Assembly: GCF_007971225.1 (NCBI RefSeq)
Contig: NZ_CP042435.1
Span: forward strand, 2,917,501 to 2,981,500
Length of the DNA: 64,000 nucleotides
Reading direction: 5' to 3'
DNA from: Panacibacter ginsenosidivorans
GTDB taxonomy: Bacteria; Bacteroidota; Bacteroidia; Chitinophagales; Chitinophagaceae
Shown here one piece after another: positions 1 through 64,000 of the stretch (positions are counted from its first letter, which is position 1; the number at the start of each line of letters is the position of its first letter). The translations under genes and the position numbers were made by a program. The notes below the pieces were generated by a model. It saw nothing but the letters and a program-made list of their open reading frames with translations, made no database searches and had not been told where the DNA came from.

Positions 1-8
1 ACAAAAAA

Positions 9-1154
9 CTATTTTACATTTCTTCCTTTCCATTCATAGGTTCCAAATTTACCAAGCCACCCTGACACAACAGTGTACACAATATGAAAAAGCTGCATTA
101 CAGGAAACCACCACATTAATTTTTGCTCGCCAAAAAAAGCTGTGGCCTGACGCATAAATATTGTTTCAAAAAATATTTTGGAAAGTAAAAGTATAAGCCA
201 CAAAAAAAATATTGGCGCATAAAAAATACTTAGGAAAGGTAGTACCAGCAATAAAAGATTTACAAAATATACAAGCAGTAATACAAAAAAAATTCTTTTG
301 TCATCATAGCTGGTAGCCTTACTTGCCCATCTTATGCGCTGGTTAATAAAACTTTTCCAGTCTGGCATTGGTGGTGTCGATACAATAACATCTTCACTAA
401 ATAGGTATGCTGATTTATGTGGGAACTGTTTTTTTATTTTATGCATTAGCAACATATCATCGCCACTGGCGATGGCATCAATGTTTTTGAAACCACCTAC
501 AGCATAGAATGCATCTTTCTTATAAGCAAGGTTAGCGCCATTGCACATACTAAGTATACCGGCACTTACAGATGCTGCTGTAATGCCCTGCAGGCTTATA
601 AAATCAAGACATTGAAAAACAGAAAGAAAAGATCCTGTATTAATAAATTTTACCGGCGCCGCTATAAAAACCGGGTTGGTTTGCTGAATATATGCATCAA
701 ACGTTTGCAGCCATGATGGTTTTACAATACAATCAGCATCTGTTGTAATGATCCATTCATATGCTGCAAAAGAGATGGCTGTTTCTATTGATTTTTTCTT
801 GTAAGAATTTTGTTTGCCGTCAATATGATCTTTTAATTGTATCAATTTAAGATTGTGAAATTTTCTTTGCAGTTTCAGAACAATGGCCGCTGTATCGTCT
901 GTTGAAAAATCATCTACCACTATTATTTCAAAAAGATAATCCGGATAATCATTTTGCAAAACAGATAACACACATACTTCTATGTTGGCTGCTTCATTCC
1001 TTGCCGGTATTACAATGCTGAAGCGGGTTTTAGGCTGCAATAAAACAGCTGCTTTATACAAAACAAGCTTGTTAAAAAAAAAGGTATAAATCAGGATCAG
1101 CAAACAATATAATGCTGTTAACACAATAGACAGGTAAAAAATGAATAACCACAT
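9..1154 (-). CDS. Membrane-bound family 2 glycosyltransferase
   Basis: The 381-aa protein has an N-terminal membrane segment (about residues 2-28), a GT-A glycosyltransferase domain and a hydrophobic C-terminal region from about residue 287. Visible family motifs are the nucleotide-binding Asp pair in VVDDFS (81-82), the metal-binding DAD (139-141), GDD (231-233) and QRIRW (272-276), the order seen in processive and cell-surface GT2 enzymes. It probably transfers a sugar from an activated nucleotide donor at the inner face of the cytoplasmic membrane. The acceptor cannot be told. It lies 21 bp downstream of the hydrolase gene on the same strand, so the two are probably cotranscribed. ATG start. 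The family is clear, the substrate unknown. Confidence 0.88.
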   Translation of the reverse strand: MWLFIFYLSIVLTALYCLLILIYTFFFNKLVLYKAAVLLQPKTRFSIVIPARNEAANIEVCVLSVLQNDYPDYLFEIIVVDDFSTDDTAAIVLKLQRKFHNLKLIQLKDHIDGKQNSYKKKSIETAISFAAYEWIITTDADCIVKPSWLQTFDAYIQQTNPVFIAAPVKFINTGSFLSVFQCLDFISLQGITAASVSAGILSMCNGANLAYKKDAFYAVGGFKNIDAIASGDDMLLMHKIKKQFPHKSAYLFSEDVIVSTPPMPDWKSFINQRIRWASKATSYDDKRIFFVLLLVYFVNLLLLVLPFLSIFYAPIFFLWLILLLSKIFFETIFMRQATAFFGEQKLMWWFPVMQLFHIVYTVVSGWLGKFGTYEWKGRNVK

Positions 1155-1175
1155 ATGGCTGCAAAGAAAATCAAA

Positions 1176-1991
1176 TTATTGAGAGAACTGCATGGCTATG
1201 TCAACTGCATATTTTTCTTTGAGCAACTGGTGACCGGTATTAAGCACTAAAACTTTTACGTTCTCTTTATCTTTTTTAAAGGCATCACTTCTTTTGTAAA
1301 GTATAATACGATCATAGTTGCCAAAAATAAACCGTACTGGTATTTTACGTTCTTTAATAATTTTTCTTACCAAAGGAAGATCTGGTTTAAATTTTCGTAG
1401 TGTTGTCCATCGCTTATACAACATAAGCCGTGCTTCTTTATCATCAAGATAATAGTGCAAAAATTTTATAATGCTTTTATTCAGAAATCCGGTTTTATAT
1501 GCAAAATTGGTCATAGCAAAAAACCAGTCTGGATGCTGCATGGTTATATGAAATAATTTATTACCAATATAAGTTTGGGTACCGAGCCAATACCAGAAAT
1601 TGACACGCAAGCCGTCCGGCGCAATTAAAACTACGCGTTCAATCCTTTCAGGTATCATCCGCAGTAAATGCAAAGCAATTCTCCCCCCAAGACTATAACC
1701 CAGCAATGAAAATTTACAGTTGCTGCTAAACCCTGATCTTTCAAGTATTCCGTTAATAATTTGAAGCAATTCATCAGGCGCAAATAATAGACCCTCCTGC
1801 CACTTTGTATCGCCATGAAAAGGAAGGTCAATGCATAATAAAGTATAATGTTTATCTATTGTATTATTTAAAAAAGCAAAGCTGTCCATGTTTTCACCAA
1901 AACCGTGCAGGCATACAATTAGAGATGGCCCGGTGCCTTCAACACCAAACCAAATTTCAGAGTTTTTATATGCTTCAGATTGCTTTTGCAA
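1176..1991 (-). CDS. Alpha/beta hydrolase
   Basis: The 271-aa protein is a cytosolic alpha/beta-fold hydrolase. It shows the oxyanion HGFG (29-32), the nucleophile elbow GYSLGG (Ser100), a probable acid Asp227 in GNYDR and His254 in NTGHQ. No lid insert or signal peptide is evident. The frame opens with a TTG codon. The next in-frame ATG is at residue 35, beyond the HGFG motif, so TTG appears to be the true start. It is the first gene of a probable two-gene unit with the GT2 gene and is divergent from the MarR gene, with about 100 bp between them. The substrate cannot be predicted. Confidence 0.82.
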   Translation of the reverse strand: MQKQSEAYKNSEIWFGVEGTGPSLIVCLHGFGENMDSFAFLNNTIDKHYTLLCIDLPFHGDTKWQEGLLFAPDELLQIINGILERSGFSSNCKFSLLGYSLGGRIALHLLRMIPERIERVVLIAPDGLRVNFWYWLGTQTYIGNKLFHITMQHPDWFFAMTNFAYKTGFLNKSIIKFLHYYLDDKEARLMLYKRWTTLRKFKPDLPLVRKIIKERKIPVRFIFGNYDRIILYKRSDAFKKDKENVKVLVLNTGHQLLKEKYAVDIAMQFSQ

Positions 1992-2074
1992 TTAGGCTTA
2001 ATTATTTAATTATGTATACGAAAAAATTAAGTCTTTAATGTTTGGTGGTTTCATAAAGATAACAGAATTTTGAA

Positions 2075-2090
2075 TTAGTTGCATAACTAA
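2075..2090 (+). promoter_or_regulatory. Palindromic operator at the marR start
   Basis: TTAGTTGCATAACTAA is a perfect inverted repeat (6-bp arms, 4-bp centre) ending 4 bp before the ATG of the MarR-family gene. MarR dimers bind such short palindromes, usually at their own promoter. Binding here would block initiation or the ribosome site, so autoregulation is inferred. A closely similar site lies in the thiolase promoter near 15760. Confidence 0.7.
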
Positions 2091-2094
2091 CAGT

Positions 2095-2541
2095 ATGCCA
2101 AACAACCATTTTAAAAGCGAGGAATTATACAGTGTTATTAATGGTATTGCAAGCAGTGCCATAGCCCGTCGCTTGCAAAAGCATTTCAGGGAAGCTTCAC
2201 TGGAAATAACGATTGAACAATGGAGTATTTTATACCATTTATGGCAGGAAGATTGCCTTAGCCAACAGGATCTTTGTAAGCGTACTTACCGTGACAAGCC
2301 CAGTATGACAAGACTTATTGACAATCTTGAAAAGCAAAAGTTCGTTAAAAGGATAGCGTCCAAAGAAGACAGACGGATAAATCTTGTTTGTCTTACGCAG
2401 GCAGCAAAAGACTTGCAAAATTTAACCGTTGACCTGGCTAACCAAACAATGGATGAAGCTCTTATAGGATTAAATAAAAGCGAAATAGAAACGGCAAAAA
2501 AAGTACTCTACCAGGTCTACGAGAATTTAAAAAAACAGTGA
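2095..2541 (+). CDS. MarR-family transcriptional regulator
   Basis: The 148-aa protein has the MarR layout: helical dimerisation ends and a central winged helix with a recognition helix near DKPSMTRLIDNLE and a wing at SKEDRRINLVCLT, close to the canonical DxRxxxLxLT wing. It is a cytosolic dimeric DNA-binding protein, usually a repressor released by a small ligand. It precedes two acyl-CoA dehydrogenase genes on the same strand, and a site like its operator lies at a beta-ketothiolase promoter 13.7 kb away. A role in fatty-acid degradation control, with an acyl-CoA ligand, is a reasonable inference but is not shown. ATG at 2095. Confidence 0.88.
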   Translation: MPNNHFKSEELYSVINGIASSAIARRLQKHFREASLEITIEQWSILYHLWQEDCLSQQDLCKRTYRDKPSMTRLIDNLEKQKFVKRIASKEDRRINLVCLTQAAKDLQNLTVDLANQTMDEALIGLNKSEIETAKKVLYQVYENLKKQ

Positions 2542-2583
2542 AGAAAGATTTTGGTCCGGGCTTTGGAATAAAAATCAGGCATT

Positions 2584-2599
2584 GTTGCGTCGCACTCTT
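2584..2599 (+). repeat. Intergenic repeat arm, type A, truncated
   Basis: The first 16 bases of the type A core (GTTGCGTCGCACTCTT) are intact; the terminal GTAC is changed. Upstream is the family's outer flank (GGTCCGGGCTTTGG then CAGGCA). It lies just after the marR stop codon. Confidence 0.8.
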
Positions 2600-2667
2600 C
2601 CACGCTTTGTATTCTATTAAACAATACAGCTAATAAATATTTTTTAACTCTTGCGAAATTATAATTT

Positions 2668-4458
2668 ATGAGCACCACAACACAAAAAACAAAAGCGTTA
2701 AATGGTGGAGAATGGCTGATAAAAGAAAGCAACCCTGCTGATATTTTTATCATGGAAGATTTTTCTGAAGAACAGAAGATGATAAATGAGATGACCCACC
2801 AGTTTATTAACACAGAAGTACATCCTATTATGCAGCGAATAGAAAATCTTGAAAAAGGTCTCATGCCATCATTACTAGAAAAAGCCGGACAGTTAGGCCT
2901 AACAGGAATTGCTGTTCCTGAAGCATATGGAGGATTAGGAAAAGACCTTGTAACCGGTACTATTGTTAATGCCGCAATGGGCCGTGGATATTCTTACCTT
3001 GTAGCATTTACCGCACACACGGGTATTGGCTCTATGCCCATACTTTATTTTGGAACAGAGCAACAAAAACAGAAATATATTACGAAACTCGCCACCAGCG
3101 AATGGAAAGGCGCTTACGGGCTTACAGAACCAAACAGCGGCAGCGATGCACTAGGGGCAAAAACTACAGCAAAACTCAGTGAGGATGGAAAATATTATCT
3201 TCTTAACGGTCAAAAATGCTGGATAACAAATGGTGGGTTCGCTGATGTATATACCGTATTCGCAAAAGTCGATGGCGACAAATTCACTGCATTTATAATA
3301 GAAAGAGGCTTCGAAGGTTTTACACAAGGTCCTGAGGAACATAAAATGGGTATTAAGGGTTCATCAACTGTGCAATTATATTTCCAGGATTGCAAGGTGC
3401 CTGTAGAAAATGTGCTGGGTGAGATTGGCAGAGGTCATATTATAGCCTTCAATATTTTAAATACTGGTCGCTACAAACTGTGTGCTGCAACTATAGGGGG
3501 TTCAAAAGAAGCTTTAAATGGATCTATTAAATATGCCATTGAGCGGGAACAATTTAAAACATCCATTGCCAATTTCGGTGCTATTAAACATAAGCTGGCA
3601 GAAATGGCCATTCGTTGTTGGGTTGGTGATAGTGCCTTATACAGAACTGGTCATAACATAGATAACAAGGAAGCAGAACTTTCAGCAAGTGGCTTATCTT
3701 ATGAAAAAGCTTATTTAGGCGCAGCTGAAGAATACGCCATTGAATGTGCCATGCTTAAAGTATATGGCAGTGAGGTATTGGATTTTTGTGCAGATGAAGG
3801 GGTACAAATTCATGGCGGTAATGGTTTCAGTGATGAGTACGAGATAAGCAGGGCATACCGCGACAGCCGTATCAACCGCATTTATGAAGGTACCAACGAG
3901 ATTAACCGGCTACTTACCGTCGATATGGTATTGAAACGTGCCATGAAAGGTAAGCTTGATCTTATGGGACCGGCAACTGCAGTCGCTAAGGAATTAATGA
4001 GTATCCCTGATTTCACCACAGATGACGCCCCGTTTGCAAAAGAAAAAAAATATGTAAGCAATTTCAAGAAAGCAATATTACTTGTGGCTGGGGCTGCTGT
4101 TCAGAAATTAATGATGAATCTTGAAAAAGAGCAGGAAGTATTGATGAATATAGCAGATATGGCTATTGATACCTACAATGCAGAAAGCGCTTTATTGCGC
4201 GTAATGAAACTTACAGATACTTTCGGGGAAGCGGCTGTTACTTTTCAAAAAGACATAATGCAAACTTATTTATATGACGCTGCTGATAGAATAAATAAGA
4301 ACGGTAAAGATGCATTGAATGCATTCGCAGATGGGGATGACTTGCGTATGATGCATATAGGTCTAAAACGTTTTACAAAACTTGATCCTTTTGATACAAA
4401 ATCGGCAAGAAGGCGTATTGCCGATAAAATGATTGAAGAAAAAAAATATTGCTTCTAA
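2668..4458 (+). CDS. Acyl-CoA dehydrogenase, long form (copy 1)
   Basis: The 596-aa flavoenzyme catalyses alpha,beta-dehydrogenation of fatty acyl-CoA. The ACAD core holds YGLTEPNSGSD (150-160), the FAD-associated WITNGG (185-190) and the catalytic-base motif RIYEGTNE with Glu407. A C-terminal helical extension of about 170 residues follows, as in the VLCAD/ACAD9 type rather than the 380-residue medium-chain type. It is probably cytosolic or membrane-peripheral, feeding electrons to ETF. It follows marR and is followed by a close paralogue after 178 bp without an obvious terminator, so the two may be coexpressed. The ATG start at 2668 agrees with the conserved GGEWLIKES N-terminus shared by both copies. 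Confidence 0.95.
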   Translation: MSTTTQKTKALNGGEWLIKESNPADIFIMEDFSEEQKMINEMTHQFINTEVHPIMQRIENLEKGLMPSLLEKAGQLGLTGIAVPEAYGGLGKDLVTGTIVNAAMGRGYSYLVAFTAHTGIGSMPILYFGTEQQKQKYITKLATSEWKGAYGLTEPNSGSDALGAKTTAKLSEDGKYYLLNGQKCWITNGGFADVYTVFAKVDGDKFTAFIIERGFEGFTQGPEEHKMGIKGSSTVQLYFQDCKVPVENVLGEIGRGHIIAFNILNTGRYKLCAATIGGSKEALNGSIKYAIEREQFKTSIANFGAIKHKLAEMAIRCWVGDSALYRTGHNIDNKEAELSASGLSYEKAYLGAAEEYAIECAMLKVYGSEVLDFCADEGVQIHGGNGFSDEYEISRAYRDSRINRIYEGTNEINRLLTVDMVLKRAMKGKLDLMGPATAVAKELMSIPDFTTDDAPFAKEKKYVSNFKKAILLVAGAAVQKLMMNLEKEQEVLMNIADMAIDTYNAESALLRVMKLTDTFGEAAVTFQKDIMQTYLYDAADRINKNGKDALNAFADGDDLRMMHIGLKRFTKLDPFDTKSARRRIADKMIEEKKYCF

Positions 4459-4636
4459 AATTTTCATATAAAATTATTTAGTGGCATAAGTATTGCCATA
4501 GTCTTGTCGGGTTGCATCTGATTAAATAACGCCTGCTTTCTTTTTACATACCGTTTATCATAATGAAATATTTTATAACATATAGCGTTTAAACCTATGA
4601 CTTCTTCTTTCGTCAGTAGCAACTAAAAACAATTCT

Positions 4637-6430
4637 ATGGATAAATCCGCAACCGTACTAACACACCACGCCTTAAAAGGAGGTGAGTGGCTTATTAAAG
4701 AAAGTGATTCTGCTGAAACCTTTATTCCTGAACAATTTAACGAAGAGCAGAAAATGGTGATGGATATGTGTCACCAGTTCATGGAAACTGAAATAATTCC
4801 CAACCATGCAAAAATTGAAAAAGATCCGCTTTATAATTTAACCCTTCTGGCAAAAGCCGGCGAACAAGGTTTGTTGGGCGTTAGTGTACCGGCAATATAC
4901 GGTGGGCTTGAAAAAGATTTTGTTACTGGCAGTATCGTAATGGAAGGCCTGGGCCGTGGTTATTCATTTTCTGTTTCATATTTGGCTCATACAGGAATTG
5001 GCACTATGCCGATTTTATATTTTGGTACAGAAGCGCAAAGACTAAAATATATACCTAAACTGGCAACCGGCGAATGGATCGGAGCTTATGGACTTACAGA
5101 ACCGGGAAGTGGCAGTGATGCCTTAGGTGCTAAAACAACGGCCATCCTGAGCGATGATGGTAAACATTATATTCTTAACGGGCAGAAGTGCTGGATAAGC
5201 AATGGCGGCTTTGCAAATGTATATACGGTATTTGCAAAAGTGGATGGAGATAAATTTACTGCATTTATTGTTGAGCGAGGTTTTGAAGGCTTTACGCAGG
5301 GTACAGAAGAACAAAAAATGGGAATCAAAGGTTCGTCAACTGTACAACTTTACTTTCAGGATTGCAAAGTACCGGTAGAAAATGTGTTGGGAGAAATCGG
5401 ACGTGGACATATAATAGCGTTCAACATTTTAAATATTGGCCGTTATAAACTTTGCGCAGCAACAGTAGGCGCCAGTAAATCTGTTGTAGAATTATCACTC
5501 CAGTACGCCATGAACAGAGAGCAGTTTAAACAACCCATTTCAAATTTCGGTGCCATTAAACATAAACTTGCTGAAATGGCCATCCGTACATGGGTTGGCG
5601 AAAGCGCTACCTATCGGGTAGGTAGTATGATAAGTGAGCGTGATATAGAATTACTGCAATCAGGCGAACCATTTAATACTGCCTTTTTAGGTGCCGCAGA
5701 AGAATACGCAATAGAATGCGCCATGTTAAAAGTATTTGGCAGCGAGCTTTTGGATTATTGTGTAGACGAGGGGGTACAAATACATGGCGGCAATGGATTT
5801 AGTGACGAATATGAAATAAGTAAAGCCTACAGGGACAGCCGCGTCAACCGCATTTATGAAGGTACCAACGAGATTAACCGTTTATTGACTGTTGATATGA
5901 TGCTTAAACGTGCCATGAAAGGAAAGCTTGATCTAATGGGGCCGGCAATGGCTGTAAGCAAAGAATTAATGAGCATTCCTACATTAGAAGAAAATGATGC
6001 ACCTTTTGCAAAAGAAAGAAAGTATATATCCAACTTTAAAAAAGCCATCCTTATGGTGGCTGGTGCTGCCGTACAAAAGCTGATGATGAATCTTGATAAA
6101 GAACAGGAAGTGCTGATGAATATTGCAGATATGTGCATCAATACTTTTATGGCGGAAAGTGCATTGCTACGTGTACTAAAGTTAACAGAACTGTATGGTG
6201 CCAATGCAGTATTGGTTCAAAAAGATATGATGAACACTTACCTGTATGATGCAGCCGATAGTATTAATAAAGCTGGCAAAGATGCATTAAATGCCTTTGC
6301 AGATGGCGATGAATTGCGTATGATGCAAATTGGCCTGAGACGTTTTACCAAAACAGAACCATTTAACACCAAAGCGTCGCGCCGCCGCATTGCAGATAGG
6401 ATGATAGAGGAAGGCTGTTATTGTTTCTAA
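4637..6430 (+). CDS. Acyl-CoA dehydrogenase, long form (copy 2)
   Basis: The 597-aa tandem paralogue of the preceding gene has the same architecture, with YGLTEPGSGSD, WISNGG and catalytic Glu408 in RIYEGTNE. Much of the middle domain is identical in protein sequence but differs at synonymous codon positions, so the duplication is not recent and is under purifying selection. A 37-bp stretch around the catalytic Glu codon (5844-5880) is identical to copy 1. Residues differ most in the N-terminal and C-terminal helices, which might give different chain-length preferences (inference). A strong terminator follows the stop codon. The 4459-4636 spacer shows no clear promoter. Confidence 0.95.
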   Translation: MDKSATVLTHHALKGGEWLIKESDSAETFIPEQFNEEQKMVMDMCHQFMETEIIPNHAKIEKDPLYNLTLLAKAGEQGLLGVSVPAIYGGLEKDFVTGSIVMEGLGRGYSFSVSYLAHTGIGTMPILYFGTEAQRLKYIPKLATGEWIGAYGLTEPGSGSDALGAKTTAILSDDGKHYILNGQKCWISNGGFANVYTVFAKVDGDKFTAFIVERGFEGFTQGTEEQKMGIKGSSTVQLYFQDCKVPVENVLGEIGRGHIIAFNILNIGRYKLCAATVGASKSVVELSLQYAMNREQFKQPISNFGAIKHKLAEMAIRTWVGESATYRVGSMISERDIELLQSGEPFNTAFLGAAEEYAIECAMLKVFGSELLDYCVDEGVQIHGGNGFSDEYEISKAYRDSRVNRIYEGTNEINRLLTVDMMLKRAMKGKLDLMGPAMAVSKELMSIPTLEENDAPFAKERKYISNFKKAILMVAGAAVQKLMMNLDKEQEVLMNIADMCINTFMAESALLRVLKLTELYGANAVLVQKDMMNTYLYDAADSINKAGKDALNAFADGDELRMMQIGLRRFTKTEPFNTKASRRRIADRMIEEGCYCF

Positions 6431-6449
6431 CATTTCCACATAAAATCTA

Positions 6450-6474
6450 AGCGCCGAAAAAAATTTTCGGCGCT
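6450..6474 (+). terminator. Intrinsic terminator after acyl-CoA dehydrogenase 2
   Basis: A perfect 11-bp stem (AGCGCCGAAAA with TTTTCGGCGCT, 3-nt loop) is followed by TTTTGTTT. It starts 20 bp after the stop codon. Confidence 0.9.
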
Positions 6475-6520
6475 TTTTGTTTATATGAGTTTCAGACTTA
6501 CGGAATGCTATTAAGCTTTA

Positions 6521-6625
6521 GTTGTGTCACTCACTTGTGCGGCTTTGCCTACACTCAGCCAGATGCACTGAAATGTTTTTCCTTGTAGCTATAAAAACGG
6601 AACGATGAAGTGCTTGCGACGCAAC
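6521..6625. repeat. Inverted-repeat pair, B arm ... A arm
   Basis: A forward type B core (6521-6540, ending TTGTGC) faces a reverse, partly degenerate type A core (6612-6625, GCTTGCGACGCAAC) across about 71 bp. Outer flanks (GCTATTAAGCTTTA and GAAGATGCTATAAGC) also match each other in inverted form. It sits between two convergent genes. Confidence 0.85.
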
Positions 6626-6660
6626 AGAAGATGCTATAAGCACTACAGTTGGTATTAAAA

Positions 6661-6903
6661 TTATTCTGCGTTTATTCTTTGGATTATCGCTTCTTTCTCA
6701 GGTTGTGAAAGTGTTGCATTTGTATGCTCATGAAGATGAGCTGCACGCTGCGTTATAATTTTATTTTGCCTGTAAAAAAGCTTGCATAAAGAGCAAATGC
6801 CCAAATGCAACAATAGCTGTATGCGTTGTTTAACCGTGAGTTTTCTTTCTTCTTTTAAAGAAATAAAATTAGTGGCCTCCTTACATGTTATCATCCATTT
6901 CAT
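6661..6903 (-). CDS. Small zinc-finger protein, putative anti-sigma factor
   Basis: The 80-aa protein begins MKWMITCKEAT and contains a Cys followed about 27 residues later by HLGICSLC, the H-x3-C-x2-C arrangement of zf-HC2 anti-sigma domains. No membrane segment is present, so it would act as a soluble sensor. It starts 11 bp after the stop of the ECF sigma gene, the usual sigma/anti-sigma order, and presumably binds that sigma factor. ATG at 6903 is preferred over the GTG two codons earlier. The pairing is inferred from gene order and the Cys/His pattern. Confidence 0.7.
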   Translation of the reverse strand: MKWMITCKEATNFISLKEERKLTVKQRIQLLLHLGICSLCKLFYRQNKIITQRAAHLHEHTNATLSQPEKEAIIQRINAE

Positions 6904-6914
6904 ACGCACAACAT

Positions 6915-7472
6915 CTATTTTGTAAACCAGTTTTTTTCAAGGCATGCTCTTAATTGCAGCTTTGCCCGGTGTATCAGTACCCAATAGTTAGACGATGTTA
7001 AATTTAACACCTTACATATTTCTTCACTGTCGAGCCCCTCAAGATATTTCATAGTGAACACCGTATCCTGAATTTGTTTTAGTTTATTCTTGCAGTTGCT
7101 GAGCACTTCATAGAATTCTTTCTTTGTAACAAGGCTGTCGCTGTCATCCCACTCTTTTGGGTGCATTGATTGTTTCCAATGCGCTGCTTCGTCAAAGTAA
7201 GGATCATCATCGGCCATTCCCGGCAAACTATCCGTTAAGCGTGTGGAAGCTTTTCGAAAATGATCAATAATCTTATTTTTTAAAATGGCGTACAACCAAT
7301 TTTTTTCCGATATCTCTCCTTTAAAATTATCATAATTGCGCCATGCCGCCAGGAAGGTATCCTGCACCAGGTCTTTTGCGATTTCGCTGTCGTTTACACG
7401 CGGTAGTGCATACCGGTAGAGCATATCACTGTAATCATTTACCCATTTTGTAGCATCTAATTGTGCAGACAT
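6915..7472 (-). CDS. ECF-type RNA polymerase sigma factor
   Basis: The 185-aa sigma-70 family protein has region 2 around DLVQDTFLAAWRNYDNF and region 4 around DSEEICKVLNLTSSNYWVLIHRA, whose helix-turn-helix would read the -35 element. The acidic linker (MADDDPYFDE) and overall size match the Bacteroidota and proteobacterial ECF subgroup that is paired with a short zinc-finger protein. It would direct core polymerase to a stress or envelope regulon; the targets cannot be seen here. Translationally it is close-coupled to the downstream zinc-finger gene. ATG start. Confidence 0.9.
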   Translation of the reverse strand: MSAQLDATKWVNDYSDMLYRYALPRVNDSEIAKDLVQDTFLAAWRNYDNFKGEISEKNWLYAILKNKIIDHFRKASTRLTDSLPGMADDDPYFDEAAHWKQSMHPKEWDDSDSLVTKKEFYEVLSNCKNKLKQIQDTVFTMKYLEGLDSEEICKVLNLTSSNYWVLIHRAKLQLRACLEKNWFTK

Positions 7473-7555
7473 AAATCAAAAGTAAGGAAATGAAGAGCCT
7501 TTAATTTTATTTGATGACAAACATTTGTCAACGGCTTTACAAATACAAAAGGCTT

Positions 7556-8344
7556 TCACTTTGTTTTAATAGTTGCAGGTATTTGATGGAAAGCTTGTTC
7601 GAGTAACGCAAAAAGTTCAGGATGCTTTTGTTGCAGCAGATCGGGTCGTTCAAAAAAATATTCTGCCGCTACAGCAAAAAATTCTGTTTTACTGGTAGCC
7701 CCATAAATATTAATATCAGATTTTCCTTCTCTGATTTCTGTAATGGAATCGTTCATCAGGTTTAGCCACGGGATAGTATATTGTTTTTGTAAAAGTTGCT
7801 CAGGAATACCATCTGTTTCTCCATCTGCTTTGTCCAACAAATGCACAAATTCATGAATGCCAGTATTGTTTTTATCGGTCTCATTTTTGAATCCCAATCG
7901 CAGCGCAGGTTTGGAGAGTATCATCATTTGCTGCATAGCGCCAGTACCAACCATGCCTAAAGTATTTCGGTCTTTATCTGTAGTAGAAAACTGATCTGCA
8001 GTAAAAGTATCCTCGTAAAGTAAAACATTGCGCAGGTTGTAATAACGCCATTCATTAAAACCAAAAATTGGAATTACGGCGCTGCTTGCTACCAGTAATT
8101 TGTCAAGGTCATCTATTGTTGTATTTACACCACTTATGGTTATGTATGAAAAAATAGCTTTTATTTTTTCTTCAAAGCGGATTTTACCTGCATCATCAAG
8201 TGAACGATAGAAAGCAACATTATCTTCAAGTAACTGGCGATAGTTCTCAGGAAACACCGCTTTGTTTTCTTTTGTCTTCTTTTTTCCAAAGAGGATCCAA
8301 AACAAAATAGCACCGCAGATTACGAAAATGATAAGGCCGTTCAT
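7556..8344 (-). CDS. mtfA: M90-family zinc peptidase, MtfA-like
   Basis: The 262-aa protein has an N-terminal membrane segment (about 2-19) and the zinc-peptidase motif HEFVH (His164, Glu165, His168) followed by LLDKADGETDGIP, the signature of the MtfA/M90 family. A later Glu in TEFFAVAAEYFFE is the likely third ligand. E. coli MtfA titrates the glucose repressor Mlc and has aminopeptidase activity. Bacteroidota lack the same PTS control, so the role here is open. The membrane anchor is unlike soluble E. coli MtfA and suggests a membrane-tethered peptidase. ATG start, single-gene unit. Confidence 0.85.
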   Translation of the reverse strand: MNGLIIFVICGAILFWILFGKKKTKENKAVFPENYRQLLEDNVAFYRSLDDAGKIRFEEKIKAIFSYITISGVNTTIDDLDKLLVASSAVIPIFGFNEWRYYNLRNVLLYEDTFTADQFSTTDKDRNTLGMVGTGAMQQMMILSKPALRLGFKNETDKNNTGIHEFVHLLDKADGETDGIPEQLLQKQYTIPWLNLMNDSITEIREGKSDINIYGATSKTEFFAVAAEYFFERPDLLQQKHPELFALLEQAFHQIPATIKTK

Positions 8345-8401
8345 TTAACTAAGTTAGTATTAGAAAAAGATACAGCTAAGTTTTATGAAAAAATGAGTTG
8401 A

Positions 8402-8797
8402 ATGCATCAAACTAGTTCAATCATTTCAAATGAGAACTTCTGTGACGCAGGAATTTCTTTAAATAGGGTAATGATTGGTCAATCAGCTTCCCAACAAATT
8501 ATAAAAGCATTTGCAGACAAGAAAGACATCAAAACATTTTCGAATAAACCGCTTGATTCTACATTGAGTTTTGTGAAAGAAAAAGGTGCAGGTTTATTTA
8601 TTGTTGGTTTGGACAGTCATGTTGGTTTTATTTATTACGATGGAAAAACATGTTGGTTTATACATTCCAAATGGGTAAATCCGAAAGCTGTTGTAAAAGA
8701 AATAGCTGAACAATCCGGCATTCTTTACTATTCAAAATATAGAATCGTTGGGAAGATCAGTAATAATAAAACATTATTGGATAAATGGGTTAATTAA
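8402..8797 (+). pseudogene. Probable N-terminally truncated hydrolase remnant
   Basis: The 131-aa frame starts 57 bp from the divergent mtfA start and lacks a signal peptide or obvious promoter. Its second half (GLFIVGLDSHVGFIYYDGK, WFIHSKWVNP, YYSKYRIVGK) resembles the His-containing C-terminal part of small secreted papain-like or NlpC-like hydrolases of Bacteroidota. The Cys-bearing N-terminal half expected in such enzymes is absent; the frame opens close to where it should end. I infer loss of the 5' half, possibly linked to the nearby repeat element at 8833. It could instead be a short functional protein. Confidence in the family is modest. Confidence 0.45.
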
Positions 8798-8832
8798 GGC
8801 ATGTTTTCAATTATGCTGCAACATTTGCTCCA

Positions 8833-8852
8833 GCACAAGAGTGCGACGCAAC
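8833..8852 (-). repeat. Intergenic repeat arm, type A
   Basis: The reverse-oriented type A core has one change (GCAC for GTAC) and the outer flank GAAAGCTTTATTCATGCTGC then CCTGGTTCAAAAAA on its gyrB side. It lies in the 215-bp gap before gyrB. Confidence 0.85.
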
Positions 8853-8949
8853 GAAAGCTTTATTCATGCTGCAAAGCCTGGTTCAAAAAACACCAAAATC
8901 TATCAAAAAATCACCGGGAAAATTGTGGGAAAATTGGCCGTTAAGATAG

Positions 8950-10992
<2,043 letters not shown>

Positions 10993-11021
10993 CTAATTCC
11001 GGTTTCTTTTAAAAATATTTG

Positions 11022-11040
11022 CCATGCAAACTATGCATGG
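11022..11040 (+). terminator. Intrinsic terminator after gyrB
   Basis: A CCATGCA/TGCATGG stem with a 5-nt loop is followed by TTTTCTTTTTT, 30 bp after the gyrB stop. Confidence 0.85.
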
Positions 11041-11086
11041 TTTTCTTTTTTATGGGTCCTGCATTTTTCTTGCTATGAGGCTTCTC

Positions 11087-11105
11087 TTGCGTCGCACACT
11101 TGTAC
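11087..11105 (+). repeat. Intergenic repeat arm, type A (ACACTT variant)
   Basis: TTGCGTCGCACACTTGTAC is the A-core variant with A instead of T at position 13. It lies between gyrB and the 68-aa gene and faces the reverse A arm at 11610 across that gene. The rest of the spacer (11106-11291) has no other recognised element. Confidence 0.85.
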
Positions 11106-11291
11106 TTTTAGTTGATATTTCGGCAGGAAAAAAGAAGTCGTTGGAGTAAAATTTCGTCCTGGCAGGAAACTTGTGAATGTTTTTGTGTGCAATACTTTTT
11201 TCTACGTCTGTTGCAGATTATAAAAAAAAAATATAGATTGTGCTGTTTCTAAGGGTAAAAATCTATTAACTAACCAATTAAATACTTAAAA

Positions 11292-11498
11292 ATGGACACT
11301 TCGAAAATGATTAAAGCATACTGCCTTAAAACAAAAGAAAAGAATGTTCCTATGCAGGATGCTGTTGTAAGCAAAACTGCAAAAGGCGGTTATATGGCTT
11401 CCGGTCATGATGGAAAAGGAAATAAAATGGCGGCCATTCTTAGCGAAGCGAAAGCTTTACAAGCCATTGCTGATGGTGTGGCAAAGAAAGGTTTCTAA
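11292..11498 (+). CDS. Small conserved-looking protein, 68 aa
   Basis: The 68-aa basic protein begins with about ten residues before AYCLKTKEKNVPMQDA and ends with an Ala-rich helix (AKALQAIADGVAKKGF). The Y-C-L-K-T-K-E-K pattern followed by a Gly-rich KGGYMASGHDGKGNK recalls the short DUF5679-like treble-clef proteins, although only one Cys is present, so metal binding is unlikely. Its own 5' leader is long (about 180 bp after the repeat) and a perfect terminator follows 23 bp after the stop, which supports a real monocistronic transcript. Function unknown. Confidence 0.7.
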   Translation: MDTSKMIKAYCLKTKEKNVPMQDAVVSKTAKGGYMASGHDGKGNKMAAILSEAKALQAIADGVAKKGF

Positions 11499-11521
11499 GA
11501 TCTATACAAGATTCAAATAAA

Positions 11522-11545
11522 AAGCAGCGAAAGTTTTCGCTGCTT
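11522..11545 (+). terminator. Intrinsic terminator after the 68-aa gene
   Basis: A perfect 11-bp stem (AAGCAGCGAAA with TTTCGCTGCTT, 2-nt loop) is followed by TTTA and flanked by A-rich sequence on the other side, so it may also work for the convergent gene. Confidence 0.88.
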
Positions 11546-11609
11546 TTTATTTATATATGCCTGAGCAATAGTATGCTTTGAAAATATTTTGATCATTAAA
11601 GAACAAACT

Positions 11610-11628
11610 GTACAAGAGTGCGACGCAA
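11610..11628 (-). repeat. Intergenic repeat arm, type A
   Basis: GTACAAGAGTGCGACGCAA is a perfect reverse type A core, near the 3' end of the DUF4870 gene. With the arm at 11087 it brackets the 68-aa gene and its terminator in a 542-bp inward-facing unit. Confidence 0.88.
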
Positions 11629-11673
11629 GAAATGATTTATAGTAGTAATGCGGCCGGATACAAAAGATTCCCT

Positions 11674-12042
11674 TTATTTGATCAATCGTAAACAATAAGG
11701 ATACCTGTATATTTTGCCTTCGCTTGCTTTAATTGTCGCGACAATTCTCCAAACCAATGAAAGCACTCCAATAAGTATAAGAACAGGAATACCTATTAAA
11801 ATTATAGAAAGAGGAATACAAACCATTACTGCTAAAAAAAGTGTTATCTGGAAATTCAAAGATTCTTTTGCATGATCTGCAACAAATTCTGACTGATCTT
11901 TTTTAATAAGATAAATAATTAGCGGTGCAAGAAATGATGCTACAAATGTTAATACGTGTGCAAGCAGGCCCAATGTTTTTTCATCACTGGTAGGCACAAT
12001 TGCCGGTAAACTATCTGTACCGAGAAAAGAGTTTTGTGACAT
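11674..12042 (-). CDS. DUF4870 family membrane protein
   Basis: The 122-aa protein matches the DUF4870 (Tic20-like) pattern. TSDEKTLGLLAHVLTF is followed by a first membrane helix, then a polar YLIKKDQSEFVADHAKESLNFQ segment, two hydrophobic helices and a short cytosolic tail rich in basic residues (GKIYRYPYCLRLIK). It is an integral inner-membrane protein of unknown function. It lies downstream of mfd's 3' end on the same strand as mfd with 53 bp between them, but has its own start, so cotranscription is uncertain. ATG start. Confidence 0.88.
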   Translation of the reverse strand: MSQNSFLGTDSLPAIVPTSDEKTLGLLAHVLTFVASFLAPLIIYLIKKDQSEFVADHAKESLNFQITLFLAVMVCIPLSIILIGIPVLILIGVLSLVWRIVATIKASEGKIYRYPYCLRLIK

Positions 12043-12095
12043 AGTGCGGGGGATTTTAGAGAAAGATAAAGAAATGAAATGAATTCTGCAAAAGC

Positions 12096-15000
12096 TTATG
12101 CCTCCATTACTTCTTTCTTTCTTATAACTGCATTATGCATTAGCTTGAGAAATCTTTGCATAGCTTCCATGCCTTTTATATCATCCACAACCAACAGGAA
12201 ATTTTTAGCTACCTGTTTTAACCTTGCTTTGTTGGTACCTGTTTGTAAATATTGCAAAGTGTTTTTAAAGATGTCTGATTCAAAATAAGGAGAATCATTT
12301 CTGTTAATAAAATAGCAACGCAGGGTTTCTGATTTCAGGCTCATTTTTTCGAAGCCAAGATCTACAGCGAGCCAGCGGCAACGTACCGTTGTAAAAAGAT
12401 CTTCGACAGCTTTTGGCATTGGACCAAAACGATCCAGCATCTCTGCATGAAAAGCAACAAGGTCTTCTTCGGTTTCGCAACTATCCAATCTTGTATATAA
12501 CGATAAGCGTTCTGTAATGCTTTCTACATAATCATCAGGGATAAGAATTTCCAGATCGGTATCGATGGTACAATCACTTACATAATCATCCTGTTTGCTG
12601 ATCTCTTCTTTAAAAAGATCTTTGAATGAAGTGCGTTTTAATTCACGTATTGCTTCATCAAGAATTTTCTGGTACATTTCAAAACCTATCTCAGCCATAA
12701 AACCACTCTGTTCACCACCTAACATATTGCCTGCACCGCGTATATCAAGGTCACGCATAGCGATCTGAAAGCCGCTTCCAAGATCACTAAACTGTTCCAG
12801 TGTTTGCAAACGTTTACGGGAATCAGTTGGCAACGTACTCATTGCAGGAGCGAGTAAATAACAAAATGCTTTCTTATTACTACGCCCAACGCGGCCACGC
12901 AACTGGTGCAGATCGCTCAATCCAAAATGATGTGCATTGTTTACAATAATGGTATTTACGTTTGGAATGTCCACACCGCTTTCAACGATATTGGTACAAA
13001 CCAATACATCGTATTTTTTATCAATAAAATCAAGGATTCGTTCTTCCAGTTCATGACCTTCAAGTTGCCCATGAGCATACCCAATGCTAAGATCGGGGCA
13101 GAGACTTTGTATCAACCCAGACATTTCGCCCAGGCCCTGTACACGGTTATGTATAAAGAAAACCTGGCCGCCGCGTTCTGTTTCATAATAGATGGCATCT
13201 CTTATGAAATCAGGATTGAATACCTGTACTTCTGTTTGTATAGGTTGACGGTTTGGTGGCGGTGTATTAATAATACTGAGATCTCTTGCTCCCATTAAAC
13301 TGAATTGCAGTGTACGTGGAATTGGCGTTGCCGTTAGCGTTAAGCAATCAACGTTTGTCTTTAACGTTTTCAACTTTTCTTTATGACCTACACCAAACTT
13401 TTGCTCTTCATCAATCACCATGATGCCAAGGTCTTTGAATTTTACTTCTTTACCCAACAAACCATGAGTACCTATGATGATATCTATTTTGCCTTCTTCT
13501 AATTTCTTTAAAGTCTCTTTTTTCTCCTTTGCAGATTTGAAACGATTTACATAATCAACGGTAACCGGAAAATCTTTCAACCTATCGCTAAAAGTTTTAT
13601 AATGCTGAAATGCAAGAATGGTGGTTGGTACCAATACAGCAGCTTGTTTGCCATCGACACAACTTTTAAATGCTGCACGAATGGCTACTTCTGTTTTACC
13701 AAAACCTACATCGCCACAAACAAGACGATCCATCGGTGATGGACTTTCCATATCTTTTTTTACATCTGCTGTTGCTTTACTTTGATCCGGTGTGTCTTCA
13801 TATATAAAAGAAGCTTCCAGTTCGGTCTGCATATAATTATCCGGAGAATGTGCAAAGCCTTGTTGCGCTTTTCTTTGTGCATATAGCTTGATGAGATCGA
13901 ATGCTATTTCCTTTACTTTAGCCTTCGTCTTCTCTTTCAGCCTGTTCCATACATCGCTACCCAGCTTATTTATTTTTGGTATCGTTCCTTCTTTGCCTGT
14001 GTATTTTGAGATCTTATGCAGCGAGTTGATATTTACATAAAGTATATCGCTGTCTTTATAAATAATGCGTACGGCTTCCTGTAGCTTGCCATTCACTTCA
14101 AGTTTTTGCAAGCCACTGTAAGTACCCACACCATGATCTATATGCGTAACAAAGTCTCCGGGCTGCAGATCACGTAATGTTTTTAAAGTAAGAGCTTTGT
14201 TTTTGTTGTATGCCTGTTTTACGCGATACTTATGATAACGTTGAAATATCTGGTGATCTGTATAACAAATAACTTTCAGGTCTTCATCTATAAACCCTTC
14301 ATGAATAGAAGTTGCGACAGGTACAAATTGTATTTCAGTATTGAGATCATTGAAGATGCTGTTGAGCCTTTCCAGTTGTTTTGCCTGCTCTGCAAAAATG
14401 TAAATGCTATATTTTGCAGACTCATGAGCTTTCAGGTCTTTTATCAGCAAATCGAATTGACGGTTAAAGGCAGGTTGAGGTTTGGTAGCAAACTCTATTT
14501 CAAATGTTGCAAGTTGTGGCTTAAATCCAAACTCTACAATATGTCTTGACGCAAGTTGCTTTTCAATCACATCGTGCTTTACAAAATCATCCCATTTTAT
14601 TTCTTTCACAACCTGCGTATCATCGTCTTCATCACTGTTCTGCATGCGATATCCGTCATCAAGCAAAGCGATAAAACCTTCCAGGTCTTCTTCCTGCAAA
14701 AAGATCTTCTCTTTTATTACATCCCAATCCTTTAACCACACAATCGTGTTTTCGGGGAGAAATTCGAGTAATGAAACTTTCTCACCACTATCAAACTGTG
14801 TTTCAATATTTGGTATAATGCTTACTTGCAAAAGCTTTCGTTCACTAAGCTGTGTTTCCGGATCAAAGATTCGTATGCTGTCCACATCATTACCAAACAA
14901 TTCTACACGATAAGGCTTTTCATTTCCAAAAGAATAAATATCCAGTATGCCTCCACGCAGTGCAAACTGGCCAGGTTCATACACAAAATCTGTTCGTGTA

Positions 15001-15506
15001 AAACCATACATTACAAACAACTCCAAAAGACTTTCGAGATTTATGGTGTCGTTTGTTTTTATACTGATAATATTACTGCTAAGTGTTTTTGGCAAAACAA
15101 CTTTTTCAAACAGTGCTTCCGGGTAAGTAACAATGATCTTCTTATTACCGCCGGCAGCAAGTCTCGTAAGTGTTTCCGTACGTAGCATTACATGCGAAGA
15201 GTTGAGCAGTTTAAAATTCTTCCTGTTCTTGAATGATGCCGGAAAATAAAACAGGTCCAACGCACTGGTAAGATTCTCCAGCGTGTTGTGAAAATAAGCC
15301 GCATCTTCCGCATCGTTCAAAACAACAAGATGATTTAGTTGCTGCGTATTAGTATGCATGAACACACTGCTTACCACAAATTCTGCACTGCTGCCCTGTA
15401 AATTTTTGAGAAAGATTTTTTGGGTATCGGCAAAAAGAAGCCTGTCCGTCAGCTGAAAAAGACGGGGAGATTGTTGATACTGTTCCAGCAACGCACTTAA
15501 GTTCAT
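12096..15506 (-). CDS. mfd: Transcription-repair coupling factor
   Basis: The 1136-aa Mfd is a superfamily 2 translocase that removes stalled RNA polymerase and recruits UvrA. Domains in order are a UvrB-homology N-terminus (ALRGGILDIYSFG), the RNA-polymerase interaction domain (GDFVTHIDHGVGTYSGL), the helicase with Walker A GDVGFGKTEVA, the DEEQ box (DEEQKFGV) and RecG-like motifs (TATPIPRTL, GRVGR), then a C-terminal TRCF domain. A TTG five codons upstream is in frame, but it overlaps a promoter-like TATCTTTG box on the minus strand, so the ATG at 15506 is preferred. Confidence 0.97.
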   Translation of the reverse strand: MNLSALLEQYQQSPRLFQLTDRLLFADTQKIFLKNLQGSSAEFVVSSVFMHTNTQQLNHLVVLNDAEDAAYFHNTLENLTSALDLFYFPASFKNRKNFKLLNSSHVMLRTETLTRLAAGGNKKIIVTYPEALFEKVVLPKTLSSNIISIKTNDTINLESLLELFVMYGFTRTDFVYEPGQFALRGGILDIYSFGNEKPYRVELFGNDVDSIRIFDPETQLSERKLLQVSIIPNIETQFDSGEKVSLLEFLPENTIVWLKDWDVIKEKIFLQEEDLEGFIALLDDGYRMQNSDEDDDTQVVKEIKWDDFVKHDVIEKQLASRHIVEFGFKPQLATFEIEFATKPQPAFNRQFDLLIKDLKAHESAKYSIYIFAEQAKQLERLNSIFNDLNTEIQFVPVATSIHEGFIDEDLKVICYTDHQIFQRYHKYRVKQAYNKNKALTLKTLRDLQPGDFVTHIDHGVGTYSGLQKLEVNGKLQEAVRIIYKDSDILYVNINSLHKISKYTGKEGTIPKINKLGSDVWNRLKEKTKAKVKEIAFDLIKLYAQRKAQQGFAHSPDNYMQTELEASFIYEDTPDQSKATADVKKDMESPSPMDRLVCGDVGFGKTEVAIRAAFKSCVDGKQAAVLVPTTILAFQHYKTFSDRLKDFPVTVDYVNRFKSAKEKKETLKKLEEGKIDIIIGTHGLLGKEVKFKDLGIMVIDEEQKFGVGHKEKLKTLKTNVDCLTLTATPIPRTLQFSLMGARDLSIINTPPPNRQPIQTEVQVFNPDFIRDAIYYETERGGQVFFIHNRVQGLGEMSGLIQSLCPDLSIGYAHGQLEGHELEERILDFIDKKYDVLVCTNIVESGVDIPNVNTIIVNNAHHFGLSDLHQLRGRVGRSNKKAFCYLLAPAMSTLPTDSRKRLQTLEQFSDLGSGFQIAMRDLDIRGAGNMLGGEQSGFMAEIGFEMYQKILDEAIRELKRTSFKDLFKEEISKQDDYVSDCTIDTDLEILIPDDYVESITERLSLYTRLDSCETEEDLVAFHAEMLDRFGPMPKAVEDLFTTVRCRWLAVDLGFEKMSLKSETLRCYFINRNDSPYFESDIFKNTLQYLQTGTNKARLKQVAKNFLLVVDDIKGMEAMQRFLKLMHNAVIRKKEVMEA

Positions 15507-15518
15507 AATCTGCGGCTG

Positions 15519-15526
15519 CAAAGATA
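15519..15526 (-). promoter_or_regulatory. Candidate mfd -7 promoter box
   Basis: On the minus strand TATCTTTG fits the Bacteroidota -7 consensus TAnnTTTG and ends 12 bp before the preferred mfd ATG, implying a very short leader. No good -33 TTG was found. Confidence 0.5.
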
Positions 15527-15573
15527 GTTGGTTTTATTTTGTTGAGCCAGCACCAGCAATGCTATTTAACATT

Positions 15574-15708
15574 GTTGCGTCGCACACTTGTACTGAAGAA
15601 TAGATGTGAGCTAATAGCGAGTCGTGAGCAATTGCGTTTTGCTCGTAGCTCATGGCTCAAAGCTCGCAGCTTGCTTATTATTCCGAACGTACAAGTGAGT
15701 GACACAAC
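15574..15708. repeat. Inverted-repeat pair, A arm ... B arm
   Basis: A forward type A core (15574-15593, ACACTT variant) faces a reverse type B core (15689-15708). The 95-bp spacer is itself dyad-like (GAGCTAATAGCGAG and CTCGTAGCTCATGGCTC runs). The outer flank after the B arm reads CGGCGATGCTACAGGCACTACAGCC. It lies between the divergent mfd and thiolase genes. Confidence 0.92.
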
Positions 15709-15762
15709 CGGCGATGCTACAGGCACTACAGCCAGTACCAAAATCTTAACTTTCGCATTTAG

Positions 15763-15790
15763 TTGCATAAACAACTTTGTATTACATTTG
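15763..15790 (+). promoter_or_regulatory. Thiolase promoter with MarR-like site
   Basis: TTG (15763-15765), a 17-bp spacer and TACATTTG (15783-15790) match the Bacteroidota TTG/TAnnTTTG promoter. The spacer overlaps TTAGTTGCATAA, identical in 12 bases to the operator at 2075-2086, and the dyad AGTTG-CATAAA-CAACT. A repressor bound here would cover the promoter. Confidence 0.72.
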
Positions 15791-15808
15791 ATAATCAAAA
15801 TTTATTTT

Positions 15809-16987
15809 ATGCAGGAAGCATATATTGTTGCCGGTTACCGCACCGCAGTAGGTAAAAGCAAGAAAGGTGGTCTGCGTTTTTACAGGCCCGATGATCTTGC
15901 GGTGGAAGTGATAAAAGGACTAATGGCATCGGTACCGCAACTGGAAGCAAAACGTGTGGATGATGTAATTGTAGGCAACGCTGTGCCTGAAGCAGAACAG
16001 GGATTACAGTTTGGGCGTATCATTGCCGCCAAAGCATTGGGCATAGAAGTGGCAGGTATTACTATCAACCGCTATTGCGCAAGTGGTCTCGAAAGCATTG
16101 CTATGGCTACAGCCAAAATCCGTACAGGCATGGCTGATTGCATTATTGCAGGCGGCACAGAAAGCATGAGCCTTGTTCCAACTGCTGGCTGGAAAACAGT
16201 TCCTTCTTATGCTATTGCCAAAGACGACCCTGATTATTATTTAAGTATGGGTCTTACTGCAGAAGCTGTAGCAAAAGAATTTAAAGTAAGCAGAGAAGAC
16301 CAGGATGCATTTGCATTGAACTCGCATAAAAAAGCGATGCATGCTATACAGAATGGTTATTTTAAACCAGGCATATTGCCTGTTAATGTAGAAGAAGTTT
16401 ACTTAAATGAAAAAGGCAAGAAAGCAACACGCAATTATGTAATAGATACAGATGAAGGCGTACGTGCGGATACAACAATAGATGCATTGGCAAAATTGAA
16501 ACCCGCATTTGCGTTGGGTGGTTCTGTTACTGCGGGGAACTCATCTCAAACAAGTGATGGGGCTGCTTTTGTAATTGTAATGAGCGAAAGAATGATCAAT
16601 GAACTTGGTCTTAAACCAATAGGACGTTTGGTGAACAGTGCAGTTGCTGGTGTGCATCCGCGCATAATGGGTATAGGACCGGTTGCTGCAATACCAAAGG
16701 TTTTGAAACAGGCCAGTATGAATCTTGCAGATATTGACCTGATAGAATTGAATGAAGCTTTTGCATCACAATCGCTTGCTGTAATACGTGAACTTAATTT
16801 AGATCCTGATATAGTAAACATCAACGGTGGGGCTATCGCACTCGGTCATCCCTTGGGTTGCACAGGTTGTAAACTTACCGTGCAATTACTTGGTGATATG
16901 AAAAGACTGAACAAAAAATATGGTATGGTTACAGCTTGTGTTGGTGGTGGACAAGGCATTGCAGGCATCATTGAAAATATTGTGTAA
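15809..16987 (+). CDS. Acetyl-CoA C-acyltransferase (beta-ketothiolase)
   Basis: The 392-aa thiolase catalyses the last step of beta-oxidation, cleaving 3-ketoacyl-CoA, or acetyl-CoA condensation in reverse. Visible are the nucleophile Cys in YCASGLES, LNEAFA, the His of GGAIALGHPLGCTG and the second catalytic Cys in CVGGGQG. Its size fits a FadA-type enzyme. The ATG at 15809 follows an excellent promoter by 18 bp; the reading frame stays open further upstream, but that part crosses the repeat element. A 3-hydroxyacyl-CoA dehydrogenase partner is not adjacent. The shared operator-like site suggests coregulation with the MarR/acyl-CoA dehydrogenase locus (inference). Confidence 0.95.
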   Translation: MQEAYIVAGYRTAVGKSKKGGLRFYRPDDLAVEVIKGLMASVPQLEAKRVDDVIVGNAVPEAEQGLQFGRIIAAKALGIEVAGITINRYCASGLESIAMATAKIRTGMADCIIAGGTESMSLVPTAGWKTVPSYAIAKDDPDYYLSMGLTAEAVAKEFKVSREDQDAFALNSHKKAMHAIQNGYFKPGILPVNVEEVYLNEKGKKATRNYVIDTDEGVRADTTIDALAKLKPAFALGGSVTAGNSSQTSDGAAFVIVMSERMINELGLKPIGRLVNSAVAGVHPRIMGIGPVAAIPKVLKQASMNLADIDLIELNEAFASQSLAVIRELNLDPDIVNINGGAIALGHPLGCTGCKLTVQLLGDMKRLNKKYGMVTACVGGGQGIAGIIENIV

Positions 16988-17071
16988 TTTTTCTACTGCT
17001 GAGAAGCAAAGGCATATAGAAAAAAGGTATTAAGGCTTTGGCCTCTCCGTCTCGGCAATTATATTAATTTA

Positions 17072-17100
17072 AAAGGGTTCCTCCTGGAGTAGAACCCTTT
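17072..17100 (+). terminator. Intrinsic terminator after thiolase
   Basis: An AAAGGGTTC/GAACCCTTT stem with an 11-nt loop is followed by TTTTTTG, about 85 bp after the stop. Confidence 0.88.
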
Positions 17101-17181
17101 TTTGTTAACTTTATTCAGCATGACTTTTGTCAGTATTTAAACTGTTAGCCTTTTTTAACTTCGTATAGAAATTAAACCACC

Positions 17182-18012
17182 ATGAATACCATACTGGTTC
17201 CTACAGACTTTTCGCCTGCTGCAAGAAATGCAGCCATGTATGCTATCAATTTTGCAAAACAGGTAAAATGTAAAAAGATCATTTTCTACAATGCTTACCA
17301 GACACCTATTGTAACAGATGCTAATATGGCTATAGTGGATGCTATTGACATAGAAGAAATGAAAAAGGCAAGCGAGGAAAATCTTACTGCTTTTAAGCTA
17401 ACACTAAAAGCATTTTGTGATAAGAATATGGAGTTAGAAACACTGAGTGAATATGGTGTGTTAACCATGGATATTAATGAAGTGTGCACAAATAATAATA
17501 TTGACCTGATAGTGATGGGCGTTACCGGCACCGGAAAAATTGCAGAAAATCTTATTGGTAGTTTCGCTATTGATGTTTCAAGAAAAGCCACAGTGCCAGT
17601 GATCATTGTACCTCCGGACGCCGGCTATACAGATATAAAAGAAATTATGCTGGCCTGCGATTTTTCACAGGTGGTAGAAACCACACCCGTTGATCCTATA
17701 AAAAGAATACTGAATGAAACCAGTGCAAAATTATTTGTGGTAAACATCGACCACAGGCAAAAACACTTTACTGCAGATACCCCCTTTGAAAGTTTAATGC
17801 TTGACACTTTATTGCAGGGTTACAATCCGGAATATCATTTTATTGATGATGCAGATTTTGTACAGGCCATCAACAAATTTGCATTGGAAAAAGAAGTTGA
17901 CCTTATTATTACTATTCCAAAAAAGATGGGCTGGTTCGATGCGCTTTTTCACAAGAGCCATACCAAAGCATTGGCCTTTCATAGCCATGTACCGTTAATG
18001 GTAGTGCATTAA
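17182..18012 (+). CDS. Tandem-domain universal stress protein
   Basis: The 276-aa protein has two UspA domains. The first runs to about residue 146, begins with ILVPTDFSPAARNA and ends with the ATP-binding G-x2-G-x9-S pattern (GVTGTGKIAENLIGSFA then VPVIIVP). The second (from about 155, LACDFSQ) is more divergent and lacks a clear ATP motif. It is a cytosolic protein thought to help survival under stress; the exact function is unknown. It has its own upstream terminator and downstream repeat, so it is probably monocistronic. ATG start at 17182. Confidence 0.92.
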   Translation: MNTILVPTDFSPAARNAAMYAINFAKQVKCKKIIFYNAYQTPIVTDANMAIVDAIDIEEMKKASEENLTAFKLTLKAFCDKNMELETLSEYGVLTMDINEVCTNNNIDLIVMGVTGTGKIAENLIGSFAIDVSRKATVPVIIVPPDAGYTDIKEIMLACDFSQVVETTPVDPIKRILNETSAKLFVVNIDHRQKHFTADTPFESLMLDTLLQGYNPEYHFIDDADFVQAINKFALEKEVDLIITIPKKMGWFDALFHKSHTKALAFHSHVPLMVVH

Positions 18013-18020
18013 TCATTTTT

Positions 18021-18072
18021 TTGGATCCGGCTATAGTACTTTGTGCATCGCCTGTTGCGTTGCATTACGTTC
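18021..18072 (+). repeat. Degenerate intergenic repeat arm, type A
   Basis: The outer flank is well preserved (GGATCCGGCTATAGTACTTT then GCATCGCCT) but the core reads GTTGCGTTGCATTACGTTC, a decayed A core. It lies immediately after the stress-protein stop codon. Confidence 0.7.
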
Positions 18073-18138
18073 ATCTGCAGAATATAAATTTAACAGGCAA
18101 AATGCTGTACTGTGTGTTTCCTGAATACAGGATTGCAA

Positions 18139-18375
18139 TTATTCTTCATCGTTCTTTTCTGCATTCATAAAATAACTCACCGCGCCACTCGTACATTTGC
18201 GAACCTGATCAATAATTTTATCTGTGCTAGCACCATTAATTTCTACCCAGGGTCTATTTTTCGGATTAAACACATCAGGCAATCCCCTGAAACAAATAGC
18301 TGAATGAATACAAACATCGGGTTTCCAAACAACAGTAACTTCTCCGTTGGAATATTTATGTGTTTTTACAGGCAT
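18139..18375 (-). CDS. Fer4_19-type 4Fe-4S mono-cluster protein
   Basis: The 78-aa protein fits the divergent 4Fe-4S (Fer4_19) family, with a tryptophan-containing strand (VTVVWKPD), Cys22 and Cys28 in DVCIHSAICFRGLPDVF, and Cys61 in VRKCTSGA. It probably acts as a small cytosolic electron carrier or an iron-sulfur accessory protein. It lies 63 bp downstream of kdsB on the same strand and could be the last gene of that unit. ATG start. Family recognition is good; the partner enzyme is unknown. Confidence 0.88.
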   Translation of the reverse strand: MPVKTHKYSNGEVTVVWKPDVCIHSAICFRGLPDVFNPKNRPWVEINGASTDKIIDQVRKCTSGAVSYFMNAEKNDEE

Positions 18376-18438
18376 ATTATTTTTTATCGGTAAATTAAAT
18401 GATAAAACTGAAAATAAAAATTGCCGAACAGGCTTGAG

Positions 18439-19164
18439 TTATAAATATTTTGCTGCCCTTGCCAGGTCTTCCGGTGTATCTATCTCTACACCCATATAAT
18501 CAACAACAACCATCTTAAGCGGAATGCCATTTTCAAGATAGCGCAGGCATTCAATTTTTTCTGCAGATTCAAGTGGAGTCATGGGCCAGTTGGTAAAATT
18601 TATCAATGCCTGTTTACGAAATGCGTACACACCAATATGCTCGTAATAAGTAATGGCCATCTCTTTATTACGGGGATAAGGAATTACAGAACGGCTGAAG
18701 AAAATGGCATTGCAATTCTTGTCAACGGCTACTTTCACGTAATTAGGATCTTCTATGTATTGTTGTTCTTTCAACACCTGCATTAAACTTGCTACCTGCA
18801 CCTTTTTTCCTTCATCAACTTCGAAAACGTGTAAGAGTTTTTTTAGCGGTTCACGTTTTACAAATGGTTCATCACCCTGCACATTCACTACTATATCCAC
18901 ATTCATATCTGCAACAGCTTCCGCAATTCTATCGCTGCCACTTTCGTGCGGTCTTTTACTCATTACCGCTTTGCCACCATGCTGTGTAATTTCATTGAAA
19001 ATAATATCGCTGTCCGTTGCAACGATCACCTCATCAAACAAACCGGTGGCAATTGTATTATCGTAAGTATGTCTTATCACAGGTTTATTACCCAGCACTT
19101 GCATCAGCTTGGCAGGAAATCTGGTAGCCGCATAACGTGCAGGAATCAATGCAACTTTCTTCAT
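18439..19164 (-). CDS. kdsB: 3-deoxy-manno-octulosonate cytidylyltransferase
   Basis: The 241-aa enzyme makes CMP-Kdo from CTP and Kdo for lipopolysaccharide core assembly in the cytosol. The N-terminal nucleotide-binding motif IPARYAATRFPAKLM, the VQGDEPF motif and the Lys/Glu-rich C-terminal VDYMGVEIDTPEDL are characteristic, and the length equals the family norm. The start lies 36 bp from the TolC-like gene stop, so it may be read from the efflux transcript. ATG start. Confidence 0.96.
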   Translation of the reverse strand: MKKVALIPARYAATRFPAKLMQVLGNKPVIRHTYDNTIATGLFDEVIVATDSDIIFNEITQHGGKAVMSKRPHESGSDRIAEAVADMNVDIVVNVQGDEPFVKREPLKKLLHVFEVDEGKKVQVASLMQVLKEQQYIEDPNYVKVAVDKNCNAIFFSRSVIPYPRNKEMAITYYEHIGVYAFRKQALINFTNWPMTPLESAEKIECLRYLENGIPLKMVVVDYMGVEIDTPEDLARAAKYL

Positions 19165-19200
19165 AGAAAAACTTTATTGCAAAGATGCGGATTAACACAT

Positions 19201-20493
19201 TTAAAAATCAAGACGATTACTAAGACGTTTTAATTCTATTTCCGCAGACTTAGCAACAAAATTCAGGTTAACCAATAAATACCCGGCATTCTCAAAAGTT
19301 TGTTGTGCATTTTTTACGTCAACTATTGTGGCGTTTCTAAGCTCGAATTTTTTCAATACAAGATCAAGCAATTGTTGTGCGAGTGAATAATTTTCTTTTT
19401 GCGTTTCCAATTGTTCTAAGGCACTTGCATAAGACTGGTATTTTTTTACAGCATTGGATTCATTGTCCTTAAGTAAAGACTCTTTTTGGATCTTTGCGTT
19501 CTTTGTGTCTATCTCAGCCACTCTCTGCTGGCGCTTATATGCAGAGCCATTATAAATTGGGATAGAGAGATTTAATCCGAAGGTTGGGCCGTATGTTTGA
19601 TTCAGTAATGTAAATCCTGCAGCACTTTGAGAGCGGTTGTAATTAAACCCCGTATTTAAACGCAGCGATGGATAACGTTGTGCAGTGATCTCTTTTTCTA
19701 CCAGCTGATTGATGTTAATCTGTTGTTCTGCTGCAATAACCTCAGGGCTTGCAGGAAGATTATTCAGTACACTGTCCAGCAAAATATTTTTACCGGTAAT
19801 AATGGTATCATTTATGGTTATGGTACTGTCGGTTTTCAGATTTAATGAAGTCAGAAAATCTGTTTTTGCCTGGTCAATAATTACCAGTTGTGCCTGCTTA
19901 CTTAATTGCAAAGTATTCAGGTCAAGCTGCGATTGAAACAGGTCTGCATTATTAGCATAGCCTGCAGACTGTTGTGCTTTTACAATTTCGAGGCGTTGCG
20001 ACGCAGCATCTATAGAAGCATTCAATGTTTTTAAATAACTCTGCTGGCGTACCACGTCATAATATTGCGTCATCACCAATGCGATCGTATTTTGAATCTG
20101 AACATTTAGCAACTGCTCGCTTTGCTGTTGTAATTGTTCAAGCCTTTTTTTAGTAGTTACCACACGCATTCCATTGTACAAAAGAATACTTCCGGTAACA
20201 CCAGCTGTAAGATTGTTTGCAGCAACACCACTCTTGTTTGTGTTGGTGCCATTACTCAATTTTTGATTGAGGCTGGTGATCTGTTCATTATCATTTGCCG
20301 TAGCAGATACTGTTGGATACCCGCCCGCCACACCATAGTTATTTAATATAGTGTTTGCTTCTACATTGTTTTTCGCAAGCTGAATATCAAAACTGTTCTT
20401 CAATGCAATATTGATCGCTTCTTCCAGGGTAAGTCTTTGTTGTGCTTTTGCCTGAAAGCTGATCAATAATAATACGACAAGAAATTTTTTCAT
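19201..20493 (-). CDS. TolC-family outer membrane efflux protein
   Basis: The 430-aa protein has a Sec signal peptide (cleavage near SFQAKAQ) and two OEP repeats rich in long alternating-polarity helices. It is the outer-membrane channel of the tripartite pump encoded with the RND gene 205 bp upstream and the adaptor before that. It starts with RLTLEEAINIALKNSFDIQLAKN, the typical first helix. ATG start. A repeat pair separates it from the RND gene. Confidence 0.92.
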   Translation of the reverse strand: MKKFLVVLLLISFQAKAQQRLTLEEAINIALKNSFDIQLAKNNVEANTILNNYGVAGGYPTVSATANDNEQITSLNQKLSNGTNTNKSGVAANNLTAGVTGSILLYNGMRVVTTKKRLEQLQQQSEQLLNVQIQNTIALVMTQYYDVVRQQSYLKTLNASIDAASQRLEIVKAQQSAGYANNADLFQSQLDLNTLQLSKQAQLVIIDQAKTDFLTSLNLKTDSTITINDTIITGKNILLDSVLNNLPASPEVIAAEQQININQLVEKEITAQRYPSLRLNTGFNYNRSQSAAGFTLLNQTYGPTFGLNLSIPIYNGSAYKRQQRVAEIDTKNAKIQKESLLKDNESNAVKKYQSYASALEQLETQKENYSLAQQLLDLVLKKFELRNATIVDVKNAQQTFENAGYLLVNLNFVAKSAEIELKRLSNRLDF

Positions 20494-20553
20494 TACTGTT
20501 TATTATACAAATCAATTTTTTGAAGCCAGCTAAAGTCCTTTACTCATCGCCTC

Positions 20554-20661
20554 TTGTGTCACTCACTTGTGCTTTTGGAACGAGAATCGCCAATCGTAAA
20601 TGGTCAATAAATTGGTACTGCTATCTGATTCACCATTCACAAGTACAAGTGTGCGACGCAA
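20554..20661. repeat. Inverted-repeat pair, B arm ... A arm
   Basis: A forward B core (20554-20572, ending TTGTGC) faces a reverse A core (20643-20661, variant with GTGTGC). Outer flanks GAAGCCAGCTAAAGTCCTT and TTCTAAAGCCGGCTCAAAAA mirror each other. It lies between the RND and TolC genes. Confidence 0.9.
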
Positions 20662-20698
20662 GAAAAGCTGCATTCTTATTCTAAAGCCGGCTCAAAAA

Positions 20699-23600
20699 TT
20701 ATTCAGAAACTTCTATTGTTTTTGTTTTATGAATACCGGATATGAATGTGTACACAGCAGGTATTACAAACAAAGTAAGTATCAGTGAAAATATAATACC
20801 ACCAACAATTACAATACCCAATGGTATGCGACTTGTGGCTGATGCTCCTAAACTTAATGCAATTGGCAATGCACCAAAAGAAGTAGCAAGGCTTGTCATT
20901 AAGATGGGGCGCAAACGCTGTGTTGCAGCTTCTACAACTGCCTGCATACGCGACATACCATTCTCTCTTTTTTTGTTGGCAAATTCAACGATCAATATAC
21001 CATTCTTTGTTACAAGACCGATCAGCATGATCATACCGATCTGTGAAAAGATATTGATCGTTTGATCGAATATATATAAGCTTAACAATGCGCCAGCCAA
21101 CGCCAATGGCACTGTTAACATGATAGTGAAAGGATCAAGAAAACTTTCGAACTGTGCGGCCAATACAAGATAAATGAGCATTAGTGCAAGCCCAAATGCG
21201 AAAGCTGTATTAGAAGAGCTTTCTTCATAATCCCTTGAAGGGCCGCTAAGTGATGTTTGAAAACTTTCGTCTAATAATTTTGACGCAATTGCACGCATTG
21301 ATTTTACACCATCACCAATTGTTTTACCATCAGCGAGTGATGCAGAAATGGTTGCACTCTTAAAACGGTTGTAATGATATAATGTAGGCGGGCTGCTGCT
21401 TTCCGTTAAATTAACTACGGCACTCAATGGAATATTTTCACCGCGGTTATTCCGTACATATAATTTTTCTATGTCTGCAGGTTTGTTGCGGTCCTGTCTT
21501 TCTACCTGTCCTATCACCTGGTATTGCTTTCCATTCATGATAAAGTAAGCAAGCCTTCTTCCACTGAATGCAGCCTGCACAGCACCCGCTACATCCGTTG
21601 TGGAAAGTCCCAGATCTTTTGCTTTTACACGATCTACCGTTAACTGGAGTTCCGGTTTATTGAATTTCAAATTCACATCAACATTCTGGAAGGTTGGATC
21701 TTTTCTTGCTTCTTCGAGAAACTTAGGAATTACATCCTGTAGTTTTTGAAAGTCGAGGTTTTGTAAAATAAATTGAACAGGCAACCCTCCCCGCGAACCA
21801 AATCCTACAGCAATAGTTTGCTCCTGTATGGCAAAGATTCTTGCATCATTAAAGCGGGAAACTTTTTTGCTAACGTCCTGCGCTATTTCATTTTGGCTTC
21901 TTACACGATCTGCAGAAGGTGTAAGTCCCAAACGGCCAAAACCACTGTTAGCGCCGGTTCCACTGAAGCCTGGTGTAGCTGCAAAAACAAAATCCCGTTC
22001 CGGCACAGAGTCATATAAAAAATTAACTACACTGTCTGAGATACTTTGCATTTTATCATAGCTGGTTCCTTCAGGGCCAGTCAATGAAAAACGAACAACA
22101 TTGTGATCCTCCATCGGCGCCAGTTCACTTTGCAACTGTGATCCAACGAACCAGATAATAATACCACAAATGGCGATAATAACCCATGCCATCCACCGCA
22201 CTTTCATAAATCTTTGCAATGTTCGTTTATACCCATTTTCCATGCCTGCAAAGAATGGTTCTGTTTTTTTGTAAAACCAACCATGCTGTGCATTCTTGCT
22301 TGTTAAATACACATTTAGCACCGGTGTTATTGTAAGCGATACAAAAGCGGAGATCAATACAGCTGCTGCTACTACAATACCAAACTCACGAAATAAACTT
22401 CCTACAAATCCTTCCAAAAATATTACCGGTAAAAAAACAACGGCGAGTGTGATAGAAGTAGAAATAACTGCAAAGAAAATTTCCTTACTTCCTTCTAATG
22501 CTGCTTTACGTATGGGAAACCCATGCTCCAGTTTTCTGAAAATATTTTCCGTAACAACAATGCCATCATCTACCACTAAACCGGTTGCCAGCACAATACC
22601 CAGCAACGTTAATATATTGATAGAAAACCCTGCCAGGTACATAATAAAAAATGTGGCTACCAGAGAAATAGGAATATCTATCAGCGGACGAATAGCTATT
22701 AAAAAATTCCTGAAGAAAAAAAGTATCACTAATACCACAAGGCTAAAAGAGATCAATAATGTTTCTTCCACTTCTGAGATTGACTGGCGAACAAGTTTTG
22801 AATTGTCATTAAGCACATGGAATACTATATCGCTTTTATTTGATTGTTCTATCTCAGCAAGTCGTTTATAAAATTCGTCTGTGATCTTTACATAATTGGC
22901 GCCCGGTTGCGGAATTACCGCAATACCCACAGCATTTACGCCATTATATTTCCAGGATTGCTCAAGTACTTCGGGGCCTAATTCAATTTTAGCCACATCG
23001 CCCAAACGCACAATGCCGGTAGCATTTTCTGTAATAACAACATCGTTAAATTGTTGTTCTGTTGTAAGCCTGCCCAATGTTCTTATTGTTAACTCAGTAT
23101 TGTTGCCGTAAATTTTACCGGCGGGTATTTCAACATTTTCTTTGTTGAGCGCATCATTAATGTCTGTATAAGAAATATTAAAAGCACTCATTTTATCCGG
23201 CTCCAGCCAGATGCGCATGGCATATCTTTTTTGGCCGAAAATATTAATGGCGCTTACATTATTAATAGTCTGGAGTCTTTGCTGAAGCACATTTTCCGCA
23301 TAATCGCTCAACTCCAGTAAACTCTTCGTTGGACTTTGTATAGCCATAAGAATAATGAAATCACCGTTAGCATCTGCTTTGCTTACAACGGGAGGCGCAT
23401 CTATATCCTGCGGCAGGCTACGCTGGGCCTGGCTCACTTTATCGCGAACATCATTAGCCGCAGTTTCAAGGTCTACATCAAGGTTAAACTCTACTGTAAT
23501 GTTACTGGAGCCTACCTGGCTTGATGAAGTAATACTTTTAATACCCGGAATACCATTTACTTCTTTCTCTATTGGTTCGGTGATCTGGCTTTCAATGATA

Positions 23601-23770
23601 TCAGCATTAGCCCCTACATAACTGGTACGTACATTTATAATGGGAGGATCGATAGCCGGATAATCACGCAATGCAAGAAAAGTGTAGCCTACCACACCAA
23701 ATAACAGAATGGCAAGATTCATAACTGTTGCCAATACCGGGCGTTTCAATGAAAGTTCTGAAATATTCAT
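20699..23770 (-). CDS. RND efflux permease, HAE1/AcrB type
   Basis: The 1023-aa inner-membrane proton antiporter starts with ISELSLKRPVLATVMNLAI, the classic first helix, and has two large periplasmic loops and 12 predicted helices. The middle of the protein shows the TM4 proton-relay signature with adjacent acidic residues (ATGLVVDDGIVVTENI) and the second-half SQIGMIMLIGLVTKNGILIVEFAN. It exports drugs, dyes or metabolites to the TolC partner. It is the middle gene of adaptor-permease-channel, the usual Bacteroidota order. ATG start. Substrate unknown. Confidence 0.96.
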   Translation of the reverse strand: MNISELSLKRPVLATVMNLAILLFGVVGYTFLALRDYPAIDPPIINVRTSYVGANADIIESQITEPIEKEVNGIPGIKSITSSSQVGSSNITVEFNLDVDLETAANDVRDKVSQAQRSLPQDIDAPPVVSKADANGDFIILMAIQSPTKSLLELSDYAENVLQQRLQTINNVSAINIFGQKRYAMRIWLEPDKMSAFNISYTDINDALNKENVEIPAGKIYGNNTELTIRTLGRLTTEQQFNDVVITENATGIVRLGDVAKIELGPEVLEQSWKYNGVNAVGIAVIPQPGANYVKITDEFYKRLAEIEQSNKSDIVFHVLNDNSKLVRQSISEVEETLLISFSLVVLVILFFFRNFLIAIRPLIDIPISLVATFFIMYLAGFSINILTLLGIVLATGLVVDDGIVVTENIFRKLEHGFPIRKAALEGSKEIFFAVISTSITLAVVFLPVIFLEGFVGSLFREFGIVVAAAVLISAFVSLTITPVLNVYLTSKNAQHGWFYKKTEPFFAGMENGYKRTLQRFMKVRWMAWVIIAICGIIIWFVGSQLQSELAPMEDHNVVRFSLTGPEGTSYDKMQSISDSVVNFLYDSVPERDFVFAATPGFSGTGANSGFGRLGLTPSADRVRSQNEIAQDVSKKVSRFNDARIFAIQEQTIAVGFGSRGGLPVQFILQNLDFQKLQDVIPKFLEEARKDPTFQNVDVNLKFNKPELQLTVDRVKAKDLGLSTTDVAGAVQAAFSGRRLAYFIMNGKQYQVIGQVERQDRNKPADIEKLYVRNNRGENIPLSAVVNLTESSSPPTLYHYNRFKSATISASLADGKTIGDGVKSMRAIASKLLDESFQTSLSGPSRDYEESSSNTAFAFGLALMLIYLVLAAQFESFLDPFTIMLTVPLALAGALLSLYIFDQTINIFSQIGMIMLIGLVTKNGILIVEFANKKRENGMSRMQAVVEAATQRLRPILMTSLATSFGALPIALSLGASATSRIPLGIVIVGGIIFSLILTLFVIPAVYTFISGIHKTKTIEVSE

Positions 23771-23865
23771 CTGGTTAGTATGCTATTTTTTACCGCAAAG
23801 AATTATTTATCAAAAATTTTTTCTTTTTTTATGAGCCTGCCGTTTTGCTCTTTGCTCATCGTTCC

Positions 23866-23992
23866 TTGCGTCGCACTCTTGTACTGAAGTATACAAGTCA
23901 GAAAGTCGGTAAGTCAAAAGACCATCGTTTAATGTAGCCGAATCTCGGACCTTGCTGACTTTTGGACTAGACGTACAAGTGAGTGACACAAC
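23866..23992. repeat. Inverted-repeat pair, A arm ... B arm
   Basis: A perfect forward A core (23866-23884) faces a perfect reverse B core (23973-23992). The 88-bp spacer is hairpin-like (AAGTCAGAAAGTCGG and GCTGACTTTTGGACT). It lies between the RND and adaptor genes, inside the efflux gene set. Confidence 0.93.
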
Positions 23993-24028
23993 CGGTGATG
24001 CTGCATGTACAACTGATCACAAAAAAAA

Positions 24029-25093
24029 TTAATGCTCTACAACTTCATCAATTTTTTTCACGGCTCTTATTTGTACCGGTAAGTTGGGGCGTGCAAATAA
24101 AACGCCGCTCACAATGATTGTATCACCTGCCTGCACCCCTTTTGTTACTTCAATGGTGCCTTGCTTTCTTACGCCGGTTTCTACATCTACAAACTTAGCC
24201 TTACCATTTTTTACAGTACCAATTTTTTTATTCATTGCGTCAGGAATAATTGCATTCGTTGGAACCATTACACTGCTGCGGTCTTTGCCTGTAACCACGT
24301 AAACTTTTACAAACGAACCCGGGTTTGCATTAGAAGATTCCAGCACTGCACGTACTTTAAGATTGCGTGTGTTAATATCTACCTGTGGCTCTGTTGCAAT
24401 GATGAGCGCCTTTTCTTTTTTTCCGGTAGCTTCATCTGTGAGTACATCTATATAAGCGCCGCGCTGCACAGCATTTGCGTATGCTTCCGGCAAAGTGAAA
24501 TCTATTTTTAATTTATTAACCTGTTGTATGGTAGCAATAATATTAGCAGGTGTAACATAAGCCCCTGGGCTTACCTGGCGCAAACCTATAACGCCTGTAA
24601 AAGGCGCACGGATCACTGTTTTATCGATGAGCGCTTCTGTATAATTTATATCTGCTTTTAAACTGTTTACATTATTTAATGCAGCATCATAGTCAGCCTG
24701 GTTTACACCGTGTATATCCAGTAGTTTACGCAACCGCTCTTCTGTTTGCTGCGCAAGATCTAACTGCACTTTACTTTTGCTTATCTGTGCCTCAAGATCT
24801 GCACTGTTGATCCTTGCAAGCACGGTACCTTGCTGAACCGGCTTACCTTCAGGAACATTAAGATAAGTAAGCCGTCCACTTATTTCAGGCCGCAGTTCCG
24901 CAGATTCATTGGCTACTACTGTTCCGTTTACTTCAATAGAATTGCTGATGTTCTCACCTGCTGCAACAATTACATCTACTTCCACAGGTGGCGAGGCTGG
25001 GGGAGTTTGAGGTGCCTGCTTTTTACTTTTGCACGAAAAGAAAAATAGCGTTGTTATAAATAATAATGCAATGAAGCGTTGCATTGAATGCAT
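24029..25093 (-). CDS. RND periplasmic adaptor (membrane fusion lipoprotein)
   Basis: The protein of up to 354 aa has a lipoprotein signal (FFFSCKSKK, lipid Cys near 22), a biotinyl-lipoyl-like hairpin (residues about 50-190 with a coiled-coil region, KSKVQLDLAQQTEERLRKLL), and beta-barrel and membrane-proximal domains. It bridges the RND permease and TolC. An alternative ATG lies three codons downstream (25084); either start leaves a good signal. It is the first gene of the efflux group and is transcribed toward the permease gene, with a repeat pair between them. Confidence 0.93.
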   Translation of the reverse strand: MHSMQRFIALLFITTLFFFSCKSKKQAPQTPPASPPVEVDVIVAAGENISNSIEVNGTVVANESAELRPEISGRLTYLNVPEGKPVQQGTVLARINSADLEAQISKSKVQLDLAQQTEERLRKLLDIHGVNQADYDAALNNVNSLKADINYTEALIDKTVIRAPFTGVIGLRQVSPGAYVTPANIIATIQQVNKLKIDFTLPEAYANAVQRGAYIDVLTDEATGKKEKALIIATEPQVDINTRNLKVRAVLESSNANPGSFVKVYVVTGKDRSSVMVPTNAIIPDAMNKKIGTVKNGKAKFVDVETGVRKQGTIEVTKGVQAGDTIIVSGVLFARPNLPVQIRAVKKIDEVVEH

Positions 25094-25248
25094 GATAAGT
25101 TTTTTCCCAGGTGATTAAAAAATAAAGATATAGCAGAATCTGTACTCTTTACGCAATTGATTTGAATGCAATATGCAAAATATGATGAATGGAAATTTTG
25201 GAAGTGTGTTTATGACACAAATAATTATTGTTGACAGGTCTGGGAAAT

Positions 25249-26031
25249 TTATTTCACCAATATTGTTTTGAACGCAGCTGAATCACCATTGAAAACATTA
25301 AAGTCAACATTTGTGGTAATTCCGTTTACATGCCCAATGCTGCTATGCTGCCAAAACTGCCACGTTCTTTCTACATGTGGCTGCTTTTGTTCAAAATAAT
25401 GCGCCACCCACAATGGATAATCATCAAAATCTTTACCGAGATAGCGGTTATAAAAATCCGCAGAAGAATATATAATTGGTTTTATATCATACGCAGCTTC
25501 TACCGTTTGTAACCATGCTTTTACACGCTGCTGCATAAGGGCTGGAGCAACGCCATAAAGTTGTTCTACATCAAGTACCGGTGGAAGATCGCCGGGTTCC
25601 AACTTTACACGATTGATAAAATTATTGGCCTGTGCTTTGCCATCTTTTGTTGCAAGAAAAAAATGATAAGCACCCCGTGGAATATTTGCTGCCTTAACCT
25701 GTTGCCAGTTTCTCCTGAATTGTTTATCTGTGTTGAGTAAACCTTCAGTTGCTTTTATAAAAACAAAGCCAACTTTTACATCTTTAACCTGCATGCTTTT
25801 TACAGAGGGCCAGTAAACTGTTTGCTGAAAAGTGCTTACATCAATGCCATGTATGGCATAACTGGAAGGAAGTTCAATACCGAAGCCGGGATACATCGTA
25901 AATTTTGCTTTGTTTTCTGACTGTTGCTGCCACCAGTAAAATGCAGCAATGTATGCACACAACAATGCTACAATTATAAAGGGTATAAGCCACCACCTGT
26001 TACGCTTTTTCTTTGCTGCCGGTTTTGCCAT
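25249..26031 (-). CDS. GH25 lysozyme-family muramidase
   Basis: The 260-aa protein has a short basic N-terminus, one membrane anchor (about residues 13-33) and a glycoside hydrolase 25 domain. HGIDVSTFQ carries the first catalytic Asp, FIKATEG and AYHFF follow, and LDVE carries the catalytic Glu, with a final FWQHSS and VDFNVF. It should hydrolyse peptidoglycan as a 1,4-beta-N-acetylmuramidase in the periplasm. The ATG at 26031 is preferred to a GTG four codons upstream. The 155 bp upstream of the adaptor gene contains no clear element beyond short AT-rich sequence. Confidence 0.92.
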   Translation of the reverse strand: MAKPAAKKKRNRWWLIPFIIVALLCAYIAAFYWWQQQSENKAKFTMYPGFGIELPSSYAIHGIDVSTFQQTVYWPSVKSMQVKDVKVGFVFIKATEGLLNTDKQFRRNWQQVKAANIPRGAYHFFLATKDGKAQANNFINRVKLEPGDLPPVLDVEQLYGVAPALMQQRVKAWLQTVEAAYDIKPIIYSSADFYNRYLGKDFDDYPLWVAHYFEQKQPHVERTWQFWQHSSIGHVNGITTNVDFNVFNGDSAAFKTILVK

Positions 26032-26139
26032 ATTGAATGGCACAATGATAAAACAAAAATGATTGCCTTTAAAGTGACGATCATCTAAGAAAATTGTAAA
26101 TAAAATATCTTTTGTACTGACGCGTCATGTTTAGAAAAC

Positions 26140-26157
26140 ACAAGTGAGTGACACAAC
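26140..26157 (-). repeat. Intergenic repeat arm, type B
   Basis: ACAAGTGAGTGACACAAC is a reverse B core with outer flank CGGCGCTGCCATGAAATGCC. No facing arm is close by; the sequence at 26111 (TTTGTACTGACGCGTCATG) may be the decayed remains of one. Confidence 0.8.
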
Positions 26158-26267
26158 CGGCGCTGCCATGAAATGCCGCAGCTTGTAAAATAAAAATCAG
26201 CGGCATTGGCTTAGTTCAAAATAAAATAATAAATATCCAAGCAAATACAAACGCTGATAAAAATGTA

Positions 26268-28223
26268 CTATTCCTTAATTACAAGATGTGAGGTTGATTT
26301 GCCGTCAACAGTAATATATAGCATGTATATTCCAGGCTTTGCAAAAGCAGGCACATCAATACTGTATTTTTGATTGGCTGTTATTGTGACAACGGACTTT
26401 GTTAGTACGAGATGGCCATACATATCAAACAAGCGGATCAATACTTTCTTGTTTCCTGAATCAGGCAAAGAAAAATTAATAGTGTTGGTAAATGGATTTG
26501 GTGAAACCAGAAGCGGTGTAAGTGCAGGCGCTGGTTGGGAGAGCATTGTTTTTATGGATACATTATTTTTACTGATAAGTTCCATATCAGGATCGATGAA
26601 TACAGAGTCTGCTTTGAATCCGATATCAGCCACAAGCGACTGGTTATTTGTAGTATGGTCTACCACAATAGTTTTTGTTTGTGTTGCATTTTTAAATCTC
26701 AATGCCAGCGGCACTTTATAAAAACTTACGGAGCTATTGGATGTGGTTTGACTGATATTTATACTTGCTTTGTTAGCAGCATCCTGGCTCCAATTTACTG
26801 TAAAGCTGGGATACCCTTGACCTGCAAACCATTGATCAAAAAAGTAAGTAAGATCTTTGCCACTTACTGCTTCCAGCTTTATTTTAAGATCTGAAGTGCG
26901 TGCAAAGCCATACCGTAATTTTGGATCGTTCAGGTAATTATGGATAGCCTTAAAGAAATTGGTATCCCCCAATGTCCATCGCAGCATACGCAAGAGAAAG
27001 GCGCCTTTTGAATAAGAGAGCCTGCTGTCAAAGATGCGTCCCACGCTTGTAGTATCATCCACTTTCACAGAGCCCTCGGGTTCTGAAACAATATAATCAA
27101 GATTATTTTTTACTGATTCTGCCAGTTGATCAGGATGATATGTTTCTGTATATAAAAAGTCTGCACAAAAAGTAGCGAACCCCTCATTCAGCCAGATGTC
27201 TTCCCAGCTGCCACAGGTAACACGATCACCAAACCATTGATGTGAAAGTTCATGTGCCATCAGGTTTTCGCCAGGTGAAGTAATAAATGAATTGGTTTGA
27301 TGTTCCATACCGCCGCCCCATCCAAATTCAGTCTGGCCATATCGCTCGTTCATGAAAGCATAAGGAACAAAGCGCTGATTGTATAAGCGCATTGCATCCA
27401 GCATTAAATGTGTGTTGTTATGAAAGTAAACAGAGTCTTCCGGGTACACATAAGAAATTACGGGCAGAGAAATGTTGCCCAATTGTACATTATCTGTAAA
27501 CACATTAAAATTGGTAACCGAAATTGCTACGAGATAACTTGCGATCGGATAACGATGCTTATAATGCGTTGTAATATTTGTACCATTTGGTATTGTACTA
27601 ATCAATACACCGTTTGAAGATGTTTTGTATTGGTTTGGATGGGTAACATAAATATCAATACTGTCTGCTTTATCATCAAGGCCGTTACGGCAGGGCCACC
27701 AGTCCCTTGCCCCATAAGGTTCACTCAGTGTCCACAGTACCGGCACGCCATTATGTTGAGATTGTATAAAAGAGCCAAAACCACTGCCAACTGGAACTCC
27801 TCTGTAATAAATAGCAACAGAATCCCTTTTGCCTTTCCTGTAGGCCTTTGGCAATTGTATTGTAAGTGTTTCATCCGAACCCTGCGAGAAAGAAAGCTTT
27901 CTTTTACGCACAATAACGCTGTCTACTTTTAATGCAGTGGAAAGATCAAATACAATGTTATCTGTTGGCGCTGTTATGATAAAATAAGGTGTAACCTTTC
28001 CTGAAATATAATAATTTGCAGGATCAATATTCCATTCACATTTATAGTAAGTAACATTGTAATTGCCCGAAGCCTGCGTTAAAGACGACAAGTCCTTGTT
28101 CAATAATTTTGCATGCGCAGCTCTTTCAATGCCAGCAATATTGTTTACTTCCTTACAAAGCTGTTGCGCATCCAAAGAATTTGTTGCCAGCAGAAATAAT
28201 GCAAAAAATAATTTGTCTTTCAT
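26268..28223 (-). CDS. Secreted M1-family aminopeptidase with T9SS sorting domain
   Basis: The 651-aa protein has a signal peptide (LLATNSLDAQQ), a gluzincin domain with GGMEHQ and HELSH plus a Glu 18 residues on (His324, Glu325, His328, Glu347), and a C-terminal type IX secretion domain (about the last 75 residues, beginning SPNPFTNTINF and ending with a YMLYITVDGKS-like strand). It is expected to be exported to the cell surface or medium and to cleave N-terminal residues of peptides. It is single-gene. ATG start. The T9SS domain is direct evidence that the host has that secretion system. Confidence 0.94.
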   Translation of the reverse strand: MKDKLFFALFLLATNSLDAQQLCKEVNNIAGIERAAHAKLLNKDLSSLTQASGNYNVTYYKCEWNIDPANYYISGKVTPYFIITAPTDNIVFDLSTALKVDSVIVRKRKLSFSQGSDETLTIQLPKAYRKGKRDSVAIYYRGVPVGSGFGSFIQSQHNGVPVLWTLSEPYGARDWWPCRNGLDDKADSIDIYVTHPNQYKTSSNGVLISTIPNGTNITTHYKHRYPIASYLVAISVTNFNVFTDNVQLGNISLPVISYVYPEDSVYFHNNTHLMLDAMRLYNQRFVPYAFMNERYGQTEFGWGGGMEHQTNSFITSPGENLMAHELSHQWFGDRVTCGSWEDIWLNEGFATFCADFLYTETYHPDQLAESVKNNLDYIVSEPEGSVKVDDTTSVGRIFDSRLSYSKGAFLLRMLRWTLGDTNFFKAIHNYLNDPKLRYGFARTSDLKIKLEAVSGKDLTYFFDQWFAGQGYPSFTVNWSQDAANKASINISQTTSNSSVSFYKVPLALRFKNATQTKTIVVDHTTNNQSLVADIGFKADSVFIDPDMELISKNNVSIKTMLSQPAPALTPLLVSPNPFTNTINFSLPDSGNKKVLIRLFDMYGHLVLTKSVVTITANQKYSIDVPAFAKPGIYMLYITVDGKSTSHLVIKE

Positions 28224-28311
28224 ACAGAACTGATTAGTTTTTATTTAAGCAACAGGATATTGAAATACAATTTTTTTTGAACCGGGTAGCAGAATATACA
28301 TTGGGCTCCTA

Positions 28312-28330
28312 TTGCGTCGCACTCTTGTAC
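28312..28330 (+). repeat. Intergenic repeat arm, type A
   Basis: TTGCGTCGCACTCTTGTAC is a perfect forward A core. The outer flank (TTTTTTTTGAACCGGGTAGC) is on its left. It faces the reverse A arm at 29490 across the radical SAM gene. Confidence 0.9.
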
Positions 28331-28432
28331 GGTATCAACTTAATCCAGCAACATTTAAACTAACAATTGTCAGCAGTTGCAAGATAATAAACATATACCT
28401 CCATTCGTAAACCATGTATATTATTATAGGCT

Positions 28433-28440
28433 TAATTTTG
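28433..28440 (+). promoter_or_regulatory. Candidate -7 box of the radical SAM gene
   Basis: TAATTTTG matches TAnnTTTG and lies only 7 bp before the ATG, so a transcript from it would have almost no leader. No clear -33 TTG was seen. Confidence 0.45.
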
Positions 28441-28447
28441 TCACTCT

Positions 28448-29479
28448 ATGCCTTATTTCAATTGGAACGACACCATTAACTTATTTAGCAAACTTACCAT
28501 ACGCCGTGTATGGAATGCTACACGTGTAATGGCTAGTTATCAGTTAAGTAAACTTACCGGTAAGCCCATGCAGTGGGGTTATCCTGTTTCTATATCATTT
28601 GAACCAACTACATCCTGCAACCTAAGATGCCCCGAATGCCCCAGCGGCTTAAGAGAATTTTCAAGGCCAACGGGTATGCTTAAGAAAGATTTTTTCAGGG
28701 AAACCATTGATGATATTTATAAAGAGCTGCTCTACCTTATTTTTTATTTCCAGGGAGAGCCTTTTTTAAATCCTGATTTTCTCGACATGGTAAAGTATGC
28801 TCATGATAAAGGTATTTACACCGCTACATCAACCAATGCACATTACTTAACAGATGAGAAAGCAAAGAAAACGGTAGAAAGTGGCCTCGATCGTTTGATC
28901 ATTTCCATAGATGGTACCACGCAGGATGTTTATCAACAATACCGCGTTGGTGGAAAACTGGATAAAGTACTGGAAGGTGCACGCAATATTGTAAGATGGA
29001 AAAAAGAATTAAAAAGCAAAACACCCTTTGTATTCTTCCAGTTTCTTGTAGTTAAACCAAATGAGCACCAGATAGAAGACATAAAAAAACTGGCAAAAGA
29101 AATTGGTGTGGATCAGGTGCGTTTTAAAACTGCACAGGTCTACGATTATGAAAATGATCCCAACCAGTTAATTCCAACAAATGAAAAATACAGCCGCTAT
29201 AAAGTTGGCAAAGATGGTAAGATGAAAATAAAAAGCGGCCTAAATAATCATTGCTGGAAGCTGTGGCATGCCAATGTAATTACCTGGGATGGTTTAGTTG
29301 TGCCCTGTTGTTTTGATAAAGACGCAACGCACCAGCTGGGTAATTTAAAAATGCAGTCTTTTAAAGAAACATGGAACAATGATAACTACAAACAATTCCG
29401 AAAAGAGTTAATGACAAGCCGCAAGAATATTGATATCTGTGCTAACTGCAGTGAAGGTTTGAAAGTGTGGGAAGAATAA
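28448..29479 (+). CDS. Radical SAM/SPASM domain protein
   Basis: The 343-aa enzyme carries the radical SAM cluster motif C-x3-C-x2-C in SCNLRCPEC (Cys57, 61, 64), a TIM-barrel core (IISIDGTTQDVYQQYRVGG) and a C-terminal SPASM-like region with clustered cysteines (VPCCFDK and ICANC), which should bind one or two auxiliary 4Fe-4S clusters. SPASM proteins often modify peptides or sugars. No short precursor peptide is visible nearby, so the substrate is unknown. Its start lies seven bases after a -7-like box. It is bracketed by two inward-facing repeat arms. Confidence 0.9.
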   Translation: MPYFNWNDTINLFSKLTIRRVWNATRVMASYQLSKLTGKPMQWGYPVSISFEPTTSCNLRCPECPSGLREFSRPTGMLKKDFFRETIDDIYKELLYLIFYFQGEPFLNPDFLDMVKYAHDKGIYTATSTNAHYLTDEKAKKTVESGLDRLIISIDGTTQDVYQQYRVGGKLDKVLEGARNIVRWKKELKSKTPFVFFQFLVVKPNEHQIEDIKKLAKEIGVDQVRFKTAQVYDYENDPNQLIPTNEKYSRYKVGKDGKMKIKSGLNNHCWKLWHANVITWDGLVVPCCFDKDATHQLGNLKMQSFKETWNNDNYKQFRKELMTSRKNIDICANCSEGLKVWEE

Positions 29480-29489
29480 AGTACAGAAC

Positions 29490-29509
29490 GTACAAGAGTG
29501 CGACGCAAC
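29490..29509 (-). repeat. Intergenic repeat arm, type A
   Basis: GTACAAGAGTGCGACGCAAC is a perfect reverse A core 11 bp after the radical SAM stop codon. The outer flank (AAAAGCTTCATTTATATTCC then GAGCTGGGCTCATAAAAAA) runs to the fur gene end. Confidence 0.92.
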
Positions 29510-29550
29510 AAAAGCTTCATTTATATTCCTGAGCTGGGCTCATAAAAAAT

Positions 29551-29967
29551 CTACGAACACTTATCGCAAACACCACTTACCAAAACATCTGTCTGTGACT
29601 GTTTAAAACCTGCCGGCAATTTTACTTCAGGAATAGAAATATTTTCCAGACAATAAGCAGTGCCGCAATCATCGCAAATAAAATGCACATGATTATCGTG
29701 GTGATGGCCTTCGCTGCATTGGTCTTTGCACAAAGCATACAGCACAGAATTATCAACGGTTGGAATAGTATGTATGATACCTTTTTCTACAAAAGTTTGC
29801 AGTGTACGGTAAATGGTAACGCGGTCAAAATGTTCACCGGTTTTTGTTTCAATATCTGCATGTGCCAATGCGCCATTTGTAAGCCTGAACAACTCCAGTA
29901 TTTTTCTCCTGCTTTCTGTAATGCTTAGTTGATTGCGCTTCAGAATTTCTGCAACTTCGTTTTTCAT
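29551..29967 (-). CDS. Fur-family metalloregulator, Zur-like
   Basis: The 138-aa protein has an N-terminal winged helix (SITESRRKILELFR, FDRVTIYRTLQTFVEKGII) and a C-terminal dimerisation domain with metal sites: GHHHDNHVHFICDDCG (sensor His and first Cys pair) and a final GVCDKC (second pair), the structural zinc site of Fur and Zur. Its position with an SCO gene and a divergent MerC gene across a perfect palindrome favours zinc sensing, but iron or another metal cannot be excluded. It begins 10 bp after the SCO gene stop. ATG start. Confidence 0.88.
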   Translation of the reverse strand: MKNEVAEILKRNQLSITESRRKILELFRLTNGALAHADIETKTGEHFDRVTIYRTLQTFVEKGIIHTIPTVDNSVLYALCKDQCSEGHHHDNHVHFICDDCGTAYCLENISIPEVKLPAGFKQSQTDVLVSGVCDKCS

Positions 29968-29977
29968 ATACTAAAGA

Positions 29978-30628
29978 TTAATTACCAAAAAGATTATTAC
30001 TAAACGTTGTGCCATTTGCTTTCTCTTTCAATAAGGTTCTTATATCATCTTTTAGTTTGTCAAGTTCTTCCTGTTTTAATCCGTCGTATACCTGTCCGCG
30101 TACATCACCATTTTTATCAACCAGTGCAAAGAATTGTGTATGTAAAAACTGGTCGTTAATATTCACGAGTGAATTCTTTGGATCATCCAGCAAATAACTA
30201 TTTCTTGCCTGTGCATAAAGACTGTCCTTCCTGCCCGTCAAGAAAACCCATTTGTGTTCATCAATCTTCAAAGAATCTGCATAATGTTTTATTACCGGCA
30301 CCGAATCTGTTTCAGGATCGCAGGTATGCGATACGATCATAAACCCCGGTTCATCTTTAAACGCATCATAGATCTTATGCATGTTGCCATTCATCTTTGG
30401 GCAAATACCCTTGCACGTTGTAAAAAAAAAGTTTACCACCACCACTTTTCCTTGCATATCTTTTTCTGTAAAGTCTTTACCATCCTGGTTTAAAAAAGTA
30501 AATGGCTTTACATTGCTTATTATCGGTGATTTTGCCCTCCAGTTATCGGTGCCCCAAAAAGAAAACAGCAGAAACAAGCCTGTAAGTATTACAAAGAAGA
30601 TGCTATAACCGATGAATTTTTTTTTCAT
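29978..30628 (-). CDS. SCO1/SenC family copper-binding protein
   Basis: The 216-aa protein has an N-terminal membrane anchor (about 6-26) and a thioredoxin-like domain with the copper motif CKGIC (Cys72, Cys76) and distal His163 (LHTQFF). SCO proteins deliver copper to the CuA site of cytochrome oxidase or act in redox maintenance at the periplasmic face. It is the first gene of a two-gene unit with the Fur-like regulator, and its upstream region is shared with merC, including the palindrome at 30702-30720. ATG start. Confidence 0.9.
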   Translation of the reverse strand: MKKKFIGYSIFFVILTGLFLLFSFWGTDNWRAKSPIISNVKPFTFLNQDGKDFTEKDMQGKVVVVNFFFTTCKGICPKMNGNMHKIYDAFKDEPGFMIVSHTCDPETDSVPVIKHYADSLKIDEHKWVFLTGRKDSLYAQARNSYLLDDPKNSLVNINDQFLHTQFFALVDKNGDVRGQVYDGLKQEELDKLKDDIRTLLKEKANGTTFSNNLFGN

Positions 30629-30701
30629 GTGTTGTTACCTCAGAAAATTACAACGCAAAGTTAAAGCTCCTGCAGGTATGGTAAATCAAGTTAACTTTTG
30701 T

Positions 30702-30720
30702 TTTGCAACAAAGTTGCAAA
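30702..30720 (+). promoter_or_regulatory. Perfect palindrome, probable Zur/Fur operator
   Basis: TTTGCAACAAAGTTGCAAA is a perfect inverted repeat (8-bp arms, 3-bp centre) between the divergent SCO-fur unit and merC. It covers the -33 TTG of the merC promoter. Assignment to the adjacent Fur-family protein is inferred from position and symmetry. Confidence 0.75.
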
Positions 30721-30724
30721 CCAT

Positions 30725-30732
30725 TATTTTTG
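30725..30732 (+). promoter_or_regulatory. merC promoter -7 box
   Basis: TATTTTTG fits TAnnTTTG. A TTG at 30703-30705, 19 bp upstream, lies inside the palindrome, so a bound regulator would occlude the promoter. The ATG is 22 bp downstream. Confidence 0.65.
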
Positions 30733-30754
30733 CAGGCTAACACCTAATAACCGG

Positions 30755-31147
30755 ATGAACAGGAAAATTAATTGGGACGCACTTGGAATTACTACATCGC
30801 TTGCCTGCGCTATACATTGTGCGTTGCTGCCATTATTTCTTTCTTCGCTTCCCCTGTTTGGTGTAAATATTATTGACAATGTTTCTTTCGAAGTGTTTAT
30901 GATCTTGCTTGCATTGGTCATTGGTTCTTACTCCCTCTACCATGGCTGGAAGAAACACCACCACAGCTGGCTGCCATTTCTACTATTTGCTACTGGTATT
31001 GCTTTGTTGTTTTGCAAACAGGCCTGGCACAAATATCAATTCTGGTTTCTTATTCCCGCCGTGTTGCTTATTGTAAGCGCACACTTTATTAATTACAGTT
31101 ATTGCCGTGTACACGATCATGCACACAGTAGTGATTGTGATCATTAA
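30755..31147 (+). CDS. MerC-family membrane protein
   Basis: The 130-aa protein has four hydrophobic segments and the MerC pattern SLACAIHCALLP near the N-terminus, with Cys residues in the first helix, and a His/Asp/Cys-rich tail (CRVHDHAHSSDCDH). MerC proteins were named for mercury uptake, but those in Bacteroidota, without a mer operon, are probably involved in handling zinc or another metal (inference supported by the operator). The ATG at 30755 fits the promoter; an upstream in-frame start would lie inside the operator and is rejected. Confidence 0.85.
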   Translation: MNRKINWDALGITTSLACAIHCALLPLFLSSLPLFGVNIIDNVSFEVFMILLALVIGSYSLYHGWKKHHHSWLPFLLFATGIALLFCKQAWHKYQFWFLIPAVLLIVSAHFINYSYCRVHDHAHSSDCDH

Positions 31148-31184
31148 TTTTTGTTGACAAGCTTTTGCATTACATGGCATCTTT

Positions 31185-31318
31185 GTTGTGTCACTCACTT
31201 GTACGTTTGGAACAGGTGTCAGCCATAAGGTATCAGCACTCAATATGCTAGGGATATACAGGTTACCATGGCTGCTGATTGCTGAAACCAATTCACTAGT
31301 ACAAGAGTGCGACGCAAC
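31185..31318. repeat. Inverted-repeat pair, B arm ... A arm
   Basis: A perfect forward B core (31185-31204) faces a perfect reverse A core (31299-31318). The 94-bp spacer (GTTTGGAACAGGTGTCAGCC ... GCTGCTGATTGCTGAAAC) closely resembles the spacer of the pair at 44228. It occupies most of the gene-free stretch 31148-31518. Confidence 0.95.
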
Positions 31319-31358
31319 AAAAGCTTAATGCATGTTTGAGCGCTTGGCTCATAAAAAA

Positions 31359-31378
31359 GTCCCGGTAAAAACCGGGAC
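31359..31378 (-). terminator. Intrinsic terminator for the TonB receptor/lipoprotein unit
   Basis: A GTCCCGGT/ACCGGGAC stem with a 4-nt loop is followed on the minus strand by TTTTTT. It lies 141 bp beyond the lipoprotein stop codon. Between them (31379-31518) nothing else is seen. Confidence 0.8.
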
Positions 31379-31518
31379 CGTTACATGAGAAATAATCTGC
31401 TTGCTTCGTTGTTTGTATGCTATATGAACAAACTGATTTGCAAAATTCTTTATGCTCTTTAAATTTTGCGTGAACAGAATAAAATCTAATTATTAACTCT
31501 GCTTCAGTATTATAAAAC

Positions 31519-32940
31519 TTATAGGCTTAAATTAAGTTTAGACCAGCCTTTCCACCAATCTGCATCTGCGCTGCCTACTGGCCCAACAGCACCGCGATAA
31601 CTGGTAGGCGTAAATCCTGATGCAAGTTTGCTATTGGTAAAATCTGCACCGGTAAGTAACGGAGAACCATCCTGTGGAGTAAAATCAGGGCTGCTGTAAT
31701 TATAAGGAGCCGCAAGTTTTACATCATCATTTGCAGCTAATATACTATTACCATATTCAGTTGTAGCAAACCAGAGTGCAGCGGATTCTGATTTCCATCC
31801 TGTTGGTGAACTTGTGCTTTCAGAATAGCTAACCGGTGTAGCACAACCTGCAATAGTTGTATGTTGTACGAATAAGGTTCCTGCAGCAATATTATTATCT
31901 GTTGGCGTACCCTTGCTTGCATCGATCAACAATCCTGTAGGATAACCCATGATAACAGAATTAAAGATAGAGATGGTTGAATTTCTTCTTATTTGTGCAC
32001 CTGCAAGGAACAAGCTGTTACCAATGTTTGCTGTAGTAGCTCTGGGCCCTATAACAGTAATATTGCTGTACACGCCTGATGTTTGTGGTAAAAGAGAGCT
32101 TCCATTTGCATCATTATCACTTTCAAAAGATTCAGATTTTGAAATATCGGCAACAGATGAATCTCTCATTACAATCCCCCATTGAACTTTACCGCTCCAT
32201 CCATTGTCTGTATCAAAATCATCATCAAGTGTGCTGATGAAAATAGTGTGTTTAAGATTTACTGATCCGCCGAAACATTCAATAGCATCATCATTTGCTT
32301 TGAAAATTTCTACGTAATCAATAGTAGTTGCATTACCTACACCGGCAAGTGTTAGCCCATTCAATTCGTTATCGGGCAGGTATGCATAACCTGCATATTC
32401 AATACGTACATAACGGAGTGTGCCTGAATTATCGGCATCGTTTGTGCCACCATATAAACCAAGACCCTCAGCATTATTTACACCACCTTCAACAGAACCA
32501 ACGCCTGCCACACCATTATAAGACGCGTTTGTTTTTGCATTACCAAGAATGACTATACCACCCCAATCGCCTCTCGCAGGATTTGCCTGATCTGAGGTGA
32601 AAACGATAGGATTATCTTTTGTTGCATCTGCAATGATCTGACAACCCTTTGTAATAACGAGTGTGCCTCTTGAGTTTGTGCCTTTTTCCCCTTGTATTAC
32701 GGTACCTGGTTCAATAGTAAGTTTCGCACCATTTACAACATATACAATACCCCTCAGTTTGTAAGTATAATTTGCTTTCAATGTTCTGTCTGATGAGATC
32801 TTTCCTTCGAGAATAGTATTCTCGGCCGTAGAATCTGTACCGCCGTTATTACCCCCGATAACAGTTACGTCTTCTTCAATTTTGCGGCACGATGTAGTTA
32901 AAACTACTGCTGCAACTAATAGACTCAAAAACTTGTTCAT
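31519..32940 (-). CDS. Surface lipoprotein with beta-helix-like repeats
   Basis: The 473-aa protein has a lipoprotein signal (LTTSC, Cys18), a Gly/Thr linker, and a domain rich in short beta strands and Asn/Gly turns (LEGKISSDRTLKANYTYKL, GDWGGIVILGNAKT) resembling right-handed parallel beta-helix folds. It is probably exposed on the outer membrane. It starts 51 bp after the TonB receptor stop on the same strand, so it is likely the partner of that receptor, comparable in position to SusD-type or other substrate-capturing partners though not homologous to SusD. Substrate unknown; the phased repeats upstream of the receptor suggest a phosphate link (inference). Confidence 0.8.
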   Translation of the reverse strand: MNKFLSLLVAAVVLTTSCRKIEEDVTVIGGNNGGTDSTAENTILEGKISSDRTLKANYTYKLRGIVYVVNGAKLTIEPGTVIQGEKGTNSRGTLVITKGCQIIADATKDNPIVFTSDQANPARGDWGGIVILGNAKTNASYNGVAGVGSVEGGVNNAEGLGLYGGTNDADNSGTLRYVRIEYAGYAYLPDNELNGLTLAGVGNATTIDYVEIFKANDDAIECFGGSVNLKHTIFISTLDDDFDTDNGWSGKVQWGIVMRDSSVADISKSESFESDNDANGSSLLPQTSGVYSNITVIGPRATTANIGNSLFLAGAQIRRNSTISIFNSVIMGYPTGLLIDASKGTPTDNNIAAGTLFVQHTTIAGCATPVSYSESTSSPTGWKSESAALWFATTEYGNSILAANDDVKLAAPYNYSSPDFTPQDGSPLLTGADFTNSKLASGFTPTSYRGAVGPVGSADADWWKGWSKLNLSL

Positions 32941-32991
32941 AAAGTGTTATAGATTTAAAGAGTTTGAATGATCTTAATAATGAGTTATGAT

Positions 32992-35805
32992 TTATTTAAA
33001 GTTGTATGCAAAACTTAAGCTCACATTTGTTCCATAGTTTCTTGATAAAGCAAGTGCATCTACACTGTTGTACTTCTTGCTGCCATCAAGATCATGATAG
33101 TATCTTGCTTTTTGATTAAGCAAATCAGAAATGTTTAATTTTAATTCGCCCTTCTTGTCCATAATCTTTTTTGCTATCTGCAGATCAAGCAATGGTCTTG
33201 GTGCTTCCCATACCGGAGGCAATTGCTCATTACCTACATACAGGATACGACGGCCTACTTCATTAAACAGGAGCGTGGCATAAAGACCGGCTTCTTCTAC
33301 ATCATACTGCATTGATGCATTGATCAGATAAGGTGACTGGCCCTGCATTGGCCTGTTCAAAGATTGCTGATCGAACTTTACACGATTGTAGATATATGAG
33401 AAGTTGCCAGCCAATGTAAATCTTTTGAATGCCTGCATAAAATCAAGCTTCTTTCTGAATTCAATTTCTGCACCGTAGGTTTGTGCGCTTGTCTTATCAT
33501 TATCCAGGTAATTGAATGTGCTGGAAGAACCTGCACCTGTTTGGTTAAAGGCGAGCTCGATGGGGTTATTGAAGTATTTGTAAAAAGCACCAAGTGTAAA
33601 TAATTCTCCGGGCCTTTGATATATTTCATAACGAAGATCAATATTGGAAACCTTTGTCCTTTCGAGGTTAGGATTACCAATAATAGTGGCACCTACTTCA
33701 AAATCATAGAACGCTGTTCCTGTTAATTCCCTGAATTCAGGCCTTACCACGGTTTGTGATACAGCAAACCGAAGGTTTGATCTTGGGCTTAGTTTGTAGG
33801 TTGTATTTATAGCGGGGAGAAAATCTCCTACTTTACTATAACTGTATCTTGGATCAGATTTTCTTGTACTACCCACTAATTGGTCATAGTTTTCATAACG
33901 CACACCCCATACAACTCTCAATTTATCTGTCAGGTTATTATCGAACTGTATATATCCCGCATTTAAAATGGTGTTTGCTAAATAGCGGAAATAAATACCT
34001 GACAATTCATCAAAATGAAATTGATTATCTGCAGGTCCAAAATTTTGAGCAGCAAATATCTGTGAAGGATCAAGCGCTCTTAATGTTGGATTATCTGATG
34101 CAAGAGATATTGAGAACGGTCTTGCATTAAACAACCTGTCTTTTACCTGGAAATTGTAACCTGCTTTTATCGATTGCTTCTTACCGCCAATTGTAAAATT
34201 GTTAGTTATATCACCGCCAAAATTGTAGATATAATCATTTAGGTTGCTGTAATAAACGCTACCTGTTTTCTGTGAAAGGGTATTTGATAACAAAGCAAGA
34301 TATGGTGCGTTAGGATCAGTAGGATCCTGGTTATATTGGATACGGCGCTGTTGAGGAATATACTGGTCAAGAATACTGAAGCTGCCAAACCAGTTAAACT
34401 TAGACTTAAGCGAGGGCATATTATGTTCCCCGTTTAATTGCGTATTAAAGAAAGTATTGTTTCTGAACCCATATTCATATGCTTTAATATTTTCCCCTAA
34501 CTGGGAGTTAAACTCATAGTCTTTACCCGTACGCAGCGTAGCATAATCAGAAGTGTTTACATTGATCAGGTTTTTAAAACTGATCTTATTATTGGTATTA
34601 AGTCTCAAAGAAAAATTCGCTAATGCTCCCCACAATACATCCTGGGTATATTTATTGTTCTGGTAAATAAAAGAAGCATCTGCTTTGTTATCATTGATAT
34701 TAAAAAAACTGTTCTGGTAATCAAGATTCTTTACGCTTCTGTTATAGGTAACCGTAACAACACCGCCTAAATCTTTCTTAAATAACTTTGTTACGAAACC
34801 TCCGTTTGCCTGGAATGACTGACCGAGCGTGTTAAGAAAGCTTGTTTTTAATTCCGGTGCCCAGCTTTTGGCAGCAAGACTTACACCAAGTTGTGTTTTT
34901 GTTGCATTGTCTAATGCACCAAAGGCATTTTTTGTAGGAAAGCCATTAGGTAATGCTCTTGAACCATCATCGATACCAAGAAAATCTAATTTACCACCGG
35001 GATAAGTATAAATATCTTTCCCAATTGTATTGGTATTAAAGTTTGTTCCTATAGATATATTGAAAAATCCTTTGGCAGGAATATCCCTGGTATTTACCTG
35101 TATCAAACCACCGGCCCACTCACCTGAATACTCCGGAATAAAAGTTTTGTTTACAATAATGTTCTCAACAATAGCTGCCGGAAAAATATCAAAGGAGAAA
35201 GTCTTCCTGTCTGGTTCAGTACTGGAAAGCAACACTCCATTTAACATTGCCTGGTTATAACGATCACTTAAACCACGCACCACAATATATCTTCCCTCCT
35301 GTATAGATAACCCTGTAACGCGTTTCAGGGCCTCCCCGGTATTTTTATCTGGTGAGCGGCGTATAGCTTCCGCAGAAATAACCTGTGCAACGGCATTGGT
35401 ATTTTTCTGGAAGGTGATCAAAGCATTGGTGCTTTCTTTTCTTGCAGAAGTTTTTACGGTTACATTTTCAAGGTTACCAGATTTTGCAACCAGGGCAATA
35501 TTCAGGTTATTGACCTGTACTGCAGTTACTTCAACATCCGTCAATGTTTTGGTACCAAAACCAACAGCAGATATTTCAATCTCGTATTTTTTCCCTGAAG
35601 GAAGTGTAAGTTCAAAGTGGCCATCAACATCTGTGGCCACACCAATATTAAGAGAGAGTACTTTTACAGATGCGCCAATAACCGGTTTGTTATTTTCATC
35701 TGAAACGGTGCCTGAAACTTTTCCATTCTGAGCGTTTACAGCCTGTGCACTTAAAATAAAGAATCCCACAATCACTAAACGGTTTACCCATCTAATCGCC
35801 TGCAT
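32992..35805 (-). CDS. TonB-dependent outer membrane receptor
   Basis: The 937-aa protein has a signal peptide (IVGFFILSAQAVNAQ), an N-terminal carboxypeptidase-regulatory-like domain (KVSGTVSDENNKPVIGASVKV ... GVATDVDGHFEL), a plug domain (VISAEAIRRSPDKNTGEALKRVTGLS, RGLSDRYNQ) and a 22-strand barrel ending LSFAYNFK. It takes up a ligand with energy from TonB. It is the first gene of a two-gene unit with the lipoprotein. Six phased direct repeats lie 30-92 bp upstream of its ATG, where an activator would bind. Ligand unknown. Confidence 0.93.
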   Translation of the reverse strand: MQAIRWVNRLVIVGFFILSAQAVNAQNGKVSGTVSDENNKPVIGASVKVLSLNIGVATDVDGHFELTLPSGKKYEIEISAVGFGTKTLTDVEVTAVQVNNLNIALVAKSGNLENVTVKTSARKESTNALITFQKNTNAVAQVISAEAIRRSPDKNTGEALKRVTGLSIQEGRYIVVRGLSDRYNQAMLNGVLLSSTEPDRKTFSFDIFPAAIVENIIVNKTFIPEYSGEWAGGLIQVNTRDIPAKGFFNISIGTNFNTNTIGKDIYTYPGGKLDFLGIDDGSRALPNGFPTKNAFGALDNATKTQLGVSLAAKSWAPELKTSFLNTLGQSFQANGGFVTKLFKKDLGGVVTVTYNRSVKNLDYQNSFFNINDNKADASFIYQNNKYTQDVLWGALANFSLRLNTNNKISFKNLINVNTSDYATLRTGKDYEFNSQLGENIKAYEYGFRNNTFFNTQLNGEHNMPSLKSKFNWFGSFSILDQYIPQQRRIQYNQDPTDPNAPYLALLSNTLSQKTGSVYYSNLNDYIYNFGGDITNNFTIGGKKQSIKAGYNFQVKDRLFNARPFSISLASDNPTLRALDPSQIFAAQNFGPADNQFHFDELSGIYFRYLANTILNAGYIQFDNNLTDKLRVVWGVRYENYDQLVGSTRKSDPRYSYSKVGDFLPAINTTYKLSPRSNLRFAVSQTVVRPEFRELTGTAFYDFEVGATIIGNPNLERTKVSNIDLRYEIYQRPGELFTLGAFYKYFNNPIELAFNQTGAGSSSTFNYLDNDKTSAQTYGAEIEFRKKLDFMQAFKRFTLAGNFSYIYNRVKFDQQSLNRPMQGQSPYLINASMQYDVEEAGLYATLLFNEVGRRILYVGNEQLPPVWEAPRPLLDLQIAKKIMDKKGELKLNISDLLNQKARYYHDLDGSKKYNSVDALALSRNYGTNVSLSFAYNFK

Positions 35806-35834
35806 GTGTTAAATTTTGTGCAAAGGAATACCGG

Positions 35835-35897
35835 CAATGTTATGGGCATGTTACCCCAATGTTAAGCAATCATTACCGCAATGTTACGCCAATGTTA
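35835..35897 (-). promoter_or_regulatory. Six 11-bp-phased TAACATTG repeats, Pho-box-like
   Basis: Read on the minus strand toward the receptor gene, TAACATTG-type units end at 35842, 35853, 35864, 35875, 35886 and 35897, exactly 11 bp apart. Four are perfect, one reads TAACATGC and one TAATGATT. PhoB/PhoP-type response regulators bind 11-bp direct repeats, and the B. subtilis PhoP unit is TTAACA-like. The last repeat lies about 6 bp upstream of a weak TTCCTTTG -7-like element (35821-35828). Confidence 0.75.
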
Positions 35898-35962
35898 ACT
35901 CCATAAGTAATTGAAGAAGAAGTGATTTTTTGAGCCTGGCTGAGGTTATAATGGCATCGCCT

Positions 35963-35982
35963 GTTGCGTCGCACTCTTGTAC
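35963..35982 (+). repeat. Intergenic repeat arm, type A
   Basis: A perfect forward A core. Its left flank (35932-35962) is one of the best copies: GAGCCTGGCTGAGG then ATGGCATCGCCT. It faces the reverse A arm at 38304. Confidence 0.93.
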
Positions 35983-36228
35983 AACTTGTTTTCATTCTAT
36001 AATAATTAAATAAATTATCCCAAGTGTGGAACTCTGGACTAATAAGTTTTAATGACTTAATGAGTTTTGGAAGCTGATTAATTTAATAGCAATAAAACTT
36101 AGTTGCTTCTTTTTATCAAGTTCTTGATCTGTTTTGTCTAAATACAATCTTGAGAATTGAAGTAATTTATTTCGGCACAAAATCTGCCCTTTACCAAATA
36201 AATAATACAACAAGAGTGTCATCGAAGG
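35983..36228. other. AT-rich gene-poor stretch
   Basis: Between the repeat arm and the decayed TPM gene there is no gene I can support. A 60-codon minus-strand frame (36049-36231) has no recognisable domain or initiation signal. No tRNA, terminator or further repeat was seen. Confidence 0.6.
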
Positions 36229-36605
36229 CAATAGTAAGCCACCAAAGCCAAACTTGACAGTATTATCACTGATTTTGAAAATAAAAAACTATTGAAATCT
36301 GCATTCTAACATAGACACAACATTGCAACAAAAGAAAATTTTGAAGACTTTATATTATTTACTTTTAGAATGTGGGGAGTAGGTAAAAAGTAAAGGAGAA
36401 CGGTATAGTTATAGGCATTTCTTCAAATTATAGGCGAATAAGAATCGAGATCGGCTATGGACTTGAAAACATACTAAGCGATAGTGAGACCAAACAAACA
36501 ATTGACAATGACTTTATACCATTATTCAAACAAGGTGAGTATTACGGCGGCACTTTAAATGGGCTACCTGCCCTGATCAGAAAACTCTATGAGAATTCAC
36601 GATAG
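36229..36605 (+). pseudogene. Decayed TPM-domain (TLP18.3/Psb32-like) gene
   Basis: Fragments of one protein appear in successive frames. A Pro-rich start (SKPPKPN, near 36233) is followed by DSIITDFENKK (36256) and ATKENFEDFILFTFRMWGVGKK (36325-36390). A frame change then leads to an uninterrupted 68-codon run (36399-36602) with SSNYRRIRIEIGYGLENIL, DFIPLFKQGEYYGGTL and a stop at 36603-36605. This order is that of a TPM-domain phosphatase-like or membrane-assembly protein. At least three frame changes are needed and no signal peptide remains, so it is non-functional. It lies between the repeat arm at 35963 and modC. Confidence 0.75.
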
Positions 36606-36645
36606 TTTTACTGAAAGGAGAAAAAGCTAACATAATAAAAGCATA

Positions 36646-37506
36646 TTATACTAATTTCTTCAACTTAACATCCTTCGTTTCCAAATTCACCATCACACTA
36701 TCCCCTTTCTCAAAACTTATTAATTTTGTAGCATCAACTTTTATCCTGAACAAATCCCTGCCAATTAACAAACACAATTCATCATTTATCTTGTCTATTA
36801 CAATACCGCCAAGCTGAAGCGTTCCATTGTTATGCGCAGCAAACATTTCCACCGGGCTGCCACTTTTTTCTACCACGCCATCTTTAATAAAAAGGATCTC
36901 ATCTGCAAGCCGTATCATCTCTGCAATATCATGGCTTACCAGCAGCGTAGTTAAATTGAATTGTTTATGTACATTTAAAATAAGCGACTGTAGTTTGTCT
37001 CTTAGCTCTTCATCCAATGCAGAAAGTGGTTCATCTAACAACAGCAGGTCTGGTTTGCGTACCAGTGCCCTTGCCAGTGCCACACGTTGCTTTTGTCCGC
37101 CGGAAAGTGTTTGTATCTTACGGTTGTGGAGTTGTTCAAGTTCTACTAAAGCAAGTAATTCCTCCACCAGATTTTTAGGAGAAGCTTTATCTATTGCAAA
37201 CAACAGGTTTTCTTTTACCGTCATGTTGGGAAACAGGGCATAATCCTGGAATACAAAACCAATACTTCTTTTTTGGGGAGCAAGATTTATTTTTCTATTG
37301 CTGCTATACCAGTTATTTTCCTGCACTTTTATAAACCCTTTTTCCGGTTCAAGAAAACCTGCAAGCATTCTTAATAAAGAAGTTTTACCTGCACCTGATG
37401 CGCCATAGATACCAATAAAAGAACACGGCTTAATATTATGGCTAATATCAAAAAGCATATTCCCGTTGGCGGCATGTAATTTCTTTTGCAGAGAAAACGA
37501 GATCAT
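36646..37506 (-). CDS. modC: Molybdate ABC transporter ATP-binding protein
   Basis: The 286-aa ATPase has Walker A GASGAGKT (about 34-41), Q-loop (FVFQDYALFP), the signature LSGGQKQRVALARAL, Walker B LLLLDEPLSALD and a C-terminal domain after residue 220 with TOBE-like strands (about 60 residues) that may sense molybdate. It energises uptake through ModB. It overlaps the modB stop by four bases (ATGA), so the two are translationally coupled. ATG start. The substrate is assigned from the modA-modB-modC order. Confidence 0.9.
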   Translation of the reverse strand: MISFSLQKKLHAANGNMLFDISHNIKPCSFIGIYGASGAGKTSLLRMLAGFLEPEKGFIKVQENNWYSSNRKINLAPQKRSIGFVFQDYALFPNMTVKENLLFAIDKASPKNLVEELLALVELEQLHNRKIQTLSGGQKQRVALARALVRKPDLLLLDEPLSALDEELRDKLQSLILNVHKQFNLTTLLVSHDIAEMIRLADEILFIKDGVVEKSGSPVEMFAAHNNGTLQLGGIVIDKINDELCLLIGRDLFRIKVDATKLISFEKGDSVMVNLETKDVKLKKLV

Positions 37507-38177
37507 AATAATTTTATCTTATCAAAACGGCGGTTAACAAGATACAATGTAAGCAGTATAATAAATGAAGTAATAAAAAGAATCAGGGCATAAGTATTTG
37601 CTGCATCATAATTCATTGTTTCCACTTCATCATAGATTGCAATAGATGCCACTTTTGTTTGCCCAGGAATATTACCACCGATCATCAACACCACACCAAA
37701 TTCTCCAATAGTATGCGCAAAGGTTAGTACAATACCAGAAAGCAATGAAGATTTTATATTTGGCAGCAACACATTGAACAGTGTTTGCCATTTTGTTTTT
37801 CCCAATGAATAAGATGCTTCCCTTAGATTGGGAGATAAAGAATTAAAACCCGAATGCACCGGGTGTACCATAAAAGGCAAACTGTAAATAACAGATGCTA
37901 TTACCAAACCGGGGAAAGAGAATGCAAACCTTATGTCAAAATAATCCTGCAGCAATTTGCCAAATGCATGAGATGGGCTAAAGGCTAGCAAAAGATAGAA
38001 ACCAATAACAGAAGGCGGCAATACCAGCGGCATACTTACCACTGCTTCTATAACTGTTTTAAAATTATTCTTTTTATATGCCAGCCACCAGGCAAGTGGT
38101 ATAGAAATAACAAGCAATATAAGTGTAGTAACAAAAGCCAGTTTCAACGTTAACCAAAATGGTTCAAATTCTATCAT
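37503..38177 (-). CDS. modB: Molybdate ABC transporter permease
   Basis: The 224-aa inner-membrane permease has five hydrophobic helices and the EAA-type cytoplasmic loop (LREASYSLGKTKWQTLFNVLLP). It is of ModB type. It forms the channel with ModC and accepts molybdate from ModA. The start is 194 bp downstream of the modA stop, a gap holding a repeat arm and hairpin-like sequence (38210-38290, CTGAGGCGC and CGTCTCGGCGG). ATG start. Confidence 0.92.
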   Translation of the reverse strand: MIEFEPFWLTLKLAFVTTLILLVISIPLAWWLAYKKNNFKTVIEAVVSMPLVLPPSVIGFYLLLAFSPSHAFGKLLQDYFDIRFAFSFPGLVIASVIYSLPFMVHPVHSGFNSLSPNLREASYSLGKTKWQTLFNVLLPNIKSSLLSGIVLTFAHTIGEFGVVLMIGGNIPGQTKVASIAIYDEVETMNYDAANTYALILFITSFIILLTLYLVNRRFDKIKLL

Positions 38178-38303
38178 AAGCTTGTTTGGCTATCGATATA
38201 AAAGTTTATACTGCTGAGGCGCAAAAACGGAGAGGAATTTTTTTCCATTTTTCTTCGCGTCTCGGCGGTTCTGCGGTCATTATTGTTCAATTTTGTTTCT
38301 TCA

Positions 38304-38322
38304 GTACAAGTGTGCAACGCAA
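38304..38322 (-). repeat. Intergenic repeat arm, type A variant, inside mod operon
   Basis: GTACAAGTGTGCAACGCAA is a reverse A core with two changes. The outer flank (GAGGCGATGCC ... TTGCAGCCCGGCTCCTAAAA) runs to the modA end. It separates modA from modB. Confidence 0.85.
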
Positions 38323-38371
38323 GAGGCGATGCCACCTGCATTGCAGCCCGGCTCCTAAAATAAATACTTCA

Positions 38372-39133
38372 CTAGTTTACAATATACCCAAACTGTTTAA
38401 AAATATCTTTTGCAGTTTTGGAATAAAGATAGCTGTAAAACTTTTCCGATGCATCTTTATTGGTTTCTGCGCCATGCTTAAGGATAACGGCGGCCTGTTC
38501 AATGGGTGCGTAGGTGTTTATATCAAGGTCAATCCAACGGCCTTTTCCTTTCATCTCATCCGACAGCACTACAGACTTTGCTGTAAAACCAATATCGGCA
38601 GCCTGAGACGAAATGAATTGATTTGTTTGTGTAATGTTTTCGCCAAAAACAAGTTTATCTTTTACTTTATCATAGATATTATAATGCTTTAATATTGCTT
38701 CTGCCGCCACACCATAAGGCGCTGTTTTGGGATTGGCAATGGCAATTTTTTTTACATTGCCGGTAAGCAGCACCTTAAGATCTTTTGAAGGCACAATGCC
38801 CGGCGTTGTTGTCCACAATACCAGCACACCTTTTGCATAAACGCGTGGTGGAACCGTACCAAATTTGTTCCTGTGTAGTGTTTGCGGGTAGCTGGTATCG
38901 GCAGAAATAAATACATCGTAAGGTGCGCCTTCCAGGATCTGCTGGGTAAGCTTGCCCGATGAGCCCAATATTACTTCTACTTTTATACCTGTTTGCTGTT
39001 CAAATGTTGCTTTCAATGCATTCATCGCATATTGCATATTGGCTGCCACGGCTATAGTAACTTTTTTGTTATTCTGGGCCGCAACCCTAACCAATGCCAA
39101 TAACATAATTGAAATGAAAAAAAATTTTCGCAT
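38372..39133 (-). CDS. modA: Molybdate-binding periplasmic protein
   Basis: The 253-aa protein has a signal peptide (ending VRVAAQNNK) and the type II solute-binding fold. The ATVAVAANMQYAMNAL-like first strand, the SSGKLTQQI loop and the YGVAAE segment match ModA proteins that hold oxyanions through Ser and backbone NH groups. It delivers molybdate or tungstate to ModB. The ATG at 39133 is preferred over a TTG two codons upstream because it gives a typical MRKFFF signal. It is the first gene of modABC. Confidence 0.92.
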   Translation of the reverse strand: MRKFFFISIMLLALVRVAAQNNKKVTIAVAANMQYAMNALKATFEQQTGIKVEVILGSSGKLTQQILEGAPYDVFISADTSYPQTLHRNKFGTVPPRVYAKGVLVLWTTTPGIVPSKDLKVLLTGNVKKIAIANPKTAPYGVAAEAILKHYNIYDKVKDKLVFGENITQTNQFISSQAADIGFTAKSVVLSDEMKGKGRWIDLDINTYAPIEQAAVILKHGAETNKDASEKFYSYLYSKTAKDIFKQFGYIVN

Positions 39134-39220
39134 ACCCAAACATATTATTTATGTGCAGTTTCCGGGTAAACAATGCTATCATTTATTATGTTGCCGGCTG
39201 TAATACACTGTGGCATCTTC

Positions 39221-39240
39221 GTTGTGTCACTCACTTATAC
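39221..39240 (+). repeat. Intergenic repeat arm, type B
   Basis: GTTGTGTCACTCACTTATAC is a forward B core with one change. The outer flank (TTGCCGGCTG ... TGGCATCTTC) precedes it. It faces the reverse A arm at 39919 across the DinB gene. Confidence 0.88.
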
Positions 39241-39356
39241 TATTGATTTTTTATGGCAACAGGAAGCAATTCCTCATCATTCTTACTGCCGAATAAAATC
39301 AATAACTTACTAACCTATTATTTTAGCCCATTATTTATCCATATAATTTAACAACC

Positions 39357-39806
39357 ATGATGACAGAAAATCTTTTGATGCTTTGGGAAGAAGGCAGAAC
39401 CCGTTTTACTAAACTATTGGATGTTGTAGCCGAAGATGATTTACCTAAGAAATTATCGCCATCACCAAATAGTATAGGATTTCTTATTCGCCATATTGGT
39501 GATGTGGAAATGCTGTTTGCCAAAAATGTATTTCAACTAAAGGAAATACAGGTTCATGCTAAAACAGTGATTGCCCAAAAAGATACAGGAGAATGGATAA
39601 CCCTTGCTGAGTTAAAAGAATATGTGCACCAGTCTGCAACTGTATTAAGAAAGGCAATCCTTCAGGTAAAGGAAGAAAGTTGGGAGCAATCAATCACCAC
39701 AAAGGAGTTTGGCACAAAAACGATGGCAGAGGCTTTGGGCAGAATTGTTACACATACGGCTTATCATGCGGGTCAACTCGGCATTATTCTAAAATACGGA
39801 CAATAA
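39357..39806 (+). CDS. DinB-family protein
   Basis: The 149-aa four-helix-bundle protein has the metal-binding His triad of the DinB/YfiT-like group: His46 in IRHIGD, and His133 and His137 in THTAYHAGQLGIIL. Related proteins are thiol transferases or maleylpyruvate isomerase-like enzymes; in B. subtilis DinB is DNA-damage induced. No partner gene is adjacent. Two ATGs in a row begin the frame; the first is used. It has its own terminator and is bracketed by inward-facing repeat arms. Confidence 0.85.
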   Translation: MMTENLLMLWEEGRTRFTKLLDVVAEDDLPKKLSPSPNSIGFLIRHIGDVEMLFAKNVFQLKEIQVHAKTVIAQKDTGEWITLAELKEYVHQSATVLRKAILQVKEESWEQSITTKEFGTKTMAEALGRIVTHTAYHAGQLGIILKYGQ

Positions 39807-39814
39807 AACAGCAT

Positions 39815-39835
39815 CGCAGGTTCTTATAACCTGCG
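39815..39835 (+). terminator. Intrinsic terminator after the DinB gene
   Basis: A CGCAGGTT/AACCTGCG stem with a 5-nt loop is followed by TTTTCGTTT, 9 bp after the stop codon. Confidence 0.88.
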
Positions 39836-39918
39836 TTTTCGTTTGGTTGCCGGAATTAAGCCGTCAGTTATATTTACGGGCTGCGGCACCATCAATAAAG
39901 CTGCATAAAGTTCTAGTA

Positions 39919-39938
39919 GTACAAGAGTGCGACGCAAC
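39919..39938 (-). repeat. Intergenic repeat arm, type A
   Basis: A perfect reverse A core with outer flank CAATGCCCC ... ACTGGAGCCGGGCCAATAAAAAA, just before the parA-like gene. Confidence 0.92.
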
Positions 39939-40042
39939 CAATGCCCCGCTTATGCACTGGAGCCGGGCCAATAAAAAAGTTCTCCATCCAAAAGATTGTT
40001 CCCCCTCGGTTAACAGCAATAAATCTTTTGTATATTTATTTT

Positions 40043-40780
40043 ATGGTATCTATAGCACTTTACAATTTAAAAGGTGGTGTGGGCAAAACTGCCGCTGCCG
40101 TAAACCTGGCCTACCTGGCCGCTGCAGATGGTTTAAAAACATTGGTGTGGGACCTTGACCCACAAGGCTCTTCGTCATTTTACCTGAATGTAAAAGCAGA
40201 TGTAAAAAATGAAAGCCGCAAACTGATAACCGGCGAACTGGCGGCCAAAGATGCCGCGCAGGATTCGGCATTTGAAAACCTTTGGGTAATACCGGCCGAT
40301 CTTTCAGCACGCAATGCAGACCTGGCGCTGGATGATTTGAAACAAAGTAAAAAGAAACTGAAGAGCGTACTGACCGGTTTAAAACAGTTCGACCTGGTAA
40401 TACTGGATTGCCCGCCGGGCATATCACTCCTACACGAAAATATTTTTAATGCGGCAGACTGGGTGCTGATGCCTAATATTCCTACTACTTTATCCATACG
40501 GTCGTTTGAAACGGTAATGAATTATTTTAAAGAAAATGATCTTGACGCAGGCACTCTGAAATGTTTTTTTAGTATGGTAGATCACCGCAAGAACCTGCAC
40601 CATGAAGTGATGCAGGAGTTTTATAAAGACAAGCTATTCTTTAAAAATTATATCCCATACCTGAGTGACGTGGAGAAAATGGGTACGCACCAACAACCCA
40701 TTTTTGAATTTGCCAATAGCAGTTATGCTGCGCAATGCTACCGCGATCTATGGAATGAAATAAAGAAAACATGCCTTTGA
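40043..40780 (+). CDS. Orphan ParA-family ATPase
   Basis: The 245-aa protein has the deviant Walker A KGGVGKT (residues 10-16), the Walker A' WDLDPQGSS and Walker B VILDCPPG of the ParA/MinD/Soj family. Such ATPases position chromosomes, plasmids or protein complexes on the nucleoid. No parB or parS-like cluster is adjacent, so it is an orphan. The ATG at 40043 gives a compact MVSIALYNLKGG start; the frame is open further upstream but that part lies in the repeat flank. The next gene, an esterase, is 42 bp downstream. Confidence 0.85.
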   Translation: MVSIALYNLKGGVGKTAAAVNLAYLAAADGLKTLVWDLDPQGSSSFYLNVKADVKNESRKLITGELAAKDAAQDSAFENLWVIPADLSARNADLALDDLKQSKKKLKSVLTGLKQFDLVILDCPPGISLLHENIFNAADWVLMPNIPTTLSIRSFETVMNYFKENDLDAGTLKCFFSMVDHRKNLHHEVMQEFYKDKLFFKNYIPYLSDVEKMGTHQQPIFEFANSSYAAQCYRDLWNEIKKTCL

Positions 40781-40822
40781 TTTTTGTATCAGCTACAAAA
40801 TTTATACAGCAAATAAAAATCT

Positions 40823-41554
40823 ATGAACAGACAAATTACATCATGGTACAGCCCCGCCCTTGGTAAAGAAATGCCTATCGCTTCTTATGGTCACTTTGGT
40901 TTTGCGTTATTATTGATACCCACAGCAGCAGCAGATTACCTGGAATATGAGCGTTTTCAAATGATAGATGTACTACAACCACTAATAGATTCCGGGAAAC
41001 TAAAGGTATTCAGCATAGACAGCATGAACAAAGAAAGCTGGCTGAACCATGAAATGATTCCCGATCATAAAGCTATTCGTCACAACCAGTTCAACGACTA
41101 TGTGTTCAATGAAGTAATTCCCTACATCCGCAATAATACCAGCCCCGATACTTTTATTTATACCAGTGGCGCATCATTTGGTGCATTACATGCAATGAAC
41201 CTTTTTCTCAAAAAACCCGATCTCATTAATGGCGCTATCAGCCTCAGTGGTGTGTACGATCTTACTGAATACACAAAAGGTTTTTGGGATGAACAGGTTT
41301 ATTTCAACAGCCCCATTCATTATGTGCCCAATTTGCAGGATCAATGGTATCTTGATAAAATTAAAGCATCGCATCATATACATATTTATACCGGCGGTGG
41401 TGCGCATGAAGACCCCGAAGCAAATAAAAGATTCTCACAGGTTTTGTGGGACAAAGGCATCTGGCACGACCTGGACATTTGGGGGCCGGATATAAATCAT
41501 GACTGGCCAACATGGAGGGCAATGCTACCTTATATTATCGATATAAAGTTTTAA
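40823..41554 (+). CDS. Esterase-family alpha/beta hydrolase
   Basis: The 243-aa protein has the esterase D/feruloyl-esterase-like layout. The nucleophile lies in TSGASFGA (Ser118), an Asp/His pair probably falls in the last 50 residues (HEDPEANKRF and GPDINHDWPTWRAM), and there is a long N-terminal region beginning NRQITSWYSPALGKEMPIASYGHFG. No signal peptide is present. It probably cleaves a small acyl ester in the cytosol. It is 42 bp downstream of the ParA-like gene and may be cotranscribed. ATG start. Confidence 0.8.
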   Translation: MNRQITSWYSPALGKEMPIASYGHFGFALLLIPTAAADYLEYERFQMIDVLQPLIDSGKLKVFSIDSMNKESWLNHEMIPDHKAIRHNQFNDYVFNEVIPYIRNNTSPDTFIYTSGASFGALHAMNLFLKKPDLINGAISLSGVYDLTEYTKGFWDEQVYFNSPIHYVPNLQDQWYLDKIKASHHIHIYTGGGAHEDPEANKRFSQVLWDKGIWHDLDIWGPDINHDWPTWRAMLPYIIDIKF

Positions 41555-41625
41555 AGACTTAGTTTTACCCGTAACAATGCAGTTAATTTTTATTGAACCG
41601 GCTGCATTGCTGCTATTAAGCTGTG

Positions 41626-41645
41626 GTTGTGTCACTCACTTGTAC
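41626..41645 (+). repeat. Intergenic repeat arm, type B
   Basis: A perfect forward B core. The outer flank (TTTTTATTGAACCGGCTGCATTGC then TAAGCTGTG) begins after the esterase stop codon. Confidence 0.92.
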
Positions 41646-41730
41646 TTTTTATCCCTGTTCTGCACCTTTCAAACACCAATTTCGTTTGCGGGTACGTTAA
41701 TTGAATATTATTGTCACAGCATTTTATTAC

Positions 41731-44190
41731 ATGATCTTTTCATTTATAAAAAATAAAGCGTTACGCATAACCGCATGGGTGTTTAGCAGCCTGCTATTGA
41801 TTATTATTTTATTACTGGCGGCAGTAAATATTTATCTCGCTTTTAATAAGGATTCTTTGTTAAGCAAGGTTAAAGAAACAATTGGCAATAATGTAGCGGG
41901 TAGACTAGAAGTAAAAGATATCAGTATAAGTACCATCAGCACTTTCCCCGATATTGCTGTTGACCTTGAAAATGTAGAGCTCATCGATTCTGTTTATCAA
42001 ATGCCATTTCTAAAATGCAGCGTGCTCAGTTGCCGCATCAATATTTTTAAAATAGGAGATATACAACACCAGCTTTCAAAAGTTGTTTTAAAACAGGGGC
42101 GCATACATATTTATACAGACAGCAGCGGATATAGCAATCTTGGTATGTTTTTAAAACCCAAAAAAGAAACAACACAAAAACAGAAAGAGGGTTTTGTGAT
42201 CCGCACCGTAATGCTTGAACGTATTGATCTTGTTATAGACAATGAGCAAAAAAAGAAAGACTTTGATTTTCATATACAAGATTTTACTGCAAAGCTGAAA
42301 CAAACAGATACCCTTTTGCATATCGCTGTTGAGCATAAGACAACGGTAATGAAAATGATCTTTAATCGTGCAAAAGGCAGCTATCTTGAAAACATGGCTG
42401 TAGAAGGTAATTTGGATCTTTACTTCAACAGAGCATCCAAAACATTGCGTTGCGAAAGAAGTGAAATGGAGATCAATGAGCAACCATATACTGTAACCGG
42501 ATTATTCAATTTTTCCGGCGAACCCTCTTTTCATCTTGATATAGCAGGCAATGAATCAAAGTTTGAAAAAACCTATGTAGTACTTACCCCTAAATTAAGA
42601 ACGAGGCTAAGTGCCATACAGATTACAGAACCGCTCGCGGTACATGTTGCGCTAAACGGCCCATTAGCGAATGGAAAAATACCCATCGTTACTGCCTCCT
42701 GGAAAACCGAGAACAATCAATTGAGCAGTGGGCCTGTTACATTTGATGAATGTTCTTTTACAGGAAGCTTTACCAATAATATTTCGGATACACTGCCACA
42801 TACAGATCAATTCTCTGAAATAACTATGCAAACTTTTTCAGGCAAATGGCGGGGATTGGAACTTACCGGTAAAAATATAAAGGTGAATAATCTGCAGCAG
42901 CCGGTTGTTCAGTTTAACCTGTCTTCGTTTGCATCTCTTACAGATGTTGATAATGCTATTGGCTCTGATGCAATAACTTTTCTAGCAGGCACAGCATCTA
43001 TCGGATTGTCTTATAAGGGGCCTCTTATTGCCGATCCTTCTCAATTAAAAAATCTTACAGCAGCATTACAACTAAAAAACGGCCAGCTCTTATATGAGCC
43101 TAAGAATATAATGCTGGAAAATTGTACGGGCTTTGTATCTATCGGCGACAATAAACTATTGTTCAAAGATTTTGAGTTTGATTTTAAGAACAGTCATTTT
43201 GCGGTAAATGTTGAGGGCAATGATATGAGTGGGCTTTCAAAAAACATCAATTATAAAGCAGCATTGGCGTTGAACGTTAGCAGCCCCTATCTACATCTTG
43301 ACGAGATATTCCAGGTATTGCAACCAACAGAGAAAAAAACCACTAAAAAAAGAAAAGCACAGTTTGCCGCTACGGCTAATAAAATAGACGATTTTTTTGC
43401 TAACAGTAACTGGATCATTAATCTTGCCGCAGATAAGGTAAGTAAGGGTCCTTTTTATGCAGAGAAACTAAAGGTTCAACTTGCCATGCAGGAAAACAAC
43501 TGGAACGTAAATTATTTATCACTTTATCATGCAGGCGGTTCTATTTCTGCAACTGGCAAATTATACCAGCGCAATGCAAAAACATCTGCGGCACATGCAG
43601 ATATCAAAGTACAGCAAATAAATATACAACAATTGCTTACCGGCTTTAATAATTTCGGGCAAAACAGCATTACAGGAAAAAATTTAAGAGGAGTGCTGGA
43701 CGCCGAAGCGCATCTTAATATGACAATTAATTCAGGTACAGGCGTTGTAATTCCCAGGTCAATGACGGGCGCAATAGATTTTTCTTTAAAGAACGGCGCC
43801 ATCATTAATCACAAAGGGCTTGAAGAAATGAAAATACTTTTTCTCAAGAATCGTGACATGAGCAATGTTCGTTTTGCGGAACTTAAAGACCGGCTTGATA
43901 TAACACCCGATTATTTATACATCAACAGAATGGAAATTCAATCAACCGCCATCAGCATGTACCTCGAAGGCCAGTACGATATTTATGGTAAGAATACAGA
44001 CATGCTGATACAGGTTCCCTTTAGCAACTTTGGTGAACGCGATGAAACAGTACCCGCAAAGAACAAAGGGCTTGATGCCAAAACCGGTCTTAGTATTTGG
44101 ATCGGCGCAAAGAACGATCAATATGGCGAAATAAAATTTACACCAAGGCTTTCAAAGAAGAAATTCAAAAAAGATAAAGACAAGAAGTGA
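41731..44190 (+). CDS. AsmA-like inner-membrane protein
   Basis: The 819-aa protein has an N-terminal transmembrane helix (about residues 12-33) and a long beta-rich periplasmic region built like AsmA/YhdP bridge proteins, with a conserved C-terminal AsmA_2-like segment (LLTGFNNFGQNSITGKNLRG, DAEAHLNMTIN) and a basic tail (KKKFKKDKDKK). AsmA-family proteins help lipid transport or outer-membrane protein assembly in the envelope. The ATG at 41731 (MIFSFIKNKALRI) is preferred to a TTG ten codons upstream. Confidence 0.85.
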   Translation: MIFSFIKNKALRITAWVFSSLLLIIILLLAAVNIYLAFNKDSLLSKVKETIGNNVAGRLEVKDISISTISTFPDIAVDLENVELIDSVYQMPFLKCSVLSCRINIFKIGDIQHQLSKVVLKQGRIHIYTDSSGYSNLGMFLKPKKETTQKQKEGFVIRTVMLERIDLVIDNEQKKKDFDFHIQDFTAKLKQTDTLLHIAVEHKTTVMKMIFNRAKGSYLENMAVEGNLDLYFNRASKTLRCERSEMEINEQPYTVTGLFNFSGEPSFHLDIAGNESKFEKTYVVLTPKLRTRLSAIQITEPLAVHVALNGPLANGKIPIVTASWKTENNQLSSGPVTFDECSFTGSFTNNISDTLPHTDQFSEITMQTFSGKWRGLELTGKNIKVNNLQQPVVQFNLSSFASLTDVDNAIGSDAITFLAGTASIGLSYKGPLIADPSQLKNLTAALQLKNGQLLYEPKNIMLENCTGFVSIGDNKLLFKDFEFDFKNSHFAVNVEGNDMSGLSKNINYKAALALNVSSPYLHLDEIFQVLQPTEKKTTKKRKAQFAATANKIDDFFANSNWIINLAADKVSKGPFYAEKLKVQLAMQENNWNVNYLSLYHAGGSISATGKLYQRNAKTSAAHADIKVQQINIQQLLTGFNNFGQNSITGKNLRGVLDAEAHLNMTINSGTGVVIPRSMTGAIDFSLKNGAIINHKGLEEMKILFLKNRDMSNVRFAELKDRLDITPDYLYINRMEIQSTAISMYLEGQYDIYGKNTDMLIQVPFSNFGERDETVPAKNKGLDAKTGLSIWIGAKNDQYGEIKFTPRLSKKKFKKDKDKK

Positions 44191-44227
44191 TTTTTGTTTA
44201 CCGGCTATAGTACATATGGCATCGCCT

Positions 44228-44362
44228 GTTGTGTCACTCACTTGTACGTTTGGAAAAGGTGTCAGCTATCAGGTATCAGCATTCAATAAGCAACTGATAT
44301 TTAGCTTAAACCTGACTGCTGATTGCTGAAACGTATTCATCAGTACAAGAGTGCGACGCAAC
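44228..44362. repeat. Inverted-repeat pair, B arm ... A arm
   Basis: A perfect forward B core (44228-44247) faces a perfect reverse A core (44343-44362). The 95-bp spacer (GTTTGGAAAAGGTGTCAGCT ... ACTGCTGATTGCTGAAAC) is homologous to that at 31205-31298. The left outer flank (TTACCGGCTATAGTACATAT then GGCATCGCCT) follows the AsmA-like stop. Confidence 0.95.
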
Positions 44363-44443
44363 CAAAGTATAATAGCACCACAAAAACTTGCTACAAAAAC
44401 TCAAACTCATAACTTCAACATATTAATTATTCAAACACGCTTT

Positions 44444-45478
44444 ATGAAATACTTTCTTGTAGTACTAACTGCTGCCATCATTGCATCATGCAATCAACCC
44501 GCTGCTGAACAATCGAAGAGCGTTACGGTGCAGGATTATTTTGCGCCGCATGATTCAGGCGTGCAAAGTGCCGGTATAAAAATGATCCCGATAGAAACGC
44601 CGGTTGGAAAATTCAATGTATGGACAAAAACAATTGGCAATAATCCGCGTATAAAAGTGTTGCTGCTGCATGGCGGACCTGCCATGACGCATGAGTACAT
44701 GGAGTGTTTTGAAAGTTTTTTTCCGCGTGAAGGTTTTGAAATGATAGAATACGACCAGCTTGGCTCTTACTATTCTGATCAACCTACAGACAGCAGTTTG
44801 TGGACGACAGATCGATTCGTTGAAGAAGTAGAACAGGTACGTAAAGCACTTGGTTTAAGCAAGGACAATTTGTATTTGCTTGGCAATTCATGGGGTGGCA
44901 TTCTTGCCATGGAGTATGCATTGAAGTACCAGGATAATTTGAAAGGTCTTATCATCTGCAACATGATGGCAAGCTGCCCTGATTATGGTAAATATAATCT
45001 TGTATTGCAGCAGCAGATGAATAACACAGTTGTTGACAGTATTATGCTTTTGCAAAACAAAGGGCAAACATCTAATCCAAGATATGAAGCGTTGCTTGAA
45101 GGTTATTACAATGAACATCTTTGCCGCATTGTGCCAAACCCTGATCCTGTGCAGCGTGCATTTAAACATGCTAACATGACTATCTATACTATGATGCAGG
45201 GACCAAGCGAGTTTGGTATATCAGGCAGGCTTGCAAACTGGGATATCAAAGACAGACTAAAAGAAATAAAAGTGCCCACGCTTACAGTTGGTGCAAAGTT
45301 CGATACCATGGATCCTGATCACATGAAATGGATGAGCACACAGGTACAGAATGGCACTTATTTATATTGCCCCGAAGGCAGCCATCTTGCCATGTGGGAT
45401 GATCAAAAACATTTTTATCCCGGCGTTATAAAGTTTATTAAAGATGTAGATGGTGGAACGTTTAAGAAGGGAGAATAA
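44444..45478 (+). CDS. Proline iminopeptidase-like lipoprotein hydrolase
   Basis: The 344-aa alpha/beta hydrolase has a lipoprotein signal (MKYFLVVLTAAIIASCNQ) and the S33-family motifs HGGPAMTHEY (oxyanion loop) and GNSWGGILAMEYA (Ser nucleophile), with a C-terminal Asp/His pair around VGAKFDTMDPDHM and PEGSHLAMWDD. It probably removes N-terminal proline or a similar residue from peptides in the periplasm. The ATG at 44444 is chosen because a GTG further upstream falls inside the repeat arm. Confidence 0.9.
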   Translation: MKYFLVVLTAAIIASCNQPAAEQSKSVTVQDYFAPHDSGVQSAGIKMIPIETPVGKFNVWTKTIGNNPRIKVLLLHGGPAMTHEYMECFESFFPREGFEMIEYDQLGSYYSDQPTDSSLWTTDRFVEEVEQVRKALGLSKDNLYLLGNSWGGILAMEYALKYQDNLKGLIICNMMASCPDYGKYNLVLQQQMNNTVVDSIMLLQNKGQTSNPRYEALLEGYYNEHLCRIVPNPDPVQRAFKHANMTIYTMMQGPSEFGISGRLANWDIKDRLKEIKVPTLTVGAKFDTMDPDHMKWMSTQVQNGTYLYCPEGSHLAMWDDQKHFYPGVIKFIKDVDGGTFKKGE

Positions 45479-45514
45479 ATTTTTGTTACGGACTGCAGTG
45501 CTTATGGCATCTTC

Positions 45515-45534
45515 GTTGTGTCACTCACTTGTGC
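45515..45534 (+). repeat. Intergenic repeat arm, type B
   Basis: A forward B core ending GTGC, with outer flank TTTTTGTTACGGACTGCAG then ATGGCATCTTC starting at the hydrolase stop codon. It faces the reverse A arm at 46750 across the permease gene. Confidence 0.9.
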
Positions 45535-45560
45535 GGTTGAAAATTAAATGGGCAGAAACA

Positions 45561-46649
45561 TCAAATCTTCTCTTTCACATTTAATGCATCTCTTAGTCCA
45601 TTGCCCAATAAATTAAATGCGAGTACCAACAACATAATTGCAATGCCCGGCTCTAATGCAAGCATGGGGTTATTGGTAATAATAAAATTATAATTCTCTT
45701 TTATCATTAAACCCCAGCTTGGTTGTGGTGGCTGCACACCGACACCCAGAAAGCTAAGGCCCGCTTCAATTACAATAGCAGATGCAAAATTACTTGCAGC
45801 AATTACCATAACCGGTCCGAGTATATTTGGTAAAATATGCAATACAATTGTTCTTGTATAAGAGAACCCTAATGCTCTTGTTGCTTCTATGTATTCCAGC
45901 TCACGAACGGCAAGAACTTGTCCGCGTACAAGTCTTGCAACATTTACCCACATGGTCAACCCAACAGCAATAAAAACCTGCCAGAAACCTTTCCCTAATA
46001 ATAAAGTGATTGCAAATACAAGCAGCAATGTCGGTATACTCCAGATAACATTAATGAGCCACATGATTACATCATCAACCCACCCTTTAAAGTAGCCTGC
46101 TAATGCACCAAGTAAAATACCTATGGTCAAAGAAATGATTACGGTTATTAATCCAACACTTAAGCTAACTCTTGTACCAACAATAAGACGACTGGCAATA
46201 TCTCTTCCAAACTTATCTGTACCAAGCGTAAACTTTTGTTCAATAACAGGTATTGCCGCAAGTTGCGATAAAGAGAAACTTACACGTTCTGTGATACCAT
46301 CATCAATAAATTTTTGTGCGATAATACTGTCAGTGGTTTTTGAATAAGAAACAACAGGAACAAAACTGTAAGTATCGGGTTCGCCGTTTAAAAGCTTTTC
46401 AAAAAAGTTTACATGTGTAGCAGCAGCACTGTCTTTTTTTATTTGCACGAGTTGAATAGTAAAGCCCGCTTTCTTATTCGCAATTTCAGGAATGATCCTG
46501 TTTGCATAAGGCGAATTATCCGGCGCAATAAAGTAAGCAAACATTGCAGCTACAAAAGCAATGAGGATAACAACAGTTCCAAAAACAGCTCCTTTGTTTT
46601 TCAGTAGTCTTTTGATGAAAGCGCTTTTGTATGTATAAGATTTGAACAA
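45561..46649 (-). CDS. Oligopeptide-type ABC transporter permease (OppC-like)
   Basis: The 362-aa inner-membrane permease has an N-terminal helix (about 20-41), an unusually long periplasmic segment of about 100 residues (47-145) and a BPD_transp_1 domain with five helices and the EAA loop (EYIEATRALGFSYTRTIVLHILPN). The GTDKFGRDIASRLIVG segment is typical of OppC/DppC. No OppA, OppB or ATPase gene is next to it, so its partners must be elsewhere. The start is TTG; the next ATG is 35 codons in and would remove the first helix. Bracketed by repeat arms at 45515 and 46750. Confidence 0.85.
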   Translation of the reverse strand: MFKSYTYKSAFIKRLLKNKGAVFGTVVILIAFVAAMFAYFIAPDNSPYANRIIPEIANKKAGFTIQLVQIKKDSAAATHVNFFEKLLNGEPDTYSFVPVVSYSKTTDSIIAQKFIDDGITERVSFSLSQLAAIPVIEQKFTLGTDKFGRDIASRLIVGTRVSLSVGLITVIISLTIGILLGALAGYFKGWVDDVIMWLINVIWSIPTLLLVFAITLLLGKGFWQVFIAVGLTMWVNVARLVRGQVLAVRELEYIEATRALGFSYTRTIVLHILPNILGPVMVIAASNFASAIVIEAGLSFLGVGVQPPQPSWGLMIKENYNFIITNNPMLALEPGIAIMLLVLAFNLLGNGLRDALNVKEKI

Positions 46650-46749
46650 ATTTTGATAAAAAGAATTTCACGCAAAGATGCAAAGTTTTTAAGGCACAGG
46701 GAGACTTTGCGGTTTTACTACCATGTTTCTTTGATGAAATATTTTTGCA

Positions 46750-46769
46750 GTACAAGGGTGCGACGCAAC
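46750..46769 (-). repeat. Intergenic repeat arm, type A
   Basis: GTACAAGGGTGCGACGCAAC is a reverse A core with one change. The region before it (46665-46745) contains a loose hairpin (ACGCAAAGATGCAAAG ... GACTTTGCGG). It sits at the permease 5' side. Confidence 0.88.
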
Positions 46770-46824
46770 CAAAGCCTAATACTTATTCAAAAGCATGACA
46801 CATACACTTCTTTGAAAATGAAAA

Positions 46825-47076
46825 TTATTTTATGTCTTCAAAGTCTATATACTCGCCATCTGTCGTGGTTGTATTTTTTGTAGAAGAAGGTTTTGATTGT
46901 TGAGTTGGATTTTGAGCCTGTTGCTGCTGTTTGCGCATTTGTTCTTCCTGCATGCGGCGCATCTCATTTACCTGGCTTTTAAAATGCGAAGTCGTTCTGG
47001 CAACGGGTACTACAAAGTCGAAGACCAGTTTATAGATCAGGTATAAAATTAATATGGTTACAACTACTTCTATCAT
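46825..47076 (-). CDS. DUF4834 family small membrane protein
   Basis: The 83-aa protein has one N-terminal transmembrane helix (about 3-23) and a Gln-rich, charged cytosolic tail (EMRRMQEEQMRKQQQQAQ, ending GEYIDFEDIK), matching the DUF4834 pattern found in Bacteroidota. Function unknown. It starts 9 bp after the frr stop codon on the same strand, so it is probably the second gene of an frr unit. ATG start. Confidence 0.88.
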   Translation of the reverse strand: MIEVVVTILILYLIYKLVFDFVVPVARTTSHFKSQVNEMRRMQEEQMRKQQQQAQNPTQQSKPSSTKNTTTTDGEYIDFEDIK

Positions 47077-47085
47077 TGCTATTGT

Positions 47086-47652
47086 TTAAACGGCCATCAT
47101 TTCTTTCTCTTTGGCGGCAAGATGTTTATCAACCAAACTTATATGCTTGTCGGTTATGTTCTGTATATCTTTCTCTGCATCCTTTGCTGCGTCCTCGCTT
47201 AAGCCATCTTTCTGCAGTTTCTTTATATGCTCTATAGAATCGCGGCGGATATTTCTAATCGCAACTTTTGAATGCTCGCCTTCTGCACTTGCTTTTTTAA
47301 ATAGATCTCTTCTGCGTTCTTCGGTAAGTGGCGGAAGAAAGAGGCGTATCTGAACACCATCATTCTGTGGCGTAATGCCAATATTTGCCTGAAGGATTGC
47401 TCTTTCAATTGGCGCCAGCATATTTTTCTCCCATGGTTGTATACTAACCGTTCTTGCATCAAGCACACTAATATTGGCAACCTGGTTAACAGGGGTTGCC
47501 GACCCGTAATAATCAACCGAAATACCATCCAGCATGGAAGGAGTTGCTTTGCCAGCCCTTATTTTAGTAAGTTCTGTTTCAAGATGTGCGATAGCTTTTT
47601 GCATTGATGATTCTGCATCTTCCGTTATCAGCTCCAGTTCTTCCAGTGACAT
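47086..47652 (-). CDS. frr: Ribosome recycling factor
   Basis: The 188-aa protein splits post-termination ribosomes with EF-G. It shows the family signatures LITEDAESSMQKAIAHLETELTKIRAGKATP at the N-terminus, VDYYGSATPVNQVA, and IRLFLPPLTEERRRDLFKKA in the coiled-coil region; its length is the normal 185-190. The ATG at 47652 gives MSLEELELI; the frame can be extended 17 codons upstream, but that extension does not resemble RRF. pyrH, often adjacent, is not here. Confidence 0.97.
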   Translation of the reverse strand: MSLEELELITEDAESSMQKAIAHLETELTKIRAGKATPSMLDGISVDYYGSATPVNQVANISVLDARTVSIQPWEKNMLAPIERAILQANIGITPQNDGVQIRLFLPPLTEERRRDLFKKASAEGEHSKVAIRNIRRDSIEHIKKLQKDGLSEDAAKDAEKDIQNITDKHISLVDKHLAAKEKEMMAV

Positions 47653-47762
47653 ATTACTTGATTTAAAGTGCAGCAAAACTAATAATAGCTGATGCAATGA
47701 CAAAATGCCCGGAGGATTTTAATAATTCCTTTCGATAATTTACCGTGTAAGGGCAAGTTTTA

Positions 47763-48947
47763 TTATTCTGCTTTGGTTTTAGGCGGATGTATATTCAAGC
47801 TCTCGGGGTTGGATTTTTTGGGAGCGATCTTACTCACATCATTCTCATCACCATACAGCGTAAGCACTTTTGCATCGGCTCCAATTCCGTCTTTGGATTG
47901 CACAACATGCAATGGATTAAAAGAGGTAAGGAATTTAATAACAAACACTCCACTGAAGAACAGCAGGGTTAATATACCGGCAACCAGGTTAATATTAAGG
48001 TCGTTGACAAAATAACCCACAGCTGTAAAAATAATACTTGACAATAACATGGTTACTGTTACCTGGGTATGATTAAATCCTTTATTTAACAGAAGATGAT
48101 GTATATGATTACGGTCCGGTGCAAAAGGGGATGCTCCTTTCGTAAGCCTGATAATAAAAACACGCAACACATCAAGCATCGGAATAAGCAGGATACTAAA
48201 CCCTAATGCAAATGAAGAATATACAGAAATGCCAGTAGTAAAGGTCCCTTCTTCGATAAGCCGTATAACAAGTATAGCGTTTACCAGGCCAATCAGCATA
48301 GATCCGGAATCACCCATAAATATTCTTGCAGGGGGAAAATTAAATACAAGAAATGCCATAAGTGTGCCAGCCATAGAAAAACCAAGAATAGCATAAGGCA
48401 TATCGCCTTTCAGATAAAAAAATAATCCAAAGAAAAAAGAAGATGCTAGCCCTAGTGATCCTGCCAGACCATCTACACCATCAATAAGGTTAAATGAATT
48501 TATAATAAGCAGTATTGTAAAAAAGGTGAGTATATAACTTACTGAATTGCTTATTTCGTAAAATCCGCCAAGCCCCTGCAAATTAGTAATCAGCAAATGT
48601 GATTTAGTAGTTACAAGCAGTGCCACCAATAATTGACCTGCCAATTTCTTAAGAGGATGAAGAACAAATAGATCATCTATAACACCCAGCATAAAAATAA
48701 TAAAAAAAGCGGCCAGGTAATACTGGAATGCAGAATCTCCAATTCTGAAATCTGATACGAGAAGAAGGCTGATTGACAGGCCTGCAATCATACCCACACC
48801 ACCAAGTGAGGAAACTGAATTCGTGTGTGTTTTTCTTTCATCGGGCTTGTCGTAAAGCTTATTTATTCTTGCAACTCTAATGATAAAAGGCATTAATAAG
48901 AAAGTAATAATATAAGCAATGAACATCCCTACAGCAACTAAAATCAT
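47763..48947 (-). CDS. WecA/TagO-type undecaprenyl-P sugar-1-P transferase
   Basis: The 394-aa protein has about ten membrane helices and the MraY/WecA-family catalytic motifs GVIDDLFVLHPLKKL (Asp pair), NSFNLIDGVDGLAGS, RIFMGDSGSMLIG and DRNHIHHLLLN. It transfers GlcNAc-1-P or a related sugar phosphate to undecaprenyl phosphate, starting an O-antigen, teichoic-type or capsule polymer at the cytoplasmic membrane. Lack of the MraY-specific substrate loop argues against the peptidoglycan enzyme. A cytosolic charged tail follows residue 345. ATG start; monocistronic by spacing. Confidence 0.92.
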   Translation of the reverse strand: MILVAVGMFIAYIITFLLMPFIIRVARINKLYDKPDERKTHTNSVSSLGGVGMIAGLSISLLLVSDFRIGDSAFQYYLAAFFIIFMLGVIDDLFVLHPLKKLAGQLLVALLVTTKSHLLITNLQGLGGFYEISNSVSYILTFFTILLIINSFNLIDGVDGLAGSLGLASSFFFGLFFYLKGDMPYAILGFSMAGTLMAFLVFNFPPARIFMGDSGSMLIGLVNAILVIRLIEEGTFTTGISVYSSFALGFSILLIPMLDVLRVFIIRLTKGASPFAPDRNHIHHLLLNKGFNHTQVTVTMLLSSIIFTAVGYFVNDLNINLVAGILTLLFFSGVFVIKFLTSFNPLHVVQSKDGIGADAKVLTLYGDENDVSKIAPKKSNPESLNIHPPKTKAE

Positions 48948-49077
48948 TTAGGGTAAATTTTAATGATCAACTGTTTTTCCTTCATACGGCAATACAGCAG
49001 CGATCAAAACCATCACGAAAATAGAGTATAATTTTTAAAAAAACTTAAAATAATATTCCTTTTACACAAGCATGCTA

Positions 49078-49110
49078 TTGCAGTAGGTAAACGTTTATCC
49101 CTTAGATTTG
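49078..49110 (+). promoter_or_regulatory. Candidate transketolase promoter
   Basis: TTG (49078-49080) is followed after 22 bp by TAGATTTG (49103-49110), matching TAnnTTTG, and the ATG is 18 bp further on. The spacing is slightly long, so the -33 is uncertain. The rest of the 48948-49102 spacer shows only AT-rich sequence. Confidence 0.55.
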
Positions 49111-49128
49111 CACACCTAAAAGGCGAAC

Positions 49129-49971
49129 ATGAAATCAGTAACCGAATTAAAAGATATTGCCACGCAAATACGCAGGGATATTGTAAGAATGGTGCACGCT
49201 GTTCAAAGTGGCCACCCCGGTGGTTCTCTTGGCTGTACAGATTTTTTTACGGACCTTTATTTTAATATTATGAAACATGATCCATCCTTTAACATGGATG
49301 CTTTAAATGAAGACGTTTTCTTTTTATCCAACGGTCATATTTCACCGGTATTTTATGCAACGCTGGCACGCTCAGGTTATTTTGATGTAAAGGAGTTATC
49401 CACTTTTCGTAAGCTAGGTTCAAGGTTGCAGGGCCATCCGGCTACGCATGAGCACCTTCCCGGTATAAGAGTAGCAAGCGGTTCTCTTGGTCAGGGGATG
49501 AGCGTGGCTATCGGTGCGGCACTTAGTAAAAAATTAAATGGCGATACCCATATTGTATATTCATTGCATGGCGATGGAGAACTGGATGAAGGACAGATCT
49601 GGGAGGCAGTCTTAAGTGCACCGAATTTAAAAGTCGACAATCTTATCAGCACAATAGATTGGAACGGCCAGCAGATCGATGGCCCTACCAGCAAGGTTAT
49701 GAATCTTGGAGATCTGCATGCCAAGTTTGAAGCATTCAACTGGCAGGTTCTTGAAATGGATGGAAACGATATGGAGGATGTGATTGCCACCCTTAACAAA
49801 GCGAAATCTTTAACTGGGAACGGTCGCCCCATTTGCATTCTCATGAAAACCATAATGGGTAAGGGCGTCGATTTTATGGAAGGCCATCACGAATGGCATG
49901 GCATTGCACCAAATGATGAACAGCTTGCAAAAGCATTGGCACAATTGCCCGAAACACTTGGAGATTATTAA
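49129..49971 (+). CDS. Transketolase N-terminal subunit
   Basis: The 280-aa protein covers only the thiamine-diphosphate-binding (PP) half of transketolase. HPGGSLGCTDFFTDLYF, the TPP motif GDGELDEGQIWEA and IDWNGQQIDG are present, and it ends HEWHGIAPNDEQ. Split transketolases pair with a separate pyrimidine-binding C-terminal subunit. That partner usually lies next door but is absent from the 14 kb downstream, so it must be encoded elsewhere. It takes part in the non-oxidative pentose phosphate pathway. ATG start; a terminator follows. Confidence 0.93.
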   Translation: MKSVTELKDIATQIRRDIVRMVHAVQSGHPGGSLGCTDFFTDLYFNIMKHDPSFNMDALNEDVFFLSNGHISPVFYATLARSGYFDVKELSTFRKLGSRLQGHPATHEHLPGIRVASGSLGQGMSVAIGAALSKKLNGDTHIVYSLHGDGELDEGQIWEAVLSAPNLKVDNLISTIDWNGQQIDGPTSKVMNLGDLHAKFEAFNWQVLEMDGNDMEDVIATLNKAKSLTGNGRPICILMKTIMGKGVDFMEGHHEWHGIAPNDEQLAKALAQLPETLGDY

Positions 49972-49991
49972 TTCCTAAAATATTTTTATTT

Positions 49992-50018
49992 AAAGCAGTC
50001 TTTTTTAAAGGCTGCTTT
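49992..50018 (+). terminator. Intrinsic terminator after transketolase half
   Basis: An AAAGCAGTC/GGCTGCTTT stem (one G-T pair) with a 9-nt loop is followed by TTTTATTTTTT. Confidence 0.8.
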
Positions 50019-50059
50019 TTTATTTTTTATACAGGCATTTGGTCTTCTTGGCATCGCCG

Positions 50060-50075
50060 GTTGTGTCACTCACTT
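50060..50075 (+). repeat. Intergenic repeat arm, type B, truncated
   Basis: GTTGTGTCACTCACTT followed by CAGCG is a forward B core that has lost the GTAC end, with outer flank TTGGCATCGCCG. It faces the reverse A arm at 51839 across the antiporter gene. Confidence 0.85.
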
Positions 50076-50182
50076 CAGCGTCCCGAAAATTTATGAGCAA
50101 AGCGCAAGGCATTTCGATAATTTATTTCGTCTTGTGCATTATCTCTTATAGTAATTTCAACTGCATATATTAAATTGAACTT

Positions 50183-51775
50183 ATGATAGTGGACCAGCTG
50201 CTTCTTATTATCGGATTGCTATTTTGTGTGTCTATGCTTTCTATGCTTAGCGAGAAACTACACATTCCTTATCCCATTTTTCTTGTGATAGCAGGCTTAT
50301 TGATCAGCATTATACCAGGTATGCCTGTTATAAAACTCGATCCAAATCTTGTCTTCCTCATTTTTCTGCCGCCCTTACTATACGCAGCAGCATGGAATAC
50401 TTCCTGGCATGAGTTCTGGTCCGCAAAAAGACCGATCTCAATGCTCTCATTCGGACTTGTTATTTTTACATCAGGAGCCGTTGCCTTTGCAGCTCATGCA
50501 ATGATACCAGGCTTTTCACTGGCAATGGGCTTTTTATTAGGTGGCATCATTTCTCCTCCCGATGCTATCGCGGCTACAAGTATTATTCAAAAGCTAAAAG
50601 TGCCGAAGCGGGTTGTTACCATTCTTGAAGGAGAAAGCCTGGTTAATGATGCATCGAGCCTTATTGTTTTTCGTTTTGCATTGGCAGCTATTTCAACAGG
50701 ACAATTTGTTTTCTGGAATGCAACTGGAGATTTCTTTCTTGTTGTTATCATGGGCATTCTCATAGGTGTTGCTATTGCACATATCATTTATGCTTTGCAC
50801 CGGTTTTTGCCAACCACCCCCAGCATTGATACAGCCATTACACTTATTTCTCCGTATCTCATGTATATAACTGCCGAGCATTTTCATTTTTCAGGCGTGC
50901 TGGCGGTAGTAAGTGGCGGTTTGTTTCTTACATTCAGGTCTCATGAAATTTTTTCTTACGATACAAGGTTACAGGCCATCAGTGTTTGGCAAACATTGGT
51001 ATTCCTGTTAAATGGAATAGTGTTTATTCTTATCGGTCTGCAACTACCGGAGATCATTAAAGGGCTTGATAATTATTCGATAACTGAAGCAATAACCTAT
51101 GCAGTAGTTATTAGTTTGCTTACAATAGTTATACGACTGCTTTGGGTTTACCCAGGTGCATATATTCCAAGATTTCTTTTTAAAGGCATAAGAGAAAAAG
51201 AAGCTAACCCCGGCTGGAAACTTATTTTTATAACCGGCTGGAGTGGCATGCGTGGTTTAGTGTCACTTGCTTCCGCATTAGCCGTACCGCTTGTATTAAA
51301 TGATGGAACTGCATTTCCGCACCGCAACCTTATTTTGTTCATCACCTTTGTGGTGATATTGTTTACACTTGTTCTTCAGGGTTTAAGTTTGCCGTGGATC
51401 ATACGCAAATTAGGGATCGAATCAACAGAGTCTCCTCAACAACAAGAGAGAGAAATAAGATATAAATTGGCAGTTGCTGTACTTAAGCATTTAATAAATA
51501 ATTATTCGGATGAAACAGAAAACATTGAAGCTTACAAAAGAGTAAAAGAACGTTATGAACGTATGGTTGAAATTGCAGAAAAAAAATTAGATGCAGCTGA
51601 GGTAAAAGACGAGCCTCCTTCTTTTTTACCTAACTATTATAAAATGCTTTACGAAATGATCGAGGTAAGAAGAGCGCAGTTAAATGAAATGCGTAATTCA
51701 AAATTATATAGCGATGAATTATTACGCGAAAAGGAAAGAGAACTTGACCTGGAGGAAGCCAGAATAAGAAAATAA
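50183..51775 (+). CDS. CPA1-type Na+/H+ antiporter
   Basis: The 530-aa protein has about 12 membrane helices, including the cation-binding region FLPPLLYAAAWNTSWHEF and the ion-binding ISPPDAIAATS, followed by LEGESLVNDASSLIVF and the conserved GWSGMRGLVSLASALAVP. The cytosolic tail (about residue 420 onward) is helical and charged and probably regulates activity. It exchanges Na+ for H+ to control pH and salt. ATG start. No promoter could be assigned with confidence. Confidence 0.92.
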   Translation: MIVDQLLLIIGLLFCVSMLSMLSEKLHIPYPIFLVIAGLLISIIPGMPVIKLDPNLVFLIFLPPLLYAAAWNTSWHEFWSAKRPISMLSFGLVIFTSGAVAFAAHAMIPGFSLAMGFLLGGIISPPDAIAATSIIQKLKVPKRVVTILEGESLVNDASSLIVFRFALAAISTGQFVFWNATGDFFLVVIMGILIGVAIAHIIYALHRFLPTTPSIDTAITLISPYLMYITAEHFHFSGVLAVVSGGLFLTFRSHEIFSYDTRLQAISVWQTLVFLLNGIVFILIGLQLPEIIKGLDNYSITEAITYAVVISLLTIVIRLLWVYPGAYIPRFLFKGIREKEANPGWKLIFITGWSGMRGLVSLASALAVPLVLNDGTAFPHRNLILFITFVVILFTLVLQGLSLPWIIRKLGIESTESPQQQEREIRYKLAVAVLKHLINNYSDETENIEAYKRVKERYERMVEIAEKKLDAAEVKDEPPSFLPNYYKMLYEMIEVRRAQLNEMRNSKLYSDELLREKERELDLEEARIRK

Positions 51776-51838
51776 AATTTTTTCTCCCTTTCATAATGTT
51801 TCATGAAAAAGAATGAATTGCTCAATAATGAATAGAAA

Positions 51839-51857
51839 GTACAAGAGTGCGACGCAA
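51839..51857 (-). repeat. Intergenic repeat arm, type A
   Basis: GTACAAGAGTGCGACGCAA is a perfect reverse A core. The outer flank (GTGAGGCTTAATAG ... CAACCTGGCTCAATAA) runs to the M1 peptidase stop codon. Confidence 0.9.
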
Positions 51858-51896
51858 GTGAGGCTTAATAGTGTTACTACAACCTGGCTCAATAAT

Positions 51897-53489
51897 TTAT
51901 TCAATAATAATTTTAGTAAGATAAAACATGTCGGGATCTATTACCGGTAAGGTGCTGCTCTTAATCGTAATTCCTTTTTTATTAATCATCGCTTTCTTCA
52001 ACCCGTTGGTTGTTGCAATATCAAGCGGAAGCGCCATATCAATATTGCCCAGGCTTACATTATATTCAGTAAGGCCTGTTCGCTTTACTAATATCTCTAG
52101 TTTATTTGTTGTGCGCAGATACAAGTTGAATAGCGGCTTTAGATCTGTGCCTTTAGTCTTGCTGAAAAATTGTTCAACATCATCTGTATTTACCAGGTTA
52201 TCGTAATTATATTTAGCATTTGTAGCAAACTGTTTTAATGTGGGGAAAAAAATACTGTCACCAAGTACATAACGCAACGTATGCATAAAGAATGCACCTT
52301 TACCATAAATGTCGGCATGATAAGCTTGCTCTTCATCGATATCTTTTCCAATCACAATAGGCTGTTTATTTTCAAAATGCAGTGAGCTGTTTTTAAACCA
52401 CTTTATATATGCGGCTTCTCCTTCCATTTCCCGTGTATATAATGCATCTCCAAAACTACAGATGCCTTCGTGTATCCAGTAATCAGCCCAATCTTTTGCT
52501 GTTATTTTATTGCCCCACCATTCATGGCCAAGTTCGTGATGCATCAGCCAGTCAAAGTCTTTGCCCCCGATCTTTGTGTACCTGAATTTATTGCCATACG
52601 CATTCATAGTTTGATGTTCCATACCAAGATGTGGTGTTTCGGCGATTCCTATTTTTTCTTTTATCCACGGGTATTCACCAAAATATTTTTCCTGCACATG
52701 CATTGATTGTTCAAAAACATCTAGATGATGTTCTGCCATGGCTGCATGCTCCTGTAACACGTAAAACTGCATGGGTACTGTGTTGTCATTTATAGTTATA
52801 TAATTTTTGCTTACAACTTTGTAATTGCCAATATTAAAAACAATGCTGTAGTTGTTGATGGTATAATTTGTTTTCCAGTAATAAGTTGCTTTGTCTCTTT
52901 TCTTTGTTATTTTTTGCAACAATCCCGGCCCTGCTACTACAAGATCCTTGGGTACGGTTATAGTAAGATCAACACCTTCATTCGGTTCATCAGATGGATG
53001 GTCTTTGCAGGGGTAATACAATTTCCCACCTGTTCCTTCTGCTGTAACAGCAATCCACGGATGACCACTTGAATCTTTTGTCCAGGTAAAGCCATCATCC
53101 CATGGTGGCCGTATAGCTACATGTGGTTTGCCATTGTATTCAATTTTTACAGCAGCTTTGCCTGCAGGTAATTCCTGTGACAGGTTAATAGTAATGAGGT
53201 TATTCTTATAAACAAATTTTTGATTTTTATCATTAACGGTTATGCTTTTAATATTGAATGAATCAAGCAGATCAAATAACAAAATGCTCGTCGGCTGAAG
53301 CATATCTACATCAATAATAGTATACCCCCTTATAGTGTGTTGCTGCACATCTACATCGAGTGCAATGGTGTAATGTCGAATATCCATAACAGCCTGTTCC
53401 GGCCTAAGCTTTCCTCCTGATGTAAAGGTTGATTGAGCCAACAAACTATCCACAAAAAAGACAAATAAAAACAGACAGGTAAGCCGCAT
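51897..53489 (-). CDS. Periplasmic M1-family metallopeptidase
   Basis: The 530-aa protein has a signal peptide (FFVDSLLAQ) and the gluzincin core with GMEHQTMN and HELGHEWWG (His318, Glu319, His322) and Glu341 in IHEGICSF. Unlike the other M1 gene here it lacks a type IX sorting domain, so it should stay in the periplasm or be anchored by other means. It cleaves amino-terminal residues of peptides. ATG start. It is the only gene of its unit by spacing. Confidence 0.9.
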   Translation of the reverse strand: MRLTCLFLFVFFVDSLLAQSTFTSGGKLRPEQAVMDIRHYTIALDVDVQQHTIRGYTIIDVDMLQPTSILLFDLLDSFNIKSITVNDKNQKFVYKNNLITINLSQELPAGKAAVKIEYNGKPHVAIRPPWDDGFTWTKDSSGHPWIAVTAEGTGGKLYYPCKDHPSDEPNEGVDLTITVPKDLVVAGPGLLQKITKKRDKATYYWKTNYTINNYSIVFNIGNYKVVSKNYITINDNTVPMQFYVLQEHAAMAEHHLDVFEQSMHVQEKYFGEYPWIKEKIGIAETPHLGMEHQTMNAYGNKFRYTKIGGKDFDWLMHHELGHEWWGNKITAKDWADYWIHEGICSFGDALYTREMEGEAAYIKWFKNSSLHFENKQPIVIGKDIDEEQAYHADIYGKGAFFMHTLRYVLGDSIFFPTLKQFATNAKYNYDNLVNTDDVEQFFSKTKGTDLKPLFNLYLRTTNKLEILVKRTGLTEYNVSLGNIDMALPLDIATTNGLKKAMINKKGITIKSSTLPVIDPDMFYLTKIIIE

Positions 53490-53574
53490 AAAAAGTTTAT
53501 TTTAAAAATTATTATGAGTGTATAAGTATTATTAAATGGTAGCGAAGAAACCCTTTACTACAAAATATAATCAG

Positions 53575-54063
53575 CTATCTAAGCTCTTCGAAAGCGCCTG
53601 TTTGCCGGTTTTTGCGCACGTTATCCCAATTAAAATACCGGCCATTCATAGCTACAAAAACACCATGCGGAAGGCTTTGTACAAAAGCCAAGGCGCTACC
53701 CATATTAAACAATCCATCAGAGCTACCAAACTTGTATGGTATCATGGCGCCTGTTAGCACAATTGTTTTTTTCATAGCTTTTGAAGCCAGCACTTTTGCG
53801 GTTTCTGCCATCGTATCTGTGCCGTGTGTAATAATAATTTTATTCTCTGCTGCTTTTAGACAATTCTCTGCTATCAGGTTCCGGTCTGCATCTGTCATCT
53901 CAAGACTATCGATCATCATAAGCGTACGTATCTCAACAGGAATGCGGCTGCGCCCCAGTTTCAACAATTCGCTCATATGTGTATCTTTAAAAAAAAGCTG
54001 CCCGGTAATTTCGTTGTATTCTTTATCAAATGTTCCACCTGTAATAAAAATGCGTATAGACAT
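53575..54063 (-). CDS. Single-domain type I asparaginase-like protein
   Basis: The 162-aa protein contains only the N-terminal asparaginase domain. ITGGTFDKEYNE carries the first catalytic Thr and HGTDTMAETAK the second catalytic Thr-Asp pair, followed by TIVLTGAMIP. Full-length enzymes have a second domain of about 150 residues that completes the substrate pocket; this short family exists in many bacteria and may work as a dimer or on another amide substrate. ATG start. It lies downstream of no obvious partner. Confidence 0.85.
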   Translation of the reverse strand: MSIRIFITGGTFDKEYNEITGQLFFKDTHMSELLKLGRSRIPVEIRTLMMIDSLEMTDADRNLIAENCLKAAENKIIITHGTDTMAETAKVLASKAMKKTIVLTGAMIPYKFGSSDGLFNMGSALAFVQSLPHGVFVAMNGRYFNWDNVRKNRQTGAFEELR

Positions 54064-54154
54064 AACTCATAATTATACAGTGAATGTAGTAAGCTTTTGC
54101 CATTTATTATGGCTGTGATTTTGGAGCCAGCGGTTCGAATACAATTAAGCATTC

Positions 54155-54174
54155 GTTGCGTCGCACTCTTGTGC
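54155..54174 (+). repeat. Intergenic repeat arm, type A
   Basis: GTTGCGTCGCACTCTTGTGC is a forward A core with one change. The outer flank (TTTTGGAGCCAGCGGTTCG) is on the asparaginase side. It faces the reverse A arm at 55301. Confidence 0.9.
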
Positions 54175-54199
54175 GCCTCTATATTTATTAAGCAAAATA

Positions 54200-54568
54200 T
54201 TAGTTATTTATTTGTGCAGAAAGGAACAGGTAGGGGTCAAGAGAAAATTCCCTTTCTATAACAAGAGGTTCTGGGCATAACTCCAGCTGTATAAAAGCAT
54301 GGCCTTGCCTTACAAGCCACAAATATAATTTTTCTTCTTCATGAATATCATTGGGTATTTCAGGTAAAAGTTCATGCAGTATTCCGTTCCAGCAATCGGC
54401 TTCTTTCAGCATTTGTTGCTTTGTCAGATAATTTTTTTTGTCCATAATATTATCACTGCACCATTCTCTGTCAACGAATGTTGTGCCCGTCATAATTAGA
54501 ATTTCTTTCTGTGTAGAGATCGCTTTCATACAAATAAGGTACAAACTAAATACCAGATTACATAACAC
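54200..54568 (-). CDS. Hypothetical protein
   Basis: The frame of up to 122 aa has a GTG start; an ATG is present at 54529 (109 aa, MKAISTQKEILIM). No recognised domain is present. It has a cluster of acidic residues (EIPNDIHEEEKLYLW) and a C-terminal FSLDPYLFLSAQ. A short, possibly amphipathic, start could be a weak membrane segment in the longer form. The 177-bp upstream gap gives no clear minus-strand promoter. Confidence that it is translated is moderate, because the frame is conserved in length and codon use looks normal. Confidence 0.55.
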   Translation of the reverse strand: MLCNLVFSLYLICMKAISTQKEILIMTGTTFVDREWCSDNIMDKKNYLTKQQMLKEADCWNGILHELLPEIPNDIHEEEKLYLWLVRQGHAFIQLELCPEPLVIEREFSLDPYLFLSAQINN

Positions 54569-54698
54569 TGTGCTTAAATAATTATCTATTGATTTCGGGC
54601 AATATTGTGATAAAAAAATTGCACAGTGTGTAGCTGTAAATAAACAGTGCGGTAATAAGCTATTAAATTTCTGATATATGAATACTCATTTATCCGGA

Positions 54699-54729
54699 TT
54701 GTGGTGTACCTGATTATTATCTACTTTTG
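54699..54729 (+). promoter_or_regulatory. Candidate promoter of YcxB-like gene
   Basis: TTG (54699-54701), a 20-bp spacer and TACTTTTG (54722-54729) fit the Bacteroidota promoter; the ATG is 17 bp downstream. Confidence 0.55.
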
Positions 54730-54746
54730 ACGCCTCAATAAATTAC

Positions 54747-55226
54747 ATGCAATTAAGATTTACCTACAATAAAAAGAAAGTTTTGCAGGCATTACGTTAT
54801 CATTTTATATGGCAACCGGAAATAAGAATATTACTTATTGTTGTTATTATTTTTGATATTATTTCTGCAGTGCTTTATATGATTGGTAAAGTTCGGCCTG
54901 AACCCTTTTTGCTGGGCTCTTTTATCTGGTTGGTATTTATTATTTCTTTCTGGTTTATGCTGCCAAATAATATTTATAAGAAGTCTGCCACTTTCCAGGA
55001 TAATTTTTTAATTGATTTCGGCAACAGTGCGGTAACCCTGCAAAATGAAAGAGGACATATGCAGTGGCAATGGGGCCAGTTCACAAAATTTATTGAAAGC
55101 CCTCATTTTTTCCATCTTTATTTTTCTGCCAAGTCTTTTTTTCTTGTTCCAAAAGATAATATGGATGATGATTTCAGGCATAACCTGCGGGGATTGCTGA
55201 ATGAAAAAATTCAGCAAAATAAATAA
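54747..55226 (+). CDS. YcxB-like small membrane protein
   Basis: The 159-aa protein has two adjacent membrane helices (about 26-46 and 53-72) followed by a YcxB-like cytosolic domain with the characteristic WGQFTKFIESPHFFHLYFS and FFLVPK segments. Function is unknown; members are PH-like small membrane proteins of many bacteria. ATG start with a good promoter. It is bracketed with the neighbouring hypothetical gene by inward-facing arms at 54155 and 55301. Confidence 0.8.
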   Translation: MQLRFTYNKKKVLQALRYHFIWQPEIRILLIVVIIFDIISAVLYMIGKVRPEPFLLGSFIWLVFIISFWFMLPNNIYKKSATFQDNFLIDFGNSAVTLQNERGHMQWQWGQFTKFIESPHFFHLYFSAKSFFLVPKDNMDDDFRHNLRGLLNEKIQQNK

Positions 55227-55300
55227 TTTATTATCCAGGCCATGTTTAGTTAAAACAGGAAATTGTATTATACTCAGTTCAACAAAGAATTAAATGCTGA

Positions 55301-55315
55301 AGAGTGCGACGCAAC
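55301..55315 (-). repeat. Intergenic repeat arm, type A, truncated
   Basis: AGAGTGCGACGCAAC preceded by CTGA is a reverse A core that lost its GTACA end. The outer flank is weak (CAATGTTTAATTATTACTCAA). Confidence 0.78.
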
Positions 55316-55361
55316 CAATGTTTAATTATTACTCAAAGTGTCTGGTATCAAGAATTGCGAT

Positions 55362-55790
55362 TTAAAGTTCTTTTTCCATAGCAAAATGCGGTATGGTTAC
55401 TTCTAAAAATTCATTGCCTGTTTTTGAATAACCAAGCTTTTCATAAAATCCAATTGCAGTTTTCCTGGCATGCATAATTAATTTTTTGTACCCGAGATCC
55501 CTTGAAATATTTTCAGCAAACTGCATAAGTACCTTGCCAATACCTTTTCCCTGCAATCCTGATATTACAGCCATTTGTCTTAATTGGATAGTGGTTTTAT
55601 CTTTAGGCACAAGCATACAACATCCTTCCAGCTTGTCATCATCAAAACAACCCACATGAATATTTCCTTTCTCACTTTCCAGTTCCTCCTGTGTAAACGA
55701 CAGTCCAAGCGGTTTTCTCAAAATATGATAGCGCAGGTCTACCATTTGTTTATACTCTTTTGTGCCGTAGTCGATGATTTTTACTGCCAT
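55362..55790 (-). CDS. GNAT-family N-acetyltransferase
   Basis: The 142-aa protein has the GNAT fold with the acetyl-CoA loop GLQGKGIGKVL (motif A) preceded by the strand QLRQMAV and followed by GYKKLIMHARKTAIGFYEKLGY (motif B). Residues IHVGCFDDDKLEGCCML form the first strands. It would acetylate an amine, possibly a small molecule; the substrate is unknown. ATG start. Likely monocistronic. Confidence 0.9.
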   Translation of the reverse strand: MAVKIIDYGTKEYKQMVDLRYHILRKPLGLSFTQEELESEKGNIHVGCFDDDKLEGCCMLVPKDKTTIQLRQMAVISGLQGKGIGKVLMQFAENISRDLGYKKLIMHARKTAIGFYEKLGYSKTGNEFLEVTIPHFAMEKEL

Positions 55791-55896
55791 AGCTAATGAT
55801 GAGACTTCAATTTAATGATTTTTGAGTAAACCGGATATTTTAAACATCGTATTTACAAAGCATTTTATCACTTTTAAACAAAAAAAACTTAACTTA

Positions 55897-55925
55897 TTGC
55901 TAATTGTCCAAAAATTATATTTTTG
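55897..55925 (+). promoter_or_regulatory. acpP promoter
   Basis: TTG (55897-55899), an 18-bp spacer and TATTTTTG (55918-55925) fit the Bacteroidota consensus; the acpP ATG is 23 bp downstream. Confidence 0.72.
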
Positions 55926-55948
55926 CACCCATAACAAAACATAAAACA

Positions 55949-56185
55949 ATGTCAGACATCGCAACAAGAGTTAAGAAAATCATTGTAGATAAATTAGGAG
56001 TAGACGAAGCAGAAGTTACTACAGAAGCTTCTTTCACCAATGATTTAGGCGCTGATTCTCTGGATACCGTAGAGTTAATAATGGAGTTCGAAAAGGAATT
56101 CAACATTTCAATTCCCGATGAGCAGGCTGAAACCATTACTACAGTTGGTCAGGCTGTGACTTACCTAGAAGAACATGCTAAATAG
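55949..56185 (+). CDS. acpP: Acyl carrier protein
   Basis: The 78-aa acidic protein has the phosphopantetheine attachment motif [17 protein letters not shown] (Ser about 38), the usual 4-helix size and an acidic surface. It carries growing fatty-acyl chains. The ATG at 55949 fits the promoter; fabF follows after 96 bp and an intercistronic hairpin, a gene order common in Bacteroidota. Confidence 0.97.
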
Positions 56186-56217
56186 CAAATAATCCCCGGT
56201 TAAGATATTTTTATTTA

Positions 56218-56257
56218 AATCCGCCATGCACATGCTTTGCACTGCGCATGGCGGATT
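56218..56257 (+). terminator. Hairpin between acpP and fabF, likely attenuator
   Basis: A perfect 12-bp stem (AATCCGCCATGC with GCATGGCGGATT, 16-nt loop) is followed by TTCTCTC, not a full T-run. It probably stops part of the transcription from the acpP promoter. Confidence 0.75.
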
Positions 56258-56281
56258 TTCTCTCAATCTAAGGCACGTCAT

Positions 56282-57535
56282 ATGGAGCTAAACAGAGTAG
56301 TAATAACAGGAATAGGCATTATTTCACCAATAGGCAATAATCTTGATGACTATTGGAATAATCTGGTAAATGGTGTTTCTGGTGCCGGTCCAATCACACT
56401 CTATGATGCTTCCAAGTTCAAAACCCGTATTGCCTGTGAGGTAAAAGGATTCAAACCCGAAGACTATCTTGATCGTAAAGAAGCGCGCAAAGTAGATCGC
56501 TTTACCCAGTTTGGATTGGTTGCAAGTGATATGGCCATGGCTGATGCTGGTTTATCAAAGGATAATATTAACCCTGACAGGGTAGGTGTTATTTTTGGCA
56601 GCGGTATTGGTGGTGTACAAACCTTTCAACAGGAAGTGTCTGATTTTGCCAGGGGGGATGGAACGCCAAGGTTTAGTCCCTTCTTCATTCCAAAAATGAT
56701 TTTGGATATTGCCTCTGGCCAAATATCTATGCGTCATAATCTTCGTGGTCCCAACTTTGCCGTGGTTAGCGCCTGCGCTACCAGCACTAACTGCATAATG
56801 GAAGCATACAATCTCCTCCGCCTGAATAAGGCAGACATTATACTTGCGGGTGGCAGCGAAGCAGCGGTTATTGAAGCGGGCATGGGTGGTTTCGTTTCTA
56901 TGAAAGCCTTAAGCGAAAGAAATGATGATCCCACAACTGCAAGCCGCCCTTATGATAAAGACCGTGATGGTTTTGTAATGGGCGAGGCAGGTGGTATTAT
57001 TGTAATGGAAACATTAAAAAGCGCAATTGCAAGAGGTGCAAAGATTTACTGCGAAGTAGCAGGAACAGGTGCAACAGCAGATGCCTTTCATGTAACAGCC
57101 CCTCATCCTGAAGGTCTTGGTGCACGGAATGTTATGAAAGCAGCTCTCGAAGATGCGGGTATGCGCCCTGAAGATATCGATTACATCAATACGCATGGTA
57201 CCTCAACTCCTTTGGGAGACGGTGCTGAAGTAAAAGCTATTCTTGGTGTATTTGGAGAGCATGCCTATAAACTTAATATCAGTTCTACTAAATCTATGAC
57301 TGGCCACTGTCTCGGCGCTGCCGGCGTTATTGAAGCTATCGCCTCTGTAATGAGTGTTGTTCATGATATAGTGCCTCCAACCATTAATCACTTTACCGAT
57401 GATCCCGACATCGACTCCAGATTAAACTTCACTTTCAATAAAGCGCAGAAAAAAACTATACGTGCCGCCCTTAGTAATACTTTTGGATTTGGTGGCCACA
57501 ATGCATGCGTAATTGTAAAAAAATACGTAGCTTGA
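56282..57535 (+). CDS. fabF: Beta-ketoacyl-ACP synthase II
   Basis: The 417-aa condensing enzyme extends acyl-ACP with malonyl-ACP. Active-site Cys lies in VVSACATSTNC, His in INTHGTSTPLGD and the second His in GHCLGAAGVIEA. The ATG at 56282 gives MELNRVVITGIGIISPIGN, the standard start; the frame runs further upstream through the hairpin but not as protein. It follows acpP and its stop is five bases before the GTG start of rnc, so translation is coupled. Cytosolic type II fatty-acid synthesis. Confidence 0.97.
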   Translation: MELNRVVITGIGIISPIGNNLDDYWNNLVNGVSGAGPITLYDASKFKTRIACEVKGFKPEDYLDRKEARKVDRFTQFGLVASDMAMADAGLSKDNINPDRVGVIFGSGIGGVQTFQQEVSDFARGDGTPRFSPFFIPKMILDIASGQISMRHNLRGPNFAVVSACATSTNCIMEAYNLLRLNKADIILAGGSEAAVIEAGMGGFVSMKALSERNDDPTTASRPYDKDRDGFVMGEAGGIIVMETLKSAIARGAKIYCEVAGTGATADAFHVTAPHPEGLGARNVMKAALEDAGMRPEDIDYINTHGTSTPLGDGAEVKAILGVFGEHAYKLNISSTKSMTGHCLGAAGVIEAIASVMSVVHDIVPPTINHFTDDPDIDSRLNFTFNKAQKKTIRAALSNTFGFGGHNACVIVKKYVA

Positions 57536-57540
57536 CCATT

Positions 57541-58248
57541 GTGAATTTCCTTAGAAAAATTTTACAGTCTTCGTCCAACCCATCGTTTGCAAAGCAATTA
57601 GAAAATGTGCTGGGTGTAAAGCCCGGTAATTATACGCTGTACCAAACTGCACTAAGTCATCGTTCCGTTAAAGAAGGCGCCGATGAAAATAATGAACGAC
57701 TTGAATACCTCGGAGATGCAGTGCTGAGCGCTATTATAGCCGATTACCTTTTTAAAAGATATCCATATAAAGGCGAAGGTTTTTTAACCGAAATGCGCAG
57801 CAAAATGGTAAACAGGCAACAGTTAAACGAAGTTGCACTGAAGATGGGTTTAAAGAAACTTACTATGTATAATAAGTTCGATAATGCGCTTAAATCGAGC
57901 CAGATATTTGGCAATACATTAGAAGCTGTTGTTGGTGCGGTTTATCTCGATAAAGGTTACAAGAAAACACAACAATGGGTACTCAAACGCATCGTTATTC
58001 CACACTTGTTTGTTGAGGATCTCGAACTGATCGATATTAATCTCAAAAATAAACTCATTGGCTGGGCAAGCAAGAATGGTAAGAACCTTGGCTTTGAAAC
58101 GGTACAGGAAAAACTGGAAAACGGTCGCCGTATTTTTACAATAGCTGCCGTGCTTGACGGCGAGATACTCTCTGAAGGAAAAGGCTTTAATAAAAAAGAT
58201 GCCAGCCAGGTTGCAGCACAACTTGCTATAGAGAAGTTGGGTTTATAA
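57541..58248 (+). CDS. rnc: Ribonuclease III
   Basis: The 235-aa endoribonuclease cleaves double-stranded RNA in rRNA and mRNA processing. The RNase III signature NNERLEYLGDAVLSAIIADYLF is near residue 50, and a C-terminal dsRNA-binding domain ends with DASQVAAQLAIEKLGL. The GTG at 57541 lies directly after the fabF stop (57533-57535) and gives MNFLRKIL; an ATG 12 codons upstream (57505) would overlap fabF and is less likely. Confidence 0.95.
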   Translation: MNFLRKILQSSSNPSFAKQLENVLGVKPGNYTLYQTALSHRSVKEGADENNERLEYLGDAVLSAIIADYLFKRYPYKGEGFLTEMRSKMVNRQQLNEVALKMGLKKLTMYNKFDNALKSSQIFGNTLEAVVGAVYLDKGYKKTQQWVLKRIVIPHLFVEDLELIDINLKNKLIGWASKNGKNLGFETVQEKLENGRRIFTIAAVLDGEILSEGKGFNKKDASQVAAQLAIEKLGL

Positions 58249-58285
58249 TTTTTGTTACCCGCCTCTGTACTTTGTAGCATCACCT

Positions 58286-58349
58286 GTTGTGTCACTCACT
58301 TCAACGTTCAGATCATTAATGTACAGGAAGTTCACGAGTGCGACGCAAC
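58286..58349. repeat. Inverted-repeat pair, B arm ... A arm, shortest copy
   Basis: A forward B core ending CTTCAAC (58286-58305) faces a reverse A core GTTCACGAGTGCGACGCAAC (58330-58349) across 24 bp. It lies between the convergent rnc and GH125 genes. Confidence 0.9.
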
Positions 58350-58388
58350 GAAGATGCCACATGATATAATGCAGGACTTATAAAATTC

Positions 58389-59819
58389 TCATATACTTTT
58401 CAGTAAAGCATTTTTGTTTTCGTGCAAATGCATGATCAATTCTCCAAACAAAGTGTTTGACCATGCAAACCATTTACGCGTAAATTTTTTTGGATCGTCT
58501 TTGTGAAAAGACTCGTGCATAAAGCCTGTACCTGCATGTGTTTTTGTTAACCATTGCACGCATTGCTTTATTTCTGCGTCGTTAACGCTGGTAAGTGCAC
58601 GCATAGTAATACTTAATGGCCATATCATATTCATGCCTGCATGCGGACCGCCAATACCTTCTGCAGCCGTGCCCTTGAAGAAGAAAGGATTATATGAAGA
58701 GAGCAACAATTTTCTTGTGCTTTGATAAAGCGGATCTGTTGACGAAACAGCATTCAGATAAGGCAACGAAAGAAGACTTGGCACATTTGCATCATCCATA
58801 AGATTGAAGCTGCCAAAGCCATTTACCTCATACGCATACACTCTACCCATTTGTACATGCTGGACAATTGCATATTGTTTCAGTGCATTGTTTACTTCTG
58901 TTGCAAGTTGTGTGCATTCATTTGCAAACTTATTATCTCCACTGATTTTACTGATCATTTCTGCCGCTTGTTTCAAAGAAGCAACTGCAAAAAAGTTTGA
59001 AGGAATTAAGTAAGGAAAGATAGTGGCATCATCACTTGGGCGGAACATAGAGCAGATTAGACCAACAGGTTTTACAGGATAACCATAACCACTCAGCGGC
59101 ACGCCATCTGTTGCCCATGAAGTATTTCTTTGAAATATATAAGGACCTTCGCTTGTTTTTCTTTGCTGCTCTTTAAATGTTGTTACAGTTAGTTCAATTG
59201 CTTTGATCCAGTCAATATCAAAGGGGACATCATCGCCGGTAATTTTCCAATAATTATATGCAAGACGAATAGGATAACATAAAGAGTCTATTTCCCATTT
59301 TCTTTCATGAATGCCAGGCTTCATGTCGGTGATATCTGTTTGTTTCCATTCGCTGATCTTATTTTCATCTTTATAAAACGCATTGGCATAAGGATCTTTC
59401 AAAATGCATTTTGTTTGCCTGTTAATCACACCCGCAATCAACTGTTGCAGTTTTTCATCTTCTTTCATTAATGGCAGGTATGGATAAACTTGCGCACTGC
59501 TGTCGCGCAGCCACATGGCATCTATGTCACCGGTTATGACATACGTATCAGGCTTGCCATCGATCATTTCAAAATCAACAGTTGTATCAAGTGTATTTGG
59601 AAAACAATTTTCAAACAGCCAGCCTAGTTCCTGATTGGGAATATCTTTCTTGATGCGTTGAATAGCTGCTTCAACTGCTTCGCTTGTAAATTTTCTTTGC
59701 GCAAGCGGAGGTCTGTTACTTGTAAACTCGAATTTATTCTTTGCAAAAAGATTATTGCTTAATAATAATCCTGCACCAACTATGCCTGCTGATTGTAAAA
59801 AATCCCTACGTGTGTTCAT
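58389..59819 (-). CDS. GH125 exo-alpha-mannosidase-like protein
   Basis: The 476-aa protein has a twin-arginine-like signal (MNTRRDFLQSAGIVGAGLLL), so it is probably exported folded, and a (alpha/alpha)6 GH125 domain (DUF1237). Motifs include DAMWLRDSSAQVYPYL, SLCYPIRLAYNYWKITGD and a conserved C-terminal WFAWSNTLFGELIMHL. GH125 enzymes cleave alpha-1,6-mannosyl linkages. It has a candidate minus-strand promoter 26 bp upstream. ATG start. Confidence 0.9.
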   Translation of the reverse strand: MNTRRDFLQSAGIVGAGLLLSNNLFAKNKFEFTSNRPPLAQRKFTSEAVEAAIQRIKKDIPNQELGWLFENCFPNTLDTTVDFEMIDGKPDTYVITGDIDAMWLRDSSAQVYPYLPLMKEDEKLQQLIAGVINRQTKCILKDPYANAFYKDENKISEWKQTDITDMKPGIHERKWEIDSLCYPIRLAYNYWKITGDDVPFDIDWIKAIELTVTTFKEQQRKTSEGPYIFQRNTSWATDGVPLSGYGYPVKPVGLICSMFRPSDDATIFPYLIPSNFFAVASLKQAAEMISKISGDNKFANECTQLATEVNNALKQYAIVQHVQMGRVYAYEVNGFGSFNLMDDANVPSLLSLPYLNAVSSTDPLYQSTRKLLLSSYNPFFFKGTAAEGIGGPHAGMNMIWPLSITMRALTSVNDAEIKQCVQWLTKTHAGTGFMHESFHKDDPKKFTRKWFAWSNTLFGELIMHLHENKNALLKSI

Positions 59820-59845
59820 GATGAATTTTTTGTAATGATCGTTAC

Positions 59846-59853
59846 CAAATGTA
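59846..59853 (-). promoter_or_regulatory. Candidate GH125 -7 box
   Basis: On the minus strand TACATTTG fits TAnnTTTG, 26 bp before the GH125 ATG. No good -33 TTG is at the usual distance. Confidence 0.5.
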
Positions 59854-59926
59854 AGTACAAACTATGTTGGTTATGGCGCAATCTTTCTCATTTTACATTC
59901 AAAATTTATCTCTTCTGCTCTCTGTG

Positions 59927-59934
59927 TATATTTG
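59927..59934 (+). promoter_or_regulatory. Candidate comB -7 box
   Basis: TATATTTG lies 10 bp before the ATG, so the transcript leader would be only a few bases. No TTG is at the usual -33 distance. Confidence 0.5.
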
Positions 59935-59944
59935 CAGCCGAATT

Positions 59945-60667
59945 ATGAACAGGAAATCTACGCTTCATACCATATTATCTCCAGGTCTTTTAGATCTTTA
60001 CGAAGTAAAAGACAGTATTGTTGTTATCATTGATGTTTTTCGTGCTACTTCAACTATTGCCACTGCATTGTATAATGGTGCGACTAAAATTATTCCCGTA
60101 GCACAAGTTGAAGATTGCATTGCTATTGGCAAAAAATTGAATGCTATTACTGCCGGCGAAAGAGATGGAAAAATAATTGAAGGATTACAGCATGGCAACT
60201 CGCCTGCAGAATATTCTGCTTCTTTTATAAAAGGAAAAACATTGGTGCTTACGACAACCAATGGCACGAAGCTTTTGCATATGGCGTTAGAAAGTGGCGC
60301 GTCTGAAGTTGTTACAGGATCATTTCCCAATCTTTCTGCGGTGTGTGATCATTTGCTTGCGATGAATAAAAATGTAATTCTTGGTTGCTCTGCATGGAAG
60401 AACCGTTTCAATCTTGAAGACACACTATTTGCAGGCGCAGTTATTAATAGAATAAAAGAAAATTTTATTATGCATTGCGATAGCAGTCTTATGGCTGAAG
60501 ATATGTACAACATGCATAAGCAAGACATGTACAGTTTCATTCGTAAAACCACGCACTGGCACAGGCTTGCTTCCTATGGTCTCGAAAGCGATCTTGAATA
60601 TTGTGTAACACCAGATGTTGCGAATGTCTTGCCACAGTATAAAGATGGTGCTTTAATCGTGGAGTAA
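59945..60667 (+). CDS. comB: 2-phosphosulfolactate phosphatase family protein
   Basis: The 240-aa protein belongs to the ComB family, named for dephosphorylating 2-phosphosulfolactate in coenzyme M synthesis. In bacteria without CoM it may act on a related sulfonate phosphate, for example in sulfonolipid or sulfolactate metabolism (inference). The conserved IIDVFRATSTIATALYNGA and AGERDGK, plus TTNGTKLL, are seen. The ATG at 59945 is supported by a short-leader promoter; upstream in-frame codons belong to no protein. Stop codon is just before a repeat element. Confidence 0.85.
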   Translation: MNRKSTLHTILSPGLLDLYEVKDSIVVIIDVFRATSTIATALYNGATKIIPVAQVEDCIAIGKKLNAITAGERDGKIIEGLQHGNSPAEYSASFIKGKTLVLTTTNGTKLLHMALESGASEVVTGSFPNLSAVCDHLLAMNKNVILGCSAWKNRFNLEDTLFAGAVINRIKENFIMHCDSSLMAEDMYNMHKQDMYSFIRKTTHWHRLASYGLESDLEYCVTPDVANVLPQYKDGALIVE

Positions 60668-60707
60668 TTTTTTGAGCCGGGCTTCGGAATAACTATTAAG
60701 TTTTTAC

Positions 60708-60770
60708 TTGCGTCGCACTCTTGTACGCTTTGCTCAATACTGAACAGGAAGTACAATTGAGTGACACAAC
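60708..60770. repeat. Inverted-repeat pair, A arm ... B arm, short copy
   Basis: A perfect forward A core (60708-60726) faces a reverse B core GTACAATTGAGTGACACAAC (60751-60770) across 24 bp. Outer flank TTTTTTGAGCCGGGCTTCGG begins at the comB stop codon. Confidence 0.93.
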
Positions 60771-60794
60771 GAAGAAGAATAAAGAACAGAAAGC

Positions 60795-61928
60795 TTAGCT
60801 CATAATTTTATCTACAGCCTTCTTCAATGTTTCTTCTCTCTTGGCAAAACAAAAACGTACTACTTTATTGTCTGTTGCTTCTTTATAAAACGCACTTATC
60901 GGAATGGCAACAACACCTTTCTCTTTTGTTAATCGCATAACAAAATCTTTATCTGTTTCATTGCTGAATCCTGCATAACTATAGCACTCAAAATAACTGC
61001 CATGCGATGGAATTAATTTGAACGGTGTTGCTTGCATTAATGTTCTTAAATAATCACGCTTCTGCTGCATTTGATCACCTAACGATAAATATGCATCTTC
61101 ATTCAACAGATATTCTGCAAGCGCAAACTGCACGGGTGAATTGCACGAGAAGCAATTAAACTGGTGCACTTTTCTAAACTCTTTCATAATATCTGCGGCG
61201 CTTATACAGTAACCAATCTTCCATCCTGTGCAATGATATGTTTTGCCAAAAGAAAAACATACGAAGGCTCTTTTCAACAATTCAGGATAAAGCAAAATAC
61301 TTTCATGACGAATGCCATCGAAGATCAAATGTTCATACACTTCGTCACTGACAATATAAATAGAAGTGCCATCAACAATTGATTGCAATTGCGTCATATC
61401 ATCTTTGCTCAGCACTGCGCCGGTTGGGTTGTGTGGCGAATTAATAATGATGGCTTTAGTTTTTGCATTCACTTTTTGTTTCACTTCATGCCATGGAATA
61501 TTGTAAGTTGGATATTGTAGTGAAATGCGGATCGCTTTTGCACCATTGATCTCAATATTTGGAATATAGCTATCATATGCCGGTTCAAAAACGATCACTT
61601 CATCGCCTGCATGTAATATTGTTGTAAGTGAAGTGTAAATGGCGTATGTGCCGCCGGGTGTAACAGTTATTTGCGCAGCGGCATCAATAGATGTTTGATA
61701 TAATTTTTCAATCTTTGCTGCAATACGTTGCGTAAGCAGCGGCAAACCATTCATGTGCACATATTGATTATGTCCATCCTGCATGGCTTTGTTTACAAGA
61801 TTGGTCAACTCACTGCTCATTGGAAAATCAGGAAAGCCCTGACCAAGGTTGATAGCATTGTGTTCAACGGCAAGCTGGCTCATAACAGTGAAAATAGTAG
61901 TGCCAACATCAGGAAGTTTGGAAATCAT
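60795..61928 (-). CDS. PLP-dependent aminotransferase, methionine-type
   Basis: The 377-aa class I/II aminotransferase has NLGQGFPDFPMSSEL, the cofactor-contact NSPHNPTGAVLSKDD, and the PLP Lys in SFGKTYHCTGWKIGY. This pattern is like methionine aminotransferase (YbdL) and kynurenine aminotransferase. It would transfer the amino group of methionine or an aromatic amino acid to a keto acid. The ATG at 61928 is chosen; the upstream frame continues to 62024 but crosses a repeat arm and contains clustered Cys codons that do not fit the family. Confidence 0.88.
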   Translation of the reverse strand: MISKLPDVGTTIFTVMSQLAVEHNAINLGQGFPDFPMSSELTNLVNKAMQDGHNQYVHMNGLPLLTQRIAAKIEKLYQTSIDAAAQITVTPGGTYAIYTSLTTILHAGDEVIVFEPAYDSYIPNIEINGAKAIRISLQYPTYNIPWHEVKQKVNAKTKAIIINSPHNPTGAVLSKDDMTQLQSIVDGTSIYIVSDEVYEHLIFDGIRHESILLYPELLKRAFVCFSFGKTYHCTGWKIGYCISAADIMKEFRKVHQFNCFSCNSPVQFALAEYLLNEDAYLSLGDQMQQKRDYLRTLMQATPFKLIPSHGSYFECYSYAGFSNETDKDFVMRLTKEKGVVAIPISAFYKEATDNKVVRFCFAKREETLKKAVDKIMS

Positions 61929-61991
61929 ATATGCAAGTAAATTTTCGTGTTTTCTGCTCAACAATAATGAGTGTTGCACAATGAAACTATT

Positions 61992-62011
61992 GTACAAGTG
62001 TGCGACGCAAC
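61992..62011 (-). repeat. Intergenic repeat arm, type A variant
   Basis: GTACAAGTGTGCGACGCAAC is the reverse A core with the ACACTT-variant change. The outer flank (AGCAGATGCACAAAGC) runs to the PurM-like gene stop. Confidence 0.9.
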
Positions 62012-62060
62012 AGCAGATGCACAAAGCTTTACAGCTGAGTACATAAAAAAGAAATGAATA

Positions 62061-63221
62061 CTAATAAATAATCTGGTTTCCATTAACAGAAAGTATTAAT
62101 TCTTTTCTTTCAGCAGCTTCTGTGTGGCCAACAATCTTTGCATCAATTCCTAATTGTTTAGCTGCATCAATCATTTTTATGGCAGCATTTTCATTGGTAA
62201 AAATTTCGAGGCGGTGGCCCATGTTAAATACCTGGTACATTTCGCGTTCGTCTGCACCGGAATTTTCCTGGATCAATTTAAAAATATATGGCGCTTCGAA
62301 AAGATAGTTCTTTACAACACGTAAAGGCTGAGGCAGGTATTTCATACACTTGGTTTGGCCGCCGCCACTGCAATGTATCACACCATCAATGTTTTCGAAA
62401 TATTCTTCCAACAGTACTTTCATGAGCGGAGCATAAGTGCGGGTAGGAGAAAGCAGAAGCTTACCGATATTGACTCCCGTTTCAGTAATGTCGCTCATTT
62501 TATTTTTACCAATATATACTACTTCATCACTCAGCGTTGGTTCAAATGTTTCAGGATATTTTGTCGCATAGTATTTCTGCAGCACATCATGTCTTGCACT
62601 CGTTAATCCATTGCTACCAAGCCCGCTGTTGTATACTGTTTCATATGCCGACTGGCCATAACTTGCAAAACCAACAATTACATTGCCTGGCTTAATATTA
62701 TCGTTTGTGATAAGTTTATTTTTTGGCCAGCGTGCCGTCATAGTTCCATTAACTGCAATGGTACGTACAACATCGCCAACATCTGCAGTTTCACCACCGA
62801 GATAATGAACGTTTACACCGAATTTTTTTAGTTCATTAAAAAACTCCTGTGTGCCATTAATTACTTGCTCAAGCACTTCGCCAGGTATGATGGTTTTATT
62901 ACGATCAATGGTGGAAGAAAATAATAAATTATCATAGACACCTACACACAGAAGATCGTCAAGATTCATAGCTACAGCGTCCTGTGCTATTCCTTTCCAT
63001 ACACTTATGTCGCCGGTTTCTTTCCAGTATAGATAGGCCAGGATACTTTTTGTGCCGGCACCATCAGCATGCATGATATTTACAAAATCATTATCCCCGC
63101 CTATGAAATCGGGATACATTTTGCAGAAAGCGTTTTTGTATAAACCCTGATCGAGTTTCTGAATGGCGGCGTGTACTTCTTCTTTCTGGGCGGAAACTCC
63201 GCGTTTGGTATATAGCGACAT
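62061..63221 (-). CDS. AIR synthase-like PurM-family protein
   Basis: The 386-aa protein contains the AIR synthase fold: GDNDFVNIMHADGAGTKSILAYLYWKETGD and IAQDAVAMNLDDLLCVG in the ATP-binding half, and a C-terminal glycine-rich GGGQTKCMKYL region. It should close formylglycinamidine ribonucleotide to aminoimidazole ribonucleotide in purine synthesis. The sequence is about 40 residues longer than typical PurM. The ATG at 63221 is preferred to a TTG four codons upstream. It is divergent from ribF. A minus-strand TACTTTTG box is at 63257-63264. Confidence 0.85.
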   Translation of the reverse strand: MSLYTKRGVSAQKEEVHAAIQKLDQGLYKNAFCKMYPDFIGGDNDFVNIMHADGAGTKSILAYLYWKETGDISVWKGIAQDAVAMNLDDLLCVGVYDNLLFSSTIDRNKTIIPGEVLEQVINGTQEFFNELKKFGVNVHYLGGETADVGDVVRTIAVNGTMTARWPKNKLITNDNIKPGNVIVGFASYGQSAYETVYNSGLGSNGLTSARHDVLQKYYATKYPETFEPTLSDEVVYIGKNKMSDITETGVNIGKLLLSPTRTYAPLMKVLLEEYFENIDGVIHCSGGGQTKCMKYLPQPLRVVKNYLFEAPYIFKLIQENSGADEREMYQVFNMGHRLEIFTNENAAIKMIDAAKQLGIDAKIVGHTEAAERKELILSVNGNQIIY

Positions 63222-63323
63222 TTGAGATTGCAAATTTGAGATTGCAGATTGCGCTGCAAAAGTAAGTCTTGCTGCCTTAAAGAACGACTGCTAATTTTCT
63301 GATCCCTTTAATGCCATGGGACT

Positions 63324-63331
63324 TATATTTG
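63324..63331 (+). promoter_or_regulatory. Candidate ribF -7 box
   Basis: TATATTTG lies 9 bp before the ribF ATG, so the transcript leader would be very short. No TTG is at the usual -33 distance. Confidence 0.5.
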
Positions 63332-63340
63332 CGCCACTCT

Positions 63341-64000
63341 ATGCAGGTTCATTCTAATATAAACATGTTGCCTGTTTTCAGGAATGCTGTTGTTACCATC
63401 GGCACTTTTGATGGTGTACATACCGGTCACCAGCAGATCATTGCACAATTGAAACAGGAAGCCGCAGAGATCGGCGGCGAAACGGTTATCATTACATTCC
63501 ATCCGCATCCCCGGAAAGTAGTAATGCATAAAGAAGTTTTTATCCTTAATACATTAGCCGAAAAAATAGAATTGCTACAGGAAAAAGCAATAGATCATTT
63601 GGTTGTGGTACCATTTAATGAGCATTTTGCGCAACAAACAGCAAAAGAATATGTAGAGCATTTTTTATTTGAAAGATTTCATCCCCATACAGTGATAATC
63701 GGGTATGATCATCGTTTTGGGCAGGGCCGCAAAGGTGATTATCATTTGTTGGAAGAGTTTGGCGGGAAGCTCGGTTTTATAGTAAAAGAAATTCCGGAAC
63801 ATGTTCTGAATAACATTGCCGTTAGTTCTACCAAAATAAGAGAAGCGCTTTTGAATAGTGATGTGACTACCGCTAATAATTATCTTGGTTATGATTATTT
63901 CTTTGAGGGCACTGTTATCGAAGGCAATAAATTAGGTAGAACACTTGGCTACCCAACAGCCAATTTGCAAATTGAAACAACAGAAAAATTAATTCCCGGA
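63341..64000 (+). CDS. ribF: Riboflavin kinase/FAD synthetase, 5' part
   Basis: The first 220 codons of a bifunctional RibF are present; the window ends inside the gene. The adenylyltransferase domain shows TIGTFDGVHTGHQQII and the TFHPHPRKV motif, then IIGYDHRFGQGRKGD and SSTKIREALL; the kinase domain begins near YFFEGTVIEGNKLGRTLGYPTAN. It makes FMN and FAD from riboflavin and ATP in the cytosol. The ATG at 63341 follows a -7 box by nine bases. The rest of the kinase domain lies beyond the window. Confidence 0.95.
   Translation, partial: MQVHSNINMLPVFRNAVVTIGTFDGVHTGHQQIIAQLKQEAAEIGGETVIITFHPHPRKVVMHKEVFILNTLAEKIELLQEKAIDHLVVVPFNEHFAQQTAKEYVEHFLFERFHPHTVIIGYDHRFGQGRKGDYHLLEEFGGKLGFIVKEIPEHVLNNIAVSSTKIREALLNSDVTTANNYLGYDYFFEGTVIEGNKLGRTLGYPTANLQIETTEKLIPG

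Follow-up and report, generated by a model that had tools for sequence, protein, structure and literature searches.

A Pho box is a pair of direct repeat units of 11 nt each, bound head to tail (PMC4415409). In E. coli, where the regulator is PhoB, a box consists of two such units, in which seven bases are conserved and four less so, with the consensus CTGTCAT (PMC4415409). Putative Pho boxes have also been placed before plcP in gene clusters of marine bacteria, and PlcP together with a glycosyltransferase constitutes a known low-phosphate lipid-remodelling pair (PMC4796936). Within the Bacteroidota, a paper on PhoB of B. fragilis names a Pho box, the passage found being without its sequence (PMC3547664). 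In F. johnsoniae, a phoBR cluster termed PUSIV comprises a receptor (Fjoh_0545) and the lipoprotein FII (Fjoh_0546), which are induced by Pi depletion only, and the words "pho box", "promoter" and "motif" do not occur in the main text of that paper (PMC8115612). No description of a Pho operator of the Bacteroidota was found in the open-access literature searched. The element that we describe here is therefore of a kind already known, while its form in the Bacteroidota is new as far as this literature shows.

The element lies upstream of a TonB-dependent receptor gene of Panacibacter ginsenosidivorans, within the 64,000-nucleotide stretch of DNA that was analysed as a whole (the window). It consists of six contiguous 11-bp direct repeat units on the minus strand (35897→35832), namely TAACATTGGCG (35897-35887), TAACATTGCGG (35886-35876), TAATGATTGCT (35875-35865), TAACATTGGGG (35864-35854), TAACATGCCCA (35853-35843) and TAACATTGCCG (35842-35832). 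Five of the six units start with TAACAT; the third deviates. The preliminary description had reported six phased 11-bp repeats at this place. Their number and spacing are confirmed, but some details need correction, since the array extends to 35832, its third unit reads TAATGATT and its fifth TAACATGC.

The array is the strongest 11-bp-phased run in the window. In a consensus-free count of column-majority matches over six copies at 11 bp, it reaches 53 of 66, the best place in the window at this period, and as a fraction (0.80) this exceeds the best place at each other period from 7 to 20. All of 200 simulated 64-kb windows (first-order Markov) stayed below this value, with a mean maximum of 43.1 and a highest value of 47. 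We also scored the window with a matrix built from 134 units in 28 receptor arrays of relatives (from the best 80 of 228 loci), the own genome being excluded; the TAA[CT] columns of this matrix are conserved by construction, because the 28 arrays were chosen for TAA[CT]. The six units score 70.9 with it, as compared to a 99.99% quantile of -30.2 for the window on both strands. A pattern of two units in which two mismatches were allowed was discarded as too loose, as it gave 110 matches versus 222 for its reversed control.

In its architecture, the array resembles the Pho box of E. coli PhoB: its 11-bp direct repeat units combine roughly seven conserved bases (in our case TAAYATT) with four variable ones, and at pst, PlcP-type and phoB genes it is placed on the upstream side of the core promoter. 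It differs in its consensus, TAAYATT rather than CTGTCAT, and in its length: whereas two units make up an E. coli box, four to six contiguous units precede the receptor in 40 of 45 promoters, the own one included (best 80 of 228 loci). It also differs in facing a -7 element of the type TTTG. The sites of Bacillus subtilis PhoP are repeats of the TTAACA type and share with our array the TAACA core and the 11-bp pitch, but they belong to another phylum and another regulator lineage.

Directly after the sixth unit follows a block of 11 bp, GTATTCCTTTG (35821..35831, minus strand), with TTTG at 35824-35821 in the phase of the array. We take this to be a -7-like promoter element on the basis of what we assume to be the -7/-33 promoter consensus of the phylum. 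A -7 element directly downstream of the array had been postulated, and the TTTG is indeed present within the next 11 bp. The ATG of the receptor gene lies 15 nt downstream of TTTG, and the place where a -33 element would presumably stand is occupied by the array itself. The same register recurs in relatives: among arrays that comprise three or more units, TTTG is found at offset +8 behind the last one in 33 of the 41 that precede receptors (best 80 of 228 loci) and in 9 of the 15 that precede plcP-type genes. Because the last unit abuts the TTTG block, the array covers the -33 place and the phase is kept in relatives, this arrangement suggests that the last PhoB contacts RNA polymerase in a fixed position.

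Conservation was evaluated in genome contigs at the best 80 of 228 loci with orthologous receptors (51-76% protein identity). Two of the 80 were too short, and in the other 78 the 300 nt upstream were scanned for a chain of TAA[CT] units. The division into Flavobacteriales and other loci is our own and follows the record titles, except that L061 (titled Flavobacterium) was counted among the others and L085 (titled only Bacteroidetes) among the Flavobacteriales. At non-Flavobacteriales loci, at least three units at exactly 11 bp occur in 35 of 44 cases and at least four units in 28 of 44, while at other periods from 7 to 21 at least three units are found in at most 1/44, and on the reverse strand in 0/44 (all from the best 80 of 228). 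The 24/44 loci that respond at a period of 22 bp do so because 22 bp is a harmonic of 11 bp. For the Flavobacteriales, the strict count of three units yields 4/34 loci versus 5/34 on the reverse strand. With the matrix, the 11-bp period appears in 24 of 29 loci, as compared to 0-6 at periods 8-10 and 12-15 (five of the 34 loci were omitted as presumed near-duplicates). Here, two-unit matrix scores are higher on the reverse strand, which faces phoB, than on the forward strand, with medians of 8.9 vs 5.4 (again among the best 80 of 228 loci).

Short units in a tandem array could in principle have been produced by replication slippage and have no regulatory role. Such an origin is improbable in the extreme, since arrays in front of receptors with 51-76% protein identity differ in their spacer bases but keep the 11-bp period, since the phase with TTTG is held, and since the array is also found before unrelated genes.

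Which genes these are was determined in the own genome with a three-unit pattern in which the C/T position was allowed together with one mismatch, followed by ranking with the matrix and reading by gene. With the stricter TAACA in three units and one mismatch, the receptor array had been the sole match, an outcome that seemed to count against the Pho reading before either C or T was admitted at that position. The wider pattern matched 26 times versus 39 times for its reversed control; because the control exceeds the pattern, the matches were judged by matrix score and gene rather than by their count. The receptor array tops the ranking, with a three-unit score of 36.1, and is followed by the array of a second receptor, TBDT2, which has an OMP_b-brl_4 barrel (22.9). 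An array scoring 21.8 (G000:C1, ~3,188,490) precedes a gene for a PlcP-type metallophosphoesterase, behind which lies a glycosyltransferase gene. We apply the name PlcP on the grounds of the metallophosphoesterase domains (LpxH models being below cut-off), the glycosyltransferase behind, and two published accounts (PMC8115612, PMC4796936). Marine plcP clusters are alike in combining putative PhoB sites before plcP with a glycosyltransferase (PMC4796936). Weaker sites, of 13.9 and 10.0, are located where a porin-like gene and PhoU_div-PiT diverge from each other. The label "OprP" or porin-like for the former (L151:3825-5135) was given by eye, as the protein has no match in Pfam or NCBIfam.

Thus the array does stand near phosphate genes of the same genome, as the preliminary description had asked, but not near all of them: the pst-like operon does not carry it, and the site before phoB (5.4) is no better than background. 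In the phoB region, sites of 5.4 and 7.2 occur on the two strands, and we make no claim for a site there because these scores are hardly above those of unrelated stretches (5.1 at L120 and 5.4 at L121). The genome has no match to PF01895, the marker for PhoU. Four better-scoring sites (11-19) have no evident phosphate gene. For L126 (14.3) there is no gene close by, and for L128 (11.7) and L132 (11.5) there is no gene with an evident phosphate role. At L133 (G000:C1:1,793,694), a three-unit array scoring 18.7 is separated by 228 bp from a downstream open frame of at least 433 aa, which is truncated at the end of the locus and has no evident phosphate role; this may be either a new member of the regulon or a chance match.

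In relatives, the association with phosphate genes was followed in several sets. The PlcP-type set comprises 30 loci from 60 genomes of the family, the own genome and one congener included, and the start of the gene was located in 27 of them. Among these promoters, 26/27 have a matrix score above 0 at 11 bp, with 0-3/27 at other periods and 7/27 on the reverse strand; the promoter of L178 has no array. LpxH-like paralogues from 20 genomes chosen as control have an array in 0/20 cases (L261, for example, scoring -6.1). At the non-Flavobacteriales receptor loci (best 80 of 228), 41 of 303 ORFs of at least 180 aa score above 10, and these were named from their N-termini and by comparison of neighbourhoods as 31 orthologous receptors, 1 TBDT2-type gene, 5 porin-like genes, 2 PhoU_div and 2 PlcP-type genes.

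A strict pattern of three units plus the phased TTTG gave 34 sites in 31 of 117 genomes of the family, with 0 for the reversed control. Across the order it was found in 12 of 149 genomes, five of them outside the family, with none for the control. For 30 of the 34 sites a locus was available, and blastp assigned the genes behind as 12 TBDT1-like (one of these with an identity of just 30%), 7 TBDT2-like, 6 porins of the kind standing first in pst operons, 1 PlcP-type gene and 1 PhoB gene (L213), the one case in which the strict pattern precedes phoB itself. A phytase-like gene (by Pfam), a gene without assignment (L206) and one truncated where its contig ends (L204) complete the set. Hence, 28 of the 30 genes are receptors, porins, PlcP, PhoB or phytase-like.

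The pst operons themselves fall into two subgroups. A search for PstC in 40 genomes gave a match in 11. In relatives' operons of the type porin-pstSCAB, a strong array (19.8-38.5) stands just before the porin gene in 6/6 cases; as one of the six was found through the array itself, the count without it is 5/5. The porin that heads these operons gave one weak Porin_O_P match (L217, 21.0 bits vs a cut-off of 20.9). The own pst-like operon (L242:2505-9622, corresponding to G000:C1:2,178,504-2,185,621) is the only one of its genome with PstC above the curated cut-off, and it contains an Rrf2-family regulator (CymR/IscR-like), a 467-aa "porin A", two pstS, pstC, pstA and pstB; no phoU was seen. It lacks the array, scores before its genes reaching -5.5 at most, and in four relatives' operons of this Rrf2-type subgroup there is likewise no array before any operon gene (best -8.8), so that the subgroup as a whole stands at 0/5, the own operon included. 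L257 is the one of these four in which the Rrf2 gene is present too; a site of 7.9 coincides there with the beginning of pstC. Three more pst loci without porin were found, two of them without an array directly before pstS and the third cut by a contig end; in L255, weaker sites of 9.0 and 14.9 lie ~2 kb upstream of pstS. An array at pst genes was the simplest prediction, and it thus holds for the porin-headed operons of relatives, but fails for the own genome, which is the chief finding against it. Since porin-headed pst operons have the array and Rrf2-type ones lack it, the own operon is of another kind; perhaps it transports a different oxyanion or responds to a different signal.

Taken together, the same array precedes known phosphate genes in this genome and in relatives, and for this reason it is very probably the docking site of the phosphate-starvation regulator. 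The proposal of the preliminary description that it is a Pho box proves largely right, given the arrays before PlcP-type, porin-pstSCAB, phytase-like and phoB genes.

With respect to the identity of this regulator, the genome encodes seven OmpR-type regulators. The candidate for PhoB (L113; G000:C1:2,814,083-2,814,769) has a receiver and a winged-helix domain and is followed by its kinase. The PhoB models TIGR02154 and NF053854 are its best two among 102 matching families, with scores that stay below the curated thresholds (232.5 bits against 296.2, and 214 bits against 270), and the PhoR-type models are likewise below cut-off for the kinase. Structures of E. coli PhoB (3t72, 1gxp) are among the matches of its DNA-binding domain, in a list where seven other OmpR-family sequences rank higher. 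In 34 of the 35 receptor loci that have a regulator nearby (best 80 of 228), this regulator has the L113 type as its best match. In the own genome, phoBR lies ~139 kb from the receptor.

It could also be that a different OmpR-family regulator binds the array, the phosphate genes then being controlled by another signal or shared with it. Seven regulators offer some choice, and for PhoP of Riemerella anatipestifer a DAP-seq motif with TTTAACA as its most conserved nucleotides has been reported, together with a proposed action on the Bat operon (PMC9603813); in a mutant of this PhoP system, pstS is 8-fold higher, the opposite of activation by PhoB (PMC5399024). A second kinase-regulator pair of the own genome (L115; G000:C1:3,066,986) adjoins a gene that, judged by eye, is batD-like, and may be the counterpart of R. 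anatipestifer PhoPR. In R. anatipestifer the lower gene number belongs to the kinase, and the L115 regulator likewise comes after its kinase and by the batD-like gene, unlike L113. Because of this order and of the link to Bat, R. anatipestifer PhoP seems closer to L115 than to PhoB, and a second regulator with a similar taste for DNA is therefore conceivable; a non-PhoB regulator of the phylum may like similar DNA. Still, the genes behind the array are phosphate genes, and the regulator that adjoins the receptor in relatives is of the L113 type, and we consider control by a regulator other than PhoB unlikely.

The array is followed by two genes on the minus strand, encoding a TonB-dependent receptor of 937 aa (32992..35805), with matches to CarboxypepD_reg, Plug and beta-barrel domains, and a lipoprotein of 473 aa (31519..32940), predicted to be a beta-helix. 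The lipoprotein adjoins the receptor in 45/46 and 34/34 of the relatives' loci (best 80 of 228), and it has no match in Pfam or NCBIfam. Its structure model is a confident one, the mean pLDDT being 88.4. Among the matches listed in a fold search with this model, proteins that we largely take to be beta-helices predominate, with low TM-scores and no entry with E < 0.001. The beta-helix is thus supported as the predicted fold class, while the search lends no support to any function.

By domains and gene order, the pair is comparable to PUSIV of F. johnsoniae, in which a TonB receptor with PF07715, PF13715 and PF14905, as in our receptor, is followed by a lipoprotein. There, the pair stands beside phoBR. 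The receptor likewise has relatives of phoB and phoR next to it at 32 of 34 loci of Flavobacteriales (best 80 of 228), including Chryseobacterium and its kin, whereas the own phoBR is distant. The lipoprotein forms of F. johnsoniae are described as modestly homologous to a low-Pi lipoprotein from C. crescentus (PMC8115612), presumably ElpS. By its description, ElpS is a low-phosphate surface lipoprotein, as ours may be, but differs in that its release depends on a type II system (PMC2996285).

From the window alone, a receptor for a metal might be suspected, in which case a metal regulator would bind at the array. A molybdate transport set of modA, permease and ATPase (36646-39139) lies upstream on the receptor's strand and ends ~840 bp before the receptor start, and on the other side of the receptor-lipoprotein pair lie a Fur-family gene and a SCO1 gene (29551-30628). 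However, the neighbourhood in relatives is either phoBR or PiT-PhoU_div, the latter within the 5-kb flank of the receptor in 22 of the 46 other loci (best 80 of 228), and the genes behind the array are phosphate genes, which makes a metal receptor very improbable.

We return to PhoB as the regulator. In all likelihood, the array represents three tandem Pho boxes that serve as binding sites of PhoB, positioned a single helical step ahead of the -7 element, and from which the receptor-lipoprotein operon would be switched on for phosphorus capture. When phosphate is short, the kinase PhoR would phosphorylate PhoB, whose dimers would bind head to tail, a single protomer occupying each 11-bp unit; the six units would fit three dimers, or as many as six protomers. 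The last protomer, at a fixed 11-bp step before the -7 element, would replace the missing -33 contact, and the receptor-lipoprotein operon would be turned on. Receptor and lipoprotein would then form a surface system that captures phosphorus, probably organic phosphorus, a role that we infer from the genes sharing the array and from the neighbours. PiT, porins, the lipid-remodelling pair of PlcP-type enzyme and glycosyltransferase, and Pst where present, would be induced at the same time.

A much wider reading can be put forward only tentatively. TAAYATT-N4 units phase-locked to a TTTG -7 element might be the Pho-box code of a large part of the Bacteroidota, in which the number of units ranks the promoters and the longest arrays drive the receptor-lipoprotein pair. 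Surface capture of phosphorus might then head the response in genomes without PhoB-controlled Pst, the Rrf2-linked Pst-like transporter having been turned to another use. The form of the operator in the Bacteroidota is useful because the phosphate regulon becomes readable from sequence, and with it the promoter code for phosphate starvation in this phylum. Candidate regulon genes of Chitinophagaceae genomes can be listed in this way, unexplained receptors, porins and lipoproteins can be assigned to phosphorus capture, and promoters can be picked for a direct test of the ligand of the beta-helix lipoprotein.

In this context, two further proteins deserve mention. Near the operon of the PlcP-type enzyme and glycosyltransferase, there is a gene (L150:4035-5216) for a protein of 393 aa that contains a right-handed beta-helix domain (PF13229). 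Furthermore, a gene divergent from phoB (L119:6759-8957) encodes a 732-aa protein without a match in Pfam, a relative of which (53% over 303 aa) is located beside phoB in Limnovirga soli (L033).
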